Below, one piece after another: positions 1 through 64,000 of a stretch of 64,000 bases of DNA. The position numbers and the translations under genes were made by a program. Numbering within the stretch: position 1 is the stretch's first letter; every line of letters starts with the position of its first letter. The stretch is taken from contig NZ_VCNM01000002.1 in the NCBI RefSeq assembly GCF_007671725.1, positions 558,001 to 622,000 on the forward strand, read 5' to 3'. This DNA comes from Halorubrum depositum. GTDB lineage: Archaea > Halobacteriota > Halobacteria > Halobacteriales > Haloferacaceae. The notes beneath the pieces were generated by a model, which saw nothing but the letters and a program-made list of their open reading frames with translations, did no database searches and had not been told where the DNA came from.

Positions 1-130
1 CGGCCTCGACGACGTGCGCGACCGTCGCTCGGAGGGTCGGCGACGGCTCGACGGGGACGACGACCGTCGATCGCGGCTCCGAGCCGGCGTCGTCCGTGAC
101 GGCCCCGTCGGCGTCGTCGGCGTCAGTCAC
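1..130 (-). CDS. N-terminal fragment of an unknown protein, cut by the window edge
   Basis: An open frame reads leftward from a GTG at 128-130 to the window edge (43 codons). A GGAGGTG ribosome-binding sequence lies just before it, and the codons are strongly GC3-biased like the neighbours. The visible residues are acidic at first (VTDADDADGAV) and then look like the start of a folded domain (LRATVAHVVEA). There is too little sequence to assign a family. The start choice rests on the ribosome-binding site. Confidence 0.45.
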   Translation of the reverse strand, partial: MTDADDADGAVTDDAGSEPRSTVVVPVEPSPTLRATVAHVVEA

Positions 131-288
131 CCACCACACCTCCGGCGGGTTCGGGATCCACCGTCTCTGTGCACATGGGTATCTCTATCCGGATCCTTTC
201 CCTACCGCCTCAAAACAGTTTGTATCCCAGCCGATATCGAACGAATCGACGGCGGCGCCGTCGCGTCGTCGCGGCCGAGCGGGAACCG

Positions 289-1464
289 CTACGCCCCCGT
301 CTCCCGTCCGAGCGCGACCGCGAGGCGGTCGGCGATCCGGCCGGCGACGGCGTCCTTCGAGCCGACCGCCTCCTCCGGCTCGGTCCCCTCGCCACCGACG
401 AGGAGGACGCGCGTCTCGTCGTCGCCCATCACGCTCGCGTCGTTGGCGACGACGAACGCGAGGTCGACGCGGTCGCGGATCCGCTCGGCCTCCGCGACCA
501 TCGCGGCGTCGTCTCCCGACGTCTCGGCCTTGAACCCGACGATCGGCAGGTCCGGGTACGCCTCCCGCACCGAGTCGATAAGCTTCGGCGTGGGGCGGAG
601 GTCGACGGAGAGCGGCGACCCCGACCGGATCTTCTCGTCGACCGCGTCGGCGGTGAAATCGGAGATGGCCGCCGCCGACACCAGCGCGTCCGCCGTGGCC
701 GCCGTCCGCCGACACGCCCGCATCATCTCGTCGGCGGTCTCGACGGCGACGACGTCGGCGTAGGGGACGTCCGGCCCGTCCTGTACGAGCGTCACCTTCG
801 CGCCGCGGACGTAGAGCGCGCGGGCGACCGCTCGCCCCGTCTTCCCCGACGCCCGGTTCGTCAAGATCCGGATCGGATCGATGCGCTCCTTCGTCGCGCC
901 CGCCGTGACGACGACGTGCGCGCCCGCCAGCGAGTGGGGAGTCGTCGCGCGGGCGACCTCGGTGACGATCTCGGCCTCGGCGGCGATCTTCGCCTTCCCC
1001 TCCTCGACCCGGGGGTCCGCGAACGCCACGCCCCACGCCTCCAGCCGGTCGAGCGCCTCCAGCACGCCCGGGTGGTCGTACATCGGCTCGTGCATGGCGG
1101 GCGCCATCACGACCGGCACGTCCGCGCCGAGCGCGGTCGTCGCGCAGGTGGTCACGGGCGTGTCGTCGATCGCGGCGGCGACCTTCCCGGCGGTGTTGGC
1201 GGTCGCGGGCGCGAGCAGGAGCACGTCGGCCCACCCGTCGCGGCCGCACAGCTCCACGTGTTCGACGTCGCCGGTGATCTCGGTGACGACGGGCTCGTCC
1301 GTCGCGAAGTCGACCGCCCACGGGTGGACGATGTTCGTCGCCGCCGGGGACATGACGGCGCGCACGCTCGCGCCCTGGCGGCGGAGCTCGTGGGCGAGTT
1401 CGACGACCTTCACCGCCGCGATGCTCCCCGAGACGCCGAGCGCGACGTTGACCCCCTGTAGCAT
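289..1464 (-). CDS. coaBC: Bifunctional phosphopantothenoylcysteine decarboxylase/phosphopantothenate-cysteine ligase
   Basis: This enzyme performs two coenzyme A steps: ligation of cysteine to 4'-phosphopantothenate, then decarboxylation to 4'-phosphopantetheine. Residues 1-175 are the flavoprotein (CoaC) domain, starting with LGVSGSIAAVK for FMN binding and containing PAMHEPMY. The latter sits where bacterial enzymes have PxMNxxMW, so His replaces the usual Asn. Residues 185-390 are the CoaB domain, with VTAGATKERIDPIR and the NRASGKTG nucleotide loop. The length of 391 aa is normal for the fused form. The ATG at 1464 is followed upstream by a TTATAAG box about 25 bases away, which fits a leaderless transcript. 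Confidence 0.93.
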   Translation of the reverse strand: MLQGVNVALGVSGSIAAVKVVELAHELRRQGASVRAVMSPAATNIVHPWAVDFATDEPVVTEITGDVEHVELCGRDGWADVLLLAPATANTAGKVAAAIDDTPVTTCATTALGADVPVVMAPAMHEPMYDHPGVLEALDRLEAWGVAFADPRVEEGKAKIAAEAEIVTEVARATTPHSLAGAHVVVTAGATKERIDPIRILTNRASGKTGRAVARALYVRGAKVTLVQDGPDVPYADVVAVETADEMMRACRRTAATADALVSAAAISDFTADAVDEKIRSGSPLSVDLRPTPKLIDSVREAYPDLPIVGFKAETSGDDAAMVAEAERIRDRVDLAFVVANDASVMGDDETRVLLVGGEGTEPEEAVGSKDAVAGRIADRLAVALGRETGA

Positions 1465-1552
1465 TACCGAGACCGTTCCGCCCCCGGCGGCTTATAAGGT
1501 GTCGTTGCGGAAGGGGCGCGGCGACACCTTCTCGATGCGTCTCTGCGAGCGT

Positions 1553-1905
1553 CGTTTATAAACCGATACTGCGGTGGCGCGCCGGTGAGCGCCCGTGAGG
1601 GCGCGAGCCGAGCGCGAGGGAGTCGCTGGCGCCGGCGGCGCCAGCGACGAGGTTGGGGAGGTGTGAGGTTGCGGTGCTGTGCGGAAAGGGGTGGGACTCA
1701 AAGGGGCAGTCGCGAGGGCGAAGCCTGACGACGCAAGGACCGCAGGGAGAAAGCAACGCGAGCGGTCGAGGAGCACAGCGAGTCACGCGAGCCGTCGCGA
1801 CTGGGGCTTTGGGGGTGTTTTCGGTCACACCGACTGCAGCGGCGCATAGCCGAGCGGCTGGGACTTCGGAGGTGTTCACCATCGATCCGTCGTCGACAAT
1901 TTATA
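1553..1905. other. Gene-free interval with two TATA-like boxes and structured, repeat-like sequence
   Basis: No convincing ORF fills 1465-1999. There are two TTTATAA boxes, at about 1555-1562 and 1900-1907. Between them is GC-rich sequence with short recurring GCGAG/GCGAAGC words, the phrase GTGGGACTCAAAGGGG near 1690, and a perfect hairpin at 1622-1648. From memory, similar GTGGGACT(C/G)AAAGGGG phrases recur between genes in haloarchaeal genomes, so this may be a dispersed repeat or an untranslated RNA. I cannot assign it to an RNA family. The box near 1900 could also serve the phosphoesterase at 2000. Confidence 0.35.
1622..1648. repeat. Perfect 12-bp inverted repeat with a 3-base loop
   Basis: GTCGCTGGCGCC, then GGC, then GGCGCCAGCGAC. 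The arms match at every base. The element lies in an interval without a gene, so it could fold in an RNA or be part of a dispersed element. It has no U-tract immediately after it, so a simple terminator is unlikely. Confidence 0.7.
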
Positions 1906-1999
1906 ACCGTACGACGTCTTCGACGCTCCCGCGCTCGAACTCCACGTCCGTTCCGTATCGACCGAACCTATTCGGGCGTCGCTCCCGTACCGTAGCCCG

Positions 2000-2671
2000 A
2001 TGAAGGTGGGGCTCATCTCGGACGTCCACGCGAACCTCCCGGCGCTCGAAGCGGTCCTCGACGACATGCCCGCAGTCGACCGGGTCGTCTGCGCCGGCGA
2101 CGTGATCGGGTACAACCCGTGGCCGGCCGAGTGCGTCGAGCGCGTGCGCGAGGTGGCGGCGAAGACGGTCAGGGGGAACCACGACCGCACGGTCGAAACC
2201 CCCGAGCGGTACCGCGCCAACCGCATGGCCGAGGCCGGGCTCGAACACGCGAAGGAGACGCTCTCGGACGACCAGCTCGCGTGGCTGCGCGGGCTCCCGC
2301 GCGCCGAGACGTTCGCGGGTGGCCGGTACCTGCTGGTCCATTCGCACCCCGCGGCCGAGCGCGAGGACGCCTACGTCTACCCCGAGGAGTTCCCGAACCT
2401 CGACCGACACATGGGCGACTACGACGGGATCGTCCTCGGGCACACGCACGTGCAGGGGAAGCGGGCCGTCGCCGGCGGCGTCGTCGTCAACCCCGGCAGC
2501 GTCGGCCAGCCGCGCGACGGCGACCCGGACGCGGGGTACGCCGTGCTCGACGCGGCGACCGACGAGGTGGACCTCGAGCGGGTCGCGTACGACGTCGACC
2601 GCGTGAGCGAGGCGGTCGCCGACGCCGGGCTCCCCGAGCGCACCGCGGAGCGGTTGTATCAGGGGAAGTGA
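2000..2671 (+). CDS. Calcineurin-like metallophosphoesterase
   Basis: A 223-residue single-domain phosphoesterase of the YfcE/MJ0936 type. The metal-binding motifs appear in order: SDVHAN (about residues 7-12), GDVIGYNPWPAEC (about 33-45), GNHD (about 59-62), VHSHP (about 113) and LGHTHV (about 146). A small beta-sandwich end follows. Such enzymes hydrolyse phosphodiesters with two metal ions; the natural substrate is not deducible. The length is slightly above the minimal family size. It stands alone and faces the convergent membrane gene at 2712. Confidence 0.88.
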   Translation: MKVGLISDVHANLPALEAVLDDMPAVDRVVCAGDVIGYNPWPAECVERVREVAAKTVRGNHDRTVETPERYRANRMAEAGLEHAKETLSDDQLAWLRGLPRAETFAGGRYLLVHSHPAAEREDAYVYPEEFPNLDRHMGDYDGIVLGHTHVQGKRAVAGGVVVNPGSVGQPRDGDPDAGYAVLDAATDEVDLERVAYDVDRVSEAVADAGLPERTAERLYQGK

Positions 2672-2711
2672 GGTCCGAGCGGGCCGAACGCCCGGGACGG
2701 AACGGCCCGCC

Positions 2712-3035
2712 TCACGGCCAGAGCCCGAGGAGAAGCAGGACGTTCCGCGCGGCGGTCGCGAGCGAGAGGAGGCCGACGCCGGCGCACATCAGCGTCGCGA
2801 CGAGCCGCCGGGTCCCCCCGGCGACCGCGACGGGGATCCCGATGACGACCATCCCCGCGGCCTTGGTGAGGAGCATCCCGGGGACGAGCCCGAAGGCGGC
2901 GATGAGGGCGGCGCCGACCGGCGAGCCCTCGACGTACTGTCCGCCGCCGATCGCGACGTACGTGGACGCCACGTCGGCGGCGACCCCGACGGCGAAGAGG
3001 GCGAGCGCGGCGGCGAGTCGCGAGGGCACTGCCAC
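2712..3035 (-). CDS. Small polytopic membrane protein (DUF5658-like)
   Basis: From the GTG at 3035 the product is about 107 aa with three or four hydrophobic segments: a first helix LAAALALFAVGVAADVAS, then a loop with GGGQYVEGSPVGAAL, then two more helices and a short C-terminal one. The frame is open upstream to 3149, but a TTATTATGG box at about 3050-3060 lies 20-25 bases before this GTG. I therefore take 3035 (or the in-frame GTG at 3029) as a leaderless start. The arrangement resembles archaeal DUF5658 proteins (my recollection). The function is unknown. Confidence 0.65.
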   Translation of the reverse strand: MAVPSRLAAALALFAVGVAADVASTYVAIGGGQYVEGSPVGAALIAAFGLVPGMLLTKAAGMVVIGIPVAVAGGTRRLVATLMCAGVGLLSLATAARNVLLLLGLWP

Positions 3036-3178
3036 ACCGCAGGCGACGGACCATAATAAGCTTCCGGGGAGACCGCGTATTCGGGAGACGAGAGCCGGGT
3101 ACGCCCTGCTTACCGGGCTGGCCGCGGACCGCGCACAGCACGAATCCATTTAAACCGACGCACCGCCTACGATCGGTA

Positions 3179-4258
3179 ATGAGTTCGTCCGACGACGAGT
3201 ACGAGATCGCTGTGGTCGGCGGCGGGCCGGCCGGGTTGACGACCGCGCTGTACGGGGCCCGACTGGGCCACGAGACAGTGCTGATCGACCGCGGCGGCGG
3301 GCGCGCGGCGATGATGGCCGACACGCACAACGTGATCGGCGTCACCGAGGACGTCTCCGGCAACGAGTTCCTCGCGACCGGCCGCGAGCAGGTGGAGTCG
3401 TACGGCGGGGCCTTCGAGCGCGGCTTCGTCACCGACGTGACCGAGACCGAGGACGGCCGCTTCCGGCTGACGACGAACGACGCCGAGATCCTCGCCGACC
3501 GCGTCGTGCTCGCGACCGGCTTCTCCGACGAGCGCCCGGACCCGCCGCTCCCGCGGACGGGGAAGGGGCTCCACTACTGCCTCCACTGCGACGCCTACAT
3601 GTTCGTCGACGAGCCGGTGTACGTGATGGGCCACGGCGAGGCCGCCGCCCACGTCGCGATGATCATGCTGAACGTCACCGACGACGTGGATCTGCTGACC
3701 CGCGGTGCGGAGCCGACGTGGAGCGAGGAGACCGCCGCACGGCTGGAGGCGCACCCCGTCGATATCGTCCATGAAGACGTGACCGGCGTCGAGAACGACC
3801 CCGAATCCGGCTGGCTCGAGGCGCTGGAGTTCGAGGACGGGTCGCGCCGCGAGTACCGCGGCGGCTTCCCGATGTACGGCTCCGACTACAACACCGCCCT
3901 GGCCGAGGGGCTCGGCTGCGACCTCACCGAGAGCGGCGAGGTCGACGTCGACGACCACGGGCGCACCAGCGTCGAGGGCGTGTTCGCGGTCGGCGACCTC
4001 ACCCCCGGCCACAACCAGGTCCCCGTCGCGATGGGACAGGGCGCGAAGGCCGGGCTGGCCATCCACAAGGACGTCCGCGAGTTCCCGCGCTCGACCGAGG
4101 CGATCGCCCGCGACGGCCCCGTCGACGCCGACGAGGTGCCCGCCATCCCCCCTGAGCTCATGGCGACCGCGGTCGCCCACGAGGGGCACGCCGGCGGCCC
4201 GCGCGAGGGGGCGGACCGCGAGATCGAACCCGAGGCGCCCGCGGCCGACGACGACTGA
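3179..4258 (+). CDS. Thioredoxin-reductase-like FAD/NAD(P)-dependent oxidoreductase
   Basis: The 359-residue protein begins with the FAD-binding motif VVGGGPAGLTTALYGARLGHETVLID (residues about 10-35) and has the second dinucleotide site and a C-terminal FAD motif (GVFAVGDLTPGHNQVPVAMGQG). Where TrxB proteins carry the redox CxxC, this one has HYCLHCDAYMF, so a CxxC-like pair (CLHC) is present. The C-terminal 40 residues are an acidic haloarchaeal extension. The likely role is reduction of a thioredoxin-like or other small redox partner. TTTAAACC at about 3149 lies 27 bases before the ATG, so the message is probably leaderless. Confidence 0.85.
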   Translation: MSSSDDEYEIAVVGGGPAGLTTALYGARLGHETVLIDRGGGRAAMMADTHNVIGVTEDVSGNEFLATGREQVESYGGAFERGFVTDVTETEDGRFRLTTNDAEILADRVVLATGFSDERPDPPLPRTGKGLHYCLHCDAYMFVDEPVYVMGHGEAAAHVAMIMLNVTDDVDLLTRGAEPTWSEETAARLEAHPVDIVHEDVTGVENDPESGWLEALEFEDGSRREYRGGFPMYGSDYNTALAEGLGCDLTESGEVDVDDHGRTSVEGVFAVGDLTPGHNQVPVAMGQGAKAGLAIHKDVREFPRSTEAIARDGPVDADEVPAIPPELMATAVAHEGHAGGPREGADREIEPEAPAADDD

Positions 4259-4325
4259 GGCCGGCGCCCCGGTCGCGAGGCTCCGATACCGACCCTTTTT
4301 GATCCGCACCGCCCGACGGTCCCGT

Positions 4326-5096
4326 ATGGGAACCATCGACGCGGACTTCACCGGCGAGACGGTCGTCGTCACGGGCGGATCGAGCGGGATCGGCCGCGCG
4401 GTCGCGACCGCGTTCGGCGACGCGGGGGCGACCGTGATCAACGCCGACGTTCGAGCGGCGCCGAAGGACGTCGACGCCGAGACGCCCACGCACGAGGCGA
4501 TCGAGGAGCGCGGCGGGACCGCCGCCTTCGTCGAGACCGACGTCTCCGAGCCGACGCAGATCGAGACGGCGATCGAGGCGGCCCGCGAGTTCGGCGGGGT
4601 CGACGTGATGGTGAACAACGCGGGCGTCCACCGCAGCCTCGGGTTCCTCGACGTCGCCCCCGAGGACTTCGACGCCGTCCACGGCGTCAACCTCCGCGGC
4701 GCGTTCTTCGGCACGCAGCTCGCCGCCCGGGACATGATCCACCGCGGCGTCGACGGTGCGATCGTGAACACCTCGTCGACGACGGCGGAGCGCGCGGAGC
4801 GGAACCACTCGCACTACGCGGCGACGAAGGGGGGCGTGCAGATGCTCACCCGGAGCGCGGCGCTCGAGCTCGACGGCCACGGGATCAGAGTGAACGCCGT
4901 CGCGCCGGGACCGATCGCCACCGAGATCCGCGAGGGCTGGTCCGAGGAGGCGAGCGAGATCGGCGACTCCGGGAGCCTCCCGTCTCGGGCCGGGACCCCC
5001 GCGGACCTCCCCGGCGCGTACCTCTACCTCGCCTCCGAGGGCGCGAGCTACGTGACCGGCGAAACGGTGTGGGTCGACGGCGGGGCGAGTCTGTGA
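4326..5096 (+). CDS. Short-chain dehydrogenase/reductase (SDR family)
   Basis: A 256-residue classical SDR. It has the TGGSSGIGRAVATAFG cofactor loop near the N-terminus, NNAGVH, the catalytic Ser in NTSSTTAER, and YAATK supplying Tyr and Lys. The C-terminus ends in the usual GETVWVDGGASL. Such enzymes reduce or oxidise alcohol/ketone groups with NAD(P)H; the substrate cannot be read. I prefer the ATG at 4326 to the earlier in-frame ATG at 4299 because a CTTTTTGAT box lies at about 4294-4302, leaving a leaderless start at 4326. Confidence 0.9.
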   Translation: MGTIDADFTGETVVVTGGSSGIGRAVATAFGDAGATVINADVRAAPKDVDAETPTHEAIEERGGTAAFVETDVSEPTQIETAIEAAREFGGVDVMVNNAGVHRSLGFLDVAPEDFDAVHGVNLRGAFFGTQLAARDMIHRGVDGAIVNTSSTTAERAERNHSHYAATKGGVQMLTRSAALELDGHGIRVNAVAPGPIATEIREGWSEEASEIGDSGSLPSRAGTPADLPGAYLYLASEGASYVTGETVWVDGGASL

Positions 5097-5148
5097 GACC
5101 GTGATCACTCGCTGAGCGGAGCGATGTCTCACACGGTTCACGCAGTCG

Positions 5149-5198
5149 TCGAGAAATGCGCCGGCCGGGATTTGAACCCGAGCCATGAGATTGGAAGG
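5149..5198 (-). repeat. Displaced copy of the tRNA-Gly 3' half (att-like direct repeat)
   Basis: These 50 bases match 7931-7980 with only two mismatches. They cover the acceptor 3' strand, T-arm, variable loop and anticodon-side stem of tRNA-Gly up to the anticodon loop, in the same orientation as the intact gene. Homology stops abruptly on both sides. This is what the distal attachment site looks like when an element inserts into a tRNA gene and rebuilds it. Confidence 0.85.
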
Positions 5199-5330
5199 AT
5201 AGCTGGCCTCTACCTCCCGAAATCGTGCCTTTAGCGGGAACAGTTTTTGGATTATTCCACCAACAAATCTTGTAACCACAACTACGCTAACCAACAGCTG
5301 GTAAATACGGGTGTACGATGACCGATCGTC

Positions 5331-5582
5331 TTAGAATGAGTCCCAGTCGTAAGAACTCGTACCGTTTATTGCGTTATTAAGTAAAGAAACGACCATTGTG
5401 AGGGCAATAACAGTCGCTAGAAACATCGACCCCCGCGGAAGATACGTATATACATCAAGGAACCCGCTCATATCAAAGAACATGGACATATTGTACAGAA
5501 AGATGTATGTAATTTCAATTCCCGGTATCCTCAATTCGATAGAATCCGCTATGCGCTCACCCACAGTCATACATTCAATCAT
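5331..5582 (-). CDS. Small hypothetical membrane protein
   Basis: Up to 83 aa; an in-frame ATG at 5570 would give 79 aa starting MTVGERIADS. There is one clear hydrophobic helix near the C-terminus (MFLATVIALTMVVSLLNNAI, residues about 52-71) and a weaker hydrophobic stretch before it (ITYIFLYNMSMFF). Composition is AT-rich like the surrounding insert. I do not recognise a family. It lies within the tRNA-Gly-bounded segment. Confidence 0.4.
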   Translation of the reverse strand: MIECMTVGERIADSIELRIPGIEITYIFLYNMSMFFDMSGFLDVYTYLPRGSMFLATVIALTMVVSLLNNAINGTSSYDWDSF

Positions 5583-5905
5583 AATTCAAAAGTGATAATT
5601 TTTCTGGGACCCATTTGTCTGATTGTATTGACCGATTCGTGAGACCTCTGGATTGACTGATCCGACCAGCTGTTTTTCTGGTTCCATGTGAGATACGCGC
5701 CCTCTATTCAGTACACAATTCGTGTCAGAGTTGAAGGATTTCAACAGAGTCGGCGAACATGTAACTATAAGCTTTTCATCGAGAAGGCTCGCGGGAAATG
5801 AGACATATAGATAGTAGGTGATCTGTTGGAATCTTCTGAAGTTGATGTTTTCACACTCTCAATCGCTCAGTACAGAAAGAATGCTTAATGCTTCACAGTC
5901 AGGTT
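5583..5905. other. AT-rich interval without a recognisable gene
   Basis: About 320 bases of low-GC sequence in the tRNA-Gly-bounded segment. All frames are broken by stops, and I see no tRNA, no long inverted repeat and no transposase signature. It probably separates cargo genes or is decayed element DNA. Confidence 0.4.
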
Positions 5906-6367
5906 TCAGTTTTCAGTCACAGTGATCGCATATTCGTAGTCTTGTGAATTCCGATCGCCGATCGTTTCCATAACGGTGAAACCGTATTCGTAGGTGCCAG
6001 TTTCGGCATCCGGAGCAACGTGAACTGGCACATGGAGCGTCACACGGGTACAATCATTCCAAACATAATATGGCGGACAGGAGTCGGCTTGAGAATCTAT
6101 CGATGGTGTGAAATCGATGTCTCCAAATCTTACGGGCGCATCAGTGGACCCACATTTGTACAACCGCGAGTCGAACGAGAATGCTGTGATGCCGTCTACC
6201 TGTATCTCGAAAGTGTCCGAGTCACCCGGTGTAAGTTCCAATTCGTCTACTTGGACATTCGGTGGCCAGTTATCCTCTCCCGAACAAGACGGACCGCTCC
6301 TAAGGCATCCGCCCAAAACTACGGATGCCATAGGTACAGTTCCGGCGAGAAATTGGCGTCTTTTCAT
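5906..6367 (-). CDS. Tat-exported lipoprotein of unknown function
   Basis: The N-terminus MKRRQFLAG is a twin-arginine signal. It is followed by a short hydrophobic stretch and the lipobox LGGC (Cys about residue 21), so the protein should be folded before export and lipid-anchored outside. The mature part (about 130 aa) is beta-rich, has several cysteines (SCSGED, YKCGST, DSCPPY, NDCTR) and ends like an immunoglobulin-type fold (TGTYEYGFTVME, YEYAITVTEN). Halophilic archaea have many such single-domain lipoproteins. It is cargo of the AT-rich insert; the function is unknown. Confidence 0.65.
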   Translation of the reverse strand: MKRRQFLAGTVPMASVVLGGCLRSGPSCSGEDNWPPNVQVDELELTPGDSDTFEIQVDGITAFSFDSRLYKCGSTDAPVRFGDIDFTPSIDSQADSCPPYYVWNDCTRVTLHVPVHVAPDAETGTYEYGFTVMETIGDRNSQDYEYAITVTEN

Positions 6368-6521
6368 TGGTTCAGTATGACTTGACTGAGAACAAGTGCC
6401 TTCGGGTGAAATGAAATTCCAAAACGAGTAGGTACTCTATGACCGGGTTCAATAAGCACCTCTACCTAATGACGATTTCAGTAGAAGATCATCGAATATA
6501 TAGAATTTCACCGGATCTCCA

Positions 6522-6872
6522 CTAGTGTAATTCTTCGACGAGCGCAGCAACTGCCTCGTCGACGAGATCGCTGTCAAGGCGACCTTGCCAGAAGTCGATA
6601 TCCTCGTGGTCGATTGATTGGACTCCCCACGGGACAATCCGACTCACATCCGGGATCTCACCACGAAGCCAACTCCCACTAGGAATGTCGATCAGGCCGT
6701 CCATCCAGGATTTCGATGTCAAGGTGAGCGCAATATACTGCTCGCCGTGGAACGGACGGCCTTCATGATTCGAGAGAATGAGCCAAGGCCGAGCATCTTC
6801 CTCGCCTTTGAACGGATCATCCCCGTAGACGACGTCGCCACGCTCGAAAATCGGTCTCTCTTCGTCGGTCAC
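6522..6872 (-). CDS. MazF/PemK-like toxin-family protein
   Basis: A 116-residue protein with the family's opening FERGDVVYGDDPFKG, the RPWLILSN strand (about 29-36), then YIALTLTSKS and a conserved Ser/Gly segment (IDIPSGSWLRGEIPDVS). This order fits the PemK/MazF endoribonuclease fold. The GTG start at 6872 overlaps the stop of the upstream winged-helix gene by GTGA, so the two are translated as a pair. The RNase role is known for the family and inferred here. The catalytic residues of MazF are not uniquely identifiable by eye. Confidence 0.7.
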   Translation of the reverse strand: MTDEERPIFERGDVVYGDDPFKGEEDARPWLILSNHEGRPFHGEQYIALTLTSKSWMDGLIDIPSGSWLRGEIPDVSRIVPWGVQSIDHEDIDFWQGRLDSDLVDEAVAALVEELH

Positions 6873-7240
6873 TGTTCGTCCTCGACGCTCGGATGTGGTT
6901 CCTCGGGTGCGTGTTCGCGCCAGGACTCCTTGTCCTCTGTACCGAGTCGCTGGTTGAACAGGGCGGTCGCTCGTTCGTACCCGCCGTATCCGTCGAGTCG
7001 CTCTGTGTCGTCGGTTATCGCCCAGTACGTCGCTTTGTGTTCGACGAGATCGCGGTCCTTCAGTCTCGAGAGCGCGGTGCTGACCGCGCCCTCATCGAGA
7101 CCGATCTGAGAGGCGATTTCGCGGGCCTTGAACGCGCGATCATCGTTGGCGGCGAGAAATCCGAGAACCTGATCCGGGACGGAAAGTTCCTCGAGTTCGT
7201 CCTCGCTCGTCTTCTCGAAGGTATCTCGGTCGATGGACAT
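6869..7240 (-). CDS. Winged-helix (MarR-like) DNA-binding partner of the toxin
   Basis: From the ATG at 7240 the protein is 123 aa, starting MSIDRDTFEKTSEDEL. Residues about 25-75 form a winged helix: VLGFLAANDDRAFKAREIASQIG, then EGAVSTALSRLKDRDLVEHK. A C-terminal acidic tail (EEPHPSVEDEQ) follows. In-frame Met codons upstream exist, but this one starts at the conserved part. It is coupled to the MazF/PemK-like gene by a four-base overlap. It is the likely antitoxin and autoregulator, although winged-helix antitoxins for PemK-type toxins are less common than ribbon-helix-helix ones. Confidence 0.7.
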   Translation of the reverse strand: MSIDRDTFEKTSEDELEELSVPDQVLGFLAANDDRAFKAREIASQIGLDEGAVSTALSRLKDRDLVEHKATYWAITDDTERLDGYGGYERATALFNQRLGTEDKESWREHAPEEPHPSVEDEQ

Positions 7241-7264
7241 CGTTGAGCAGAAATACGGTGTCAA

Positions 7265-7810
7265 TCGTAATGAGTGTTAGGTGTGAAAGCGACGAAATTG
7301 CTGAAGGGGATACTCCGCCCCTAGCCTCGTCAAAGCAGTTCGAGAATCGTATACCTTGAGACGGCCAGTCTCAACTACTATGATCGTTGAGTACACCGTA
7401 ACTACCTAACGGTGGTTTCGTAACCCAAGATGACGAAACCAATACCCAGAATCTCAGCCAGAAAATTCTCATTTTCGAGCAATTATATCGGGTGACAGAG
7501 ATGGATTACCTCATCGAGTCGGGGAGAGAGTAGAGATCGGCACTTGATGAGGTGGAACCGGTAGTCACGACAGACGACACCTTCTCGTAACGACGCACCG
7601 AGTCGGCGTCACCGATGCTTTGAGTCGGAGAGTATTCTCGTTCGCACCGTTCTCAGCTCAGACCACGAGATAGCTGAACTGTGCTATTCAATACTTCCGA
7701 ATAATGATAAGATCTGGACCAGCTCAGATTTAGTGGTAGGACCACTTTTCGACTGATATTCTTTCCGATAGCACTGGATAGAGAATTGACTACAGAGAAG
7801 GTCTCTGTCG
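7265..7810. other. Interval without a gene; one 8-bp hairpin
   Basis: No supported ORF is present. An inverted repeat GGTTTCGT / ACGAAACC with an 11-base loop occupies 7414-7440. The rest has intermediate GC and no recognisable IS or integrase remains. It belongs to the tRNA-Gly-proximal end of the inserted segment. Confidence 0.4.
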
Positions 7811-7815
7811 GAGAG

Positions 7816-7838
7816 TGCGCCGGCCGGGATTATGAACC
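7816..7838 (-). repeat. Degenerate third copy of the tRNA-Gly 3' end
   Basis: GTGCGCCGGCCGGGAT matches the acceptor and T-stem complement of tRNA-Gly, with one extra base in the T-loop (ATTATGAACC instead of ATTTGAACC). It is a relic of an earlier duplication or insertion at this tRNA gene. Confidence 0.7.
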
Positions 7839-7885
7839 AGAGGAAGACGGTCCTGCTCGCCCACTTCGTTCGCTGCGCGGGCTGC

Positions 7886-7916
7886 GACTTCCAGGGTTCA
7901 AATCCCTCTCGGCGAT
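7886..7916 (+). repeat. T-arm and acceptor fragment of another tRNA
   Basis: CCAGGGTTCAAATCCCTC is a perfect T-stem/loop, followed by CTCGGCGA like an acceptor 3' strand. It is on the strand opposite to tRNA-Gly and lacks the D-arm and anticodon arm, so it is a tRNA-derived fragment rather than a gene. The inverted repeat ATTTCTC (7915-7921) / GAGAAAT (7933-7939) joins it to the 3' end of tRNA-Gly. Confidence 0.6.
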
Positions 7917-7938
7917 TTCTCTCACTTCGTTCGAGAAA

Positions 7939-8009
7939 TGCGCCGGCCGGGATTTGAACCCGGGCCATGAGCTTGGAAGGCTCAGGTCCTACCACTAGAC
8001 CACCGGCGC
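7939..8009 (-). tRNA. tRNA-Gly(UCC)
   Basis: Reading the minus strand from 8009, the 7-bp acceptor GCGCCGG pairs with CCGGCGC. The D-arm follows (TGGTCTAGTGGTAGGA). The anticodon stem TGAGC/GCTCA encloses the loop CTTCCAA with anticodon TCC, and the T-arm is CCGGGTTCAAATCCCGG. The length is 71 nt including the discriminator A; there is no intron and no encoded CCA. Its 3' half serves as an integration target (copies at 5149 and 7816). Confidence 0.97.
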
Positions 8010-8251
8010 GCGCGGGTGCGTCCGTCGCTGACGCGTGTAGACGTAGGCCGAACGAATCCAATAAACGTTCCGTGTTCCCGACGGCGAACCGATCGGCGGA
8101 GGCCGATACGCCTCGAATCGACGGGATCGTATTTAAAACACCACAATATCAGGACCCGTTCCCGAACGCTTAGAACGTTTTTCAGGCGTTTAGAAGCCGC
8201 TTGGGTACATATACGCGTAGACCTTCAACATTCACCCGTGAGGTGAGCACC

Positions 8252-8776
8252 ATGTCATACCAATCGGGGAATCCACTGGTCGACGAGGTCGAGTTCGCGC
8301 TGGACGGTCCGTGGGCGGCGTACTGGATCGCCTTCCTGCGCGTGGTGACCGGCTGGTGGTTCTTCCACTCGGGAATCACGAAGGTGATCGAGAGCGGGTT
8401 CTCGTACACCTACGGAAGCACCTACATGCAGGGAATGAGCGGGACCGCGCTGGGCGGCATCCCGGTCTGGATGGGGAACAACCTCGCGTGGCTCATCGAG
8501 CCGGGCGTCCCCCTGTTCGAGACGCTGATCGGGCTGGCGCTGATCTTCGGCGCCGTGACCCGACTGGCCGCGTTCGGCGGGGTCATCTTCATGACCCTGT
8601 TCTGGGTCGGCAACGCCGGCTTCGGTCACGGGCTGGTCAACAGCGACTTCATGGGACTGCTGCTGTTCATCACCGTGATCATGCTGTCGGCCGGGCGCTA
8701 CTACGGGCTCGACGCGCTCATCGAGAAGCTCGACGTCGTCGAGCAGCACCCGAAACTCCGCTACCTGCTCGGTTAA
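8252..8776 (+). CDS. DoxX-family membrane protein
   Basis: A 174-residue four-helix membrane protein of the DoxX/DoxD class. The first helix follows GPWAAYWIAFLRVVTGWWFFHSGITK (about 23-48), and later helices are ETLIGLALIFGAVTRLAAFGG, VIFMTLFWVG and GLLLFITVIMLSAGRYYG. DoxX proteins are quinone-linked or terminal-oxidase-associated subunits, or serve thiol/oxidative-stress functions; the exact role is open. The ATG at 8252 has a GAGGTG ribosome-binding site at 8239-8245. A TATTTAAAAC box at 8130-8138 indicates a leader of about 90 nt. It forms an operon with the next gene. Confidence 0.82.
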   Translation: MSYQSGNPLVDEVEFALDGPWAAYWIAFLRVVTGWWFFHSGITKVIESGFSYTYGSTYMQGMSGTALGGIPVWMGNNLAWLIEPGVPLFETLIGLALIFGAVTRLAAFGGVIFMTLFWVGNAGFGHGLVNSDFMGLLLFITVIMLSAGRYYGLDALIEKLDVVEQHPKLRYLLG

Positions 8777-8789
8777 GAGGTGACATCCA

Positions 8790-9074
8790 ATGACGAACAT
8801 CATCGACAAGGCGGCGATGGCGCTGAGTGCGGGACTAATGTTACTCGGGCTCGTCGGCATGGGGATCCTGGAGATCCTCGCCGGACAGCCCTACAGTCCC
8901 GCTCCGATCACCAACGAGGCGGGCGAGGTGGTGGCGACCCCGCTCATCTCGCCGCAGATCCGGACCGGACTCGTGCTGGCCGGGATCGCGGTGCTCGGCC
9001 TCTACGCGGCATACAAGCTCGTGACGCCGCTCGCGGACGACGCGAGGGCTGGCCACGAGACCGTGGCCGACTGA
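8790..9074 (+). CDS. Small two-helix membrane protein, DoxX partner
   Basis: 94 aa with two hydrophobic helices (ALSAGLMLLGLVGMGILEIL, residues about 10-30, and TGLVLAGIAVLGLYAAYKLV, about 59-79) separated by an extracellular-looking loop with PYSPAPITNEAGE. It begins 13 bases after the DoxX stop with its own GAGGTGA site. It is probably a small companion subunit. No family is recognised. Confidence 0.7.
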   Translation: MTNIIDKAAMALSAGLMLLGLVGMGILEILAGQPYSPAPITNEAGEVVATPLISPQIRTGLVLAGIAVLGLYAAYKLVTPLADDARAGHETVAD

Positions 9075-9108
9075 GCCCGTGACCCGACCGCCGCGGTAGG
9101 CGGTGCGA

Positions 9109-9810
9109 TTACTCTTCTGCGTCCGCGCTCGACGATCCGTCGACGAGCCCCGGCTCTGCTTCCCGATCGGGCCCGTCGTCGGCCGCGGCGACTACGGCGT
9201 AGCAGTTCCCGCTGGAGACGTCGACGTCGACGGCGTCGAGCGCGCTCTCGGCGATGTCCGCCTCGAACTCCGCCGGCGAGTAGATGTGGTAGTAGCGGGG
9301 GACGACCTCCCCGCCGGGAAGCGTCCAGTCGACGGTCGTGTCGAACCCCTCCTCCCGGTCGAAGCGGTCGTGGGCGGTGCTCCACGCGCTCACGAGCGCC
9401 GTCCCCTCGGGCGCGAGGACCCGCGCGAGCTCGTCGAGGCTCCGGACGCGGGCGGCGCGCGGTGAGAGGTGGTGGAGCGTGGCGACGTACGTGGCGAGCC
9501 CGACCGCGCCGTCGGCGATCGGGAGGGCGGCGGCGTCGCCGTGAACGAGGTCCAGCGCGTCGGCGAAGCCGCTCTCGCGGGCCCGCGTCGCCGCCTCGCG
9601 CAGGAGCTCCCGACTCAGGTCGACGCCGACGACCGACTCCGAGCGCGCGGCGAGCAGTTCCGCGTGGCGGCCGTTGCCGCAGCCGACGTCGAGCGCGCGC
9701 GTCGCCCGGCGCCCCTCGAGGAACGACTCGACCTCGGGCCACGCGTACTCGCGGGTCTTCGCGAAGTGCGCGGCGATGCGGTCGTAGGTCGCTTGCGGGT
9801 CCGTCTCCAT
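9109..9810 (-). CDS. Class I SAM-dependent methyltransferase, Trm9-like
   Basis: Motif I is ALDVGCGNGRHAELLA (about 39-54), followed by VVGVDLS, GDAAALPIADGAVG and LARVLAPEGTALVSAW. The opening segment (TYDRIAAHFAKTREYAWPEV) and the PRYYHIYSPAEFEADI region closely resemble Trm9/ALKBH8-type methyltransferases. Those enzymes methylate carboxymethyl uridine at the tRNA wobble position. The assignment to that substrate is inference; a generic methyltransferase is the safe call. The last 35 residues are an acidic tail. Confidence 0.8.
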   Translation of the reverse strand: METDPQATYDRIAAHFAKTREYAWPEVESFLEGRRATRALDVGCGNGRHAELLAARSESVVGVDLSRELLREAATRARESGFADALDLVHGDAAALPIADGAVGLATYVATLHHLSPRAARVRSLDELARVLAPEGTALVSAWSTAHDRFDREEGFDTTVDWTLPGGEVVPRYYHIYSPAEFEADIAESALDAVDVDVSSGNCYAVVAAADDGPDREAEPGLVDGSSSADAEE

Positions 9811-9891
9811 GTCCGAGGGTCGGCGCCGAGCGACATAGCTCCGGTGACTGGCGGCCGCGAGGACGGGCGACGCCCCGACCCGCTCGACCCG

Positions 9892-12042
9892 TCACACCAT
9901 GCCGATGACGGCGAAGGTGAGGAGCGTCAGTACGAGGAGGACGACCACGTGTTTCACGCCGTCCCTGACCGAACCCTCGCCGAGCTGGCCGGCGACGAGG
10001 CCCGAGCAGACGGCCTGTACGGCCGCGGCGTGGAAGAACAGCTGCTCGTAGGCGAACGCGTCGATGTCGCCGAGGCCGTCGGTGATCCCGGTGGGACCGC
10101 TCGGCGCGCCGGGGACGCCGCCCGTGCCGCCGGCGCCCGGGACCGCGGCCTCCTCGATGGCCGGGATGAAGGAGACGGACAGCGAGGCGATGATCCCGAG
10201 GAAGACGAGGAAGGAGATGTAGATCACGATGAGGTACGTGAGCATGACCTGCCGGCGCTCCCGGCGGAGCGACCACGTCGCGCGCGCCTCGTCGGCCGCG
10301 ATCCGGAGCACGGGCCCGATGTCGCCGCTCGCGTGCATCGCGTTCGTCACGAGCGCCACGGCCCGGGAGGTCATCGGCGACCGGACGCGACGCTCCAGCC
10401 GGCGGAGCGCGGTTCCCACGTCGGCGCCCCAGTCGATGTCGCGGCGGGTGCGTTTCAGGTCGGCCGTCAGCTCCTCTAAGTTCGAGTCGGCGACCCGGCG
10501 GACGCTGCCGACGACGGAAGTCCCGGCCTCGTTGACGCTCGCGAGGCGGTCGAGGAAGTCGGGCACCGACGACTCGACCCGGCGGACGCGGCGCTTCCGG
10601 ACCTCGTAGACGACCGCGTAAACCGCGAGGACGAACGCCGTCGCGACGACGGTCGGCGTCTCGATCTGCGCGACCATCTCGGTCGGCGTCCCCAGCGTGA
10701 CCGGGAACGCGAAGACGAGCAGCCCGAGGACCGCGAGCGGAACGGTCACGAGGAACGACGTCCACGGTGCCTCGATCACGTTCTCGACCGGCGACGCGGC
10801 CCACCGACGCAGCCCTCGGACCCGGTCGTACGCCCGGAGCCGCTCGCGGCTGGCGGCCCAGCGATCCCGACCGGTCCCGTCCGCGACGCCGCCGTCGGCC
10901 GCGACGCTCGGGGCGCCGCCATCTCCGGTCGGATCGTCGACGGCGGGTTCGTCGCCGGCCGGGTCGTCGTCGACCGACTCGGAGAGGTCGACGCTCTCCG
11001 TTCCGCCGACGCCCTGCGTCACGCTGTCGACGTAGACGACGAACCCGAACGTCGCGAGCGGGACGCCGAGGTAGACGACGACGCGGAGCAGCGGGAGCGT
11101 GTCCTCCAAGACGAGCCCGATGACGACGAGGATGGTGATGAAGAAGAGCGGCCCGGCGACGAGCGCCGTGACGTACGCCTCCGCGAACGTCGAGAGCAGC
11201 TCGAGGTACCGCTCCTGTTTCGACTCGGCCTCCTCCTGGTACAGCTCGTACTGGTCGGCGAGGAACGCCGAGATCGACTGGCCGGTGCCGAGGACGGACG
11301 CGAGGTTCTCCGAGAAGTCGGCCAGGTCGTCGCTCGGCGTCCGGCGCGCGGTGCGCTGGAGCGCGGTCAGCGCGTCCGTGCCGAACGCGTTCATGTCGCG
11401 GACGGCGACCGACAGCTCCGCGGCCGCCTCGCCGTACACCGCCTCGTTCTCCGCGAGCGTGTCCATCACGCGCGGGAACGCCATCCCCGACCGCGAGAGC
11501 GCGTACATGAACGCGACCGTGCGCGGCAGGGTGGCGTCGATCTCGGCCGCCCTGGCGTGCGCCCGCTGCCCGAGCAGCTCCCACCGCCCGTAGTACGTCC
11601 CGGCCGCGAGGGCCGAGCCGAGCGTCGCCGAGGCGAACGCGAGGAGGAGGAACAGCCGCGGCAGGGTGAGTGTCGAGAGCCCCGCGACGCCGGCGAGGAA
11701 CGACAGCGAGGGTGGCAGCGCCGCGCGGATCGCCGCCGCCCCGACGTCGAGCGCGGAGAGCAGCGCGGCCGCCGCGTACACCCCGAGCACGCTCCCCGCG
11801 ACGCCGAGCGCGCCGGCGTACAGCAGCGTCTTCGAGGCGTACGCCCGGTGAGTGCCGGGGACGTGGGCGGCGTGCAACAGGTCGCGCTGGCGCCGTCGCC
11901 GCGGGCCGTCCGCCGCGACGTAGTCGCCGAACAGGGACAGCGCGACCCGCGTGACGAACAGGTCGGCGCGACGGGAGACTGCCGGGAGCAACAGCGCCAG
12001 ACACAGCCCGAACGCCGCGAAGAGCGGGAGCGAGGCGATCAT
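9892..12042 (-). CDS. Type IV pilus/T2SS-type inner-membrane platform protein (PilC/TadC family)
   Basis: 716 aa with two T2SSF-like halves. Each half has a cytoplasmic helical bundle with a conserved pattern (ARAAEIDATLPRTVAFMYALSRSGMAF in the first; VESSVPDFLDRLASVNEAGTSVVGSV in the second), flanked by groups of hydrophobic helices (FFITILVVIGLVL, LTYLIVIYISFLVFLGII). Between the halves lies an acidic low-complexity linker (about 350-395). Archaeal pilus platforms of this size are typical of Halobacteria. The start overlaps the ATPase stop (ATGA), so the pair is one operon. No pilin gene is visible nearby. Confidence 0.88.
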   Translation of the reverse strand: MIASLPLFAAFGLCLALLLPAVSRRADLFVTRVALSLFGDYVAADGPRRRRQRDLLHAAHVPGTHRAYASKTLLYAGALGVAGSVLGVYAAAALLSALDVGAAAIRAALPPSLSFLAGVAGLSTLTLPRLFLLLAFASATLGSALAAGTYYGRWELLGQRAHARAAEIDATLPRTVAFMYALSRSGMAFPRVMDTLAENEAVYGEAAAELSVAVRDMNAFGTDALTALQRTARRTPSDDLADFSENLASVLGTGQSISAFLADQYELYQEEAESKQERYLELLSTFAEAYVTALVAGPLFFITILVVIGLVLEDTLPLLRVVVYLGVPLATFGFVVYVDSVTQGVGGTESVDLSESVDDDPAGDEPAVDDPTGDGGAPSVAADGGVADGTGRDRWAASRERLRAYDRVRGLRRWAASPVENVIEAPWTSFLVTVPLAVLGLLVFAFPVTLGTPTEMVAQIETPTVVATAFVLAVYAVVYEVRKRRVRRVESSVPDFLDRLASVNEAGTSVVGSVRRVADSNLEELTADLKRTRRDIDWGADVGTALRRLERRVRSPMTSRAVALVTNAMHASGDIGPVLRIAADEARATWSLRRERRQVMLTYLIVIYISFLVFLGIIASLSVSFIPAIEEAAVPGAGGTGGVPGAPSGPTGITDGLGDIDAFAYEQLFFHAAAVQAVCSGLVAGQLGEGSVRDGVKHVVVLLVLTLLTFAVIGMV

Positions 12043-13718
12043 TCGAACGCGTCCCCGGCCCCCGACGAGGGCGCCGCACCGATCGCGCCCTCGTCGACGC
12101 CGTCGTCGTCCGCCGCCCGCTCCTCAAGTCGGTCCATCACGCGGTCGGGGTCGGCGTAGTACTCGTTGACGAGGGCGGTGAAGGTTCGGTAGTCGGTGAT
12201 GCCCAGCGCGCGGAGCAGCTCGAGGAAGCGCTCGCGCCGACGGGTCTCGCGGAGCAGCTCCGAGCGAGACCAGCCGCGCTCGTCGGCGATCTCCTCCATG
12301 AGCGACGAGTCGTTGCGGCGGAACTCGTCGGTCTCCGCGTTCCACTCGAACGCCGACGAGTAGTCGAGCTCGCCGGTGCGCTGGTCGATGCCGCCGATCT
12401 CGCCGATCGTCTTCGCGCGGCGGACGCGCTGGTCGCCCGAGCGGGTGAGCGTCTGGATCGAGAGCATATCGAGCGACTGGACCATCGCGCGCGGCACGTT
12501 GATCGGCTCGTTCTCCAATCGGTTGATCACCGTCTCGATCGAGTCGGCGTGCATCGTCGAGAAGGTGGTGTGACCCGTGTTCATCGCCTGGAACAGCGTG
12601 ATCGCCTCGTCGCCGCGCACCTCGCCGACGACGATGTACTCGGGGCGGTGGCGCAGCGCCGAGCGGAGCAGGTCGTACATGTCGATGTCGGTCCCCTCGT
12701 AGCGGCGCTCGCGGGTGACCGAGGAGAGCCAGTTGTCGTGGTATAAGGAGAGCTCGCGGGTGTCCTCGATTGTGAGCACCTTCGCGCGCGGCGGGACGAA
12801 CATCGACACCGCGTTCATCGAGGTGGTCTTTCCCGAGGCGGTGCCGCCGGCGAAGATGAGGCTCTTGTTGTGCTCGATACAGAGCCAGAAGTACGCCATC
12901 TGCTCGACCGAGAACGTGCCGTACTCCACGAGGTCGATCGGCGTGAACGGGTCCTCGGCGTACTGACGGATCGTGAACGCGGAGCCGCGGGGGGTCACCT
13001 CCTCGCCGAGGGCGAGCTCGGCGCGGGAGCCGTCCGGCAGCGTCGTCTCCACGATCGGGTCGCCGACGGAGACGTGGCGCCCGGACTGCTGGGCGAGCCG
13101 GATGACGTAGTTGTCGAGCTCCCCCTTCGGGAAGGAGACGTTCGTCTCGATGTCGGTGTAGTCGTCGTGGTAGACGAAGATCGGGAGGTCGTAACCGTCA
13201 CAGGAGATGTCCTCGATGTGGCGGTCGTTCAGGAGGGGGTCGACCTTCCCGTAGCCGCGGAAGTCGCGGTAGAGGTAGTACGCGAGCGCGTGGAACGTCG
13301 CCATCCCGGCGTCGACGCCGTACCCCTCCAGCAGCCCCCGCAGCTCCTCGCGGAGCGTCTCCTCGTCGGTCTTCCCGGTCCCCTCGCGGTACAGCAGGGG
13401 GTCGCGGATGTCGTCGACGACGCGGTCGAGGAGGTCGCGTTCGAAGTCGTCGAGGTCCGGCTCGACCGCGTAGTACCGGTGTTCGCTCTCCGCGTCGTCG
13501 TAGGTGATCACGACGTACGCGTACGGGGCGTTCACCCAGTAGCGGTCGATCTCGCGCTCGCCGTCCGGGAGGGCGAAAGAGGCGAGCTGGCCGTCCTCGC
13601 CCGGCCGGAAGGGGCGGACGTCGAGCTCCGACCCCCGCAGCACCTCCCACGTTCGCGAGAGCCGTTTCCGGAGCGCTTCGAAGCGGTCCCCGGCGTCCTC
13701 GCGCGCGTCACTCGCCAT
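12039..13718 (-). CDS. Type II/IV secretion-system ATPase (PilB/TadA family)
   Basis: 559 aa from the ATG at 13718 (MASDAREDAGDRFEALRK). The frame is open further upstream, but TTTAAATT at about 13748-13756 lies just before this Met. The N-terminal half is the haloarchaeal pilus-ATPase domain; the C-terminal half holds Walker A AGGTASGKTTS, an Asp box (LTIEDTREL), Walker B (IVVGEVRGDEA) and a His box (TGHTTFSTMHAD). It hydrolyses ATP to drive pilus assembly through the platform protein encoded right after it. Confidence 0.92.
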   Translation of the reverse strand: MASDAREDAGDRFEALRKRLSRTWEVLRGSELDVRPFRPGEDGQLASFALPDGEREIDRYWVNAPYAYVVITYDDAESEHRYYAVEPDLDDFERDLLDRVVDDIRDPLLYREGTGKTDEETLREELRGLLEGYGVDAGMATFHALAYYLYRDFRGYGKVDPLLNDRHIEDISCDGYDLPIFVYHDDYTDIETNVSFPKGELDNYVIRLAQQSGRHVSVGDPIVETTLPDGSRAELALGEEVTPRGSAFTIRQYAEDPFTPIDLVEYGTFSVEQMAYFWLCIEHNKSLIFAGGTASGKTTSMNAVSMFVPPRAKVLTIEDTRELSLYHDNWLSSVTRERRYEGTDIDMYDLLRSALRHRPEYIVVGEVRGDEAITLFQAMNTGHTTFSTMHADSIETVINRLENEPINVPRAMVQSLDMLSIQTLTRSGDQRVRRAKTIGEIGGIDQRTGELDYSSAFEWNAETDEFRRNDSSLMEEIADERGWSRSELLRETRRRERFLELLRALGITDYRTFTALVNEYYADPDRVMDRLEERAADDDGVDEGAIGAAPSSGAGDAFE

Positions 13719-13894
13719 CTGATTACGAGGGCGTACGCGGCGTGGCGGTTTAAATTCCACCGGGCGATTATCAGCCGCGAGGTCGGGGACGATCGGTGAG
13801 GCCGAACCCGCGGCGTCAGCTTCGGCCTCGGCCGTCCGCGCGCGGTCCGGCCCGTTACGTTGATAGGTGCAGACCGCAAACAACCGCGTAGGCA

Positions 13895-14356
13895 ATGCGG
13901 CGTGACTACTTCGAACTGACCGTCGAGGGCGTCGGCGACGACGCCGACGACCGGGCGACGCCCCTGGTCCGGATCGACTTCCACGGGCCGGAGGGGCTCC
14001 TCCGCGAGCGGCTCTCGGACACGGACGGCGAGCTGCTCGAAGCCTCCGAGGTCGACGTGGCGTTCCGGCTCCGAGAACCGCTCGCGGACGCCGCCGACCC
14101 GGAGGGCGTGGTCGGCGTGACGAACCGGTACACCGGGGACTTCGTGTTGGAGCTCAACGAGACCGCCACGGACGTTCTCCCGTTCATCCACGCCGCGCGC
14201 GACTCGGCCGGCGACGAGGACGCCCGCTACCGCGTCGAGATCGACGTCGAGGGCGAGCGGCTCGTCGCCTACGACAAGGACACGTTCCTCGTGTACGACC
14301 ACGAGGGGAACCTCCTCCGCAGCGAGAGCCTGATCCCCTCCGGCGTGGAGCTGTAG
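13895..14356 (+). CDS. Conserved haloarchaeal protein of unknown function
   Basis: 153 aa and acidic. It starts MRRDYFELTVEGV and ends with a beta-rich part (RYRVEIDVEGERLVAYDKDTFLVYDHEGNLLRSESLIPSGVEL). There is no signal peptide, membrane helix or metal motif. I believe it belongs to a small family restricted to Halobacteria, but I know no function. It is divergent from the pilus operon and convergent with the SAM hydrolase gene. Confidence 0.75.
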   Translation: MRRDYFELTVEGVGDDADDRATPLVRIDFHGPEGLLRERLSDTDGELLEASEVDVAFRLREPLADAADPEGVVGVTNRYTGDFVLELNETATDVLPFIHAARDSAGDEDARYRVEIDVEGERLVAYDKDTFLVYDHEGNLLRSESLIPSGVEL

Positions 14357-14390
14357 CGCCGGTCCCCCGTACCCCTTCTTCCGCGACCGC

Positions 14391-15224
14391 TCAGAAACTC
14401 ACGTTGTCGCCGACCAGCCGCACCTCGTCGCCCGGGCGCAGGTCGAACGCGCCGTCGCCGCGGCCGTCGTTGACGTCGCACTCCACGTAGCCGTGGCTCC
14501 CGACGGTGACGAGCCGGTCGCCGGGGTCGACCGCGCCGAACGTCTCCGCGACGGGAGTGAGCTCGCCGTTCACTCGGATCCAGTCGCTGCCGCGGACCAG
14601 CTCTCCCGGGACGTTGGTGACGACGTTGCCGAACCGGTCGATCACGAGCACCTCGCCGTCGACGGCGACGGGGTCGCCCGCCTCGTCGCGCTCGACGGTC
14701 GGTTCGGGGAACGCGATGTCGACGGGGTCGGTCGCGGGCGAGAGGTCGACCATCGATTCGAGCGCGGCCGCGACCCCCTCGGGACCCGCGTTCGCGGGAT
14801 CGTCGTCGAGCCGCGCGCGGATCCGCGCGGCGACGGGGGCGAACACGTCGCGGCCGTGGAACGTCTGGCTCGCGGGCTCGTCGACGTCGACGACGAACGC
14901 CTCGACCTCGGCCGCCGCTTCCGCCCCCGCGAGCGCCCTCGCGGGCGGCATCGCGAGCCCGTTGTCGGGCGCGACGAGGACGTGGGCGCCGGCGCGGACG
15001 ACGAGGGCGTCCCGATCGGTGCCGACGCCGGGGTCGACGACGGCGCAGTGGACGGCGGGCAGGAACTCCGGGAGGACGAAGCGCAGCCAGAAGGCGGCCG
15101 CCCGCGGGTCCCCGCGCGGGAGGTCGTGGGCGACGTCGATCATCTCGGCGTCGGTGTGGCGGCGGATCACTCCCTTCATCGCGGCCGGGTACGGCGAGCC
15201 GAAGTCGGACGTGAGCGTGATCAT
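14391..15224 (-). CDS. SAM hydrolase (SAM hydroxide adenosyltransferase, DUF62/fluorinase superfamily)
   Basis: 277 aa. It opens with MITLTSDFGSPYPAAMKGVI, the invariant start of this superfamily, with the Asp that binds the adenosyl ribose. Next come the HxxP-like stretch IDVAHDLPRGD, then VVDPGVGT, PDNGL and FHGRDVFAPVAA. The C-terminal barrel contains IDRFGNVVTN. Archaeal members cleave S-adenosylmethionine to adenosine and methionine with water rather than halide. A CTTTTAAG box about 25 bases before the ATG suggests a leaderless message. Confidence 0.9.
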   Translation of the reverse strand: MITLTSDFGSPYPAAMKGVIRRHTDAEMIDVAHDLPRGDPRAAAFWLRFVLPEFLPAVHCAVVDPGVGTDRDALVVRAGAHVLVAPDNGLAMPPARALAGAEAAAEVEAFVVDVDEPASQTFHGRDVFAPVAARIRARLDDDPANAGPEGVAAALESMVDLSPATDPVDIAFPEPTVERDEAGDPVAVDGEVLVIDRFGNVVTNVPGELVRGSDWIRVNGELTPVAETFGAVDPGDRLVTVGSHGYVECDVNDGRGDGAFDLRPGDEVRLVGDNVSF

Positions 15225-15327
15225 GAGCGATCCGCGGGCCGGTGGACTCTTAAAAGACGCCGTTGCGGTCGGAGCGGACGCGTAGGCGGGTCGACCCGCC
15301 TGCGCGTCCGACGGCGGACCGACCCGC

Positions 15328-15858
15328 CTACGCGTCCATCGGAGGCTCGCCGTTCGTGTCCGTCTCGGCGATCCGGCGGATGCGCTCGACGCCGTCGACC
15401 TCCTGAATCACGTCGATCACGGCCTCCGGGACGAGCGCCTCCCAGTCGGTGCCGTGGATCATCCGCTCGCGCAGCTCCGTCCCCTCTAACACGTCGCGGC
15501 GGAACATGGGTGAGCCGCGCACCTCGACGTCGGCCTCCTCGAACAGCCGGACGACGAGCGGGTTGTTCGAGTAGGCCACGTCGAACCGCGGGGTCATGCT
15601 CTGGACGTGGCTCACCCACACGGAGTTGCGGTCGAGGTCCTCGATGGGGACGACGTAGGTGGTGACGTCGAGGTGCTCGACGGCCTTCGTCACCATCATC
15701 ACGCGCTCGCCGGCCGTGAACGGGTTCCGGGTGGTGTGGGAGTCGCCGGCGGAACCGATCCCCAGGACGAGCTCGTCGACCTCGCCGGCGATCTCCTCGA
15801 CCATGTGTCGGTGGCCGTCGTGAAACGGCTGGTACCTCCCGATGTAGAACCCGCGCAT
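15328..15858 (-). CDS. nadM: Archaeal nicotinamide-nucleotide adenylyltransferase
   Basis: 176 aa. MRGFYIGRYQPFHDGHRHMVEEI carries the nucleotidyltransferase HxGH-type motif (FHDGH). Later it has GSAGDSHTTRNPFTAGERVMMV and the C-terminal ISSTKIR-equivalent region around GTELRERMI. It forms NAD from NMN and ATP. A TTTATAAA box lies 27 bases before the ATG, so the message is leaderless. The length is normal for archaeal NadM. Confidence 0.95.
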   Translation of the reverse strand: MRGFYIGRYQPFHDGHRHMVEEIAGEVDELVLGIGSAGDSHTTRNPFTAGERVMMVTKAVEHLDVTTYVVPIEDLDRNSVWVSHVQSMTPRFDVAYSNNPLVVRLFEEADVEVRGSPMFRRDVLEGTELRERMIHGTDWEALVPEAVIDVIQEVDGVERIRRIAETDTNGEPPMDA

Positions 15859-16028
15859 GGATCCACGTTGGGCGGCCAGTATTTATAAACCCCATGGGAC
15901 CGGCCAAACGGGAATATCGTGGTCTGTAGCCGCTCTCAACGGCTTTTCTCCGTGTCTCTGAGACTCGTCCGCGGGGAGAAAGTATATCAGTAGCCGACCC
16001 TTCGTTTTTCCTAGCGATATCCGATTCT

Positions 16029-18311
16029 ATGAGCAACGAAAAGGACGCGAACGACCCGCCGACCGAGGACCCCGATAATCCGGACGAGCCCGGGTCTGAG
16101 GCCTCGGATTCGGCGGGGAACGGCGAGGACGCCCCCGACGACGTCGCTCCCGACGACGGCGCCCGCGCGCCCGACGAGGCCGGCGAGGCCGAGGAGTCGG
16201 CCGACCGTGAGGAGCCGACGGACGGCGAGGAGCCGGACGGGGTCTGGGACGACGGGATCGTCGTCGACGACGACCCGCGCCCGGACGACGCCGAGACGGG
16301 TCACGGGGACGAGACCGGCGTCACCCCCGAGGGTGTCACCGAACAGCACGAGGGCGGCGGCATCGACGAGCTCGGGAGCTCCGTCGAGGTCGAGGGCGCC
16401 AAGATCGAAGACGACCCCGACGAGGACGACCTCCTCGGCGGGCTCAAGATCGACACCACCGCCGAACTCGAGATCCCCGACCGCCTCGTCGATCAGGTCA
16501 TCGGGCAGGAGCACGCCCGCGACGTGATCATCAAGGCGGCCAAGCAGCGCCGCCACGTGATGATGATCGGCTCGCCCGGGACCGGGAAGTCGATGCTCGC
16601 GAAGGCGATGTCCGAGCTCCTCCCGAAAGAGGAGCTGCAGGACGTGCTGGTGTACCACAACCCGGAGGACGGCAACAAGCCGAAGGTCCGGACCGTCCCC
16701 GCCGGCAAGGGCGACCAGATCGTCGACGCGCACCGGGAGGAGGCGCGCAAGCGCAACCAGATGCGGTCGCTTCTGATGTGGATCATCATCGCCGTCGTGC
16801 TGGGCTACGCGCTCATCATCGTCGGCCAGATCCTCGTCGGCATCATCGCCGCCGGGGTCGTCTACCTCGTCTTCCGCTACCTCAACCGCGGCTCCGACGC
16901 GATGATCCCGAACCTGCTGGTGAACAACGGCGACACGAAGACCGCACCGTTCCGCGACGCGACCGGCGCGCACGCCGGCGCGCTGCTCGGCGACGTCCGG
17001 CACGACCCGTTCCAGTCCGGCGGGATGGAGACGCCCAGCCACGACCGCGTCGAGGCCGGGGCCATCCACAAGGCGAACAAGGGCGTGCTGTTCATCGACG
17101 AGATCAACACGCTCGACATCCGCAGCCAGCAGCACCTCATGACGGCGATCCAGGAGGGCGAGTTCTCGATCACGGGCCAGTCCGAGCGCTCCTCGGGCGC
17201 GATGGTCCAGACCGAGCCCGTCCCCACCGACTTCGTCATGATCGCGGCCGGGAACCTCGACGCGATGGAGAACATGCACCCGGCCCTCCGGAGCCGTATC
17301 AAGGGGTACGGCTACGAGGTGTACATGGAGGACACCATCGAGGACACCCCGGAGATGCGCCGGAAATACGTCCGGTTCATCGCCCAGGAGGTCGCGAAGG
17401 ACGGCCGTCTGCCCGAGTTCACGGCCGAGGCCGTCGAGGAGGTCATCCTCGAGGCCAAGCGCCGCTCCGGCCGGAAGGGCCACCTCACCCTCCTGTTCCG
17501 GAACCTCGGCGGGCTCGTCCGCGTCGCCGGCGACATCGCCCGCGGCGAGGACGCCGACCTGACCACCCGCGACCACGTGCTGCAGGCCAAGGGGCGCTCG
17601 CGCTCCATCGAACAGCAGCTCGCGGACGACTTCATCGAGCGCCGGAAGGACTACGAGCTGCAGGTCTCCGAAGGGTACGTCGTCGGCCGCGTCAACGGGC
17701 TCGCCGTGATGGGCGAGGACTCCGGGATCATGCTCCCGGTGATGGCCGAGGTCGCGCCCTCCCAGGGCCCGGGCGAAGTGATCGCCACGGGCCAGCTGAA
17801 GGAGATGGCCCAGGAGTCGGTGTCGAACGTCTCCGCGATCATCAAGAAGTTCTCCGACGAGAACATCTCGGAGATGGACATCCACATCCAGTTCGTGCAG
17901 GCGGGCCAGCAGGGCGTCGACGGCGACTCCGCGTCCATCACGGTCGCGACCGCCGTCATCTCCGCGTTAGAGAACGTCGGGGTCGACCAGAGCCTCGCGA
18001 TGACCGGCTCGCTGTCGGTGCGCGGCGACGTGCTCCCCGTCGGCGGCGTGACCCACAAGATCGAGGCGGCCGCGAAGGCCGGCTGCACCCGGGTCATCAT
18101 CCCGCAGGCGAACGAGCAGGACGTGATGATCGAAGACGAGTACAAGGAGATGGTCGAGATTATCCCGGTCTCGCACATCAGCGAGGTCCTCGACATCGCC
18201 CTCGAAGGCGAGGCCGAGAAGGACTCGCTCGTCTCCCGGCTCAAGTCGATCACCGGCTCGGCGCTGAAGGAGGGGAGCGTCTCCGGCCCCTCCAGCCCGA
18301 GCCCGCAGTAG
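16029..18311 (+). CDS. lonB: Membrane-anchored ATP-dependent LonB protease
   Basis: 760 aa. Residues 1-130 are an acidic low-complexity head. Walker A is GSPGTGKS at about 181-188. Two adjacent membrane helices are inserted in the AAA module at about 248-283, a hallmark of archaeal LonB. Walker B is VLFIDEI (about 354-360). The proteolytic dyad is Ser634 in GDSASIT and Lys677 in THKIEAA. LonB is the main membrane-bound quality-control protease of archaea and, in haloarchaea, controls carotenoid enzymes and membrane lipids. A CPBP protease gene follows closely. Confidence 0.97.
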   Translation: MSNEKDANDPPTEDPDNPDEPGSEASDSAGNGEDAPDDVAPDDGARAPDEAGEAEESADREEPTDGEEPDGVWDDGIVVDDDPRPDDAETGHGDETGVTPEGVTEQHEGGGIDELGSSVEVEGAKIEDDPDEDDLLGGLKIDTTAELEIPDRLVDQVIGQEHARDVIIKAAKQRRHVMMIGSPGTGKSMLAKAMSELLPKEELQDVLVYHNPEDGNKPKVRTVPAGKGDQIVDAHREEARKRNQMRSLLMWIIIAVVLGYALIIVGQILVGIIAAGVVYLVFRYLNRGSDAMIPNLLVNNGDTKTAPFRDATGAHAGALLGDVRHDPFQSGGMETPSHDRVEAGAIHKANKGVLFIDEINTLDIRSQQHLMTAIQEGEFSITGQSERSSGAMVQTEPVPTDFVMIAAGNLDAMENMHPALRSRIKGYGYEVYMEDTIEDTPEMRRKYVRFIAQEVAKDGRLPEFTAEAVEEVILEAKRRSGRKGHLTLLFRNLGGLVRVAGDIARGEDADLTTRDHVLQAKGRSRSIEQQLADDFIERRKDYELQVSEGYVVGRVNGLAVMGEDSGIMLPVMAEVAPSQGPGEVIATGQLKEMAQESVSNVSAIIKKFSDENISEMDIHIQFVQAGQQGVDGDSASITVATAVISALENVGVDQSLAMTGSLSVRGDVLPVGGVTHKIEAAAKAGCTRVIIPQANEQDVMIEDEYKEMVEIIPVSHISEVLDIALEGEAEKDSLVSRLKSITGSALKEGSVSGPSSPSPQ

Positions 18312-18333
18312 GACCGCCCCACCACCACTCCCG

Positions 18334-19128
18334 ATGCCGAATTGGGCGGCGTTCGCGCTCGCGACCGCCGCCCTGACGCTGTCGCTTCTCTATCTCACCC
18401 GTCGCTCTCAGCGCCTGCTGGAGCGGGCGCGGATCGCCGACTCCCGGAGCGAGGTCGACGTCGAACGCGAATTCGAGGGAGAGCGCGACGACGCCGACGC
18501 GCCGCCCGACGGCCGCCCGGTGCTCACGACGCGGCTCCTCCTGGCCAACGCCGCGACGTCGCAGACGGTCGGGTTCGTCGTCCTCGTCGCGGTCGCGTGG
18601 TGGACCGCGGTGCCGGCGGCGGCGTTCGGGATCGGCGGAGCGCACCCGACGCTCGGCTTCCCGGCGTTCGCGTCGCTCGGAAGCCCCGCGCTCGCGGGGC
18701 TCGGCGTCGCCGCGGGAGTCGGGCTCGCCGCCGGCAACGAGGCGGCCGCGCGGCTCGGGACGCGGGCAGGCCTCGCACCGTCGGACCGGCTCCGCGCCGC
18801 GATGGCTCCCGGGACGGCCGGCGAGTGGGTCCTGTTGCTCGGCGTCGCGCTGCCGGTCGTCGCGCTCTTCGAGGAGGCGCTGTTCCGCGGCGCGCTGGTG
18901 GGCGCGCTCGCGGCGGGCTTCGCGGTCGATCCGTGGCTCCTCGCGGTCGGCTCGTCGGTCGCCTTCGGCCTCGGCCACGGGGCGCAGGGGCGCCTCGGCA
19001 TCGCCGTCGCCGGCGCGCTCGGACTCGCGCTCGCGGGGCTGTTCGTCGCCACGGGGAGCCTCCTCGTCCCCGTCGTCGCTCATTACGTCGTCAACGCCGC
19101 CGAGTTCGCCGCCCACGAAGGGCCGTAG
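18334..19128 (+). CDS. CPBP-family intramembrane glutamic endopeptidase
   Basis: 264 aa with about seven hydrophobic helices. The diagnostic motifs are present: FEEALFRGALVG (the EExxxR motif, about 179-190), SVAFGLGHG (FxxxH-like, about 211) and VAHYVVNAAEF (HxxxN, about 248). CPBP proteases (Rce1/Abi type) cleave within the membrane, for example after prenylation or on bacteriocin-like peptides; the substrate is unknown. It begins 22 bases after lonB and is probably co-transcribed. Confidence 0.88.
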   Translation: MPNWAAFALATAALTLSLLYLTRRSQRLLERARIADSRSEVDVEREFEGERDDADAPPDGRPVLTTRLLLANAATSQTVGFVVLVAVAWWTAVPAAAFGIGGAHPTLGFPAFASLGSPALAGLGVAAGVGLAAGNEAAARLGTRAGLAPSDRLRAAMAPGTAGEWVLLLGVALPVVALFEEALFRGALVGALAAGFAVDPWLLAVGSSVAFGLGHGAQGRLGIAVAGALGLALAGLFVATGSLLVPVVAHYVVNAAEFAAHEGP

Positions 19129-19192
19129 CGAATCTGTCGCGGTCGGGAGCGGCTCCGCCCCCTTTTTGTTCCACCGGGACTTACGGCGGACG

Positions 19193-19975
19193 ATGAGCGG
19201 GAAACCGACCGTCGGCGAGTACATGACCCGCGACGTCGAGACCGTGAGCCCCGACGAGACGGTCGGCGAGGTGGCTCGGCGGATGGCCGAGAGCGACGGC
19301 CACAACGGGTTCCCCGTCACGCAGGGCCGGACCGTCGAGGGGTTCGTCTCGGCCGCCGACCTGCTGCTCGCCGACGACGAGGCCCCCGTCTTCACCGTGA
19401 TGTCCGACGACCTCATCGTCGCGCACCCGGACATGAAGGTGACCGACGCCGCCCGGGTCATCCTCCGCTCCGGGATCCAGCGGCTCCCGGTCGTCGACGA
19501 CGCCGACAACCTCGTGGGGATCATCTCGAACACGGACGTGGTCCGTTCGCAGATCGAGCGCGCCACGCCGAGCAAGGTCGGGAAGCTGATGCGGACCCTC
19601 GAGCAGATCCACGGCGTCGCGCTCACCGAGGAGCGACGGGAGGTCCGACTCACCGACCTCATTCCGACGCAGGCGCGGGTGTACGCCGACGAGCTGGAGG
19701 GGCGTCAGTACGAGCTGGAACGCGGGCTCGCGGAGCCGCTGGTCGTCATCGACAACGGCGGCACGCTCCACCTCGCCGACGGTCACCACCGGGTGATGGC
19801 CGCCCACGAGGCGGGTATCGAGACGATGGACGCGTACGTGATCGTCCCCGAGCGCGCGGTCGACCTCGGGATGGCCAAGACCGCCGAGAAGGAGGGGTTG
19901 GACGCCATCACCGACATCGAGGTCGTCGACTACGCGCGTCATCCCCTCGTGGAGACGACGAAGCGGCTGCAGTGA
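19193..19975 (+). CDS. CBS-domain protein with C-terminal ParB-like domain
   Basis: 260 aa from the ATG at 19193. Two CBS repeats come first (YMTRDVETVSPDETVGEVARRM; then MSDDLIVAHPDMKVTDAARVIL, RLPVVDDADNLVGII, residues about 8-125). A ParB/sulfiredoxin-like domain follows at about 160-235, with LADGHHRVMAAHEAGI, the usual G-H-x-R nucleotide-binding motif. CBS pairs sense adenosyl ligands. The ParB-type fold can bind and use nucleotides, so it may be an adenylate-controlled enzyme or regulator. CCTTTTTGTT at about 19161-19170 fits a leaderless start. Confidence 0.85.
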   Translation: MSGKPTVGEYMTRDVETVSPDETVGEVARRMAESDGHNGFPVTQGRTVEGFVSAADLLLADDEAPVFTVMSDDLIVAHPDMKVTDAARVILRSGIQRLPVVDDADNLVGIISNTDVVRSQIERATPSKVGKLMRTLEQIHGVALTEERREVRLTDLIPTQARVYADELEGRQYELERGLAEPLVVIDNGGTLHLADGHHRVMAAHEAGIETMDAYVIVPERAVDLGMAKTAEKEGLDAITDIEVVDYARHPLVETTKRLQ

Positions 19976-20040
19976 CCGGGGACGCGGAGCGTCGGCGACC
20001 GGGGTCGACGACAGGTGGCTTTTTGTAATTAGACGGAAAC

Positions 20041-20292
20041 GTGTCAGACATGGGATCACGTATTCGACGCGCGCTCTCCCGGGCAACGCTCGCCGCGGTC
20101 GGCGGGGCCGCCGGCGCCGCGGTCGGCGGACTGATCAGTCGACAGGCCGCGAGCAGCGGCGCCGCGCTCGGCGCGTTCGCCGGCGCGACCGTCGCGGACG
20201 TCCGCTCCGATCCGGGCGGCTTCCTCGCCGCCCTCCGGTCGGACGACGATGACGAGGCGCTCGACGAGGCCGACGACGCGACGACCGCGTAG
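20041..20292 (+). CDS. Small Gly/Ala-rich hypothetical protein
   Basis: 83 aa from the GTG at 20041, or 80 aa from the ATG at 20050. A TTTTTGTAA box at about 20020-20028 fits the ATG slightly better as a leaderless start. The middle (TLAAVGGAAGAAVGGLISRQAASSGAALGAFAGATVADV) is a small-residue repeat rich in GxxxG, as in glycine-zipper membrane helices. The C-terminus is acidic. The function is unknown; it may insert in membranes. Confidence 0.6.
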   Translation: MSDMGSRIRRALSRATLAAVGGAAGAAVGGLISRQAASSGAALGAFAGATVADVRSDPGGFLAALRSDDDDEALDEADDATTA

Positions 20293-20370
20293 CGAGGCGA
20301 CGAGCCGGGCCACCGAGCGCCCGTGGCCGTTCGGGAACGCCTATACGCCGGGGGCGAGTAGCCGCCGGTA

Positions 20371-21288
20371 ATGACGGACACCGACGACGACGCGGCCTGG
20401 TTCGCGGGCCGCGCCGGGGACGAGACGGCCGGTGACGAGGCGGCCGCCGCCGCCCGCGACCGGATCGCGAGCGGGGAGGCCGACGAGCCGCGCGACTGGC
20501 CGGCGCTCGCCGTCGACTCCGGCTTCGCGGAGTCGACCGACGACTACTACGACCGGCTCCACGAGGCGGCCGTGGCGGCGACCCGCGCGACCGTCCGCGA
20601 GCGCGAGCGCGCCGACGATCAGCAGCTGATCCACGCCGTGCGGGCGATGGACGACTGCGAGCGCACCGCCAACGAGCTGGCCGAGCGCGCCGCCGAGTGG
20701 GCGGGGAGCCTGTTCGACGACGCGGAGCCGGGGATCGAGGGCGCCCGCGCGGTGGCGGCACGGGAGCCCGAAACCGAACTCGAGCGCCGGGCCGTCTCGC
20801 TCGCGGAACGAGTCACCGACCTCGCCGCCGAGCGCGACGCGCTCGCCGAGACGATCGACCGGGTCGCGCCCGCGGTGGCGCCGAACCTCGCCGAGATGGC
20901 CGGGCCGGAGCTCGCGGCGCGACTGATCGCGCTCGCCGGCGGGCTGGAGTCGCTGGCGAAGAAGCCCTCCGGCACGGTGCAGGTGCTCGGCGCGGAGGAC
21001 GCGCTGTTCGCGCACCTCTCCGGGCGCGCGCCCTCGCCGAAACACGGGATCATCTTCACCCACGACTACGTCCGGAACACCCGGCCCGAAGACCGGGGGT
21101 CGGCCGCGCGGGCGCTCGCCGGGAAGCTGACGCTCGCGGCCCGCGTCGACCACTACGCGGGGGAGCGCCGGGAGACGCTCCACGCGGAGCTCCGCGAGCG
21201 GATGGCGACGATCCGGGCGCGGGCGGAGGCGGACGACGAGAGCGGCGGTCCCGACGACGCCGCCGCGGAGACGGAGGGCGACGCGTGA
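20371..21288 (+). CDS. Nop5 (Nop56/58) core protein of C/D box RNPs
   Basis: 305 aa. It has the N-terminal fibrillarin-binding domain, a coiled-coil stretch (RAVSLAERVTDLAAERDALAETIDRVAP, about 142-170), and the Nop domain from about 175. The Nop domain includes LAEMAGPELAARLIALAGGLESLAKKPSGTVQVLGAEDALFAHL and the RNA-contacting KHGIIFTHDYV. The acidic C-terminus replaces the basic tail of eukaryotes. With fibrillarin and L7Ae it forms the guide-RNA 2'-O-methylation machine. It overlaps the fibrillarin gene by four bases. Confidence 0.96.
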   Translation: MTDTDDDAAWFAGRAGDETAGDEAAAAARDRIASGEADEPRDWPALAVDSGFAESTDDYYDRLHEAAVAATRATVRERERADDQQLIHAVRAMDDCERTANELAERAAEWAGSLFDDAEPGIEGARAVAAREPETELERRAVSLAERVTDLAAERDALAETIDRVAPAVAPNLAEMAGPELAARLIALAGGLESLAKKPSGTVQVLGAEDALFAHLSGRAPSPKHGIIFTHDYVRNTRPEDRGSAARALAGKLTLAARVDHYAGERRETLHAELRERMATIRARAEADDESGGPDDAAAETEGDA

Positions 21289-21923
21289 GCGAGCCCGACC
21301 TGCCGGACGGCGTCGAGCGCCGCGAGATCGCCGGCGAGACGCGGCTGGCGACGCGCGGCCCGTCCGTCTACGGCGAGCCGACCGCCGACGGCTGGCGGGC
21401 GTGGGACCCGGAGCGCTCGAAGCTCGGCGGGATGCTCGAGCTCGGGTTCGACACCGGGCTGGCCGGCGGCGAGACGGTGCTGTACCTCGGCGCCGCGAGC
21501 GGGACGACCGTCAGCCACGTCGCCGACTTCGCGGGACCGACCTACGCGGTCGAGTTCGCCCCGCGTCCGGCCCGCGACCTCCTCGACGCCGCGGAGCCGC
21601 GCGACCGGCTGTTCCCGCTGTTGAAGGACGCCCGGAAGCCGGAGACGTACGCGCACGTCGTCGAGGCCGACGTCGACGTCGTCGTCCAGGACGTGGCGAC
21701 GCGGGGACAGGCGACCGTGGCGGCGCGGAACGCGCGGTTCCTCGCGGACGACGGGCGGCTGCTGCTCGCGGTGAAGGCGCGCAGCGAGGACGCCACCGCG
21801 GAGCCGAGCGACGTGTTCGAGGCCGCGCTCGACGAGCTCCGCGAGACGTACGAGATCCTGGAGACGCGGCGGCTCGACCGGTACCACGAGGACCACCTCG
21901 GCGTCGTCGCGACGCCGCGGTAA
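21285..21923 (+). CDS. flpA: Fibrillarin-like rRNA/tRNA 2'-O-methyltransferase
   Basis: 212 aa from the GTG at 21285 (VSEPDLPDGVERREI), which overlaps the nop5 stop as GTGA. Frames starting earlier would run through nop5. SAM-binding segments are VLYLGAASGTTVSHVAD (about 66-82), YAVEFAPRP and VQDVATRGQ. The catalytic Lys lies in LLAVKARSED. It methylates ribose 2'-OH groups chosen by C/D guide RNAs. Operon structure nop5-flpA is conserved in archaea. Confidence 0.96.
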   Translation: MSEPDLPDGVERREIAGETRLATRGPSVYGEPTADGWRAWDPERSKLGGMLELGFDTGLAGGETVLYLGAASGTTVSHVADFAGPTYAVEFAPRPARDLLDAAEPRDRLFPLLKDARKPETYAHVVEADVDVVVQDVATRGQATVAARNARFLADDGRLLLAVKARSEDATAEPSDVFEAALDELRETYEILETRRLDRYHEDHLGVVATPR

Positions 21924-21986
21924 CGTAGCCGTCGCGACGCCGCAGTGACGGACCGTGGCGACGCCGCGGCCTCGACGCGGGTCCGC

Positions 21987-22295
21987 CTACCACGTCGGCG
22001 GCGAGAAGCCGGCGTCCTCCAGGATCGGCTTCCAGCGCTTCTGGACGGAGAGCCGAGAGACGTCCATCGCGTCGGCGACGGCGGACTGCGAGCGCTCCTG
22101 TCCGCGGATCAGCGCGGCGGCGTAGAGGCTGGCGGCCGCGGCGACGCGCTTGCCGCGCTCGTCGTCCGGCGCCCGCGACAGGAAGAGGTCCGTCGCCGTC
22201 GAGAGCGCCTCCTCGTCGAGGTCGAGCGTCGCGCACGCGTCGTCGAGCCGGTCGATCCACGCCGCGTTGTCGACGCGATCGCTCGCTCGGTACAT
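21987..22295 (-). CDS. Short TFB/TFIIB-like protein with a single cyclin-type repeat
   Basis: 102 aa from the ATG at 22295. The frame continues upstream, but GGCCTTTTTATATC at about 22314-22325 gives a strong leaderless promoter for this Met. Residues about 12-95 match one TFB cyclin repeat, including the helix-turn-helix QSAVADAMDVSRLSVQKRWKPIL. Full TFB has a zinc ribbon, B-finger and two repeats; here only one repeat exists. It could be a regulatory decoy or DNA-binding factor rather than a true initiation factor. Confidence 0.8.
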   Translation of the reverse strand: MYRASDRVDNAAWIDRLDDACATLDLDEEALSTATDLFLSRAPDDERGKRVAAAASLYAAALIRGQERSQSAVADAMDVSRLSVQKRWKPILEDAGFSPPTW

Positions 22296-22430
22296 GCCCG
22301 GACCTTGGACGGTACGATATAAAAAGGCCGCGCGGGGAGCCGCCGCGGAGCGGGCCGCCGAGAGCCGGGCGAAGGGGGCTCGGGTCGCCTCGGCCGTCGC
22401 CCTGAAGTCGGCGTCGCCCGTATCACGGAT

Positions 22431-23132
22431 ATGTCCACGCAAGCGTGGGACGAGACGCGGGTGCGCGAGCTGCACGACGACCTGACGTCGCTGTACGAGC
22501 CGGTGGACCGCGTCGCCGAGCACGGCGCCGACCCGACCGCCGAGCCCGGCGAGGGCGTTCGCCAGCTGGTGACGACGATCCTCTCGCAGAACGTCGCCGA
22601 CGCCAACACGAGCCGGGCCTCGGAGGCGCTGTTCGACCGCTACGACGACTTCGCGGCGATCGAGGCGGCCGACGGCGACGAGCTCGCCGAGACGATCCGC
22701 GTGGCGGGACTCGCCGACCAGAAGGCCGCCCGGATCCAGCGCGCGCTCGCCGCGATCCGCGAGGAGACCGGCGGCGCCTACTCGCTGGCGTTCCTCGACG
22801 CGATGGCGACCGACGACGCGAAGGACTGGCTCACCGACATCAAGGGGGTCGGTCCGAAGACCGCCAGCGTCGTCCTGAACTTCCACTTCGGGAAGCCGAC
22901 GATGGCGGTCGACACCCACGTCGAGCGCGTCTCGAAGCGCTTCGGGCTCGTCCCGGAGTCGGCCTCGAACCAGGCCGCCCACGACGCGCTCGACGAGCTG
23001 GTGCCGGACGAGCTGATCTACCCGCTGCACGTGCTGTTGATCCGGCACGGTCGGACCCACTGCTCGGCGCGCGCCGCCGACTGCGACAACCCCGTCTGCG
23101 CGCGCTACTGCGACTGCGAGTTCTGCCCCTGA
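22431..23132 (+). CDS. Endonuclease III-family HhH-GPD DNA glycosylase
   Basis: 233 aa. The helix-hairpin-helix LTDIKGVGPKTASVVLNF (about 136-153) is followed by MAVDTHVERVSKRFG, which carries the catalytic Asp of the family. The usual catalytic Lys region of Nth is replaced by the same GVGPKTA loop with Lys. The C-terminus has six Cys (HCSARAADCDNPVCARYC, then CEFC), denser than the C-x6-C-x2-C-x5-C pattern of Nth, so a [4Fe-4S] cluster is likely but spaced unusually. Role: base-excision repair. Confidence 0.87.
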   Translation: MSTQAWDETRVRELHDDLTSLYEPVDRVAEHGADPTAEPGEGVRQLVTTILSQNVADANTSRASEALFDRYDDFAAIEAADGDELAETIRVAGLADQKAARIQRALAAIREETGGAYSLAFLDAMATDDAKDWLTDIKGVGPKTASVVLNFHFGKPTMAVDTHVERVSKRFGLVPESASNQAAHDALDELVPDELIYPLHVLLIRHGRTHCSARAADCDNPVCARYCDCEFCP

Positions 23133-23195
23133 GAACGAACGTCCGCGCGTGAGCACGAGCGCCTATGGTCGTTCGGCCGATAGGGACGACCATCC

Positions 23196-23768
23196 ATGCA
23201 CGCGCAGATCGGTGCGGTCCTGAGCGCGGTCCGGTGGGTCGACCGGCTCGCCGCCGAGTTCGTCGCCGCGATCCGCACGCCGTTCCTGACCGAGATGATG
23301 ACGTCGATGACCGGGCTCGGCTCCGTCACGGCCGGCGTCGTGTTCGTCTGCCTCTTCTACCTCGCGGGCTGGCGCGAGGAGTTCGTGAAGAGCGTCGTCG
23401 CGCTCTCGCTGCTCGGCGTCGTCGTCTGGGCGCTGATGTCGCTCGTCGAGCGCCCGTTCCCGTCGAACCCGGTCTGCGTGACCGAGGGCGGCGGCGGGAC
23501 CACGAGCTCGTTCCCCTCCGGTCACTCGGCCGCCGTGACGGCGTACGCGGGGATCGCGTGGAGCTCCGACGAGCTCCCGTTCGCGGTCGCCGCGGGGTTC
23601 GCCGGGCTAATCTCCTTCTCGCGGATCTACCTCGGCACCCACTACCTCTCGGACACCCTCTTCGGGATCGGGCTCGGGATCGCCGCGGTGGTGTTCGCGG
23701 AGCGGTTCCTCGACCGCGTCGGCGAGGAGGCGGTCCTCGACCGATTACCGTTCGAGGCGGACATCTAG
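23196..23768 (+). CDS. PAP2-family membrane phosphatase
   Basis: 190 aa with about five membrane helices. The PAP2 motifs are present: VERPFPSNP (the K/RxxxxxxRP-like part, about 89), SSFPSGHSAAV (PSGH, about 104-114) and SRIYLGTHYLSD (SRxxxxxHxxxD, about 142-153). Such enzymes dephosphorylate lipid or isoprenoid pyrophosphates on the outer membrane face. A role in recycling dolichol-type carriers is possible but not shown. It ends about 85 bases before tRNA-Leu. Confidence 0.9.
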   Translation: MHAQIGAVLSAVRWVDRLAAEFVAAIRTPFLTEMMTSMTGLGSVTAGVVFVCLFYLAGWREEFVKSVVALSLLGVVVWALMSLVERPFPSNPVCVTEGGGGTTSSFPSGHSAAVTAYAGIAWSSDELPFAVAAGFAGLISFSRIYLGTHYLSDTLFGIGLGIAAVVFAERFLDRVGEEAVLDRLPFEADI

Positions 23769-23852
23769 CGTCGCCAGCCGCGGTAGTCGACGTCGCGGCC
23801 GTTACTCCCGTAGCGACAGGTATTTTTGAGCGACTCGGGTACGGTAGTTCGT

Positions 23853-23937
23853 GCGCGGGTTGCCGAGCCAGGCCAAAGGCGTAGCGCTTAGGACGCTATC
23901 CCGTAGGGGTCCGCCGGTTCGAATCCGGTCCCGCGCA
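23853..23937 (+). tRNA. tRNA-Leu(UAG)
   Basis: 85 nt. The acceptor GCGCGGG pairs with CCCGCGC, and the D-arm is TTGCCGAGCCAGGCCAAAGGC. The anticodon stem TAGCG/CGCTA has loop CTTAGGA with anticodon TAG. The long class II variable arm is TCCCGTAGGGGT, and the T-arm is CCGGTTCGAATCCGG. There is no intron and no encoded CCA. A TATTTTTGAG stretch at 23821 is a plausible promoter. Its 3' end is repeated downstream. Confidence 0.97.
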
Positions 23938-24260
23938 TGCCTCTCCGAGCAGTTCGCGAGGAGAGGCATCCCGACGAGGATCCGAATCCTACCAGACGCG
24001 CGCAGCGAAGCGAGCACGTCTGGTTCCGGTTCAAATCCGGTCCCGCGCATGAGCGAACGAAGTGAGCGAAGAGCAGGAGCGGATTTGAGCCCAGCGAGAA
24101 AGGCGCAACGAACGGAGTGACGAGCATTTCTCGCCTCGGTTCAAATCCGGTCCCGCGCATGCTTCTCCGAGCATTCTCGCGAGGAGAAGCGTCACGACGA
24201 GGATTCGAAGCAGGGAACGGAGCGAAGCGGAGTAAGTGAGGTTCGAATCCGGTCCCGCGC
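23914..24260 (+). repeat. Tandem array of tRNA-Leu 3' ends with hairpins
   Basis: The T-arm/acceptor sequence GGTTCRAATCCGGTCCCGCGC occurs at 23916-23936 (within the tRNA), 24028-24048, 24138-24158 and 24240-24260. The steps are 112, 110 and 102 bases. Between copies lie hairpins: GCCTCTCC/GGAGAGGC (23939-23967), GCGAGAAA/TTTCTCGC (24094-24134) and GCTTCTCC/GGAGAAGC (24161-24190). The first and third hairpins differ by paired compensating changes. A fifth copy lies at 27172. No complete second tRNA is present. Confidence 0.88.
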
Positions 24261-24321
24261 GTCGCGGCGGCGAATGGTTCGTGAGCCGCACAGTCGCCGA
24301 GTCGTCTCACTCGGCGGCGAA

Positions 24322-26961
24322 TCAACCGGATCCGCCCTCGGAAACGGACTCGTTCCCAACGAGATCAACGTTCGTGACTTCGATCCGCGTGCCGGCCGCG
24401 TCGCTCGGTATCACGCGGATATCCCAGCCGTGCGCCTCCGTGATCTCTTTGACGATTGCGAGCCCGAATCCGGTTCCCTCGGAGCTGGTCGAATACCCCT
24501 TACTGAAGACGTCGTCACGGTCTTCCTCGGGGATTCCGGGTCCGTCGTCCGCCACGTAAAACCCGTGATCGAGATCGCCGACCGTGACCGTCACGCCCTC
24601 CCCGCCGTGCTCGACCGCGTTCCGGAACAGGTTCTCCAACAGCTGCTGGAGGCGAGACGGATCCGCCCAAATCGTGCGTTGCGTCCGTACCTCAAGCGTG
24701 GCGTCGCGCGTTTCGAAGCTCCGCCAACACCGCTCGCTGAGTGCGCCTAGATCGACCGGGTCCGGCTCGCTGACCGGCTTCCCCTCTCTGGCGATCGTGA
24801 GGAGGTCGTCTATCAGCGCCTCCATCCGCCCGTGGGCGTGTCGCACTTTCTCGAGGTGTGACTCCTCTCCGTTTTCACGGGTCAGCTCCAACCAGCTCTC
24901 GGCCACCTGTAACGGACTTCGCAGATCGTGGCTCACGATGCTGGCGAACTCCTCCAAGCGAGCGTTCTGTTCCTCCAATCGGGAGTTCTGTTCCTCCAAG
25001 CGAGCGTTCTTCTCCTCTAAGCGATCCTTCTTCTCCTCTAACCCTCGGATACGTCGCTTATATTCGGTGATGTCTCGGGCCGTCACGATCCCGGCAAAAA
25101 TCTCGCCGGTCTCGTCTCTGACCGGGATGGAGTGAAGGCAGTAGTCCCGGTCCGAAAACTGCAGCTCACACCGTCTGGATTCGCCGTCCAGCGTCGAACT
25201 GTACAGCTCTCGAATCGTTTCCAGCGTCTCACCGTCGAATATCGCGCTGATATGTTCGCCTTCGACGGTTTCGGGGTCGATATCGAGTTTTTCGAACCCC
25301 TCTCCGTGCGCACGCTGATACCGGAGGTCGGGGCCGAACACGAGTACGGCCCCCTGTTGGAAGTTCTCGGCGAGCGTCCGGTAGAGGTTCTCGCTCCGCG
25401 TGAACGCGCGTTCCCGCTCCCTCCGATCGGTGACGTCGCGTCCGATAACCAAGTGTTGGCCCGGTACGATGTCGGCCGTGGCCGAATACTCGACGACGCG
25501 TTCGTCCCCGTCCGATCGAACCATCGGGAGCTCTCCCTCGTACGTTCCGGTCGCTTGGAGCTCCGACCACGCCGCTTCGAGCTCGGAGACGTCCCCGGCG
25601 AACTCGTCGAGAGTGAGCCCGAGGAGGTCGAACTGCGTGAGCCCGAACACCCCGGTCGCGTGCTCGTTCGCGTGCATGATCACTCGGTCGTCGTTGACGA
25701 GCACCATCGCGTCGAAGGACTCCTCGAAGACGGCTTCGAACTGGTCGCGGCCGTGCTGGAGCGTCCGGGGCGGTCGGTTCTGAATCGGTGACGGATCCGC
25801 ACGTACTCGGGGGAGCGTTACCGTTACGGTCGTGCCCTCGTCGGTGACGGTCGTGTCGATACCGCCGTCGTGGGTGGTCACGATCCAGTGGACCATCCAG
25901 AGTCCGAGTCCGCTCCCGTGGACGAGCGGTGTCTCGACGCCCTGGTCTAGCACTTTCCGCTCCTGCTCGGGGAGCCCAGGCCCGTTATCGATCACACTGA
26001 GTGTGACGGTTTCGGACGTCGCCTCGACGCGTACCACGACGGCGGGATCGTCGGCGTGGGTGAGGGCGTTCTCCACGAGCTCCCGGAGGGCCAGTTCGAG
26101 GCTGGGCATCACTTCGAGCGTGATGTCGGTCGCCCCTTCGACGGTGAGCCTCGCGCCGCCGTCGTCGACGCCGACGGTCGAAGTCAGGTTATCGAGGAGC
26201 GATTCGAGGGCGACCGGCTCCCGGTTGAACTGAGTGGAGACGACGTGTTCGAGTTTCCGGGCCTTGTCGCCCAGGGCGATGATCTGGTCGATGTTCTCCA
26301 GGATCGTCTCGTCGAATCCCGGACGGGCGTGGTCGGGAATGCTGTCGAGGAGCATTCTGACGCGACCGCGGACGACGCTCATGTTGTTGCGGAGGTTGTG
26401 ACGCAACACCCGGCTGAGCACGGAGATCGAGTTGGCACGCAGCGTTAGCGTCTCTTCGGTTCGTTTCCGTTCGAGCTCCCGTTCCAGGAGCCGAGCGATG
26501 AGCTCCGCGAACAGCGTGTCGCTCTCGCCGAACGGCTCGTCTCGAGCGGACTCCGAAACGAAACAGACCGTCCCGTAGACGTCCTCCCCGAGAACGAGAG
26601 GAGTGCCGTGATAGCAGCGTAGCCCGTGGGTCTCGAACGCGAGGTCGTCTTCCCAGCCTTGGGCGGGGGCGTCGTGGAGCGCGAGCGAGGTCGTCTCGTC
26701 GATCGCTCGCCGACAGTAGGTCGACCGCGGGTCCAGCGTCAGCCCGGTCGGAAAGCTCCCGTCCGGGGGGTCGGTGCTGACGATGACCTGCCAGAAGTCC
26801 GTGTCTCGGTCGATCCGCGTGAGGTGGGCGTGGTCGACCCCGAGATAGCGTTCCCCCAGTTCGAGGGCGGCCTGCGCCTTCTGTTCGAACGCGCAGTCCC
26901 GCTGTACGATCTCGTAAAGTTCGACGTGAGGGCTCTCGGTAGACGGCGATTCAGAACTCAT
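24322..26961 (-). CDS. Hybrid sensor protein with two complete histidine-kinase modules
   Basis: 879 aa, cytoplasmic, with no membrane helix. Order: GAF domain (about 18-165); first kinase with His188 in RVLRHNLRNN, N-box ELVENALTHA (about 294) and G-boxes DNGPGLP and GSGLGLWM; PAS (about 405-515); PAS (about 520-635); a coiled coil with heptads RLEE[KQ]N[AS] (about 645-671); second kinase with His678 in SIVSHDLRSP; second HATPase with LLENLFRNAVEHG, DDGPGIP and GTGFGLAI. Both modules keep the phospho-His and ATP-site residues. Most kinases have one transmitter, so this looks like two kinases fused. No response regulator lies nearby. It sits inside the tRNA-Leu-repeat segment. Confidence 0.93.
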   Translation of the reverse strand: MSSESPSTESPHVELYEIVQRDCAFEQKAQAALELGERYLGVDHAHLTRIDRDTDFWQVIVSTDPPDGSFPTGLTLDPRSTYCRRAIDETTSLALHDAPAQGWEDDLAFETHGLRCYHGTPLVLGEDVYGTVCFVSESARDEPFGESDTLFAELIARLLERELERKRTEETLTLRANSISVLSRVLRHNLRNNMSVVRGRVRMLLDSIPDHARPGFDETILENIDQIIALGDKARKLEHVVSTQFNREPVALESLLDNLTSTVGVDDGGARLTVEGATDITLEVMPSLELALRELVENALTHADDPAVVVRVEATSETVTLSVIDNGPGLPEQERKVLDQGVETPLVHGSGLGLWMVHWIVTTHDGGIDTTVTDEGTTVTVTLPRVRADPSPIQNRPPRTLQHGRDQFEAVFEESFDAMVLVNDDRVIMHANEHATGVFGLTQFDLLGLTLDEFAGDVSELEAAWSELQATGTYEGELPMVRSDGDERVVEYSATADIVPGQHLVIGRDVTDRRERERAFTRSENLYRTLAENFQQGAVLVFGPDLRYQRAHGEGFEKLDIDPETVEGEHISAIFDGETLETIRELYSSTLDGESRRCELQFSDRDYCLHSIPVRDETGEIFAGIVTARDITEYKRRIRGLEEKKDRLEEKNARLEEQNSRLEEQNARLEEFASIVSHDLRSPLQVAESWLELTRENGEESHLEKVRHAHGRMEALIDDLLTIAREGKPVSEPDPVDLGALSERCWRSFETRDATLEVRTQRTIWADPSRLQQLLENLFRNAVEHGGEGVTVTVGDLDHGFYVADDGPGIPEEDRDDVFSKGYSTSSEGTGFGLAIVKEITEAHGWDIRVIPSDAAGTRIEVTNVDLVGNESVSEGGSG

Positions 26962-27171
26962 CGGAGGACACCCCGGTGGCGGACGGCCGGAGTCGGCCGT
27001 GCCGTAGCACGGATGCCAAGCGGGTACCGACGGTGGTCATAAAACCAACATCACCCAGTGACATGTAATGTGTCTATGATAAAAATCCCACGGTTATGGC
27101 ATGGTATACCAAGCATTCAGATTGTTCCATTTAGATATATCTGGAAAATGTTTGCGGATGCGGATCGGTTC

Positions 27172-27193
27172 GGCTCGAATCCGGTCCCGCGCA
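27172..27193 (+). repeat. Fifth, distal copy of the tRNA-Leu 3' end
   Basis: GGCTCGAATCCGGTCCCGCGCA differs from the tRNA at one T-stem base only. It lies 3.2 kb beyond the tRNA and directly follows an AT-rich stretch, consistent with a distal attachment site. Confidence 0.8.
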
Positions 27194-27357
27194 CGCGTCT
27201 CCGATCGGTTTCCGACTCCCGACCGCCAGTCGAAACCGAGCTATCCTCAACGCTTGCCGCCGACTGCGTCCCTGCACAAACGCGACCGGTATCGGAGACC
27301 CCCGACAGCGTTCGCCGTTGTGACCCGCGTTAAACCGTTCCGGGCGGATGAGCGGGT

Positions 27358-28506
27358 ATGGACACAGAGTTCGCGTACTGGGTCCCGAACGTCAGCGGCG
27401 GGCTGGTCGTGTCGGACTGGGAGACGGAGACGGACTGGACGTACGACTACAACCTCGATCTCGCCCGGACGGCGGAGGCGGTCGGCTTCGACTACGCGCT
27501 CGCACAGGCGCGGTTCTTCGGCAGCTACGGCGCCGAAAAACAGCTGGAGGCGCTGTCGATCGCCAACGCGCTCGCGGCGCAGACCGACGAGCTACACGTC
27601 ATCGGCGCGGTGCATCCGGGCCTGTGGGAGCCCGGCCCGCTCGCGAACTTCATCGCCACCGCCGACCGCATCAGTGACGGTCGGTTCTCGATCAACGTCG
27701 TCTCCGGCTGGTTCAAAGGCGAGTTCACCGGGTTCGGCCAGCCGTGGCTCGCGCACGACGAGCGGTACGCCCGCTCGACGGAGTTCATCGAGGTCCTGAA
27801 AGCGCTCTGGACCGAGGACCGGGCGACGTACGACGGCCGCTTCTACACGATCGGGAAGGACATCGACGGGTTCGAGGGCGCGCCGTTGGAGCCGAAGCCG
27901 GTGCAGGACCCGTCCCCGCAGGTGTTCCAGGGCGGGAACTCGCAGGCGGCCCGGGAGATGGCCGCGAAACACGCCGACGTCCTCTTCATCAACGGCGGGA
28001 GCCTCCAGGAGATCCGCGCCGTCATCGAGGACGTCGAGGAGTACGCCGCGGAGTTCGGGACAGAGCCGCCCCGGTTCGCCGCGAACGCGTTCGTCATCCA
28101 GCGCGAGACGGAGGCGGAAGCGAAAGAGGTCCTCGAGGGGATCATCGAGAACGCCACCGACGAGGCGGTCGACGCGTTCAGAGAGCAGGTGAAACAGGCC
28201 GGCCAGTCGTCGGCCGAGGGCGACGGGATGTGGTCGGACTCCGACTTCGAGGACCTCGTCCAGTACAACGACGGGTTCAAGACCGGGCTCATCGGGACCG
28301 ACGAGCAGATAATCGAGCGCGTCCGGAAGCTCGACGCCGTCGGCGTCGACGTCGTCCTCGCGGGGTTCCTCGACTACGGCGAGGAGCTCGAACGCTTCGG
28401 CGAGACGGTCATCCCGGCGGTCGAGTCGGCCGACCCGCTCGATCCGGACGAGGTCGACGGGGTCGACGAGATCGAGACGGTCGGCGGCGCGAAGGTGGCT
28501 CGGTAG
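27358..28506 (+). CDS. Dimethylsulfone monooxygenase-like FMNH2-dependent enzyme (SfnG/LLM class)
   Basis: 382 aa. The opening FAYWVPNVSGGLVVSDWE and the middle DRISDGRFSINVVSGWFKGEF, PWLAHDERYARS and VFQGGNSQAAREMA are characteristic of SfnG, which oxidises dimethylsulfone to methanesulfinate with FMNH2 and O2. The luciferase-like TIM barrel covers about residues 5-350. It overlaps no other gene, starts behind a GTTAAACC box 25 bases upstream, and is followed without a gap by its probable flavin reductase. Substrate assignment rests on motif memory. Alkanesulfonate-type activity is the alternative. Confidence 0.8.
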   Translation: MDTEFAYWVPNVSGGLVVSDWETETDWTYDYNLDLARTAEAVGFDYALAQARFFGSYGAEKQLEALSIANALAAQTDELHVIGAVHPGLWEPGPLANFIATADRISDGRFSINVVSGWFKGEFTGFGQPWLAHDERYARSTEFIEVLKALWTEDRATYDGRFYTIGKDIDGFEGAPLEPKPVQDPSPQVFQGGNSQAAREMAAKHADVLFINGGSLQEIRAVIEDVEEYAAEFGTEPPRFAANAFVIQRETEAEAKEVLEGIIENATDEAVDAFREQVKQAGQSSAEGDGMWSDSDFEDLVQYNDGFKTGLIGTDEQIIERVRKLDAVGVDVVLAGFLDYGEELERFGETVIPAVESADPLDPDEVDGVDEIETVGGAKVAR

Positions 28507-29103
28507 ATGACCGACCGAACGCTCCTCGGGATCGTCGGCAGCGTCTCCGCCGACTCCCGGACGCGGACCGCGGTCGAGATCGCGCTGGACGCGGCGGCCG
28601 ACGAGCGTGGCGTGGAGACCGAAGTCCTCCACCTCGCCGACTACGACCTCGCGACCGCGGACGGACGCGGGATCGACAACCACGAGGGCGACACCGCGGA
28701 CGCGCTCGAGCTGATCGTCGAGGCCGACGCGTACGTCGTCGGCACGCCCGTCTACCGCGGGTCGTACTCGGGCGCGCTGAAGAACCTCCTCGACATGGTG
28801 CCCCGCGGCGAGTGGCAGGGCGACGTGGCGCCGTTCGAGAACGCCGCGGTCGGGCTCGTCGCGACGGGCGCGACCGACCACCACTTCCTCGCGGTCGACC
28901 AGGAGCTCCGGCCGGCGTTCGCGTTCTTCGGCGCCCACGCGGTCGGGGGCGCGACGTACGCGAGCGGCGCCGACTTCGAGGACGGCGAGCTCGTCGACGG
29001 GAGAGTCCGCGAGCGCCTCGCGACGCTCGGCGAGGCCACCGTCGAACTGGCGGCGGCGATCGACGGCTCGGCGGCGCTCGGGTCGCTCGGGCCCGCGGTG
29101 TAG
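28507..29103 (+). CDS. NAD(P)H-dependent FMN reductase (SsuE/MsuE type)
   Basis: 198 aa flavodoxin-like. The FMN phosphate loop GIVGSVSADSRTR is near the N-terminus, then VVGTPVYRGSYSGALKNLLDMV (about 78-99), the typical flavin-contacting segment. It starts the base after the monooxygenase stop. It most likely supplies FMNH2 to that enzyme for sulfone or sulfonate sulfur scavenging. Confidence 0.87.
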   Translation: MTDRTLLGIVGSVSADSRTRTAVEIALDAAADERGVETEVLHLADYDLATADGRGIDNHEGDTADALELIVEADAYVVGTPVYRGSYSGALKNLLDMVPRGEWQGDVAPFENAAVGLVATGATDHHFLAVDQELRPAFAFFGAHAVGGATYASGADFEDGELVDGRVRERLATLGEATVELAAAIDGSAALGSLGPAV

Positions 29104-29136
29104 CCGTCTCACCGGCGTGCGTGGGAACGACCGTCG

Positions 29137-29286
29137 CTACTCGCGCGGCTTCGAGAGGTTCTCGACCTCGCCGCCGCAGTCGGGACACGTCGAGAGCCTG
29201 TCAGCGACGCCGTGGCGGGCGAGACACTCCCGGCATTCGTAGTGGGTCACCGCCTCACCGGTGGATGGAGTAGTGTTCCTTGTCAT
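29137..29286 (-). CDS. Rubrerythrin-like zinc-ribbon mini-protein (49 aa)
   Basis: A short frame from the ATG at 29284-29286 to the TAG at 29137-29139. It encodes a 49-residue protein with two knuckles, YECRECLARHG and STCPDCGGEVEN, a CxxC-(n)-CxxC zinc or iron ribbon. Such rubredoxin/rubrerythrin-like tiny proteins are common single genes in Halobacteria. It converges with the flavin reductase gene. Function is not known; metal binding is predicted from the cysteines. Confidence 0.78.
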   Translation of the reverse strand: MTRNTTPSTGEAVTHYECRECLARHGVADRLSTCPDCGGEVENLSKPRE

Positions 29287-29420
29287 CACGTATCAGAGGC
29301 GCCGCTCGGAGATAAGCCGTCGGGTGCGACGCCGAGCGCGCCGGCCCTCCCTGTTATCCGCATTTTCGCGAGGATCCGGACATCGGGTGCCGCGATCTCG
29401 CCGTGACGAAAACAGATTTC

Positions 29421-29428
29421 GTGTACAC
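29421..29428. promoter_or_regulatory. GTGTACAC palindrome before the aminotransferase gene
   Basis: A perfect 8-base palindrome in the AT-richer intergenic region. It lies about 25 bases upstream of the ATCATATG box (29451-29458) that probably drives the leaderless gene at 29485. It belongs to a set of similar sites at 34260, 34282, 36606, 40697 and 42487. Placement upstream of the TATA box would allow activation. Confidence 0.5.
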
Positions 29429-29484
29429 TGTCATGGATTGCTGGTTGCACCAATCATATGTGGGCGTATTGTATCGGTTGACCC

Positions 29485-30846
29485 ATGGCGGGACCGCCGA
29501 TCCACGAGCTACACTTCGCGGAGGAACCGAGCGTCGATCAAGTTCCCGGTCCGAACTCGCGTCGCCTCCTCGACAGACAGGAGGCGATCGACAGCAGCGC
29601 GGTCGCGTACCCGAACGACATTCCGCTCGCGTTCGAGGAGGGGCGCGGCGCGACGCTGAAAGACGCGGACGGGAACGTCTTCCTCGACTTCTTCGCCGGC
29701 ATCGGCGTCTACAACGTGGGGCACGCGAACCCCTACGTCAACGAGGGCGTCCACGAACAGATCGACAAGCTCACGCACACCGTCGACTTCCCGACCGAGC
29801 CCCGCCTCGACCTCATCGACAAGCTCGACGAGATCGCGCCCGGGGACCTCGCCGGCAACAGCCGGTTCGTCTTCGGCGGTCCCACCGGCAGCGACGCCGT
29901 CGAGGCGTCGATCAAGCTCGCGAAGTACAACACGGGCGGCCGCGGGCTGCTCGCCTTCCGGAACTCCTACCACGGGGCGACGACCGGCGCGATGAGCATC
30001 ACGTCCAACAAGAAGTTCAAGAAGCCGTACGCGCCGCTCCTCCCCGACGTGGTCCACGCGCCGTTCCCGTACCCGTTCCGCGAGGGGCGGAGTCCCGAGG
30101 AGTCGGTCGACCGCGCGCTCGAGGAGGTCAGAGCGATAATCGAGGAGCCGTACGGCGGCCTCACGGACCCGGCCGGCATCTTCGCCGAGCCCATTCAGGG
30201 CGAGGGCGGCGTCGTCGTCCCGCCGGAGGGATTCCTCTCCGGGCTCCGCGAGATCGCCGACGAGAACGACCTCCCGCTGGTGTTCGACGAGATTCAGGTC
30301 GGGATGGGGCGCACGGGCGAATGGTGGGCGTCCGAGCATTACGACGTGACGCCGGACGTGATGACGACGGCGAAGGCGCTCGGCGGCAACGGCCAGCCGC
30401 TGTCGGGGACGATGTACCGCGAGGACCTCGACACGTGGGGGCCGGGCGACCACGCGGGCACCTACCGCGGCCACGTCCCCGCCATGGTCGGCGGCCTGCG
30501 CGCGATCGAGTACATCCAGTCGCACGACCTGCTCGACCACGCGACGGAGGTCGGCGCGTGGATCCGCGACCGCCTCCGCGACGCCGGCGACGGCGACCCG
30601 GGGCTCGGTCAGGTCCGCGGCAAGGGGCTGTTCGTCGGTGCCGAGTTCGTCGACGCCAACGGCGACCCCGACGACGACCGCGTCGAGGCGATCCAGGAGT
30701 ACTGCTACGAGCACGGCGTCCTCGTCTGGACGGCGGGCCAGTACAGCAACGTGCTGCGGCTGCTCCCGCCGCTCGTCCTGACGCAGCGGCAGGCCGAAGT
30801 CGGCACCGAGATCATCGCCGACGCGATCGCTGCGACCGCTGAGTAG
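29485..30846 (+). CDS. Class III PLP aminotransferase (candidate diaminobutyrate/omega-amino acid transaminase)
   Basis: 453 aa. The family pattern is complete: [39 protein letters not shown] (phosphate cup), [24 protein letters not shown] (the Asp that pairs with the pyridine N) and the PLP Lys in [11 protein letters not shown]. It transfers an amino group from an omega-amino compound to 2-oxoglutarate. With ectoine hydrolase 3.5 kb downstream and a shared operator motif, conversion of 2,4-diaminobutyrate to aspartate semialdehyde (DoeD role) is a reasonable guess. GABA or ornithine are alternatives. Confidence 0.85.
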
Positions 30847-30918
30847 CGGCGTGCGGCGACGTTGACGCCGTCGGCGTCTGAGCCGCCCGTTACGTGGGGA
30901 TCGTACCGTCGGAGGGCG

Positions 30919-31716
30919 CTATATCAGGGAGATCGCGATGACGGCGACACCCGCGATCCCGGCGGCGATACCGGTTCCGCGAGCGAACCGCTCGCCCCAT
31001 GAGACGGTCCGTTCGAGCGAGAGGACGACCGTGATGAGCGCCATCCAGACGATGTTCATCGAGCCGACGACCACCATGAACGCGAACAGCGCCCAACAGC
31101 AGCCGACACAGAAGACGCTGAACTCCCAGCTCGTCCTGACGGCCCCGCGGACGCCCGGCCGGTGGTGACTCATGAGGAAACCGAGCGGCGAACGGCAGTA
31201 CCGCAGGCACCGACGTTTGTACGGAGACACCTGATAGGCCGCCAACAGCAGAAGCGTTCCGCCCATCAGGAACCCGGCGTATCGGTGTCCGATGGTCGCG
31301 AGGGGGACCACCGCGTTGACGGCGAGCGGCACGATCCCTGTCAGCGTCCAGACGAGCGCGTACGTGCCCATGAACGCGACGACCCGCGCGGCCTTCCCCG
31401 CCGTCGTCGTCCCCTCGAGCGTCTTGTAGTAGAGTCTGAACAAGGGCACCGACGACGGGTACATCATCGCGATCATCATCACGCCCCACATGGCCACGTA
31501 GAGGCCGGTGCCGGTGAGTCCGTTCGACAACGCCGTCAGCTCCGGCACCCCGGGATCGGCCATCTGCATCCGCACGTCCACGGCGCCCCCCGTCGTCGGG
31601 AGCCGGCGAGTGACGATCGCGAGCCAGGCCAGCAGCGCGATCACGTAGGTGACGAGCGCGACGGCCGGGACGTCGTCACCGGGGAACCGCTTTCGGAACG
31701 AGTCTCGGAGATGCAT
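30919..31716 (-). CDS. DUF2182 membrane protein, predicted metal-binding
   Basis: 265 aa with about seven membrane helices. Hallmark segments are YVAMWGVMMIAMMYPSSVPL (Met-rich, about 74-93), SPYKRRCLRYCRSPLGF (about 164-180) and WEFSVFCVGCCWALFAFMVVVGSMN. Met, Cys and His clusters in the membrane suggest copper or another soft metal. It is the second gene of a pair with the DUF1326 protein; this pairing recurs in bacteria and archaea. Function is unproven. Confidence 0.85.
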   Translation of the reverse strand: MHLRDSFRKRFPGDDVPAVALVTYVIALLAWLAIVTRRLPTTGGAVDVRMQMADPGVPELTALSNGLTGTGLYVAMWGVMMIAMMYPSSVPLFRLYYKTLEGTTTAGKAARVVAFMGTYALVWTLTGIVPLAVNAVVPLATIGHRYAGFLMGGTLLLLAAYQVSPYKRRCLRYCRSPLGFLMSHHRPGVRGAVRTSWEFSVFCVGCCWALFAFMVVVGSMNIVWMALITVVLSLERTVSWGERFARGTGIAAGIAGVAVIAISLI

Positions 31717-31732
31717 GGAAATCGGACCGCGA

Positions 31733-32344
31733 TCAGGCGTTCGCGAGCTCGAAATCCCCGAGGAACGAGTTGTTTCCCGAGACGTCCCACTCGAACGCGT
31801 CGTCGTAGGAGACGGTCGCGGTGGTCGATTGACCCATGCTCATTTCGAGCGTCTCCGTGAGCGGATGAGGTGAGATCGCGCCGAGATCACCGTTGAAGCC
31901 GTGTTTCCCGACCGCCTCCGTGGAGATGGCGTCGCCGACCTCGACCGAGAAGTTCGCGCCGTCTCGGGAGAAGGAGACGGGAGCGGTCGCGACGTCGGCG
32001 CTTTCGATATGGGCGTCGGCCGCCGCGGCGAAGATGCCGCCCGCTCGGCCGAGGTAGATGTCCTCGATCGCGGCTCGCTGCTCTTCGACGGCGGTTTCGT
32101 CGACGATGAGCACGACGTTCCAGGCGGTCTCCGGATCGAACATGACCCCCTCATCCGTGCGAATGAGCAGCGCGACGTCGAGTCCGCTCAGGTCGACGTC
32201 GCCGTACCGACCGTCCTCGATGTGAAACACGAACGAGCCCGTACAGACGCCGCCGTCGGGACGCTCCATCGCGATGCATTGACAGATGACGTCGCAGTTG
32301 CACGCTTCGACGTAGTCACCGGAGATCGACCACTGTTGTGTCAT
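31733..32344 (-). CDS. DUF1326 domain protein, partner of DUF2182
   Basis: 203 aa and soluble. The N-terminus WSISGDYVEACNCDVICQCI is the family signature with three conserved Cys (CNCDVICQC). The rest is beta-rich, with VCTGSFVFHIEDGRYGDVDLSGLDV typical of DUF1326. It lies 16 bases before the DUF2182 gene. A soft-metal chaperone or sensor for the membrane partner is plausible. Confidence 0.85.
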   Translation of the reverse strand: MTQQWSISGDYVEACNCDVICQCIAMERPDGGVCTGSFVFHIEDGRYGDVDLSGLDVALLIRTDEGVMFDPETAWNVVLIVDETAVEEQRAAIEDIYLGRAGGIFAAAADAHIESADVATAPVSFSRDGANFSVEVGDAISTEAVGKHGFNGDLGAISPHPLTETLEMSMGQSTTATVSYDDAFEWDVSGNNSFLGDFELANA

Positions 32345-32446
32345 TGGTGAACACCGAACGCCGGTACACCGGTAGACACGATAAAGATTCCTAACGAAAG
32401 ATCGTGATATTCAGGGTCGTCGGACAGTCTCGCCCGAGCGGACGCC

Positions 32447-34114
32447 CTACGCCGGCAGCGCCGACTCGGGCACCGTCCCGTCCTCGTTCCACCCGCGGAC
32501 CTCGTAGTACGACTCGACGGCGTCGTCGAGTCCGGGGAGCTCCTCTTCGTACGGCAGTCGGTCGTCGTCGCCGTCGATCCCGCGCCGGTTGTTGAAGTGA
32601 CGCTCTAAGGTCACCGTCCGCGCGCCCGCCGCGAGCAGCTCCTCGAAGTCGGCGTCGAAGAGGAGCTCGTAGCGCTCGGGCGTCATGAAGTCCCGCGAGA
32701 ACTTGCAGACGACGCCGCTGTCGTTGAGCGCCATCAGGTTCTCGCGCTCGACGAGCCGCTCCGCCTTCCCCTCGAACCCCGCGGGCTCCATCGCCTCGTC
32801 CTCCTCAACGAGGGGGTACTCCACGGAGTAGAACGTCGCGTACATGTGGTCTGCGCCGCGGTTCGCGACCGCGTACGAGAGCGCCTGCCCGTGGAGGAGC
32901 CGCCCCTCGTGGGCCGCGAAGTCCATGTTCTTCACCGACCAGTTGCCGACGCCGAGTTCCTCGTGGATCCGGCCGATCCCCTCCGCGAGCTGATCGCCAA
33001 CCCCGTCGCGGTGGGCGGTCTTCTCGACGAGGTCCCAGATGAGCTCGCGGTTGCCGAACTCCTCTTCGGCGGCGAGGTAGGCGGCGATCGTGTTGCCCGC
33101 GGAGATGGCGTCGAGCCCGTACTCGTCGCAGAGCCGGTTCGACTCCATCACGTCGACGATATCGTCGACTCCGGAGTTCGAGCCGAACGCCATCGCCACC
33201 TCGAACTCGGGCCCCTCGGTCTCGACGCCGCGCGCCTCGTCGCGGGTGGGGAGCTTGCAGGCGAACGCGCACGCCGAGCACGTCCCCTTCTTGTACTTCT
33301 TCTCCGCGACGGCGGCGCCGTTGATCCCCTCGACGCCCTCGAAGGAGCGCTCGGAGAAGTAGTACGACGGCAGCCCGTCCATCTCGTTCGCGAGGTCCAT
33401 CACGGCCACCGTCCCCTGCTCTTTCATGATGTGGTCCTCGGTGGCGGCCTCGCGGTGAATGTCGTTCGCGGTCGCGTCGATGGAGAGCTCGGGCGCCGAG
33501 TCGCCGCCGAACGTGACGGCCTTGACGTTCTTCGCGCCGAGGACCGCCCCCAGCCCGCCGCGGCCGAACGCGCGCTCCTCGGTCGTCATGATCGACGCGA
33601 ACCGGACCTCGTTCTCGCCCGCGGGCCCGATAGCCGCCGTCCGGTCGCTGGAGATGTCGTGCTCCTCGTCGAGGTAGCCGGCGGTCTCGGAGATCGTCGC
33701 CCCGGCGAGCTCCGGCACGGCCTCGAACTCGACGCCGTCGTCGCGCACGTGGACGACGACCAGCTCGTCGCTCGCGCCCGCCAGCTCGATCGCCCCGTAC
33801 CCCGTCGCCGCGAGGTGGCGCGACACGAAGCCGCCGGCGTTCGACGACAGCAGCCCGTCCGTCAGCGGCGAGAGCGCGGTGCAGTTCGTCCGCCCCGTGA
33901 AGCTCATCTGGGACGCCTGCATCGGCCCGGTGGTGAACACGGCGCGGTTCTCGGGGCCGAGCGGGTCCGCGTCGAACGGGATCCGCTCGTGGGCGAGGCG
34001 CGTCGCCACGCCCCGTCCGCCGATGTATCGCTCCTGGACCTCCGTGATGTCCGTCTCGGCCGTCGTCCGGTCGCCGACGTCGATCGACAGCAGCGGCCCG
34101 GTACTGTGAAGCAT
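32447..34114 (-). CDS. Aldehyde ferredoxin oxidoreductase (tungsten/molybdopterin enzyme)
   Basis: 555 aa, the short end of the AOR family (usually about 600). It has an N-terminal pterin-binding domain (GGRGVATRLAHERI; TGPMQASQMSFTGRTNCTALSPL), then AIGPAGENEVRFASIM and GRGGLGAVLGAKNVKAV. The [4Fe-4S] ligands are in CSACAFACKLPT (CxxCxxxC, about 282-289) with a late Cys in VVCKFSRDF. It oxidises aldehydes to acids with ferredoxin. It is divergent from ectoine hydrolase, so it may remove aspartate or succinate semialdehyde instead of an NAD-dependent dehydrogenase. Confidence 0.9.
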   Translation of the reverse strand: MLHSTGPLLSIDVGDRTTAETDITEVQERYIGGRGVATRLAHERIPFDADPLGPENRAVFTTGPMQASQMSFTGRTNCTALSPLTDGLLSSNAGGFVSRHLAATGYGAIELAGASDELVVVHVRDDGVEFEAVPELAGATISETAGYLDEEHDISSDRTAAIGPAGENEVRFASIMTTEERAFGRGGLGAVLGAKNVKAVTFGGDSAPELSIDATANDIHREAATEDHIMKEQGTVAVMDLANEMDGLPSYYFSERSFEGVEGINGAAVAEKKYKKGTCSACAFACKLPTRDEARGVETEGPEFEVAMAFGSNSGVDDIVDVMESNRLCDEYGLDAISAGNTIAAYLAAEEEFGNRELIWDLVEKTAHRDGVGDQLAEGIGRIHEELGVGNWSVKNMDFAAHEGRLLHGQALSYAVANRGADHMYATFYSVEYPLVEEDEAMEPAGFEGKAERLVERENLMALNDSGVVCKFSRDFMTPERYELLFDADFEELLAAGARTVTLERHFNNRRGIDGDDDRLPYEEELPGLDDAVESYYEVRGWNEDGTVPESALPA

Positions 34115-34259
34115 GTCCGATCATCCGTGGACGCGGTACAAAAAACCGAGCCAACCCGTCCGAATTGAGGGTTTCACGCCCTCTCGGCCGCACTCACGAG
34201 ACATCTCGTGGGGCGTCTGAGCGGCGCTTCGGGGCGAATTCACGGGATACGCGGGGAAG

Positions 34260-34289
34260 ATGTACACAGTATCTGTTTTTAATGTACAC
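34260..34289. promoter_or_regulatory. Two ATGTACAC sites, 22 bases apart, before ectoine hydrolase
   Basis: ATGTACAC occurs at 34260-34267 and 34282-34289 in the AT-rich gap between the divergent AOR and ectoine hydrolase genes. Two helical turns separate them. The second touches the AAATTTATAC box at 34293-34302. The spacing suits cooperative binding of a dimeric Lrp-, MarR- or TrmB-like regulator. Confidence 0.55.
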
Positions 34290-34340
34290 GATAAATTTAT
34301 ACTGCTGCTGGCTGATCCCCTTCGTAGACGCCCTGTTATC

Positions 34341-35522
34341 ATGCCACGGGAACACATCTTCGACGAGGCCGAGTACGAGCGGCGGGTGGCTCGGACGAAA
34401 GAGCGGCTGCGCGAGCGCGACCTCGACGCGATCGTCGTCAGCGACCCGGCGAACATGAACTACCTGACCGGCTACGACGGCTGGTCCTTTTACGTCCATC
34501 AGGCGGTCGTGGTGACGCCCGACCGCGACGAGCCGATCTGGATCGGCCGCGACATGGACGGCGACGGCGCGCGGGCGACGACGCACCTCGCCGAGGAGAG
34601 CGTCCGCGCGTACAGCGACGACCACGTGCAGTCGCCCCGCGACCTCCACCCGATGGACTACGTCGCCGGCGTCCTCGAGGAGCTGGGCGTCGCGGACGGG
34701 CGCGTCGGACTGGAGATGGACGCCGCCTACTTCACCGCGAAGTCGTACACCCGCCTGCAGGGGAACCTCCCCGACGCCGAGTTCGCGGACGCGACGCTGC
34801 TCGTCGGCTGGATCCGCGTCCGGAAGTCCGAACAGGAGCTGGAGTACATGCGGCAGGCCGCGCGAATCTCCGAGAACGCGATGCGGGCCGGCCTCGACGC
34901 CGTCGGCGAAGGGGTCCCGGAGTACGAGGTCGCCTCCGCCATCTACCAGCAGCTGATCGACGGGACCGACGAGTTCGGCGGCGACTACCCGGCCATCGTC
35001 CCGCTGATGCCGTCGGGCGACCACACGGGGACGCCGCACCTCACGTGGACGGACCGGCGCTACGAGGACGGCGACCCGGTCATCATCGAGCTCTCCGGCT
35101 GTCGGCACCGCTACCACTCGCCGCTCGCCCGGACGACGTTCGTCGGCGACCCGCCGACCGAACTGCGGGAGACCGCCGACATCGTGGTCGAGGGACTGGA
35201 GGCTGCGCTGGACGCCGCGGAGCCCGGCGTCACCTGCGAGACCGTCGAGAAGGCGTGGCGCACCACGATCGAGCGGTACGGGATAGAGAAGGAGGACCGC
35301 ATCGGCTACTCGATGGGGCTCGGCTACCCGCCGGACTGGGGCGAGCACACCGCGAGCATCCGCCCGGGCGACGAGACGGTCCTCGAGGAGAACATGACGT
35401 TCCACATGATCCCCGGCATCTGGACTTCCGAGGTCGGTATGGAGATCAGCGAGACGTTCCGCGTCACGTCCACGGGCGCTGAGACGCTGGCCAACTTCCC
35501 CCGCGAGCTGTTCACCGCCTGA
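34341..35522 (+). CDS. doeA: Ectoine hydrolase (DoeA/EutD, M24 'creatinase/aminopeptidase' fold)
   Basis: 393 aa from the ATG at 34341; the family is about 395-400. It opens ectoine to N-acetyl-2,4-diaminobutyrate. Family-specific stretches are NMNYLTGYDGWSFYVHQ (about 40-56), HPMDYVAG, the GGDYPAIVPLMPSG-PHLTW segment and IELSGCRHRYHSPLART (about 251-267). GYSMGLGYPPDWGE and ETLANFPRELF follow at the C-terminus. The metal ligands of M24 peptidases are largely replaced, as in known DoeA. I recall close matches to Halomonas elongata DoeA. A generic M24 peptidase is the alternative. Confidence 0.88.
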   Translation: MPREHIFDEAEYERRVARTKERLRERDLDAIVVSDPANMNYLTGYDGWSFYVHQAVVVTPDRDEPIWIGRDMDGDGARATTHLAEESVRAYSDDHVQSPRDLHPMDYVAGVLEELGVADGRVGLEMDAAYFTAKSYTRLQGNLPDAEFADATLLVGWIRVRKSEQELEYMRQAARISENAMRAGLDAVGEGVPEYEVASAIYQQLIDGTDEFGGDYPAIVPLMPSGDHTGTPHLTWTDRRYEDGDPVIIELSGCRHRYHSPLARTTFVGDPPTELRETADIVVEGLEAALDAAEPGVTCETVEKAWRTTIERYGIEKEDRIGYSMGLGYPPDWGEHTASIRPGDETVLEENMTFHMIPGIWTSEVGMEISETFRVTSTGAETLANFPRELFTA

Positions 35523-35555
35523 CCGGGCTCTCCCCGGGCGACCGCACCCCTCCGA

Positions 35556-36542
35556 TCAACCGTCCGCGTCCGGCGTGACGACCGCGTTCTCCAACTCGCC
35601 GCCCTCGTCGAGCGCCGCGACGTTGGTCGCGACGATGTCGGCCAGCCGGTCCCAGTGTTTGGGCGTGTGACCGCCGGTGTGCGGCGTGATCAGGCAGTTC
35701 TCTAAGTCCCAGAGCACGTGGTCCGGCGGGAGCGGCTCGGGGTCGGTCACGTCGAGCGCGGCGCCGCGAACGCTCTCCGTCTGGAGCGCGGACACCAGCG
35801 CGTCGGTGTCGACGAGCCCGCCGCGGGCCGCGTTGACGACGACCGCCTCGGGCGGGAGCGTCGCCAGCTCCGCCTCCCCGACCATCCCGCGGGTCAGGTC
35901 GTTGAGCGGGCACGCGAGCACGACGTAGTCGCTCCGGGCGAACGCCGCGTGGACGTCGTCGTCGTCGAAGCCCAGCACCTCGTCGGTGGGGCCGCCCTTC
36001 TCCGGCGTGTAGCGGATCCCGATCGTCTCCACCTCGAATCCCTCGAGCCGCTGGACGACCGCCTGCCCGATCGAGCCGAGCCCCACGACGGTGACGGTGC
36101 TGTCGGTGAACTCGCGCGACTGGAAGTGGCGCCACTCGCCGTTCCCCTTCCGGCGGAACCCCTCGTGGAGGTCGCGCGCGAACACGAGCATGTTGGCGAT
36201 CGACTGCTCGGCGATGCCCGGCGCGTGGATGCCGCCCGCGTTCGTCACGGTCACGCCGTGATCGCGGAGCGCGTCGGTCGGCACGTGGTCGGTGCCGGCG
36301 AAGGTGCACGCGAACAGCTCCAACCGGTCGGCGCGCTCGAGGAGGTCGGCGTCGAGCGTGATTCCGGTCACGACCCGGGCCCGCGGCACGAGGTCGCGCT
36401 CCTCGGCGGGCGTCCGGGCGAGCGCGACGGTTCGGTCCGGGAGGCGCTCGCGGAGCGCCTCGGCGTACGACGCCATCGACAGGCCTTCCGTCCCCTCGCG
36501 CAGCACGACGATGTCGGGATCTGCGGTCTGGTCTGAGCTCAT
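35556..36542 (-). CDS. D-2-hydroxyacid dehydrogenase (NAD-dependent)
   Basis: 328 aa from the ATG at 36542; the open frame to 36641 crosses the operator region. It has the Rossmann motif VVGLGSIGQAVVQRLEGF (about 149-166), NAARGGLVDTDALVSAL with the catalytic Arg, the later Glu, and the His in TPHTGGHTP (about 290). Such enzymes interconvert 2-hydroxy and 2-oxo acids. It shares a divergent promoter with the M20 gene at 36678, so it probably handles a hydroxylated intermediate of the same pathway. The exact substrate is unknown. Confidence 0.88.
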   Translation of the reverse strand: MSSDQTADPDIVVLREGTEGLSMASYAEALRERLPDRTVALARTPAEERDLVPRARVVTGITLDADLLERADRLELFACTFAGTDHVPTDALRDHGVTVTNAGGIHAPGIAEQSIANMLVFARDLHEGFRRKGNGEWRHFQSREFTDSTVTVVGLGSIGQAVVQRLEGFEVETIGIRYTPEKGGPTDEVLGFDDDDVHAAFARSDYVVLACPLNDLTRGMVGEAELATLPPEAVVVNAARGGLVDTDALVSALQTESVRGAALDVTDPEPLPPDHVLWDLENCLITPHTGGHTPKHWDRLADIVATNVAALDEGGELENAVVTPDADG

Positions 36543-36605
36543 GAGCGGTGGGCGCGTCGGAACGACGCGTTGACCGATTATTGTGAGGGGGTTTCTTAGC
36601 CTTTT

Positions 36606-36637
36606 GTGTATCTCACGTACACGACAATTGTGTACAA
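36606..36637. promoter_or_regulatory. GTGTA-N7-TACAC operator plus TTGTGTACAA in a divergent promoter
   Basis: GTGTA (36606-36610), seven bases, TACAC (36618-36622) form a clean inverted repeat, followed six bases later by TTGTGTACAA (36628-36637). The region sits between the divergent dehydrogenase and M20 genes, just upstream of the GCTTAAGA box (36646-36653) that lies about 27 bases before the M20 start. One regulator could control both directions. Confidence 0.6.
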
Positions 36638-36677
36638 TCAACTACGCTTAAGAGGGTCGAGTGAGAGAGCCACTCGC

Positions 36678-38000
36678 ATGAACGAACCGATCCGCGATCG
36701 GCTCGCCAGCGTCCGCCGACGATTCCACCGGCATCCGGAGCCCGCGTGGCGCGAGTTCCTCACGACGGCGACGCTCGTCGAGGAGATCCGATCGATCGGC
36801 GTCGACGAGCTCGCGATCGGTCCGGACGCGTACGACCCGGCCGACCGCATGGCCGTCCCCGACGCCGACTTGGGACCGTGGATCGAACGCGCCCGCGAGC
36901 ACGGCGCGGACGACGAGCTGCTCGACCGTATGACCGGCGGGAACACGGGTGCCGTCGCCGTGCTCGACCGCGGCGAGGGTCCCGCGATCGGACTCCGCGT
37001 CGACATCGACGGGCTGTTCATCGAGGAGTCGACCGACCCCGACCACGACCCCGCAGACGAGGGGTTCCGCTCCGAGATCGACGGGACGATGCACGCCTGC
37101 GGTCACGACGTCCACATGACGTGGGGGCTCGCGGTCCTCGAGGCGATCGCCGAGAGCGACTTCTCCGGGCGGCTGGTCGTCTTCTTCCAGCCGGCCGAGG
37201 AGACCGGCGGCGGCGGCCACCTCATGGCCGAGAGCCGGTTCGCGGACGGCCTCGACTACCTGCTCGCGGTCCACGTCGGCCTCGACCACCCGACCGGCGA
37301 AGTCGTGGCGGGGATCGAGAAGCCGCTGGCGATGGCGCACCTGGACGCGACGATCGAGGGCACGTCGGCGCACGCCGGCAAGGCGCCAAACGAGGGCGAC
37401 AACGCGATGCAGGCGATGGGGACGGCGATCGTGAACGCCTACGGAATCGCCCGGCACGCCGACGGGATGACCCGGGTGAACGTCGGGAAGGCCGAGGCCG
37501 GCACCGCCAGCAACGTCATCGCGGAGCGCGCGCACATGGAGGCCGAGGCGCGCGGCGAGACGACCGCACTGAAGGAGTACATGAAACGCCGGTTCGAGAC
37601 CGTCGTGCGATCGGCCGCGACGATGCACGGCTGCCGCGGGACCGTCGACGTGGTGAGCGAGTCGCCGCGCGCCGACAGCGACCCGGAGCTGCAGGCGCTG
37701 GTGAGCACCGTCGCCGAGGGGGTCGACGGGATCGACAGCGTGCTCCCGGCGGCCGACTTCGGCGCGAGCGAGGACGCGACGTTCCTGATGGAGCGCGTAC
37801 AGGAGGAGGGCGGGCTGGCGACGTACCTCATCGTCGGCACCGACCACCCGACGAGCCACCACACCCCGACGTTCGACGTCGACGAGCGGAGCCTCCGGCA
37901 CGGCGTGGACGTCCTGGTCGGCGCGATCCGAGACCTCGAACGGCGGCACCCCGTGGCGCGGGCCGAGACGCCCGGAGACGCGAGTCCGACTCTCGAATGA
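36678..38000 (+). CDS. M20-family amidohydrolase, paralogue 1 (candidate N-acetyl-diaminobutyrate deacetylase)
   Basis: 440 aa from the ATG at 36678. Metal-binding motifs are GLRVDIDGL, HACGHDVHMTWG (HxCGHD), FQPAEETGGGG and the terminal SHHTPTFDVDE. A dimerisation insert with GTSAHAGKAPNEGDNAMQA lies in the middle. The family hydrolyses N-acyl amino acids and aminobenzoyl-glutamate. Next to ectoine hydrolase, removal of acetyl from N-acetyl-2,4-diaminobutyrate (the job of DoeB/EutE) is likely, although canonical DoeB is an AstE-type enzyme. It overlaps the next gene by ATGA. Confidence 0.87.
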   Translation: MNEPIRDRLASVRRRFHRHPEPAWREFLTTATLVEEIRSIGVDELAIGPDAYDPADRMAVPDADLGPWIERAREHGADDELLDRMTGGNTGAVAVLDRGEGPAIGLRVDIDGLFIEESTDPDHDPADEGFRSEIDGTMHACGHDVHMTWGLAVLEAIAESDFSGRLVVFFQPAEETGGGGHLMAESRFADGLDYLLAVHVGLDHPTGEVVAGIEKPLAMAHLDATIEGTSAHAGKAPNEGDNAMQAMGTAIVNAYGIARHADGMTRVNVGKAEAGTASNVIAERAHMEAEARGETTALKEYMKRRFETVVRSAATMHGCRGTVDVVSESPRADSDPELQALVSTVAEGVDGIDSVLPAADFGASEDATFLMERVQEEGGLATYLIVGTDHPTSHHTPTFDVDERSLRHGVDVLVGAIRDLERRHPVARAETPGDASPTLE

Positions 38001-39286
38001 CCGACGGCGACACCGCCGATACAGACTCCGGAGGCGACGAGCCGGACGCATCACCGATCGTCACGCGAGCCGACGTTGAGGACGCCCGGCGCCGGCTCGA
38101 CGACGTCGTGCATCGGACGCCGCTCGACACCTCGCGCACCTTCGCCGAGATGAGCGGGGCGGACTCGCTGGGGCTCAAGCTCGAACAGCTCCAGCGGACC
38201 GGCTCGTTCAAGATCCGTGGGGCGTACAACGCGATGGCGCGGCTGTCCCCGGCCGAGCGCGAGGCCGGCGTGATCGCCGCCAGCGCGGGCAACCACGCGC
38301 AGGGCGTGGCGCTCGCGGGCGACCTCCTCGGGATCGAGGCGACGATCGTCGTCCCCGAGGTGACGCCGGCGGCGAAGATCGCGGCGACGCGGGGGTACGG
38401 CGCGACCGTCCTCGTGGAGGGCGACATCTACGAGCGCTCCTACGAGCACGTCGTCGAGCGCGCCGAGGAAACGGGTGAGACGTTCGTCCATCCCTTCGAC
38501 GACCCGGCCGTCATCGCGGGGCAGGGCACGGTCGGTCTCGAGCTGCTGGAGCAGTACCCCGCGATGGACGCCGTGCTCGTCTCGATCGGCGGCGGTGGGC
38601 TCATTTCGGGGGTCGGGACGGCGGTGGCGGCCGCGGACCGCGACGTCCGGGTGGTCGGCGTCCAGCCGGAGGGCGCGGCGCACGCTGGCCCCTCGCTGGA
38701 GGCCGGCGAGGTCCGGGCGCTCGACGGCGTCGACACCGTCGCCGAGGGGATCGCCGACACGCGGCTGTCGGAGACCACCCTCGCGGTCGCGAGCGAGGTC
38801 GTCGACGAGGTTGTGACCGTCTCCGACCGCGAGATCGCCGCGGCCGTTGCGCTGCTGGCCGAGCGCGAGAAGGCGGTCGCCGAGGGCGCCGGCGCCGCGC
38901 CGCTCGCCGCCGCGCTCTCGGACCGGCTGGACCTGTCCGACTCGAACCCGGCCGTCGTCGTGTCGGGCGGGAACGCGAACCTCACCGACCACGCTGAGCT
39001 CGCGCGGACCGGACTGTTCGAACTCGGGCGCTACGCGGAGGCGCGGCTCGCGCTGACGGGGTGGCCGGCGCGGGTCGGCGACGTGATCGAGGCGGTGACG
39101 GCCGAGGGCGCCGAGCTCGACGCGCTGGAGCGTGCGCGGCGAGCGGGGACCGACCACCCGAACCGCACGCCCGTGACGATCGGGATCGAGGGGCGCGACG
39201 CCGACCACCTCGATACGGTGCTGACGGCGGTCGCTGAGATCGATGGTGTGTCGGTCGTCGAGCGAACGGTCGGCGACGGGATTTGA
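37997..39286 (+). CDS. Threonine dehydratase-like PLP enzyme (IlvA/EutB type) with ACT domain
   Basis: 429 aa, translationally coupled to the M20 gene (ATGA). Features are the PLP Lys in RTGSFKIRGAYNAM (about 67-80), SAGNHAQGVA, IGGGGLISGV and VVSGGNANLT. A C-terminal ACT-like domain is at about 345-429 (RVGDVIEAV...VTIGIEGRDADHLDTVL). Biosynthetic or catabolic threonine dehydratases look the same. In hydroxyectoine catabolism of bacteria a homologue, EutB, acts on hydroxyectoine. The context favours that role, but deamination of threonine or serine cannot be excluded. Confidence 0.87.
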   Translation: MTDGDTADTDSGGDEPDASPIVTRADVEDARRRLDDVVHRTPLDTSRTFAEMSGADSLGLKLEQLQRTGSFKIRGAYNAMARLSPAEREAGVIAASAGNHAQGVALAGDLLGIEATIVVPEVTPAAKIAATRGYGATVLVEGDIYERSYEHVVERAEETGETFVHPFDDPAVIAGQGTVGLELLEQYPAMDAVLVSIGGGGLISGVGTAVAAADRDVRVVGVQPEGAAHAGPSLEAGEVRALDGVDTVAEGIADTRLSETTLAVASEVVDEVVTVSDREIAAAVALLAEREKAVAEGAGAAPLAAALSDRLDLSDSNPAVVVSGGNANLTDHAELARTGLFELGRYAEARLALTGWPARVGDVIEAVTAEGAELDALERARRAGTDHPNRTPVTIGIEGRDADHLDTVLTAVAEIDGVSVVERTVGDGI

Positions 39287-39325
39287 GAAAATCAGCAGCG
39301 AAGCCCGCACCCCCGATTCGGCCCC

Positions 39326-40687
39326 TCAGTTCGCCGCCGCGCTCGCGCTGACGGCGTCGACCGCGTCGAGGAAGATCCCCGTGCCGAGCGCGATCTCGCG
39401 TTCGGTCGCGTCGAGCGGCGGCAGCAGTCGGATCGTCTTCTTCCCGCAACCGAGCGTGAGGAGGCCGCGGTCGAGGGACGCCTCGACGACGGCCGAGCGT
39501 CGCTCCGCCGTGTCGAACTCCACCGCGAGCATCAGCCCCTTGCCGCGGACGTCGACGACGGTGCCGGGCGCGTCGTCGCGGAGGAGCTCTCGCGCCTGGC
39601 GGCCCCGACGGGTCGCGTTGGCCAGCAGGTCGTGTTCCTGAATCGCCTCCAGCGTGAACGCCCCCATCATCGAGCCGAGGAGGTCGCCGCCGCCGAACGT
39701 CGAGCCGAGGCGGTTCTTCTCCGAGGGGAACACCTCCGACCGGGAGATCGTCGCGCCGACGCGCAGCGCCTTCGCGCTCGCGATCACGTCCGGCTCGATG
39801 GCGTAGTGGTCCGACGCCCAGATCTCGCCCGTCCGACCGACGCCCGACTGGATCTCGTCGACGACGAGCGGGATGTCGTACTCGTCGGTGACGGCCGCGA
39901 CCTCGTCCATGAACGCCTCGCTGGGGAAGCGGTAGCCGCCGACGCCTTGGATCGGTTCGAGCGTCAGGAAGGCGATCTCCGCGGGGTCGACGTGGCCGCC
40001 CTCGGGCGCGAGCATGCTCCGGAGCCGCGAGCCGCCGGCAGCGAAGAAGCCGCAGTCGCAGCTCGCGGCGTCGCAGCCGCGGTCCGCGCAGAACGGCACC
40101 GTCTCGATGCCGCTGATCTCGGGGTATCGGCGGGTGTACACGTCCTTCGACTTGGTCAGCGACAGGGTCCCGAGCGTGCGGCCGTGGAAGCTCCCGTCGA
40201 AGGCGACGCCGTACTTCGCGGGCGCGCGGTGGTCGTGCGTGATCTTCATCGCGTTCTCCATCGCCTCCGCGCCGGAGTTCGAGAGGAAGACGGTGTCCAT
40301 CCCGTACTGGCTGGAGACGTCGGTCAACCGGTCCATGAGGTGGCTCGACCCCGGGAAATCGGCCTCCTCCGGGCTCGGACCGGAGCCGAAGTACATGTCC
40401 TGGCCGGCGATCTTCATCGGCTCCACGAGGTCGAACTCGCGGAGCTTCGAAAGCACCTTCTCGTTGTTGTAGCCGAGCGGCGCGGCGCCGATGTGACAGG
40501 TGAAATCGAGGAGGACGTTGCCGTCGACGTCGGTGACGAAGGGCCCGTCGGCCTCGCGGGTCACGTCCCAGACGAACTCGTGGGAGTACTCGCTGGGCGC
40601 GGAGTGCGACTGATGGAACTCGACCCAACGCTGCGCGTTCGGGCCGGGGAGCGCGTCCGCGGCGGGTTCCGCCGTATCCCTATCCAT
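39326..40687 (-). CDS. Class III PLP aminotransferase, second copy
   Basis: 453 aa. It has TDVDGNVLLDFTCHIG, the phosphate cup LSNSGAEAMENAMKI, FHGRTLGTLS, LVVDEIQSGVGRTG and the PLP Lys in VIASAKALRVG. A Cys-rich insert (FCADRGCDAASCDCGFF, about 207-223) is unusual for the family and may bind metal. It is not a close duplicate of the enzyme at 29485. The start lies beneath the ATGTA-N7-TACAT operator. Diaminobutyrate, ornithine or lysine-type substrates are candidates. Confidence 0.85.
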   Translation of the reverse strand: MDRDTAEPAADALPGPNAQRWVEFHQSHSAPSEYSHEFVWDVTREADGPFVTDVDGNVLLDFTCHIGAAPLGYNNEKVLSKLREFDLVEPMKIAGQDMYFGSGPSPEEADFPGSSHLMDRLTDVSSQYGMDTVFLSNSGAEAMENAMKITHDHRAPAKYGVAFDGSFHGRTLGTLSLTKSKDVYTRRYPEISGIETVPFCADRGCDAASCDCGFFAAGGSRLRSMLAPEGGHVDPAEIAFLTLEPIQGVGGYRFPSEAFMDEVAAVTDEYDIPLVVDEIQSGVGRTGEIWASDHYAIEPDVIASAKALRVGATISRSEVFPSEKNRLGSTFGGGDLLGSMMGAFTLEAIQEHDLLANATRRGRQARELLRDDAPGTVVDVRGKGLMLAVEFDTAERRSAVVEASLDRGLLTLGCGKKTIRLLPPLDATEREIALGTGIFLDAVDAVSASAAAN

Positions 40688-40696
40688 ACACAGATT

Positions 40697-40713
40697 ATGT
40701 ATACACCGTACAT
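40697..40713. promoter_or_regulatory. ATGTA-N7-TACAT inverted repeat at the aminotransferase promoter
   Basis: The 5-7-5 inverted repeat occupies the ten to twenty-six bases before the ATG at 40687, between the start and a TTTTAAT box at about 40714-40720. A regulator bound here would block initiation, so it looks like a repressor site. It is the same design as the site at 36606-36622. Confidence 0.6.
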
Positions 40714-40755
40714 TAAAACTTGGTATAAATCGGGATGAGCGGGCCGCGACGGCTC

Positions 40756-42390
40756 TCAGTCGTCGTCCGATCCGGCGGACCGAGGCGAACTGGGTCCGTC
40801 GGCGTCCTTGCCCGATCCGTACAGCACGGTATCCTTCTGGAAGAGCACCTGGTTGTAGTGTTTCCCGAAGTCACGGATGAGCGACAGCATCGCGAGGAAG
40901 CAGACGAACGCGAACGGCGCACCGGTGATGATGACCGCGTCCTGGAGCGCGCTCGTTCCGCCCTCACCGCCGATGATCATGAGGATGGCGGCGGTCATGC
41001 CGAGGACGACCCCCCAGAAGACGCGGTTGATGTTCGACGGCCTGGCCTTCCCGCCGGTGGTCATCATCGAGACGGCCAGCGTCGAGGAGTCCGCCGACGT
41101 GATGAAGAAGGTCGTGACCAGGACCATGAAGGCGATCATGAACACCGTCCCGAACGGGAAGGCGTCGAAGAGGATGAAGCCCGATATCTCGGGCGTGAAG
41201 TTGTTGATGACGGCGCTGAAGTCCGCGACGCCGGTGTGGTGGTACTGCAGCGCGGTGCCGCCGACGATGGTGAACCACGGGATGGTCGCCGCCGAGGTCG
41301 CGCCGATGCCCGTGAACGCGACCTCTCGAACGGTCCGTCCCTTGGAGATGCGGGCGATGAACAGCCCCGCGAACGGGGACCACGAGAGCGCCCACGCCCA
41401 GTAGAACACCGTCCAGGAGTTCATCCACGACGTGCCGCCATCGCTCCCGGCACCGGTGTACAGGCTCATCGAGGTGAAGTCGGCGATCATTCCGCCCATC
41501 GCCTGTGACCCCAGCAACAGCAGGAACAGCGTCGGTCCCAGGATGAACGTCGCCACCATGAGGACGACGAACAGGATCATGTTGAAGTTGGACAGTCGGC
41601 GGATCCCCTTGTCGACGCCGAGCACCATCGAGACGGTGAACAGGAGCGTCATCGTGGTGACCACGATGAGGATCCCGATGTTCCCGAGGTCGATCCCCCA
41701 CTGGTAGTTGAGACCGGCGATGAACTGGCTGCCGATGAACCCGAGCGACGTCGCTACGCCACCGATCGTCGCGAAGACGGCGAGGATGTCGACGACCTTC
41801 GCGGCCGGGCCGTCGAGGTTGTCCTTCCCAAGGATCGGCGTCAGCGCCGACGAGACACGGAGGGGGACGTCCTCGTAGTTGTACGCGAAGTAGGAGATCG
41901 CGAGCCCCATGATCGTGAACACCGCCAGCTGGGGAAGTGCCCAGTGGAACAGCGTCTGCTGGATCGCGTACGGAACCGCCTCGGCCGTTCCACCTTCGAT
42001 CCCGAACAGCGGCGAGGGGTTATCGTAGTAGAACAGCGCCTCGGTCGGCCCCCAGAACACGACGCCCGCCGCGAACCCGGCGGAGTACAGCATCGCGAAG
42101 TACGACAGGAAGCTGTACTCGGGGTCCGAGTCTCCCATCTTGATCCCTCCCCACGGCCCGACGATCAGGAACAGCAGGAAGAGGACGATCAGGAACACGA
42201 TCACCAACAGCGCCCAGTTCAGGTACGTTGTCACCCAGCCGTAGACGGTCCCGATCGTCTCCGTGACGAGCGCCTCATTCACGAAGAACGCCACGATCAC
42301 GCCGGCGGTCAGCAACGCACCGAACGCGAAGACGACCGGATCGATCTCCTCGCGGAACTCGTCGAACACGCCCGAATCGGAGCCGCTCAT
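40756..42390 (-). CDS. BCCT-family compatible-solute transporter
   Basis: 544 aa from the ATG at 42390 (MSGSDSGVFDEFREEIDP). About twelve membrane helices are visible. The BCCT signature region is present as MNSWTVFYWAWALSWSPFAGLFIARISKGRTVREV (Trp-rich helix 8), with FFWGPTEALFYY-like AAGVVFWGPTEALFY earlier. BCCT carriers import betaine, carnitine, choline or ectoines with Na+ or H+. Placement next to ectoine hydrolase and an operator of the same type suggests ectoine or hydroxyectoine uptake as nutrient. The C-terminal tail is short, so osmosensing is less likely. Confidence 0.9.
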   Translation of the reverse strand: MSGSDSGVFDEFREEIDPVVFAFGALLTAGVIVAFFVNEALVTETIGTVYGWVTTYLNWALLVIVFLIVLFLLFLIVGPWGGIKMGDSDPEYSFLSYFAMLYSAGFAAGVVFWGPTEALFYYDNPSPLFGIEGGTAEAVPYAIQQTLFHWALPQLAVFTIMGLAISYFAYNYEDVPLRVSSALTPILGKDNLDGPAAKVVDILAVFATIGGVATSLGFIGSQFIAGLNYQWGIDLGNIGILIVVTTMTLLFTVSMVLGVDKGIRRLSNFNMILFVVLMVATFILGPTLFLLLLGSQAMGGMIADFTSMSLYTGAGSDGGTSWMNSWTVFYWAWALSWSPFAGLFIARISKGRTVREVAFTGIGATSAATIPWFTIVGGTALQYHHTGVADFSAVINNFTPEISGFILFDAFPFGTVFMIAFMVLVTTFFITSADSSTLAVSMMTTGGKARPSNINRVFWGVVLGMTAAILMIIGGEGGTSALQDAVIITGAPFAFVCFLAMLSLIRDFGKHYNQVLFQKDTVLYGSGKDADGPSSPRSAGSDDD

Positions 42391-42845
42391 GAGAGGCCAC
42401 CTCCACGACGGCGACCACTGCTCGGTCCACGGTGCCTCCGCCGGTCGAGTACCATGCCACGTGCTGGCATGCACGGTGGATCGAAAGTATACACAATAAG
42501 TGTTTCTCAAAACGCGAGAATGTAACCGTATTATGTATTCTGTATATATGTTCAACACAATCTGTATCGATGACGTACGTTGGCGATATCAACGGTGTTT
42601 GCCGAAATATACTGGACGATCGAAGACATATAGCTGGCATACCCATAACATCGTCCCGAACAGCATCGGGACTTGGACGGTTCCGATTCGACTCCGAGCC
42701 GGCTCTTCGGCGAGCGATCGGCCGCCGCTCAGCCGTGTGTCATCGATATTCGTTACCGCGAAAGAGGAGATCGTCCCGCGCCGAGTGAGGAGAGAAGAGG
42801 CGGACGCCGTCGGCCGATCAGTCCGGCAGCATCAGTTAATCAGCT
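42391..42845. other. Intergenic region with AT-rich promoter DNA and a GTATACAC site
   Basis: The first part (42480-42570) is AT-rich, with GTATACAC at 42487-42494 (same motif set) and repeated TGTAT words near 42535-42548. It is probably the control region of the BCCT gene, whose transcript would have a leader of about 70 nt. The rest (42600-42845) shows no convincing gene. Confidence 0.45.
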
Positions 42846-43493
42846 TCAGTTCGTCAGCTCTTCGAGCGTGCGCTCGTGGGAGGTCGCGCTCTCCGTCAGC
42901 TTCTCGGCGAACTCGTCGACGCGGTCTTTGATCTCCTCGCCGGCCTCCTCCGGCGAGAACGACTCCGACATGGTCAGCAGGCGGACGAACGCGCGGAGCT
43001 CCTCGTCCGTGAGCTCCGCGAACTCGTCGTTCTCGAGCTTCGCGACCACCTCGTCGACGTCGATCTGGCCGACCGGTTCGACGTTGAACTCCACGTTGAC
43101 CATGCGGTAGTTCGACCCGGCGAGCCGCTGTTCCGCCTTCCCGACGCCCTCAGAAAGCATGTCCTTGAACGGGGTGTGGTACCCCATCGTGCCGAGGTAG
43201 AGGAACGCGAGCATGTCGGTGATCCCCTGCGTGTACGCCTCGCGGTCCTCGTCATCCGGGTCGAACACTGTCTTCCGGTCGCGCTCCTCCAGACATTCGA
43301 AGAGGATGCTGAAATCTAAGATCGCGTTCCGAACGCGGCGGCGGATCCGGTTCCGCTTCTGTTTCCGCGAGTGGTCCGTGTAGTCCGTCTTGCGTCCGAG
43401 CAGAAAGTCACGGTCGGAGGGCGTGAGGATCCCGCGAGGCCGGTCCGAGTCGGCCGCCGCCTCCAGCGACTCCGGCACGTCGTTCTGGCTCAT
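42846..43493 (-). CDS. Conserved haloarchaeal protein of unknown function
   Basis: 215 aa from the ATG at 43493 (MSQNDVPESLEAAADSD). Residues about 20-50 carry RGILTPSDRDFLLGRKTDYTD followed by RKQKRNRIRRRVRNAILDFSIL. This combination is frequent in haloarchaeal proteins of unknown role, often linked to DNA binding or domain fusions. The remainder is charged and helical, without metal or catalytic motifs. A regulator of the nearby regulon is conceivable but unsupported. Confidence 0.7.
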   Translation of the reverse strand: MSQNDVPESLEAAADSDRPRGILTPSDRDFLLGRKTDYTDHSRKQKRNRIRRRVRNAILDFSILFECLEERDRKTVFDPDDEDREAYTQGITDMLAFLYLGTMGYHTPFKDMLSEGVGKAEQRLAGSNYRMVNVEFNVEPVGQIDVDEVVAKLENDEFAELTDEELRAFVRLLTMSESFSPEEAGEEIKDRVDEFAEKLTESATSHERTLEELTN

Positions 43494-43587
43494 GGCTCGA
43501 ATACCGAGGGCCAGCGGATTAACGGTACTGGTCGTGCCAACGACTCCCCACCCGTCGACCGATCCCACCCCTCCCGCCGACGACCCG

Positions 43588-44868
43588 CTACGGCCGCCGT
43601 CGCGACAGTTCGACGAACGCCTCTGAAAGCAGATCGACGCCGATCCCGAGGCTCTCCTCGTCGACGTCGAACGTCGGGGTGTGGTGGCTCGTCGGGTGGT
43701 CCGTCCCGACGATGAGGTACGAGGCGAGCCCGCCCGACTCCTGGACCCGTCGCATCAGGTAGGTTGCGTCTTCGCTCACGCCGAACTCCTCGGACGGAAT
43801 CACGCGCTCGACGCCGTCGACGTCCCACGCGACGTTGCCGACGACCTCCCGGAGCGCCGGGTGGCTGTCGACGCACGGCGACTCGCTGATCACGCGCGGC
43901 GCGACGTCGCAGTCGTGCAGCTCGGCGGCGGCGTAGAGGACCCGCTCGAGCTCGGTGCGCGCGTACGTCATCAGCGCGGTCGTCTCGCCGCGGACCTCCG
44001 CCTCGATCGTCACCTCCTCGGCGATGACGTTGCTCGCGGAGCCGCCCTCGATCTTGCCGACGTTCACCCGCGTCGCCCCGTCGCGGTGGCGCGCGATCCC
44101 GTACGCGTTCTGGATCGCGGCCGCGGCGGCCTGCATGGCGTTGGCCCCCTCGTTGGGCGCCTTCCCCGCGTGCGCGCTCGCGCCCTCGAACGTCGCCGTC
44201 AGGTGCGCCATCGCCAGCGGGCCCTCCACGCCGGCGACGACCTCGCCGGTCGGGTGGCCGAGCCCGACGTGGAGCGCGAACAGGTAGTCGACGCCGTCGA
44301 GGTGGCCGCTCTCGGCCATCGCCTTGCCGCCGCCGGAGATCTCCTCGGCCGGCTGGAAGAACACCCTGAGCGTCCCCTCGAAGTCGCTCTCCTTGATCGC
44401 CTCGATCGTGCCAAGCGCGATCGCGAGGTGCGCGTCGTGACCGCAGGCGTGCATGTAGCCGTCGTGTTCCGACCGGAACCCCGCCGCCGCCGGCCGGTGG
44501 TCGGGCTCGTCCGACTCGTGGATCGAGATCGCGTCCAGATCGACGCGCAGGCCGATACAGGGCCCCTCGCCCTGCGAGAGCGTCGCGACGACGCCCGTGT
44601 GGCCGCCCGCCGTCCGTTCGAGGAGGTCCTCGCTGACCCCCGCCTCACGGGCGCGGTCGAGCCACGGCCGGATCTCGTCGTCGTCCGGGACGGCCATCCG
44701 CTCGTCCGTCGCGAGCGCCTCGCGGCCGACCGCGATCTCGTCGACGCCGATCCGTTCGAGCTCCTCGACGACGCGGGCGGTCGTCCGGAACTCGCGCCAC
44801 CCCGGCTCCGGGTGGCGGTGGAACGCCCGCCGGAGGTCGCTCAGTCTGGCTCGCGCGTCGTGGGACAT
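43588..44868 (-). CDS. M20-family amidohydrolase, paralogue 2
   Basis: 426 aa and clearly paralogous to the gene at 36678: shared RRAFHRHPEPGWREF, RMAVPD, GLRVDLDAI, HACGHDAHLAI, FQPAEEISGGG, SAHAGKAPNEGANAMQA and the SHHTPTFDVDEESL end. All M20 metal ligands are kept. It lacks the GTGTACAC-type promoter site, so it may be expressed differently. Possible roles are N-acyl-amino-acid or aminobenzoyl-glutamate hydrolysis, or a second acylated-diaminobutyrate substrate. Confidence 0.87.
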   Translation of the reverse strand: MSHDARARLSDLRRAFHRHPEPGWREFRTTARVVEELERIGVDEIAVGREALATDERMAVPDDDEIRPWLDRAREAGVSEDLLERTAGGHTGVVATLSQGEGPCIGLRVDLDAISIHESDEPDHRPAAAGFRSEHDGYMHACGHDAHLAIALGTIEAIKESDFEGTLRVFFQPAEEISGGGKAMAESGHLDGVDYLFALHVGLGHPTGEVVAGVEGPLAMAHLTATFEGASAHAGKAPNEGANAMQAAAAAIQNAYGIARHRDGATRVNVGKIEGGSASNVIAEEVTIEAEVRGETTALMTYARTELERVLYAAAELHDCDVAPRVISESPCVDSHPALREVVGNVAWDVDGVERVIPSEEFGVSEDATYLMRRVQESGGLASYLIVGTDHPTSHHTPTFDVDEESLGIGVDLLSEAFVELSRRRP

Positions 44869-44978
44869 CTGTCCGGAGGGAAAGCGGTCAGGCTACTTAA
44901 CCGTAGCCGATGGCCCACTCTCCGACTCGCGCGGGGGGCTCTGTCACGGGTCGCGACGAGCGATCCGACCGGCCTCGC

Positions 44979-45995
44979 TTACTCCGCCGTCGACACCCGC
45001 ACCACCTGCTTGCCGATGTTGTCGCCGGCGAACAGTCCGAGGAAGGCGTCGGGCGCGTTCTCGAGGCCCTCGACGACCGTTTCGCGGTGTTCGAGTTCGC
45101 CGCTCGCCACCCACCGCCCGAGCCGCTCGCTGGCCTCGCCGAACCGGCTCGCGAAGTCGCTCACGAGCAGCCCCTCCACCCGTGCCCGCGTCGGGATCAG
45201 TCCCGGGAGCTTCCGCGGGCCGGTCGGCGTCTCCTCGTCGTTGTAGTGGGCGATCTGCCCGCAGACGGCGACGCGCGCGTCGAGGTTCAACCGCGTGAAC
45301 ACCGCGTCCGTGATGGGGCCGCCGACGTTGTCGTAGTAGACGTCCACGCCGTCGGGTGCGGCCTCGTCGAGCGCGGCGCGGTAGTCGTCGGTCGTTCGGT
45401 AGTTGATCGCGGCGTCGAAGCCGAGCTCGTCGGTGAGCCACGCCGTCTTCTCGTCGGAGCCGGCGAACCCGACCACGCGACAGCCCGCGCGTTTCGCGAT
45501 CTGACCGACGACCGAGCCGACCGCGCCCGCGGCGCCTGAGACGACGACGGTGTCGGCGGGCTTCGGCTCGCCGATCTCCAAGAGCCCGAAGTAGGCGGTC
45601 CGGCCGGGCATCCCGAGCACGCCGAGGTAGGCCTCGGGGTCGGCGACAGACGGGTCCACGGGCGCGACGTCGTCGGCGTCGAGCGTCGCGTAGTCGGCCC
45701 ACCGCCCCTCTCCCGTCACGAGGTCGCCCGCGGCGTAGGCGTCGCTTTCGCTCTCGATGACCTCGCCGACGACGCCGCCCCTGAGCGGGTCGCCGACGGC
45801 CCACGGCTCGGCGTACGACTCGGCGTCGCGCATCCGGCCGCGCATGTACGGGTCCACCGAGAGGAAGCGGGTGCGGACGAGGAGCTCGCCCGGCGCGGGG
45901 GCGGGGACGTCGGTCTCGCGCAGTTCGAAGCAGTCCAGGTCGGGCTCGCCGGTCGGACGCTGGGCGAGCAGCCACTCGCGGTTGATCTCTGTCAC
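44979..45995 (-). CDS. NADP-dependent medium-chain oxidoreductase (CurA/LTB4DH-like)
   Basis: 338 aa zinc-free MDR. The start EINREWLLAQRPTGEPDLDCFEL and the SVDPYMRGRM segment are typical of the LTB4-dehydrogenase/CurA group. The cofactor loop is VVSGAAGAVGSVVGQIAKRAG (about 152-172), with YYDNVGG later. Such enzymes reduce alpha,beta-unsaturated ketones or aldehydes with NADPH. It has its own transcription unit. Confidence 0.88.
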   Translation of the reverse strand: MTEINREWLLAQRPTGEPDLDCFELRETDVPAPAPGELLVRTRFLSVDPYMRGRMRDAESYAEPWAVGDPLRGGVVGEVIESESDAYAAGDLVTGEGRWADYATLDADDVAPVDPSVADPEAYLGVLGMPGRTAYFGLLEIGEPKPADTVVVSGAAGAVGSVVGQIAKRAGCRVVGFAGSDEKTAWLTDELGFDAAINYRTTDDYRAALDEAAPDGVDVYYDNVGGPITDAVFTRLNLDARVAVCGQIAHYNDEETPTGPRKLPGLIPTRARVEGLLVSDFASRFGEASERLGRWVASGELEHRETVVEGLENAPDAFLGLFAGDNIGKQVVRVSTAE

Positions 45996-46052
45996 GGTCG
46001 CCGTTGTCGACTGCGGCCCAATAGCGTTTGGACGCCAGCAGGGCGCGCGAGT

Positions 46053-47177
46053 TCAGTCCTCGCCGAGCGGGATCGACAGGCCGCCGTCAGTCCGTTCGAC
46101 CTCGGTCCCGAAGGCGGCGGAGCGCTCGGCGACCGTGTCGCGCACCCACTCGGCGATTTCGGGGTCCGCGAGCGTCGCCGCCTCGTCGACGATCGCGGTC
46201 GGCTCGACGAACAGCTCGTCGAGGTCACCGTCGCGGACGACCAGCTCGAACAGCGCGCTGCGCTTGTTGTGGACGCCCTGTCGATCGACGTAGTCGACGT
46301 AGTCGTCGACGAAATCGCCCGCGTCGTAGACGATCGGCCGCCCCTCGTACACCTCGACGCCCTGGAGGACGTGAGCGCTGTGGCCGTGGACGACGTCGAC
46401 CCCCTGATCGACGAGCCACCGCCCGAACCGCTCGTGGACTCGCCGTGGTTCGGTCTTCCAGTTCGCGCCCCAGTGGAGCGAGGCGACGACGAGGTCCGGA
46501 TCGTGGCTCCGAGCGCTCCCGAGCACCCCTTCGACGAGCGACTGGGTCGCGGGGACCGAGGGGTCGAGCGTCGCGAAGGCGGTGCCCGGCCCGTCTCGCG
46601 TCGCGGCGAACGCCTTTGCCTGGTCGGTGAGGCCGAACGCCGCGACCGTGAGGTCGCCCGCCTCGAACACGGCGGGCTCGAGCGCCGCCTCGAGATCGGT
46701 TCCGGCGCCGGCGTGGGCGATGCCGGCGTCGCCGAGGTGGGTTCGCGTGTCGCGGAGCGCGGGCTCCCGGAAATCGAGGACGTGGTTGTTCGCGAGCGAG
46801 ACGAACGAGGCCCCGGCGGCGTCCAGCGCCGGGATCGCGAAGGCGGGGTCCGACCGGAAGTAGTACACCTTGTCCGGCCACCGCGTGCCGCCCTCGGAGA
46901 CGCAACACTCAAGATTGGCGACGAGCCCGTCGAGCTCCGCGAGGCGCGGCAGCGTCGACCCCCAGACCTGCGCGGGGTCGTCGTCGGCCCAACGCTCGTT
47001 GACGCTGCGCCCGAGCATGAAGTCGCCGACGAACCCGATCCGTGCGTCGACGTCGGGGGCGTCGAGGTCGCCGCGCTCGCTCTCGTCGCTGCGTCCGCCG
47101 GAGCGAGACGCGACACAACCGGCGACGCCCGCCAGTCCGGCGACGCCCGACGCCAGCAGGGTTCGACGGGTTCGCAT
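46053..47177 (-). CDS. CapA-like Tat lipoprotein (PGA_cap metallophosphatase fold)
   Basis: 374 aa. The twin-arginine signal RTRRTLLASGVAGL leads to the lipobox GVAGC (Cys about residue 21), so the enzyme is anchored outside the cell. The PGA_cap domain follows: FVGDFMLGRSVN (about 49), VANLECCVSEGG (about 84), SLANNHVLDF (about 126), VASLHWGANW and VVHGHSAHVLQGVEVY. These motifs resemble calcineurin-like metal sites. Family members act in poly-gamma-glutamate or surface-polymer metabolism. It lies close to the glycosylation locus. Confidence 0.88.
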   Translation of the reverse strand: MRTRRTLLASGVAGLAGVAGCVASRSGGRSDESERGDLDAPDVDARIGFVGDFMLGRSVNERWADDDPAQVWGSTLPRLAELDGLVANLECCVSEGGTRWPDKVYYFRSDPAFAIPALDAAGASFVSLANNHVLDFREPALRDTRTHLGDAGIAHAGAGTDLEAALEPAVFEAGDLTVAAFGLTDQAKAFAATRDGPGTAFATLDPSVPATQSLVEGVLGSARSHDPDLVVASLHWGANWKTEPRRVHERFGRWLVDQGVDVVHGHSAHVLQGVEVYEGRPIVYDAGDFVDDYVDYVDRQGVHNKRSALFELVVRDGDLDELFVEPTAIVDEAATLADPEIAEWVRDTVAERSAAFGTEVERTDGGLSIPLGED

Positions 47178-47243
47178 CGCTCGCGGCTTCGGCCGGCGTC
47201 GATTTCAAGCCACCGAGTGAGCGCCGGCGGCGTCCGATCGCGA

Positions 47244-48188
47244 TCAGTACTCGATCGCCGCCGAGTACCGGTCGAGCACGAGCACGAACGCCGCGCCTGC
47301 GACGGCCGCGAGCGCGAACCGCGGCGCGGCGGCCCGCCACGACTCCCCGCTCTCTGCGAGCCGGGTCGACACCTCGAGGAGCGGCGCCCGGAGCGCGCCG
47401 ACGACGAGGCTCACGAGGAACGCGAGCGTGGCGGCCCGGGCGCGGGCGAGCGCGTACCGCACCGTGTGCGCGATCGTGAACAGCCCGACGACCCCGCCGA
47501 GGAGAAACGTCACAACGGGGGGGAGCGTCTCGACGAGCGCGTCGCTCCCGTTGCCCGTTAGAAACGCGGCGACCCCGTCGACCGCGCGGCTCACCGTCCC
47601 CGACATGTACTCGTACTGGCCGAGCACGATCAGCAGCAGCGACCCTGAGACGCCCGGGAGCACCATCGCGCTGACCGCGACCGCGCCGGCGACGAAGACG
47701 AGCGGCAGCGAGCTGCCGAGGCCGGTCGAGGCGACGCCCGAGGCGAGAAACGCGAGCAGGAAGCCCGCGACCGCCGCCGCCTTTCGTCGTGACGTGTCGA
47801 GCGTGACGCCGCGGAGCAACACCGCCGCGCTCGCCGCGATCAGTCCGAAGAAGAAGCCGTACGTCGCGACCGGCCGGGTCGCGAGGAGGTAGTCGACGCC
47901 GCTCAGCACGGTGACGACGGCCGTGCCGATCCCCGCGCCGAGCACGAGCAGGAAGGCGCCGTCGATCTCGTGGAACGCGGCGCGGGCGTCCGGAATATTG
48001 GCGGGCCGGACGCCGGCGAGCACGCGCCGAACGCGGGTGAGGTCGATCGCGGTGACCGCCGCGATCAGCCGCTCGTAGATCCCGACGATGAGCGCGATGG
48101 TGCCGCCGGAGACGCCGGGGACCGCGTCCGCGCTCCCCATCGCGACGCCCTTCAGGTACAACGTCGCCCACTCCCGGAGGCCAGCCAT
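47244..48188 (-). CDS. DUF368 (PopT-like) membrane protein
   Basis: 314 aa with about eight or nine membrane helices. The first conserved loop GSADAVPGVSGGTIALIVGIYERLI (about 18-42) and the second, AMVLPGVSGSLLLIVLGQYEYM (about 180), form the inverted PGVSGG pair of DUF368. Bacterial DUF368 (PopT) returns undecaprenyl phosphate across the membrane. It starts six bases after aglB, so it is very probably co-translated and may recycle dolichyl phosphate after N-glycosylation. That link is inference. Confidence 0.88.
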   Translation of the reverse strand: MAGLREWATLYLKGVAMGSADAVPGVSGGTIALIVGIYERLIAAVTAIDLTRVRRVLAGVRPANIPDARAAFHEIDGAFLLVLGAGIGTAVVTVLSGVDYLLATRPVATYGFFFGLIAASAAVLLRGVTLDTSRRKAAAVAGFLLAFLASGVASTGLGSSLPLVFVAGAVAVSAMVLPGVSGSLLLIVLGQYEYMSGTVSRAVDGVAAFLTGNGSDALVETLPPVVTFLLGGVVGLFTIAHTVRYALARARAATLAFLVSLVVGALRAPLLEVSTRLAESGESWRAAAPRFALAAVAGAAFVLVLDRYSAAIEY

Positions 48189-48194
48189 GGGTGG

Positions 48195-51100
48195 TTACGG
48201 GCTCACGCCTGTGGTGACGGTCGCGTCGACGGTCGCGTCCGCCAAGACCGGCGTCGTGGGCGCGAGCGTCGCGCTCTGGTTACCCGATCCGTCGCCGCCG
48301 TCGGAGCCCCCGTCGACCGGACAGTCGGGGTCGCCGCTCGGACAGTCGACGATCTCCTCTTCGAGTTCGACCGTCGCTGCCGCGTCGTCCGCGCCGACGA
48401 CCTGCGCCTCGGTCACCTCGACCTCTCCGACGCGCTGCGTGGTGTACAGGTCGTCACCGGTCGTCTGCGCGGTGCTGACGGTGTACGCGCCCGTCGCGCG
48501 GACGCTCGTGTTCGTGTAGCCGTTCTCGGGACCGAACTCGTCGTAGCCGGTCGTCGAGTACGGCACCGTGAACTCGAAGTTCCCGTTCTCGTCGGCCTCG
48601 GCGTACTGCGTGTACTCGAACGTCTCGCCCGACGGCTTCCGCATCTCGACGGTCGCCTCGACCTCCTGGCCGGGCTCGGCGCCCGAGCCCTCGACCGTCG
48701 CGCCGGGGACGCGTTCGAACGTCTTCACGTAGTCGTCCTGGAACGCCGCGAGGAACGACTCGCCGAGAACGTCCTCGACGCTGGTCCCCTCGGGGACGAG
48801 CTGCTGGAGCACCTGCACCTGCAGCGCCGAGGGCGACTGCCCCTGCGCCTGCGAGGCGTGGACGAGCCGGTGGTGTTCGAGCGCGGCGACGCGCTCGGAG
48901 GGGAGCGTGCCGACGCCGCCGACCTGGGCGCTGCCGTCCTCCTCGACGTAGGCGCGCGCCGCGCTCATGTTGTCGAACTGTCGGACCGTCGTCGTCGGGT
49001 CGGCCGGCAGCGTGTTCACCTCGACCTGCTCGCCGCCCTGCGTCTGGGCGGTCCGGGTCTCCCAGTCGACCACCACGGGTTCGGGGTCGACCGCGCTGCC
49101 GTAGTGTTCGTACAGGCGGATCATCTGGCTCTCGTGGTAGCGCTGGGTGTTCACCTGCATCACCGTGCTGAAGCCGCCCTGCTCTGTCTGCTGGTAGAGG
49201 ACGCGGTTGAAGTCGGAGCGCGTCTCGTTGCCGGAGTAGAACGTGACCGGCGCGCCGAACTTGGAGTTCGGCGAGGCCATCTGCCAGTCGACCATCACGT
49301 AGCGGGTGTTTTCGCCCTCCGTGCTCTGGCTCGCGAGGACCTCGCGTGATTCTTCCTCGCTCGGCGCGAGGAGGTAGTCGGCTGCGTCGCCCGCGTTCTG
49401 CTGGAACGGGTTCGCGTTCGGGATGCGCTCGGCGCGCGTGGTGATCCAGTGGCCGTAGTCCCACCACGACTGCACGCCGTACGCGCCCTCCGGGTACTCG
49501 AAGTCGCCGTCGGCCGGACGCTCGTAGGTGCCGTACAGCTCCATGGGGTTTTCCGCGCCCTCGAGTTCTCCGGGGGTGGGCGTCTCGTCGTTCATCCACT
49601 GCAGGCTGCCGTCCCACTGGGTGACGCCGCCGGGGCCGGTGTTCGCGCCGGCGGCCCAGACGGGCGTCGCCATCGCGACGAGCGGGACGATGAGGACGAC
49701 AACTAAAGCGATGGCGACCATCGCCTGCCAACCCTCGACGTCGCGGACGTCGTCCAGCGAGCGCAGGCTGATCGCGTCGAGCGTCACCTGGAGGAAGTAC
49801 GCCGCGCCGACCGCGACGATCACCGCGAGGTAGTAGTTGAAGCGGGTCTGCGTGAACGCCGCGCTCCCGATGAACGCCGCCCACACGACGAAGTACAGCT
49901 CCTCGGCGTCGTACTCGACGAGGAACGTCGCGCCGACGAGGAACGCGGCGGCGATGACGAGCCCGACCACCTGCCAGCTCACGCCGACGACACCGCCGAT
50001 GGCGTCGTAGAGCTGGGGCACCGCGTAGACGGAGCCGACGACAGCGAGCGCGGCCGGGATGTACAGCGTGTGGTTGGGATCGTCGGAGCGGTAGAGGGGA
50101 CGGGCGAGGATGTACAGGATCGCGGCGAGCGCGAGGAAGAACGCGAAGCCGTACTGCGAGAGAACGAAGTCGGAGAAGGCGGCGTTCTGGAGCGGGGGTT
50201 GGGCCTCGCCGATGGTGCGGAACTGTGCGGTGGCGCTGAAGCCGACGAAGTTCAGGAGATTCGTCGTGAGCGTCGACCACAGTGACGGGATCGCGAGCCA
50301 GACCATACCTGCGGACGCGAGAATGAGGCCGCCGACGGCCGGCGGGTAGGTGTCGACCTCGAGTTCGCGCGACTCCCACTGACGGGCGAGCCACGCGAGG
50401 AAGACGGCGCCGACCGCGACGCCGAGCGGGAGCACGACCTGGAGGAGCGAATACTGTGTGGTTTGGAAGGAAAACGTGTCGAGCGGGATCAGCTGCATCA
50501 GAGCCGTCACGCTCATCGCGACCGCGCCGGCGAACGCAACGGGTTCGGGGCTTCTCCCGTGATAGGTGTCGCTCGTGAGCTTCACCGCGAGGAAGACACC
50601 GGTGATCCCGACCAGAAGGACGCCGGGCTGCCACGTCCACATGTAGAGGCCGAGCCCGACGCCCGCGGCGGCCGCGTACGCGGCGGGGCGTTTGAGCGCG
50701 TCCCAGTCGCGGTCGACGACGAGCTCCCAGACGGGCGCCTCGCGCTCGGCGACCGCGAAGGCGACGAGGAACGCGAGGACGGCGAGGCTCTGGAAGAGCA
50801 CTTCGGCGGCGCTGTGGTCCGGGAAGCCGACGAGGCTGTAGCTGAAGAAGGTGCCCGGGAGGAGCGCGAGGACGACGACCGCGGCGACCGCGGCGAACCG
50901 GTCGACGAGCCGGCGCGCGATGAAGTAGGTCGGGATCGTGACGAGCGTGCCGGCGAGGGGCGCCATGATGAGCATGATTTCTTCGGTGCTGCCCATGAGC
51001 GGCCGGGCGATGAACACGCTGACCGCCATGATGTGGTCCCAGAGGGTGCCGAACTGCCCCGCTTGGTTCCCAAGCGGGAAACCGGTCCAGACGTCGAAAC

Positions 51101-51332
51101 CTAGGGTGTTCGGCCAGTTCTCGAGGAGATAGCTCGTCTCGCGGAGGTGATACCAGGCGTCGTTACCGCGGAAGTACACTTCGCCGTTTCGAACGAAGTT
51201 GCCGTACGAGCGGAGCCGTGTCCACAGCATGAACGCGAACGCCCCGAGGAGGATGAGGACGTGATACCACCCCCGGAGGACGTCGAGGGGCGATCCCTCG
51301 TCGTCTCCGACGGCGTCGGTTTGCTGACTCAT
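48195..51332 (-). CDS. aglB: Archaeal oligosaccharyltransferase
   Basis: 1045 aa. The N-terminal half has about 13 membrane helices; the first outer loop contains GNDAWYHLRETSYLLENWP (DxD-like metal site, about 56-60). The catalytic WWDYG motif is in QSWWDYGHWITTRAERIPN (about 622-640), followed by a large extracellular beta-rich C-terminal part and a final acidic tail. It transfers the lipid-linked glycan to Asn of S-layer and archaellin proteins. GGTATATAAC at about 51367-51376 is the promoter. DUF368 follows immediately. Confidence 0.97.
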   Translation of the reverse strand: MSQQTDAVGDDEGSPLDVLRGWYHVLILLGAFAFMLWTRLRSYGNFVRNGEVYFRGNDAWYHLRETSYLLENWPNTLGFDVWTGFPLGNQAGQFGTLWDHIMAVSVFIARPLMGSTEEIMLIMAPLAGTLVTIPTYFIARRLVDRFAAVAAVVVLALLPGTFFSYSLVGFPDHSAAEVLFQSLAVLAFLVAFAVAEREAPVWELVVDRDWDALKRPAAYAAAAGVGLGLYMWTWQPGVLLVGITGVFLAVKLTSDTYHGRSPEPVAFAGAVAMSVTALMQLIPLDTFSFQTTQYSLLQVVLPLGVAVGAVFLAWLARQWESRELEVDTYPPAVGGLILASAGMVWLAIPSLWSTLTTNLLNFVGFSATAQFRTIGEAQPPLQNAAFSDFVLSQYGFAFFLALAAILYILARPLYRSDDPNHTLYIPAALAVVGSVYAVPQLYDAIGGVVGVSWQVVGLVIAAAFLVGATFLVEYDAEELYFVVWAAFIGSAAFTQTRFNYYLAVIVAVGAAYFLQVTLDAISLRSLDDVRDVEGWQAMVAIALVVVLIVPLVAMATPVWAAGANTGPGGVTQWDGSLQWMNDETPTPGELEGAENPMELYGTYERPADGDFEYPEGAYGVQSWWDYGHWITTRAERIPNANPFQQNAGDAADYLLAPSEEESREVLASQSTEGENTRYVMVDWQMASPNSKFGAPVTFYSGNETRSDFNRVLYQQTEQGGFSTVMQVNTQRYHESQMIRLYEHYGSAVDPEPVVVDWETRTAQTQGGEQVEVNTLPADPTTTVRQFDNMSAARAYVEEDGSAQVGGVGTLPSERVAALEHHRLVHASQAQGQSPSALQVQVLQQLVPEGTSVEDVLGESFLAAFQDDYVKTFERVPGATVEGSGAEPGQEVEATVEMRKPSGETFEYTQYAEADENGNFEFTVPYSTTGYDEFGPENGYTNTSVRATGAYTVSTAQTTGDDLYTTQRVGEVEVTEAQVVGADDAAATVELEEEIVDCPSGDPDCPVDGGSDGGDGSGNQSATLAPTTPVLADATVDATVTTGVSP

Positions 51333-51507
51333 TACACGAAGTCACTTCCAAAACCTCCATAAGGCTTGTTATATACCGATCGGCGATGGACTTGGACCCG
51401 GTGAGCGATCTCCGGAGTCGGCCGATTGTCGTTAAGCCAATCTGCGGGAGTCCAACGGAAAGACTCCGTGAAGATGCCTTTTTATTCGGCCCCGACAACA
51501 GCCGCGT

Positions 51508-52650
51508 ATGAACGTGTTCGCGGCGGCCGCGCTGGGCCTCCTGGGCGTGACGGCCGCGCCGTACCTCTGCTTCTTCGGGCTGTACGCGTGGGTCCAACCC
51601 GAGGGCTCACCGGCCGCCAAGGAGCCGGCGGAACCCACGGTGAGCGTCGTCCTCCCGACGTACAACGAAGAGCGGATCATTCAGGCGAAGCTCGACGACC
51701 TGCTTGAACTCGACTACCCGATGGAGAAGGTCGAGCTCGTCGTCGTGGACTCCTCGACCGACGAGACGCGGTCGCTGATCCGCGGGTACTTCGAGAACGT
51801 GGACGCGCTCGATCTCGTGTTGATCGAGGAGGACGAGCGTCGCGGGCTCGCGCCCGCGCTCAACGAGGCGTACGAGGCCGCGCAAAACGAGATGGTCGTC
51901 AAGACCGACTGCGACTCGAAGCTGCCGCCGGACGTGCTCCGCGAGGCGGCCGCGAATCTCGCAGACGACGAGGTCGACGCCGTCACGGGACGGAACGTCG
52001 AGGTCCTCGGCGGGAGCGAAGTGGAGTCGGGGTACCGGGGCGTGCAGTCGCACATTCAGCAGTTGGAGTCGCATCTCGACTCGACGCTCATCTTCCACGG
52101 TCCCTTCTCGGCGTTCGAGAACGACGCGTTACTGCCGATCGACCCGAACTCGCTGGCGGACGACACGGAGCTTGCACTGAAGATTCGTCGCCAGGGCGGG
52201 CGGGTGGTGTTCGATCCCGCGGTGCGGTACAAGGAGGCGAGTCACTCCGCATTCGTCAAGCGTCGGAAGCAGAAGGATCGGCGGGCGATGGGGTTGATTC
52301 AACTGCTGGTGCAGCATCGAGACGCGGTCGGGAGGTACGGAAAGTACGGGGGGTTGGTGTTGCCGTTCAACTGGTGGTTCATGATCGCGTCGCCGTGGCT
52401 GCTGGCGCTGACGCTGGCGGTCGGGACGGTTGGCGCCGTGATCGCGTTCGGGATAGGAGGACTTGCGTTGCCGCTCGTCGTCGGGTTGTTCACGTATCTC
52501 GGACAGAAGGACGTGCTTGGTCCGGTGCAGGCGCTGTACTCACTGTTCGACACGCAGGTATCGTTGCTGCGTGCAAGTGTTGAGCTGGTGGTCGGTGACG
52601 CGGACGGGACGTGGGACGTCGACGCGGAGCTGCGGGAGGCGTTCGAGTGA
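51508..52650 (+). CDS. GT2-family membrane glycosyltransferase
   Basis: 380 aa. An N-terminal helix precedes the GT-A domain: TVSVVLPTYNEERIIQAKLDDLLEL (about 43-67), VVVDSSTDETR, the DxD-like KTDCDSKL (about 132-139) and SLADDTELALKIRRQGGRV (ED/x acceptor motif, about 211-229). Two C-terminal membrane helices (LALTLAVGTVGAVIAFGIGG) anchor it. It is likely an Agl/Exo-type enzyme building the lipid-linked glycan. A CTTTTTATTC box gives a leaderless start. It overlaps the next gene. Confidence 0.88.
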   Translation: MNVFAAAALGLLGVTAAPYLCFFGLYAWVQPEGSPAAKEPAEPTVSVVLPTYNEERIIQAKLDDLLELDYPMEKVELVVVDSSTDETRSLIRGYFENVDALDLVLIEEDERRGLAPALNEAYEAAQNEMVVKTDCDSKLPPDVLREAAANLADDEVDAVTGRNVEVLGGSEVESGYRGVQSHIQQLESHLDSTLIFHGPFSAFENDALLPIDPNSLADDTELALKIRRQGGRVVFDPAVRYKEASHSAFVKRRKQKDRRAMGLIQLLVQHRDAVGRYGKYGGLVLPFNWWFMIASPWLLALTLAVGTVGAVIAFGIGGLALPLVVGLFTYLGQKDVLGPVQALYSLFDTQVSLLRASVELVVGDADGTWDVDAELREAFE

Positions 52651-53735
52651 AGATATTGTTCGTTACGCACCGGTACCCGCCTCGGACCGGTGGTGTCGAG
52701 ACGCACGTTCGAGAGATCTCGACGCGACTCGCAGATCGGGGTCACGATGTGACTGTGTTCAGTGCAGACGCGGGGGATGACGTGCCAACTCGGACAACCG
52801 ATGAGAGCGTTCGAGTTCGTCGCTTCCGATCTCTGAGCCCCGATGAAGCGTTCTATTTCGCGCCACAGATGGCAGCTGCCGTGCGTCGCGTGGGCGCCGA
52901 CGTAGTTCACGCGCACAACTACCACGCGTTTCCGCTGTTCTTCGCGGCAGTTGGTATCACCGACGAACGGTTCATCGTGACGACTCACTACCACGGAAAG
53001 AGTGCAAGCGGCTTCCGAGATCTGCTGTTGTCCGCGTATCGCCCCTTTGGAAAGTGGGCGGTTCGGCAGGCGGACGAGATAATCGCAGTAAGTGAGTGGG
53101 AATGTGACCGATTGCACGAGGATATCGGTGTCAACGCAACCGTAATTCCGAATGGAATTAATGTCGATCGGTTCGCAAATACGGACCCTGAGAAGCGAGA
53201 ACGACCGTACCTGCTGTGCGTTGGGAGGTTGGAGGAGTACAAAGGGATTCAGCAGGTCATTCGAGCGCTGCCGGAACTTTCAGGATACGACTTGGTGATT
53301 GCTGGAAGCGGGCCATACCGCGAGGAATTGGAGCGGATTGCACGTGAAACAAAAGTAAGTGATCGAGTCCATTTCCTTGGATATGTGGAAGATAGGCGAC
53401 TCCCTAGGCTATACGCTGGAGCAGAGGTATATCTCTCCCTCTCTGAATTCGAAGCGTACGGAATAACTGTCTCCGAAGCGTTAGCAGCGGGGACATCGTG
53501 CGTGGTGAGAGAAGCAGGTGCACTCAAGGATTGGCTGGATGGTCCCGCCGTTGAGGGTGTAACGGTCACGTCACCAGATGCGATATCCGAGGTCATCAAC
53601 AAAGTTCTGGGACAAAATCCAGAGTGTGATGTTCCGTCTTGGTCAAAGATCACCGATCAACTTCTTACCAGATACCTCGATCAAGCAGAAGGAAACAGGC
53701 ATAAGCACCGCGATAGTACGGCTCCCCATTCATGA
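52647..53735 (+). CDS. GT4-family glycosyltransferase
   Basis: 362 aa from the GTG at 52647 (VKILFVTHRYPPRTGGVETHV), which overlaps the previous stop by GTGA. The GT-B fold shows the N-terminal GGVETH donor loop, SEWECDRL, VIPNGINVDRF, LLCVGRLEEYKGIQQVI and the E-x7-E-like SEFEAYGITVSEALA (about 275-289). It transfers a nucleotide-activated sugar in glycan assembly. Codon use begins to drift to lower GC within this gene. Confidence 0.9.
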   Translation: MKILFVTHRYPPRTGGVETHVREISTRLADRGHDVTVFSADAGDDVPTRTTDESVRVRRFRSLSPDEAFYFAPQMAAAVRRVGADVVHAHNYHAFPLFFAAVGITDERFIVTTHYHGKSASGFRDLLLSAYRPFGKWAVRQADEIIAVSEWECDRLHEDIGVNATVIPNGINVDRFANTDPEKRERPYLLCVGRLEEYKGIQQVIRALPELSGYDLVIAGSGPYREELERIARETKVSDRVHFLGYVEDRRLPRLYAGAEVYLSLSEFEAYGITVSEALAAGTSCVVREAGALKDWLDGPAVEGVTVTSPDAISEVINKVLGQNPECDVPSWSKITDQLLTRYLDQAEGNRHKHRDSTAPHS

Positions 53736-54355
53736 CCTCAGACGTATCTGTCGTCATCCCTTCTATCAAGGACAATGTACTAACAGTGGAGAGTATTCCC
53801 GAGGACGTTCCGGTGTTTATTGAGCGCGAGGGAACACTGAACGAGGCGCGCAATCGGGGCGTCCGACACGCGGAACACGACATCGTCGCTATCCTAGACG
53901 ACGATATCGCCTTCACAGAATCCGTGTTCGATGATTTGGTTGGGATGGTCGACGAACAGACGGTTGTCGGCGCAGCTGACTGGGAATTCGGGCTTCTCGC
54001 AGGTAGAGTAATTCTGTTCCACCGAGATGTCTGGCGCGACGTTGGCGGATTCGACGAGCGACTTCGAAGCCACAACGGCGACACCGACTTTTCTATTAAG
54101 ATTCACGACGCAGGCTACGACCTCGTTCGCTTCCCGCGTGAAATCATCAGACACGAGGAACACAGCAGGTCGATAACGACCCGGGATCGGGCTTGGCGGT
54201 TAGCCTACCTCTGCGGGAAACATCCAGAATATGCACCGCATCTCCTCGCCAGCACAGCTGCATATAACGTGGCGCAGTGGACCGGTGTCGATTATAAAAT
54301 GATGGTTCCGAGGACAGTCATCGACGTAACATGGTCCGGACGGGACGAGGACTGA
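53732..54355 (+). CDS. Small GT2-family glycosyltransferase
   Basis: 207 aa, overlapping the GT4 stop by ATGA. It has VSVVIPSIKDN at the start, GTLNEARNRGVRHAEHDIVAILDDDIAF (DxD, about 34-61) and the acceptor segment RDVGGFDERLRSHNGDTDFSIKI. The domain is shorter than usual GT2 enzymes, with no membrane anchor. Sugar specificity is unknown. Confidence 0.85.
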   Translation: MTSDVSVVIPSIKDNVLTVESIPEDVPVFIEREGTLNEARNRGVRHAEHDIVAILDDDIAFTESVFDDLVGMVDEQTVVGAADWEFGLLAGRVILFHRDVWRDVGGFDERLRSHNGDTDFSIKIHDAGYDLVRFPREIIRHEEHSRSITTRDRAWRLAYLCGKHPEYAPHLLASTAAYNVAQWTGVDYKMMVPRTVIDVTWSGRDED

Positions 54356-54425
54356 AACAAACTCGTAAGCGCGGAGTCTGCGAACAGATCAATTAAGACC
54401 GTCGGTATTGAGGCTTCTAATTAGA

Positions 54426-55331
54426 ATGCTGATCGTGTTGGCCCTCGATGCCCTGGACCACGAACACGTGGAGCACTTCGGGTATTCTGAACTCAATCTG
54501 AACCAGTCCGGCGAGATCTCAACGTTCTCCTACATGAAAGACCAGCCGTTCACGCTGGAGGTCTGGCCGACAGTAGCGACCGGACTCGGTCCGAACGAGC
54601 ACGGCTTGACTGGCTCGGGTACCAGCGAGTGGAGCAATCCTGCCCTAGATTTTCTCTCGAAGTACACCTCCAACCTTGGCGGCAACACCCGTGACAGACT
54701 CGGGCGCATCGCCGAGTCTGTGACCGGATCGAGTTACACCATCCCCGAAACGGATGCCAATCACGTCTTCGAGGGCGAAAACCGTGTCGTTCACAACTGG
54801 CCAGGCGTCCACAACTCCAAGGAACTCAAGCGTGTGTGGGACACCGCCAATCCTGACGAGGGCGACCAGACCGTCGCGGGCTTCGAGCAAGAGATATTCG
54901 GCATCGCCGCCGAGCAGTTCGGCTGGACACGTGAAATGCTTAACCACGGATTAGTTCTCGCAGGTTGTCACATTCACACGCTGGACATGTGTGGACACAT
55001 TTACCGTTACGACGAGGAACGGTATCGGGCGGTGTACGAGCGGGTGGCCGAATGGGTGGCTGAAATTGAGTCACGGCTCGGCGACGACGACGAGTTGCTC
55101 ATAATGTCGGATCACGGTATCCACACCGACTGGGACTCCGACTCGACGGAGCCAGGTCGACACTCCTACCGGGCGATGGCGGCGACGACGGCGTCAAAGA
55201 GTCTGTTCGATGACGTCCACGATGCCAGAGCGTGGATAGAGGAAGTCGTCGCCGAACACAAAGTCACCGATGAGGACGAAGGAAATGTTGATATTCCGAC
55301 CAACCAGTTAGAGGACCTTGGTTACATATGA
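54426..55331 (+). CDS. Alkaline-phosphatase-superfamily protein, divergent type
   Basis: 301 aa from the ATG at 54426 (MLIVLALDALDHEHVEHFGY). Metal-site features of the superfamily are LALDALD near the N-terminus, the nucleophile region EVWPTVATGLGPNEHGLTG (Thr about residue 42), and the late DELLIMSDHGIHTD and HSYRAM. This matches type I phosphodiesterase/phosphoglyceromutase-like enzymes. It ends with QLEDLGYI, as do four other superfamily proteins here. It overlaps the next gene by ATGA. A transferase or hydrolase acting on surface glycans is likely. Confidence 0.8.
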   Translation: MLIVLALDALDHEHVEHFGYSELNLNQSGEISTFSYMKDQPFTLEVWPTVATGLGPNEHGLTGSGTSEWSNPALDFLSKYTSNLGGNTRDRLGRIAESVTGSSYTIPETDANHVFEGENRVVHNWPGVHNSKELKRVWDTANPDEGDQTVAGFEQEIFGIAAEQFGWTREMLNHGLVLAGCHIHTLDMCGHIYRYDEERYRAVYERVAEWVAEIESRLGDDDELLIMSDHGIHTDWDSDSTEPGRHSYRAMAATTASKSLFDDVHDARAWIEEVVAEHKVTDEDEGNVDIPTNQLEDLGYI

Positions 55332-56236
55332 CGCTCGGCGACTGGGTCAGTGAATCAGTCGAGCGAGTTCGGACCGACGGAACGGCCGGTGCGCACGAGT
55401 CAGCGTACGAATTCTACGTCGGCCTCTGCCGAAACATGGGGCGGCGGGTCAACTACGGCACCAACGTCTTCGAGGAGTCGTGGGACGTGCTTGTCATCCT
55501 TGACGCCTGCCGATGGGATCTGATGCGTGAGGTTGTGTCTGGCTACGATTTCGTCGACAAAACAACGACGTACTCCGTTGCAAGCAGTTCCGAGGAGTGG
55601 ATGGAGAAGACATTTGGTGAAGTCGATAACTCTGACGTCGGGTACGTGACAGCGAACCCCTTCTCGCGGCAAATGTTGAACCCTAATGACTTCCAGCTCC
55701 TCGATGAGGTGTGGGAGTACGCCGTGGACAACGAGGTTCGGACCATCCCCGCCGACGCCGTGACTGACCGGGCAATACGTGCGCACCGTGAGATCAACCC
55801 CGACCGTCTCGTCGCTCACTATATGCAACCGCATTACCCATTCGTTCCGAACCCGATGGACGAGGGGCTCCCGCTTGAAGACTTCGGCGGCACCGACCAC
55901 GAGGATGTCTGGGACAAACTCCGCCGCGGGACGGTCTCCCGCGAGGAGGCGTGGGAGAGCTACCGGGCGAATCTGGAGTACGTCCTCGACAGCGTCAGGA
56001 CACTTCTCAAAAGCGTCGACGGCGATGTGGTCATCACCGCAGACCATGGAAACCTGCTTGGGGAGTTCGGTCTCTACGGTCATCCCGATTACGTGCCGGT
56101 ACCGGCGCTGAAACGCGTCCCGTGGTGCCGTACGACTGCTGAGAACGAAGGGACGTACGAACCGGCAGAGTGGAGTAATAAATCCGTTAAAGACGACCGC
56201 GAGGAACTGCTTCGGAACCTAGGGTACCGATCATAA
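55328..56236 (+). CDS. Sulfatase/alkaline-phosphatase-superfamily protein, paralogue A
   Basis: 302 aa. It starts MTLGDWVSESVERVR, then RRVNYGTNVFEESWDVLVILDACRWDL (metal Asp, about 60-62), YSVASSSEEWMEKTF (Ser-rich nucleophile region), VAHYMQPHYPFVP (metal His) and ITADHGNLLGEFG (Asp-His pair). No signal peptide or membrane helix is seen, so it probably acts in the cytosol or at the membrane face. It is homologous over its full length to the genes at 57511 and 62443. It may transfer or remove phosphate- or sulfate-linked groups on the glycan. Confidence 0.85.
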   Translation: MTLGDWVSESVERVRTDGTAGAHESAYEFYVGLCRNMGRRVNYGTNVFEESWDVLVILDACRWDLMREVVSGYDFVDKTTTYSVASSSEEWMEKTFGEVDNSDVGYVTANPFSRQMLNPNDFQLLDEVWEYAVDNEVRTIPADAVTDRAIRAHREINPDRLVAHYMQPHYPFVPNPMDEGLPLEDFGGTDHEDVWDKLRRGTVSREEAWESYRANLEYVLDSVRTLLKSVDGDVVITADHGNLLGEFGLYGHPDYVPVPALKRVPWCRTTAENEGTYEPAEWSNKSVKDDREELLRNLGYRS

Positions 56237-56335
56237 ATGGACTGTTTGCCTTTGACCAGAGGAGTATAGCTCCGAGTTCATGCTGTTGTAAATAGAGACG
56301 AATCAAGTCCTTTTTATATTTTTACGACTACTTGC

Positions 56336-56470
56336 ATGCCTATCTGTAACAAAAAGGCATTACTACCGATCTTGAATCAGATCGCCGCTGCGATTGTTGG
56401 TGGTATGACGGAGACCTCAAGATCAAGAAGGTTGTACCTAAGTATGAAAACACCAGACAGAGCTAGCTAA
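56336..56470 (+). CDS. Possible 44-aa leaderless mini-protein
   Basis: The ATG at 56336 lies 22 bases after a strong TTTTTATATT box in an otherwise gene-free interval (56237-56612). It begins MPICNKKALLPILNQIAAA and ends with a basic tail. There is no homologue I recognise, and chance cannot be excluded. The remaining interval is AT-rich and empty apart from the TTTTATATG box at about 56582-56590 that serves the FkbM gene. Confidence 0.25.
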   Translation: MPICNKKALLPILNQIAAAIVGGMTETSRSRRLYLSMKTPDRAS

Positions 56471-56612
56471 GCCCACTAAAAACCACAACAGGTATGACAA
56501 GAATACACACGGAGGCAAGCTGCTGACAAACCAGACATATTCGTGAATTACCAATCGTATCGTACTCGGGTGACGCAATCGTTTTATATGCTCAGATCTC
56601 AGTAGTTTGTAG

Positions 56613-57458
56613 ATGGGCCTCCTCTCTCGGGGTGTCAAGATTCTCCGAACGGAAGGGTTACGCGGGTTGATCAACGGTTTCAGACGCTTTCTCTATTTTC
56701 GGATGCCGAACGGACGACTCACACTTCAGTTGTACTATCTCGCTAAAGGGAAGGTCTTACGCCGGTCTGAAAATGGATGGTGTCTCCATGATATTAGGAG
56801 TCGGAACCGGTTCTACTTTCCTCAACTACAGTCTCATGCCCTCCATACCGACCGGCATATAGAGTTCTTAGAGGAGACCTATTTCTCAGGTCACGGTGTG
56901 CAAGTGGAACCTGGCGATATCGTTTTCGACGTTGGCGCGTATATCGGTATGACATCACGAGTTGCAGCACGTCATGCCGAACGCGTATTTGCCATCGAAC
57001 CGAGCCCGAGAGCACGTACTTCGCTTGCGAAAAACACAGAAGAGTACGAAAACATCGAGATAGTCAGCTGTGCTGTCTCCGACAAAAGTTCCGAACTGGA
57101 ACTTCAGTTCGGCAACGATATCACAGACGACTCGCTCATCGATCCCGACGATGGTGGCTCCGGAGAAACGGTCACCGTCCCGGTAAAAACCATCAAACAG
57201 CTCGCAAACGACTTGGACGTGCCTAGCATTGATTTTCTCAAAGTCGAAGCGGAGGGGCTGGAGCCCGAAGTAGTGAGAGGCGCCGTCGGAGCTCCGGTTA
57301 AAAGAGTCGCAGTCGCGGGGAACGACGAACGATACGGCGAAACGACGTTTGAAGAGGTGTTCGAAATCCTGCGCGACGCCGGATTCGACGTCAACACGGA
57401 CTCAGAGGATCTGCCGTATAACATGGTGTATGGAATTCGTAATGACGATGGGGGGTGA
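56613..57458 (+). CDS. FkbM-family SAM-dependent methyltransferase
   Basis: 281 aa. The N-terminal basic helix (KILRTEGLRGLINGFRRFLYF) is followed by GDIVFDVGAYIGMTSRVAARHAERVFAIEPSP (motif I, about 99-130) and IEIVSCAVSDKSSELELQ. The FkbM-specific DVPSIDFLKVEAEGLEPEVVRGA is at about 204-226. It likely O-methylates a sugar of the surface glycan. TTTTATATG lies 25 bases upstream. Its lower GC than the core supports acquisition with the glycan island. Confidence 0.88.
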   Translation: MGLLSRGVKILRTEGLRGLINGFRRFLYFRMPNGRLTLQLYYLAKGKVLRRSENGWCLHDIRSRNRFYFPQLQSHALHTDRHIEFLEETYFSGHGVQVEPGDIVFDVGAYIGMTSRVAARHAERVFAIEPSPRARTSLAKNTEEYENIEIVSCAVSDKSSELELQFGNDITDDSLIDPDDGGSGETVTVPVKTIKQLANDLDVPSIDFLKVEAEGLEPEVVRGAVGAPVKRVAVAGNDERYGETTFEEVFEILRDAGFDVNTDSEDLPYNMVYGIRNDDGG

Positions 57459-57510
57459 AGACGGCTACTTCACCGTTCCGAACGAATCTTTGGTTGGCAA
57501 AAAAAGAGTT

Positions 57511-58428
57511 CTACTTATATCCCAAGGCACGTAGCTTCTCGTCTACACTGAGACTAGTGCCTTCTGACTCGTTGACAGTGAACTCGCCACTGTCAGAGGC
57601 GGAGGTGACGACCCAAGGGACTCGTTTGAGCGTTGGGATAGGAACATACGAGGGGTGGTCGTACAGCCCAAACTCGCCAAGGAGGTTTCCATGATCTGCT
57701 GTGATTATAACCTTCTCTGCATCGATGTTGTTGAGAAGCACTTCAACGTTGTCCAACGCGTACCGGAGGTTATCCTTGTACTCTTCCCAGACTTTCTTTT
57801 TGGATACCTTTCCATCTTTGAGGTAATCCCATGCGGTTTCCCAGGGTGTATGGCTGTGATACCGAGGAATGCCTTCCCCATAGGAGCCGGTTTTCGGAAC
57901 GAACGGCCAGTGAGGCTGCATGAAGTGGGATATCAGCCGGTCAGGATTGTACTTTCGGTACGCACTCACAGTCCTATTGACCATGTCTTCGGCGAGAATA
58001 GTTCCCTCCTCGTCGTTGAATGAGTGCTCCCAGACTCTGTCTAGGTAGAGTAGGTCTTCGGGTAAAACTCGATCTTCGGTGTGCAGATTTCCACTGACGA
58101 GAGCAGTCTCCGACATCTCTTTGGAATATTCTTGCGTGAAGGTCTTGTTGTGCCATTCACCCGAGCTACTCGCACAAGAGTAGGCCGATTCGGCAGTCAA
58201 GAAGTCATACTCGTCGACCACCTCGGCTATCAGGTCCGCACGACAGGCATCAAGAATAATAAGCAAGTCCCAGTCGTAGTCGTAGATTCTTCGACCGTAA
58301 TTGACGTGTTTACCGAGCCTCCGCCACATTCCGAGATAAAGTTCCTCTGCCCCGGCTTTGCTGCCGCGAATTAATCCTTCCTCTCGTATATCGTTTTGGG
58401 CACCTTCTGCCCATTCGCGAAGCGTCAT
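57511..58428 (-). CDS. Sulfatase/alkaline-phosphatase-superfamily protein, paralogue B
   Basis: 305 aa, starting MTLREWAEGAQNDIREEG. The same motifs as paralogue A are in the same order: YDWDLLIILDACRADLIAEV, YSCASSSGEWHNKTF, ISHFMQPHWPFVP, KVIITADHGNLLGEFG, and the end EKLRALGYK. It overlaps the GT4 gene upstream by ATGA. It is therefore translated with a glycosyltransferase, which supports a role in glycan decoration. Confidence 0.85.
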   Translation of the reverse strand: MTLREWAEGAQNDIREEGLIRGSKAGAEELYLGMWRRLGKHVNYGRRIYDYDWDLLIILDACRADLIAEVVDEYDFLTAESAYSCASSSGEWHNKTFTQEYSKEMSETALVSGNLHTEDRVLPEDLLYLDRVWEHSFNDEEGTILAEDMVNRTVSAYRKYNPDRLISHFMQPHWPFVPKTGSYGEGIPRYHSHTPWETAWDYLKDGKVSKKKVWEEYKDNLRYALDNVEVLLNNIDAEKVIITADHGNLLGEFGLYDHPSYVPIPTLKRVPWVVTSASDSGEFTVNESEGTSLSVDEKLRALGYK

Positions 58429-59462
58429 GCTAACACCTCTTGATAAATCTCATGATACTGCTCCGCAGCTGAACGCCACGTCATATTTGCAGAGAGATCA
58501 TAAGCTGCTTTCTTTTTGTCATATATGTCATTTTCTAGTAATGTATTGAGTGTCTTCGCCATCTCCTCACCGTTTGAGACAACAAAAATCCCGTCGCACT
58601 CTCTGACCTCTTCGAAGGTAGAGAAACCACACGTATCGGTCACAATGACGACACAACCTCTACCAGCAGCCTCGATGGCAGTCGTAGGGTAATTGTCGTG
58701 TTCTGACGGGATCAGAACGATATCTGCCTTCTCAAAGTACTCACCGATGTCATCGACGTACCCGTGCAATCTGTGCTTCCACCCTGGGAACTTCTCTACG
58801 TATGTTGGATCTTGAATGCTGCCGCAAATATCAACAGTAAATCGGTCGTCGTGCGGATCCAAATGTTGTAGAATTCGATGAGTTCCCTTGATAGGCGCGA
58901 CAAGTCCGGGGATAAGTATGTTATTACTCGCTCCGTTTTCGGGTGGCCGCCGGAAAGAGTCGTATACGCCCAAGGGAATGATTCGGTCGGGGTTCCGTCG
59001 GATGAATTTCTTGCTTTGATTCGCCACGAATGGACTGATAGCGACGAGTTTCTCCGCTAAGTGGTAACCTGGAGTCTTCAGGAGGCTGTATATGTTTGCC
59101 CCAATAAATTCGCGCGGATTAATTATCTGAGGAGACCACATAATCATCTGTAGGTCGGCAAAAATACCTTGTACGGTCTGAACATCGGAGCCGTGCATCA
59201 ACCCAGTCAGAGAGTGAAACAGTTCGTGGTCGTTTGCTTCTATGAGTTTGGCAGCTCGTCGTTTCGTCCTAAAGTAATTCGGGACAGAGTCCAGCGATCC
59301 CGGGATAGCGACCGTGTGGGCGCGGGGGTGCTCGTCGTCGCCCGCTGTATATAACGTGACATCATGTCCGATATCTGCCAGTCCGTCAACGATACCTCGG
59401 GTCACCGCAGACGGGCCGGTTTCGGTCTGCTTCAGCGGTCCATAGATCGCAATATCCGTCAT
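58425..59462 (-). CDS. GT4-family glycosyltransferase
   Basis: 345 aa GT-B enzyme. The N-terminus DIAIYGPLKQTETGPSAVTRGIVDGL is the donor or acceptor loop. LVAISPFVANQSKKFIRRNPDRIIPLGVYDSFRRP joins the lobes, and LIPGLVAPIKGTHRIL and the VLIPSEHDNYPTTAIEAAGRG E-x7-E-type motif mark the C-terminal lobe. It overlaps genes on both sides by ATGA (58425-58428 and 59459-59462), so three genes form one translationally coupled unit. Confidence 0.88.
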   Translation of the reverse strand: MTDIAIYGPLKQTETGPSAVTRGIVDGLADIGHDVTLYTAGDDEHPRAHTVAIPGSLDSVPNYFRTKRRAAKLIEANDHELFHSLTGLMHGSDVQTVQGIFADLQMIMWSPQIINPREFIGANIYSLLKTPGYHLAEKLVAISPFVANQSKKFIRRNPDRIIPLGVYDSFRRPPENGASNNILIPGLVAPIKGTHRILQHLDPHDDRFTVDICGSIQDPTYVEKFPGWKHRLHGYVDDIGEYFEKADIVLIPSEHDNYPTTAIEAAGRGCVVIVTDTCGFSTFEEVRECDGIFVVSNGEEMAKTLNTLLENDIYDKKKAAYDLSANMTWRSAAEQYHEIYQEVLA

Positions 59463-60844
59463 CGGTACCCTAGTTCCTCCAGCCGATCTTCGACTTTCTC
59501 ATTGACGCCGCTGTCGACTTCCTCAAGAACGTCTTGCTCTTCGAAATCAAACTCCACTCTAGACTGCACCTTCTCTCCAGTCTCCAAGTTGATGCTGGTC
59601 TCCTTATCGTTCCATTTCATATGTTTATGCACATCCCCATCATCTTCGTAGTACCCCACCCAAAGCGTTTCAAAAAACCTTTTGTCTCGCTCGCCGATCC
59701 ATTTTTTTAGCATTTCAGAATTAACCTCATTAAGGCCGCTGTCCATCGCGTACGCCGTCTCGGTAATAAACGACTTGTCGGCATCTCTCACGACATCCGG
59801 GAACTTCGTCAGGGTCGCGGGCGCGTCAACTACTTCGCTTTCTTTCTGACCGGGAGATTTCACCAGCAACGGTACGTGGAGCAGACATTCATGAGCACCG
59901 ATCACGTGCTGTGCTAGCGTGATATCGTCGCGGAAACTATTCTCACCGAATGCCTCCCCGTGATCAGAGGTGATAACTATGAGTGTGTCGTCGTAGTCAC
60001 CGCGGTTTTTCAATTCTCCGACTATCCTTGCAATCATTTGATCAACCTCAAGGATGCACCCATCGTAGAGACCAATAAGCTCTTTAAGTTCTGAGACAGG
60101 CCGCTTACCGGAAATATATTCCCAGTTTCCGTACGCCACGTCAGCCTGAATATCGTGCGCTTTCTGAGTGGACCATCGGTCGTACTCCTCCGATGGGCGG
60201 TAAGCGTTGTGCGTCTTCATAAAGTTGACACACGCCGCCCAGTCGTCCGTGCGCTCCTTGTGCCAGTCGAGAAAGTCTCGAACATAAATATCGTCGGGAG
60301 TCTTCCCGGCCATTGTCTCTCGGGTGAGCCAATCGGGGGCGAGGTCGGGATAGTCCCAGCCGATTTTCATCGCGGCCCCGTTCAGTAGCGATCGAATCGG
60401 TTGGTCGTCTGTGAGGGCCCGCTTGAAGGATTTTAGTTTCTCCCCGCGCATTCCCCCAGGATTGTATGCCTCCGGAAAGAGAGGTTCTCTGTAGCCTGAG
60501 ACCGTATCGAACCCCCGTTCCAAACCTGTGTCCACACCTCCATTTATATACCCATTATAGGAAAAAAGGCCAGTCTCGTAGCCGTCCTCTTGCAGGGATT
60601 CGAACACGGAGTGTCCCCGGCGGAGTTTTCGTCCTTCATCGTAGATGCCGTGTTCGGCGGGATAGAGCCCTGTGAAGATACTCACGTGGCTGGGAAGGCT
60701 CCAATTGGCCGCGGCATGTGCGTTTGTATATAAAGAAGCGTCGTCCGCGAAGGACTCTAAAAATGGAGTTGTTTTTCGGTGGTAATCATGAAGACTCGTG
60801 TTTTGGGCCCGCAGAGAATCTGCGATTATCAAAAGTATATTCAT
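59459..60844 (-). CDS. Sulfatase-family (alkaline-phosphatase superfamily) enzyme
   Basis: 461 aa from the ATG at 60844 (MNILLIIADSLRAQNTSLHDY). The sulfatase-like catalytic region reads AAANWSLPSHVSIFTGLYPAEHG. Ser stands at the position of the formylglycine Cys, with the usual P-S-H following. DTLIVITSDHGEAFGEN supplies the Asp-His metal ligands. No signal peptide is seen. With Ser instead of Cys it could be a phosphotransferase-type or a Ser-type sulfatase. It ends RLEELGYR. Confidence 0.87.
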   Translation of the reverse strand: MNILLIIADSLRAQNTSLHDYHRKTTPFLESFADDASLYTNAHAAANWSLPSHVSIFTGLYPAEHGIYDEGRKLRRGHSVFESLQEDGYETGLFSYNGYINGGVDTGLERGFDTVSGYREPLFPEAYNPGGMRGEKLKSFKRALTDDQPIRSLLNGAAMKIGWDYPDLAPDWLTRETMAGKTPDDIYVRDFLDWHKERTDDWAACVNFMKTHNAYRPSEEYDRWSTQKAHDIQADVAYGNWEYISGKRPVSELKELIGLYDGCILEVDQMIARIVGELKNRGDYDDTLIVITSDHGEAFGENSFRDDITLAQHVIGAHECLLHVPLLVKSPGQKESEVVDAPATLTKFPDVVRDADKSFITETAYAMDSGLNEVNSEMLKKWIGERDKRFFETLWVGYYEDDGDVHKHMKWNDKETSINLETGEKVQSRVEFDFEEQDVLEEVDSGVNEKVEDRLEELGYR

Positions 60845-60902
60845 TTTTGACGGAAAATAGGTTCCGGTGTATTTCAAAGACACGGTATTGAAAATTTGAA
60901 AT

Positions 60903-62333
60903 CTATGTCGTGACTGTTTTTAAAAATGACTTGATAACGGTTCGAACCCTCAAGCTAATTGCGATTAGAACGACGAAATACAAGAGACCACCACTTGCGA
61001 CGACTAGCAGGAGTGAGTACCAAGAGTCGATACTGATGGCCGTTGAGAGAGTTACAAGAACGGTGTACATCAAGACACCGGCGAGGACTTCTTGCAGCAC
61101 TGTCTTCGATATAAATGGGATATCGAATCTAGTGAGCAAGTAGGCTGCAGCGACGTATTCGACGACACTTGCAACGACAGTCGCTGCAACAACTCCTAAA
61201 GCGCCGTATCGAAGTATCAGGAGGTATCCCAAGATAATATTCACCGTGAACGCAACCAATGAGATTTTCAGATTTGCGTTGTGGCGGTCCAGTCCAGCTA
61301 TGATGTCTCCGAAGACCGTTGACTGTGTGTTGAATATCTGATACAGGGCCAGACCGATCAGGAGCACTGCTGCCGATCGATACTCAGGACCGTACGCCGT
61401 GACGACCAGTTTCTCGGGAATGGCCAAAGCACCGAAGAAGATCGGAATGGCAAATAGGCTCGCAAATGATAGAGAGTTGGTGACATCTGCAGTGGCGTCC
61501 TCACCGCGGCTTGCCAGATTGCTCGTTCTGGACATCATGATACTCCCGATTAGTCCCGAGACGAAAGTCGCTGGTACGACTAATTTGTACGCGACCTCGT
61601 AGTAACCAACGACACTTGGAGACAATAGCGCACCGATGAGGAATATATCGTATCTGTCCCACGCTTTTGAAACAAAGGTGTATGGTATACTGTCCTTAGC
61701 GAACCGGGCGAGAGACCAGAAGGTGTTGATAGTAGGAATATTAACACTAATATCTAACGACCAGAATATGAGTGGAACGGATATTAATGTTGCCAATCCG
61801 AGACCATAAGCCATCCCAAGAACGCCAATCCCGTACCACACGAACAACACCTGCAGAGCCAACGTGATCACCGACCGGAAAGTATCAATACCGGTCTGCC
61901 TTCCAACGAGACCAGTCGCGCCAAGAATTGATTCGAAGGCCGAATAGAGACCCAGAGACCCTGCTAGGAAGACGAGAACGTGGTAAGAGCGAGCAACACC
62001 AGTGTAATCGGCTATGGCAGTTCTGAATGGATACGCTCCGATCGCAACAAAGACGACAAGAAACAAGGGAAGTAGCATCTGACCGGCAATGATCTCACCC
62101 TTCGGACTTGTTAGCTCTGAGTACCGCTTTTTTGCGGCTACACTCCAGCCGTCTACTGGTTTTTTGAGGAACTCTGCGATCATGAGCAGGAGATAGTACC
62201 CGCCGAAATCAGATGCTCCGAGAAGACGCGCGAAGAGTATTGTTCCGGAGAATCCGATCACAGCCATTACGACCTTTGCTATCAATCCCTTGCCTACTTC
62301 GAAGCTAAGATTTACTTCAGACGCGTCAGTCAT
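60903..62333 (-). CDS. Wzx/MATE-type polysaccharide flippase
   Basis: 476 aa with about 14 membrane helices. It begins NLSFEVGKGLIAKVVMAVIGFSGTILFARLLG, the usual first helix of the polysaccharide-biosynthesis (RfbX/Wzx) family, and has the internal pattern SFASLFAIPIFFGALAIPEKLVVTAYG. It should move lipid-linked glycans across the membrane, as AglR is thought to do. It stands within the glycan cluster between two alkaline-phosphatase-superfamily genes. Confidence 0.9.
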   Translation of the reverse strand: MTDASEVNLSFEVGKGLIAKVVMAVIGFSGTILFARLLGASDFGGYYLLLMIAEFLKKPVDGWSVAAKKRYSELTSPKGEIIAGQMLLPLFLVVFVAIGAYPFRTAIADYTGVARSYHVLVFLAGSLGLYSAFESILGATGLVGRQTGIDTFRSVITLALQVLFVWYGIGVLGMAYGLGLATLISVPLIFWSLDISVNIPTINTFWSLARFAKDSIPYTFVSKAWDRYDIFLIGALLSPSVVGYYEVAYKLVVPATFVSGLIGSIMMSRTSNLASRGEDATADVTNSLSFASLFAIPIFFGALAIPEKLVVTAYGPEYRSAAVLLIGLALYQIFNTQSTVFGDIIAGLDRHNANLKISLVAFTVNIILGYLLILRYGALGVVAATVVASVVEYVAAAYLLTRFDIPFISKTVLQEVLAGVLMYTVLVTLSTAISIDSWYSLLLVVASGGLLYFVVLIAISLRVRTVIKSFLKTVTT

Positions 62334-62442
62334 CAGTTGCGAGAGAAACTCACAGTTACACGTAGGTCAAGTGCTTGTCTATGGAGGGGATAGTCGTTCA
62401 GTGAGCTGCACAGGACAGTTGTATTAAATTCTTGTCGAGTAC

Positions 62443-63342
62443 TCATTTGTATCCGAGGGCTTCGAGTTGGTCGCTCCGGTCTATTCGTTTATCCTGCCGG
62501 ATCAAATTATGTACAGGTTCATAGCTCCCAGTGTCTTCAGCCACCGTCTTGATCCATGGGACGCGCTTCAAAGCAGGGAGGGGTACCCAGTCCGGGTGAG
62601 CATACATCCCCCACTCACCGAGTAGGTTGCCGTGGTCTGCTGTTATGAGTACCTCCCCGGACGTATTTTCGAGGAGTGTATCAACGTGTTCAAGCACGTA
62701 GTCGAGATTCGCCGCGTATCCACTCCAGACCTCTTCGCGGTCAACGTCTCCTTTCCGAAGTTTGTGCCAGACGTTGTCCCACGGTTGGCTGCCGAATTCC
62801 TGTCGCGGAAGCCCTTCATCCATCGGCTTCGGAACGAACGGGTGATGCGGTTGCATGTAGTGGACCACCAATTGCTCCGGTCCTGAGTTCCAAGCACTGA
62901 TTGCCTGGTTGGTCACGAGGTCCGCTGGAATTGTCCGGACATCATCGTTGAAGCCGTACTCCCACACTTCGTCGAGGAGGAAGAAGTCGTCCTTGTCGAG
63001 GAGCGTCTTCGAGTACGGATTAGCGGTGACGTAGGCTATATCTGAGTTGTCGCGACCGGCGAATGTCTTCGAAATCCATTCACCCGAACTACTCGCTACA
63101 GAGTACTTCGATTGATCCGTCAGGTAACTGCGATCAACTTCTGGGATGAGATCCCAGCGGCAGGCATCAAGGACAAGGCAGATATCCCAGTTGTCTTCCC
63201 AAATGGAGGTTCCATAATTGTACCGTCGACCGATATTGCTCCAGGCCCCGACATAAAACTCGTACGCTGACTGCTTCGCACCGGACCACCCATTGTCTCG
63301 GACGCGACGTCCCGATTTCGCAACCCATTCACCGACCGTCAT
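62443..63342 (-). CDS. Sulfatase/alkaline-phosphatase-superfamily protein, paralogue C
   Basis: 299 aa, starting MTVGEWVAKSGRRVRDNGW. It is colinear with paralogues A and B: NWDICLVLDACRWDLIPEV, YSVASSSGEWISKTFAG, VVHYMQPHHPFVP, EVLITADHGNLLGEWG and the end QLEALGYK. The start overlaps the preceding small gene by ATGA. It is closer to A than to B in the middle region (VTANPYSKTLL versus VTANPFSRQML). Confidence 0.85.
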   Translation of the reverse strand: MTVGEWVAKSGRRVRDNGWSGAKQSAYEFYVGAWSNIGRRYNYGTSIWEDNWDICLVLDACRWDLIPEVDRSYLTDQSKYSVASSSGEWISKTFAGRDNSDIAYVTANPYSKTLLDKDDFFLLDEVWEYGFNDDVRTIPADLVTNQAISAWNSGPEQLVVHYMQPHHPFVPKPMDEGLPRQEFGSQPWDNVWHKLRKGDVDREEVWSGYAANLDYVLEHVDTLLENTSGEVLITADHGNLLGEWGMYAHPDWVPLPALKRVPWIKTVAEDTGSYEPVHNLIRQDKRIDRSDQLEALGYK

Positions 63343-63731
63343 GCGTCCTTGCGAGTCTTCTCGTCGTTCGGATACTCCATTCCGTGGTCACGCGAGAATA
63401 CCGTGTTCTCAACAACAGTGTCTAGCCGAGTGTCAGTATCGAGAATACCGCGATCTAGTATCGTCTTAGTACGAAACAATCGGTGCCCAGCCAATAAGTA
63501 GTCCTTGTCAGCCGCTCCAGCCCTTAGAACTCCGAGTTTGGCCGAGCAAGAACGAGTCGCATCTGCCGTCGATAACTGGAGGGCGGAAAGCCGCTCACTC
63601 ATTTTGCGGGACACGTAGATGGAGTGATGCTGCTCCGACGAACAGACTCTCCTCTCAAACTGGTCAGCGGAGTTCTGGTCGTCATGTGCGAATGCGAGCG
63701 GCATTGCGCTGAATTTTCCGGCGGGTGGCAT
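63339..63731 (-). CDS. Hypothetical protein coupled to paralogue C
   Basis: 130 aa and mixed in charge, with no membrane helix or known motif. It contains HHSIYVSRKMSERLSALQLSTADATRSC and ends with HGMEYPNDEKTRKDA. The four-base overlap with paralogue C argues that it is real. Its N-terminus (MPPAGKFSAM) is not obviously a domain start, so it may be the remaining end of a longer enzyme. No function is claimed. Confidence 0.45.
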   Translation of the reverse strand: MPPAGKFSAMPLAFAHDDQNSADQFERRVCSSEQHHSIYVSRKMSERLSALQLSTADATRSCSAKLGVLRAGAADKDYLLAGHRLFRTKTILDRGILDTDTRLDTVVENTVFSRDHGMEYPNDEKTRKDA

Positions 63732-63831
63732 TAATCGCTTCCGATACAGTTATGTTAGACACAATACAGGACAGGGACGTACGATTCAATATAGTCGTTG
63801 AAGCCTTACTCTGTCTTCTTGCTACTCAGAG

Positions 63832-64000
63832 TCAGCCAATAATCCGATTCTGCAGTCGTTCCAGCAGATGCTCCTCGTTCATCGGAAGGTATTTTCGCTT
63901 CAAATACCGCCATGCTCCGCGCGAGTAAGAGTACTTCTCAGCCATGGCTAGTTCCCACACTCCTATCTCCTCAAAGAACGGAGCGTACCGCTTGGCCTTC
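63832..64000 (-). CDS. C-terminal end of a CDS running off the window
   Basis: The minus frame is open from 63999 to a TGA at 63832-63834 and gives 55 residues: AKRYAPFFEEIGVWELAMAE, then YSRGAWRYLKRKYLP, ending NEEHLLERLQNRIIG. The helical, basic character resembles the end of a sulfotransferase or glycosyltransferase, but the family cannot be told. It faces the same way as the flippase group. Confidence 0.55.
   Translation of the reverse strand, partial: KAKRYAPFFEEIGVWELAMAEKYSYSRGAWRYLKRKYLPMNEEHLLERLQNRIIG

Follow-up and report, generated by a model that had tools for sequence, protein, structure and literature searches.

DUF368 proteins are known to recycle the lipid carrier undecaprenyl phosphate (C55-P) in bacteria, the substrate of the characterised members being this carrier in its bare form (PMC9876793, PMC12826051). 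The Haloferax volcanii DUF368 protein HVO_RS12060 partly complements a Vibrio cholerae Δvca0040 strain, a C55-P translocase mutant (Sit et al. 2022, PMC9876793); the statement of an earlier sequence-only reading that the archaeal return flippase is not known is therefore not quite correct. In H. volcanii, the gene aglB is HVO_RS12050 (PMC5131992, PMC7749143), and HVO_RS12060 follows it by two locus tags, the gene order being deduced from the locus tags and from congeners. The glycans supplied to haloarchaeal AglB are carried on dolichyl monophosphate (PMC3871713), hence the product expected on the outside is dolichyl phosphate; the earlier proposal of dolichyl (pyro)phosphate is corrected accordingly. 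Our literature search found no established route by which archaea bring spent dolichyl phosphate back to the cytoplasmic leaflet after N-glycosylation, no paper connecting DUF368 with AglB, and no DUF368 mutant with altered AglB-dependent glycosylation.

The window analysed here is a 64,000-nucleotide stretch of the Halorubrum depositum genome, whose relevant features are collected in Table 1. The aglB stop codon TAA (48197-48195) and the DUF368 start codon ATG (48188) are six nucleotides apart, as had been claimed from the letters alone, and the identities of both genes are now confirmed by profile matches. Such a short gap suggests that aglB and DUF368 are transcribed on one mRNA. A genome-wide search gave a single DUF368 copy in H. 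depositum.

Table 1. Features of the aglB-DUF368 locus and other glycan genes in the window
Feature	Position	Strand	Evidence
DUF368/PF04018 (VCA0040-like, PopT-type) polytopic membrane protein, 314 aa; candidate dolichyl-phosphate return flippase	47244..48188	-	PF04018 205 bits, E 1.5e-60
Second DUF368 signature AxxAMxLPGxSGSxxLxxxGxY, residues 171-192	47613..47678	-	internal repeat of first; conserved; helix breaks in model
First DUF368 signature MGxADxxPGVSGGTxAxxxGxY, residues 17-46	48051..48140	-	predicted broken/re-entrant helix pair; helix breaks in model
Intergenic gap, 6 nt 'ccaccc', aglB stop to DUF368 start	48189..48194	-	sequence
aglB, archaeal oligosaccharyltransferase, 1045 aa	48195..51332	-	TIGR04154 924 bits, E 8.6e-278; STT3, AglB_core-like, AglB_L1 domains
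GT2 glycosyltransferase, divergent from aglB	51508..52650	+	PF13641/PF00535
GT4 glycosyltransferase	52611..53735	+	PF13439/PF00534
Short GT2-type glycosyltransferase	53732..54355	+	PF00535, weak
GT4 glycosyltransferase	58425..59462	-	PF00534/PF13692
Wzx/MOP-type polysaccharide flippase, candidate for outward flip of lipid-linked glycan	60903..62333	-	PF13440, 61 bits

The PF04018 score compares with a curated Pfam cut-off of 26 bits, and the match covers positions 1-228 of the 246 in the profile. The NCBIfam polyprenyl-phosphate transporter models NF052564 (177 bits, E 5e-52) and NF052563 (101 bits, E 7e-29) also match, both below the equivalog cut-off of 400 bits, so the protein is homologous to these transporters but no equivalog by the NCBIfam rule. 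In a sequence comparison, the MGxADxxPGVSGGT and AMxLPGxSGS signatures were near-invariant among haloarchaea, methanogens and three bacterial sequences. Positions 40 and 76 are Arg and Asp in the archaeal proteins but T/Q/E and N, respectively, in the three bacterial sequences. AlphaFold2 gave a confident helical model (pLDDT 90.5) in which the helices are broken at each PGVSG motif. A PDB sequence search returned no relative with a solved structure, and Foldseek gave no match to the model at E ≤ 0.001; a second structure comparison produced middling matches, mostly to MFS transporters and to two ZIP transporters; the highest Z was 9.1, for an alignment that covered part of the model. With only middling matches, no fold is assigned. 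BacA and DedA are absent among the structural matches listed, which does not count against either. No aglB-DUF368 fusion is claimed, as the longest DUF368 frame (1066 aa, in genome G134) differs from the aglB frame of that genome (914 aa).

Among 194 haloarchaeal genomes, DUF368 is present in 192 and aglB in 193. Of the 191 genomes with both genes, 125 have DUF368 immediately after aglB on the same strand, and in a further eight it follows 1.8-3.2 kb downstream, which brings the linkage to 133/191 genomes, 46/64 genera and 9/9 families. With a chance expectation on the order of 1e-4 per genome for one random gene beside aglB, this adjacency is beyond chance, and DUF368, by adjoining aglB across all nine families, is by position a candidate member of the agl cluster. 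The pair is kept through every haloarchaeal family tested and, within haloarchaea, is far from unique to one lineage, the condition under which the earlier reading would have been refuted. Among 45 genus representatives, 25 have a gap of -4 to +6 nt (an overlap of 1-4 nt or a spacing of 0-6 nt), and aglB occupies position -1 of DUF368 in 41 of these 45 loci, which had been pre-selected as linked. Downstream of DUF368, no neighbour family occurs in more than about 10 of the 45 linked loci at a given position, and the genes flanking the pair vary between genera.

The linked DUF368 copies group by haloarchaeal family, and their distances correlate with those of AglB (patristic r 0.71, Mantel p 0.001), which argues for vertical inheritance and an old pairing. 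Vertical descent also means that the 133 linked cases are not independent, and it fits the explanation that the adjacency is a gene order inherited from the haloarchaeal ancestor without functional meaning; however, rearrangement of the flanking genes in these genera has left the pair itself together, often overlapping, and we regard this explanation as highly improbable. The two genes lie apart in about 30% of haloarchaeal genomes, most of which have a different DUF368 clade. Most unlinked copies form this separate clade (type II), the aglB-linked ones being type I, and Arg267 of type I is absent from most type II proteins.

The very frequent adjacency, combined with membership in a family that returns carriers in bacteria, makes DUF368 the best candidate for a missing step of archaeal protein glycosylation, and a role as dolichyl-phosphate return flippase is plausible. 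The aglB-linked (type I) haloarchaeal DUF368 is probably a translocase for polyprenyl phosphate, with the lipid carrier of N-glycosylation as the molecule it recycles. The data strongly suggest that type I DUF368 flips dolichyl phosphate to the cytoplasm after AglB has acted; we infer dolichyl phosphate as the physiological substrate, the inward direction, and the dependence of N-glycosylation on DUF368. In such a cycle, glycans would be assembled on dolichyl phosphate in the inner leaflet, and the charged carrier would be flipped outward by another protein, possibly the Wzx/MOP-type candidate of the same window. AglB would then transfer the glycan to Asn on the outside, the dolichyl phosphate would stay in the outer leaflet, and DUF368, made from the mRNA of AglB, would carry it back to the cytoplasmic side; its path is probably a cavity that the two inverted re-entrant hairpins predicted at the PGVSG motifs would form.

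Adjacency to an oligosaccharyltransferase alone gives no direction of transport. In Campylobacter, the gene for PglK, which flips the lipid-linked glycan outward, adjoins that for PglB, and DUF368 could likewise be an outward flippase; to our knowledge, none has been firmly identified for the main haloarchaeal N-glycan. The bare C55-P on which characterised DUF368 members act (PMC9876793, PMC12826051) speaks against such a role, as does the constancy of DUF368 while the surrounding glycan genes vary. MOP-type genes, moreover, occur near aglB in other genera as well as in this window, and such a separate flippase leaves the return role to DUF368. Outward transport by DUF368 is very unlikely.

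An alternative is that DUF368 keeps the whole-cell dolichyl-phosphate pool inward-facing, also for exopolysaccharide, archaellum and lipid sugars; its place beside aglB would then reflect only that no other process uses more of the carrier than N-glycosylation. The unlinked type II copies persist near a GT2 glycosyltransferase and a methyltransferase instead of aglB, one genome (G118) retains a type II DUF368 with merely a weak aglB-like match, and methanogen DUF368 genes are found near sugar-nucleotide epimerase genes, all of which speaks for a general function. On the other hand, most genera have aglB specifically as the neighbour, at operon spacing, while nearby glycan genes change, and we give the general function slightly less than an even chance. 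It is a broader version of the N-glycosylation recycler and overlaps with it.

DUF368 is not the only flippase family in haloarchaea, as had been expected at the outset, since DedA proteins (PF09335) are common: the H. depositum genome has three, and every haloarchaeal genome listed has at least one PF09335 match. DedA may be redundant with DUF368. It could even be that dolichyl phosphate is returned by DedA proteins, with DUF368 as a backup called on conditionally, at high salt or alkaline pH, consistent with the need for V. cholerae DUF368 only at alkaline pH with sodium (PMC9876793) and with one genome (G021) that has aglB and two DedA proteins without DUF368. However, DUF368 is retained almost throughout the haloarchaea and is the family linked to aglB, and PF09335 spans several subfamilies with other substrates (PMC10127716), so that a backup role appears unlikely. 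In non-haloarchaeal Halobacteriota, DUF368 and DedA tend toward mutual exclusion (DedA 9/41 versus 99/190, p 0.0005, not corrected for kinship), and a similar exclusion of the two has been reported in Pseudomonas (PMC12893004), a pattern that counts in favour of the recycler reading of DUF368.

Beyond haloarchaea, aglB was found within 8 kb of DUF368 at none of 20 loci from methanogens and other Halobacteriota, which rules out the pan-archaeal linkage that had also been expected; the check over archaea suggested by the earlier reading thus supports the pair in haloarchaea and not elsewhere. The distribution of DUF368 is patchy there, and it is absent from M. jannaschii, S. acidocaldarius and M. 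acetivorans, all three of which have aglB-type genes. With many aglB-bearing archaea lacking it, DUF368 is no universal AglB partner.

More tentatively, type I DUF368 might be a return flippase dedicated to dolichyl phosphate, in functional or physical coupling with the oligosaccharyltransferase and adapted to this lipid by archaeal residues such as Arg40, Asp76 and Arg267, a version to which we give roughly one chance in three. If true, it would fill the recycling gap in archaeal N-glycosylation and be the first flippase for dolichyl phosphate with a genetic tie to an oligosaccharyltransferase. The conserved two-gene unit points to a deletion target in the genetically easy H. volcanii and provides a minimal model in which to study how the carrier is recycled, and the aglB linkage puts the published complementation result into a pathway.

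Compared with the known systems, HVO_RS12060 and the DUF368 of the window belong to the same haloarchaeal family and both lie in an aglB neighbourhood, in H. volcanii as judged by locus tag. Named Haloferax loci have the order aglB, a UDP-glucose-dehydrogenase-like gene (aglM) and DUF368; in several Haloferax species this aglM-like gene sits on the opposite strand between the two, in contrast to the 6-nt spacing in Halorubrum. VCA0040 of V. cholerae is a member of the same PF04018 family, and both PGVSG signatures are common to the window protein and its Vibrio relatives; its substrate, however, is undecaprenyl phosphate for peptidoglycan, and unlike the haloarchaeal DUF368 it is not encoded with an oligosaccharyltransferase. 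The MOP-type flippases AglR and Agl15 of H. volcanii work on dolichyl-phosphate lipids of the same N-glycosylation pathway (PMC3871713), but they are proposed outward movers of the sugar-charged carrier and belong to the Polysacc_synt family, unrelated to DUF368; their counterpart in the window is the gene at 60903-62333. Finally, the DedA/UptA C55-P flippases are proposed to do the same biochemical job as DUF368 and show the exclusion pattern with it, yet they form a different family, and in haloarchaea the two co-occur.

From the gene order in the window, it is clear that the DUF368 gene, the only one in the whole genome, lies right behind aglB at a distance of 6 nt, as the sequence-only reading had stated. 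Since glycosyltransferase genes and a Wzx/MOP-type flippase gene surround DUF368, this is an N-glycosylation or surface-glycan region. Judged from named relatives of the locus, the window belongs in or close to Halorubrum: the AglB proteins of Halorubrum sp. Hd13 and H. yunnanense are 89–92% identical to that of the window, and both species share its 6-nt gap. The downstream neighbours of DUF368 (PGA_cap and ADH genes) recur in none of the other loci among the 100 compared. Three similar proteins starting with MTxxxW are repeated paralogues near the glycosyltransferases; one gives a weak Sulfatase match and another matches no Pfam family.

Features of the aglB-DUF368 region (window coordinates)
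Feature	Position	Strand	Remarks
PGA_cap-like gene (capsule synthesis family)	46053-47177	-	adjoins DUF368 downstream
DUF368 protein, 314 residues	47244-48188	-	PF04018, 205 bits
aglB	48195-51332	-	TIGR04154, 924 bits; STT3, AglB_core-like and AglB_L1 domains
Glycosyltransferase	51508-52650
Glycosyltransferase	52611-53735
Glycosyltransferase	53732-54355
MTxxxW protein, ~300 residues	55328-56236
MTxxxW protein, ~300 residues	57511-58428
Glycosyltransferase	58425-59462
Wzx/MOP-type flippase	60903-62333	-	PF13440
MTxxxW protein, ~300 residues	62443-63342

Conservation of the pair, which that reading had suggested checking, was borne out across 194 evenly drawn haloarchaeal genomes (⩾90% complete; the 79 with a gene absent from the first listing were searched a second time, and gene positions were compared by script). 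DUF368 is present in 192/194 and aglB in 193/194. In 125 of the 191 genomes with both, DUF368 comes immediately after aglB and shares its strand (profile-to-profile distance <1.2 kb), and in 8 more it is 1.8–3.2 kb downstream; linkage was seen in 46/64 genera and 9/9 families, the family names following named loci and being approximate. As to individual genomes, G162 has DUF368 far from aglB at the extreme start of a contig, where the assembly may be broken; G021 has aglB and two DedA genes without DUF368; G118 has a DUF368 in the type II score range (see below) and only a weak aglB-like match; and G187 lacks both genes, possibly through an assembly gap.

Spacing was examined in 45 of the 46 genera with linkage, each represented by a single linked locus. 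Between aglB and DUF368 it is operon-like, with gaps of −4 nt (5 loci), −1 nt (7), 0–6 nt (13), 26–157 nt (16) and 1.4–2.5 kb (4). Of the four wide gaps, those of L098 and L105 contain a UDP-glucose-dehydrogenase-like gene that runs against the pair, that of L069 a related gene with the orientation of the pair, and that of L081 other genes. The gene immediately upstream of DUF368 is aglB in 41/45 loci, whereas the next upstream family reaches 14 and each downstream family at most ~10/45 at any given position; as these loci were pre-chosen as linked, this contrast is informative and the 41/45 itself is not. Thus, among linked loci the pair alone is constant and its flanks vary. MOP-type genes occur in 12/45 linked loci and in 5/14 loci around unlinked aglB.

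In a tree of 97 DUF368 proteins, the haloarchaeal sequences stand apart from other archaeal ones, and the linked (type I) copies track haloarchaeal families. Distances among the AglB proteins rise with those among the DUF368 proteins (r 0.71, Mantel p 0.001, n = 45), the pattern that joint inheritance of the pair would give. A second clade (type II, support 0.97), from the Haloarcula group and Natrialbaceae, holds nearly all unlinked copies, so most lineages without linkage have another DUF368 rather than none. Several genomes carry both types, and four unlinked genes (L112, L113, L119, L126) are nevertheless type I, having been relocated. Among the unlinked type II loci (L043-L053, L109-L129), four have a GT2 glycosyltransferase nearby, with methyltransferase and Cpn60 genes close by. 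A haloarchaeal-like DUF368 without aglB also lies on two contigs labelled as Actinomycetota MAGs (L231, L244; 84–89% identical to each other); it is ~48–49% identical to the Haloferacaceae query and reflects either archaeal transfer or misbinning.

Two signatures, MGxADxxPGVSGGTxAxxxGxY and AxxAMxLPGxSGSxxLxxxGxY, are near-invariant in haloarchaea, methanogens and three bacterial members, and resemble an internal repeat. AlphaFold2 models the protein with high confidence (pLDDT 90.5, pTM 0.85), and the helix breaks in the model at both motifs would fit re-entrant hairpins; sequence and structure searches found no relative of solved structure. Arg40 and Asp76 occur in most archaeal sequences and are absent from the three bacterial ones, and Arg267 is common in proteins of type I and of methanogens; type II proteins usually have another residue there.

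In haloarchaea, AglB transfers N-glycans to protein from the dolichyl phosphate on which they are assembled (PMC3871713); dolichyl phosphate then stays behind outside. Bacterial DUF368-family members recycle undecaprenyl phosphate (C55-P) (PMC9876793, PMC12826051). In the simplest assembly, a MOP-type protein, for which the window offers a candidate, would flip the lipid-linked glycan outward, AglB would hand the glycan to protein with dolichyl phosphate remaining outside, and DUF368 would return this carrier inward; direction, substrate and co-transcription are inferred. The archaeal return flippase had been described as not known; this needs qualifying, since translocase-type complementation by a haloarchaeal member is already published. 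DUF368 of H. volcanii (HVO_RS12060) is reported to complement, at least in part, the growth defect under alkaline conditions of a V. cholerae mutant without the C55-P translocase VCA0040; DUF368 enrichment in Halobacteria was remarked in the same study (Sit et al., PMC9876793). From the tags, this gene lies two past aglB (HVO_RS12050; aglF, aglI and aglG are 12035, 12040 and 12045; PMC5131992, PMC7749143), and five named Haloferax loci (L170, L171, L174, L175, L176) have the order aglB, aglM-like, DUF368. The published agl cluster, spanning aglJ to aglM (PMC5867893), would therefore end one gene before DUF368. No paper treating DUF368 together with AglB was found in the literature searched, where the family is known and its coupling to aglB, with the breadth of that coupling, appears unreported.

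The proposed dolichyl-phosphate recycler is thus well supported within haloarchaea and does not extend to archaea at large. DUF368 occurs in 41/231 non-haloarchaeal genomes of a phylum sample, and 0/20 loci inspected there had aglB within 8 kb; sugar-nucleotide epimerase and phosphoglycerate-mutase genes recur instead. M. jannaschii, S. acidocaldarius and M. acetivorans, used as controls, match the aglB family and lack DUF368. This absence and lack of linkage argue for a haloarchaeal rather than a general solution. Among the non-haloarchaeal genomes, DedA (PF09335) is found in 9/41 with DUF368 and in 99/190 without it (odds ratio 0.26, p 0.0005, a statistic that ignores kinship), which parallels Pseudomonas, where DedA and DUF368 exclude each other and are interchangeable (PMC12893004). 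Haloarchaea, unlike that pattern, have both, and DedA may share the carrier-return job with DUF368 in them.
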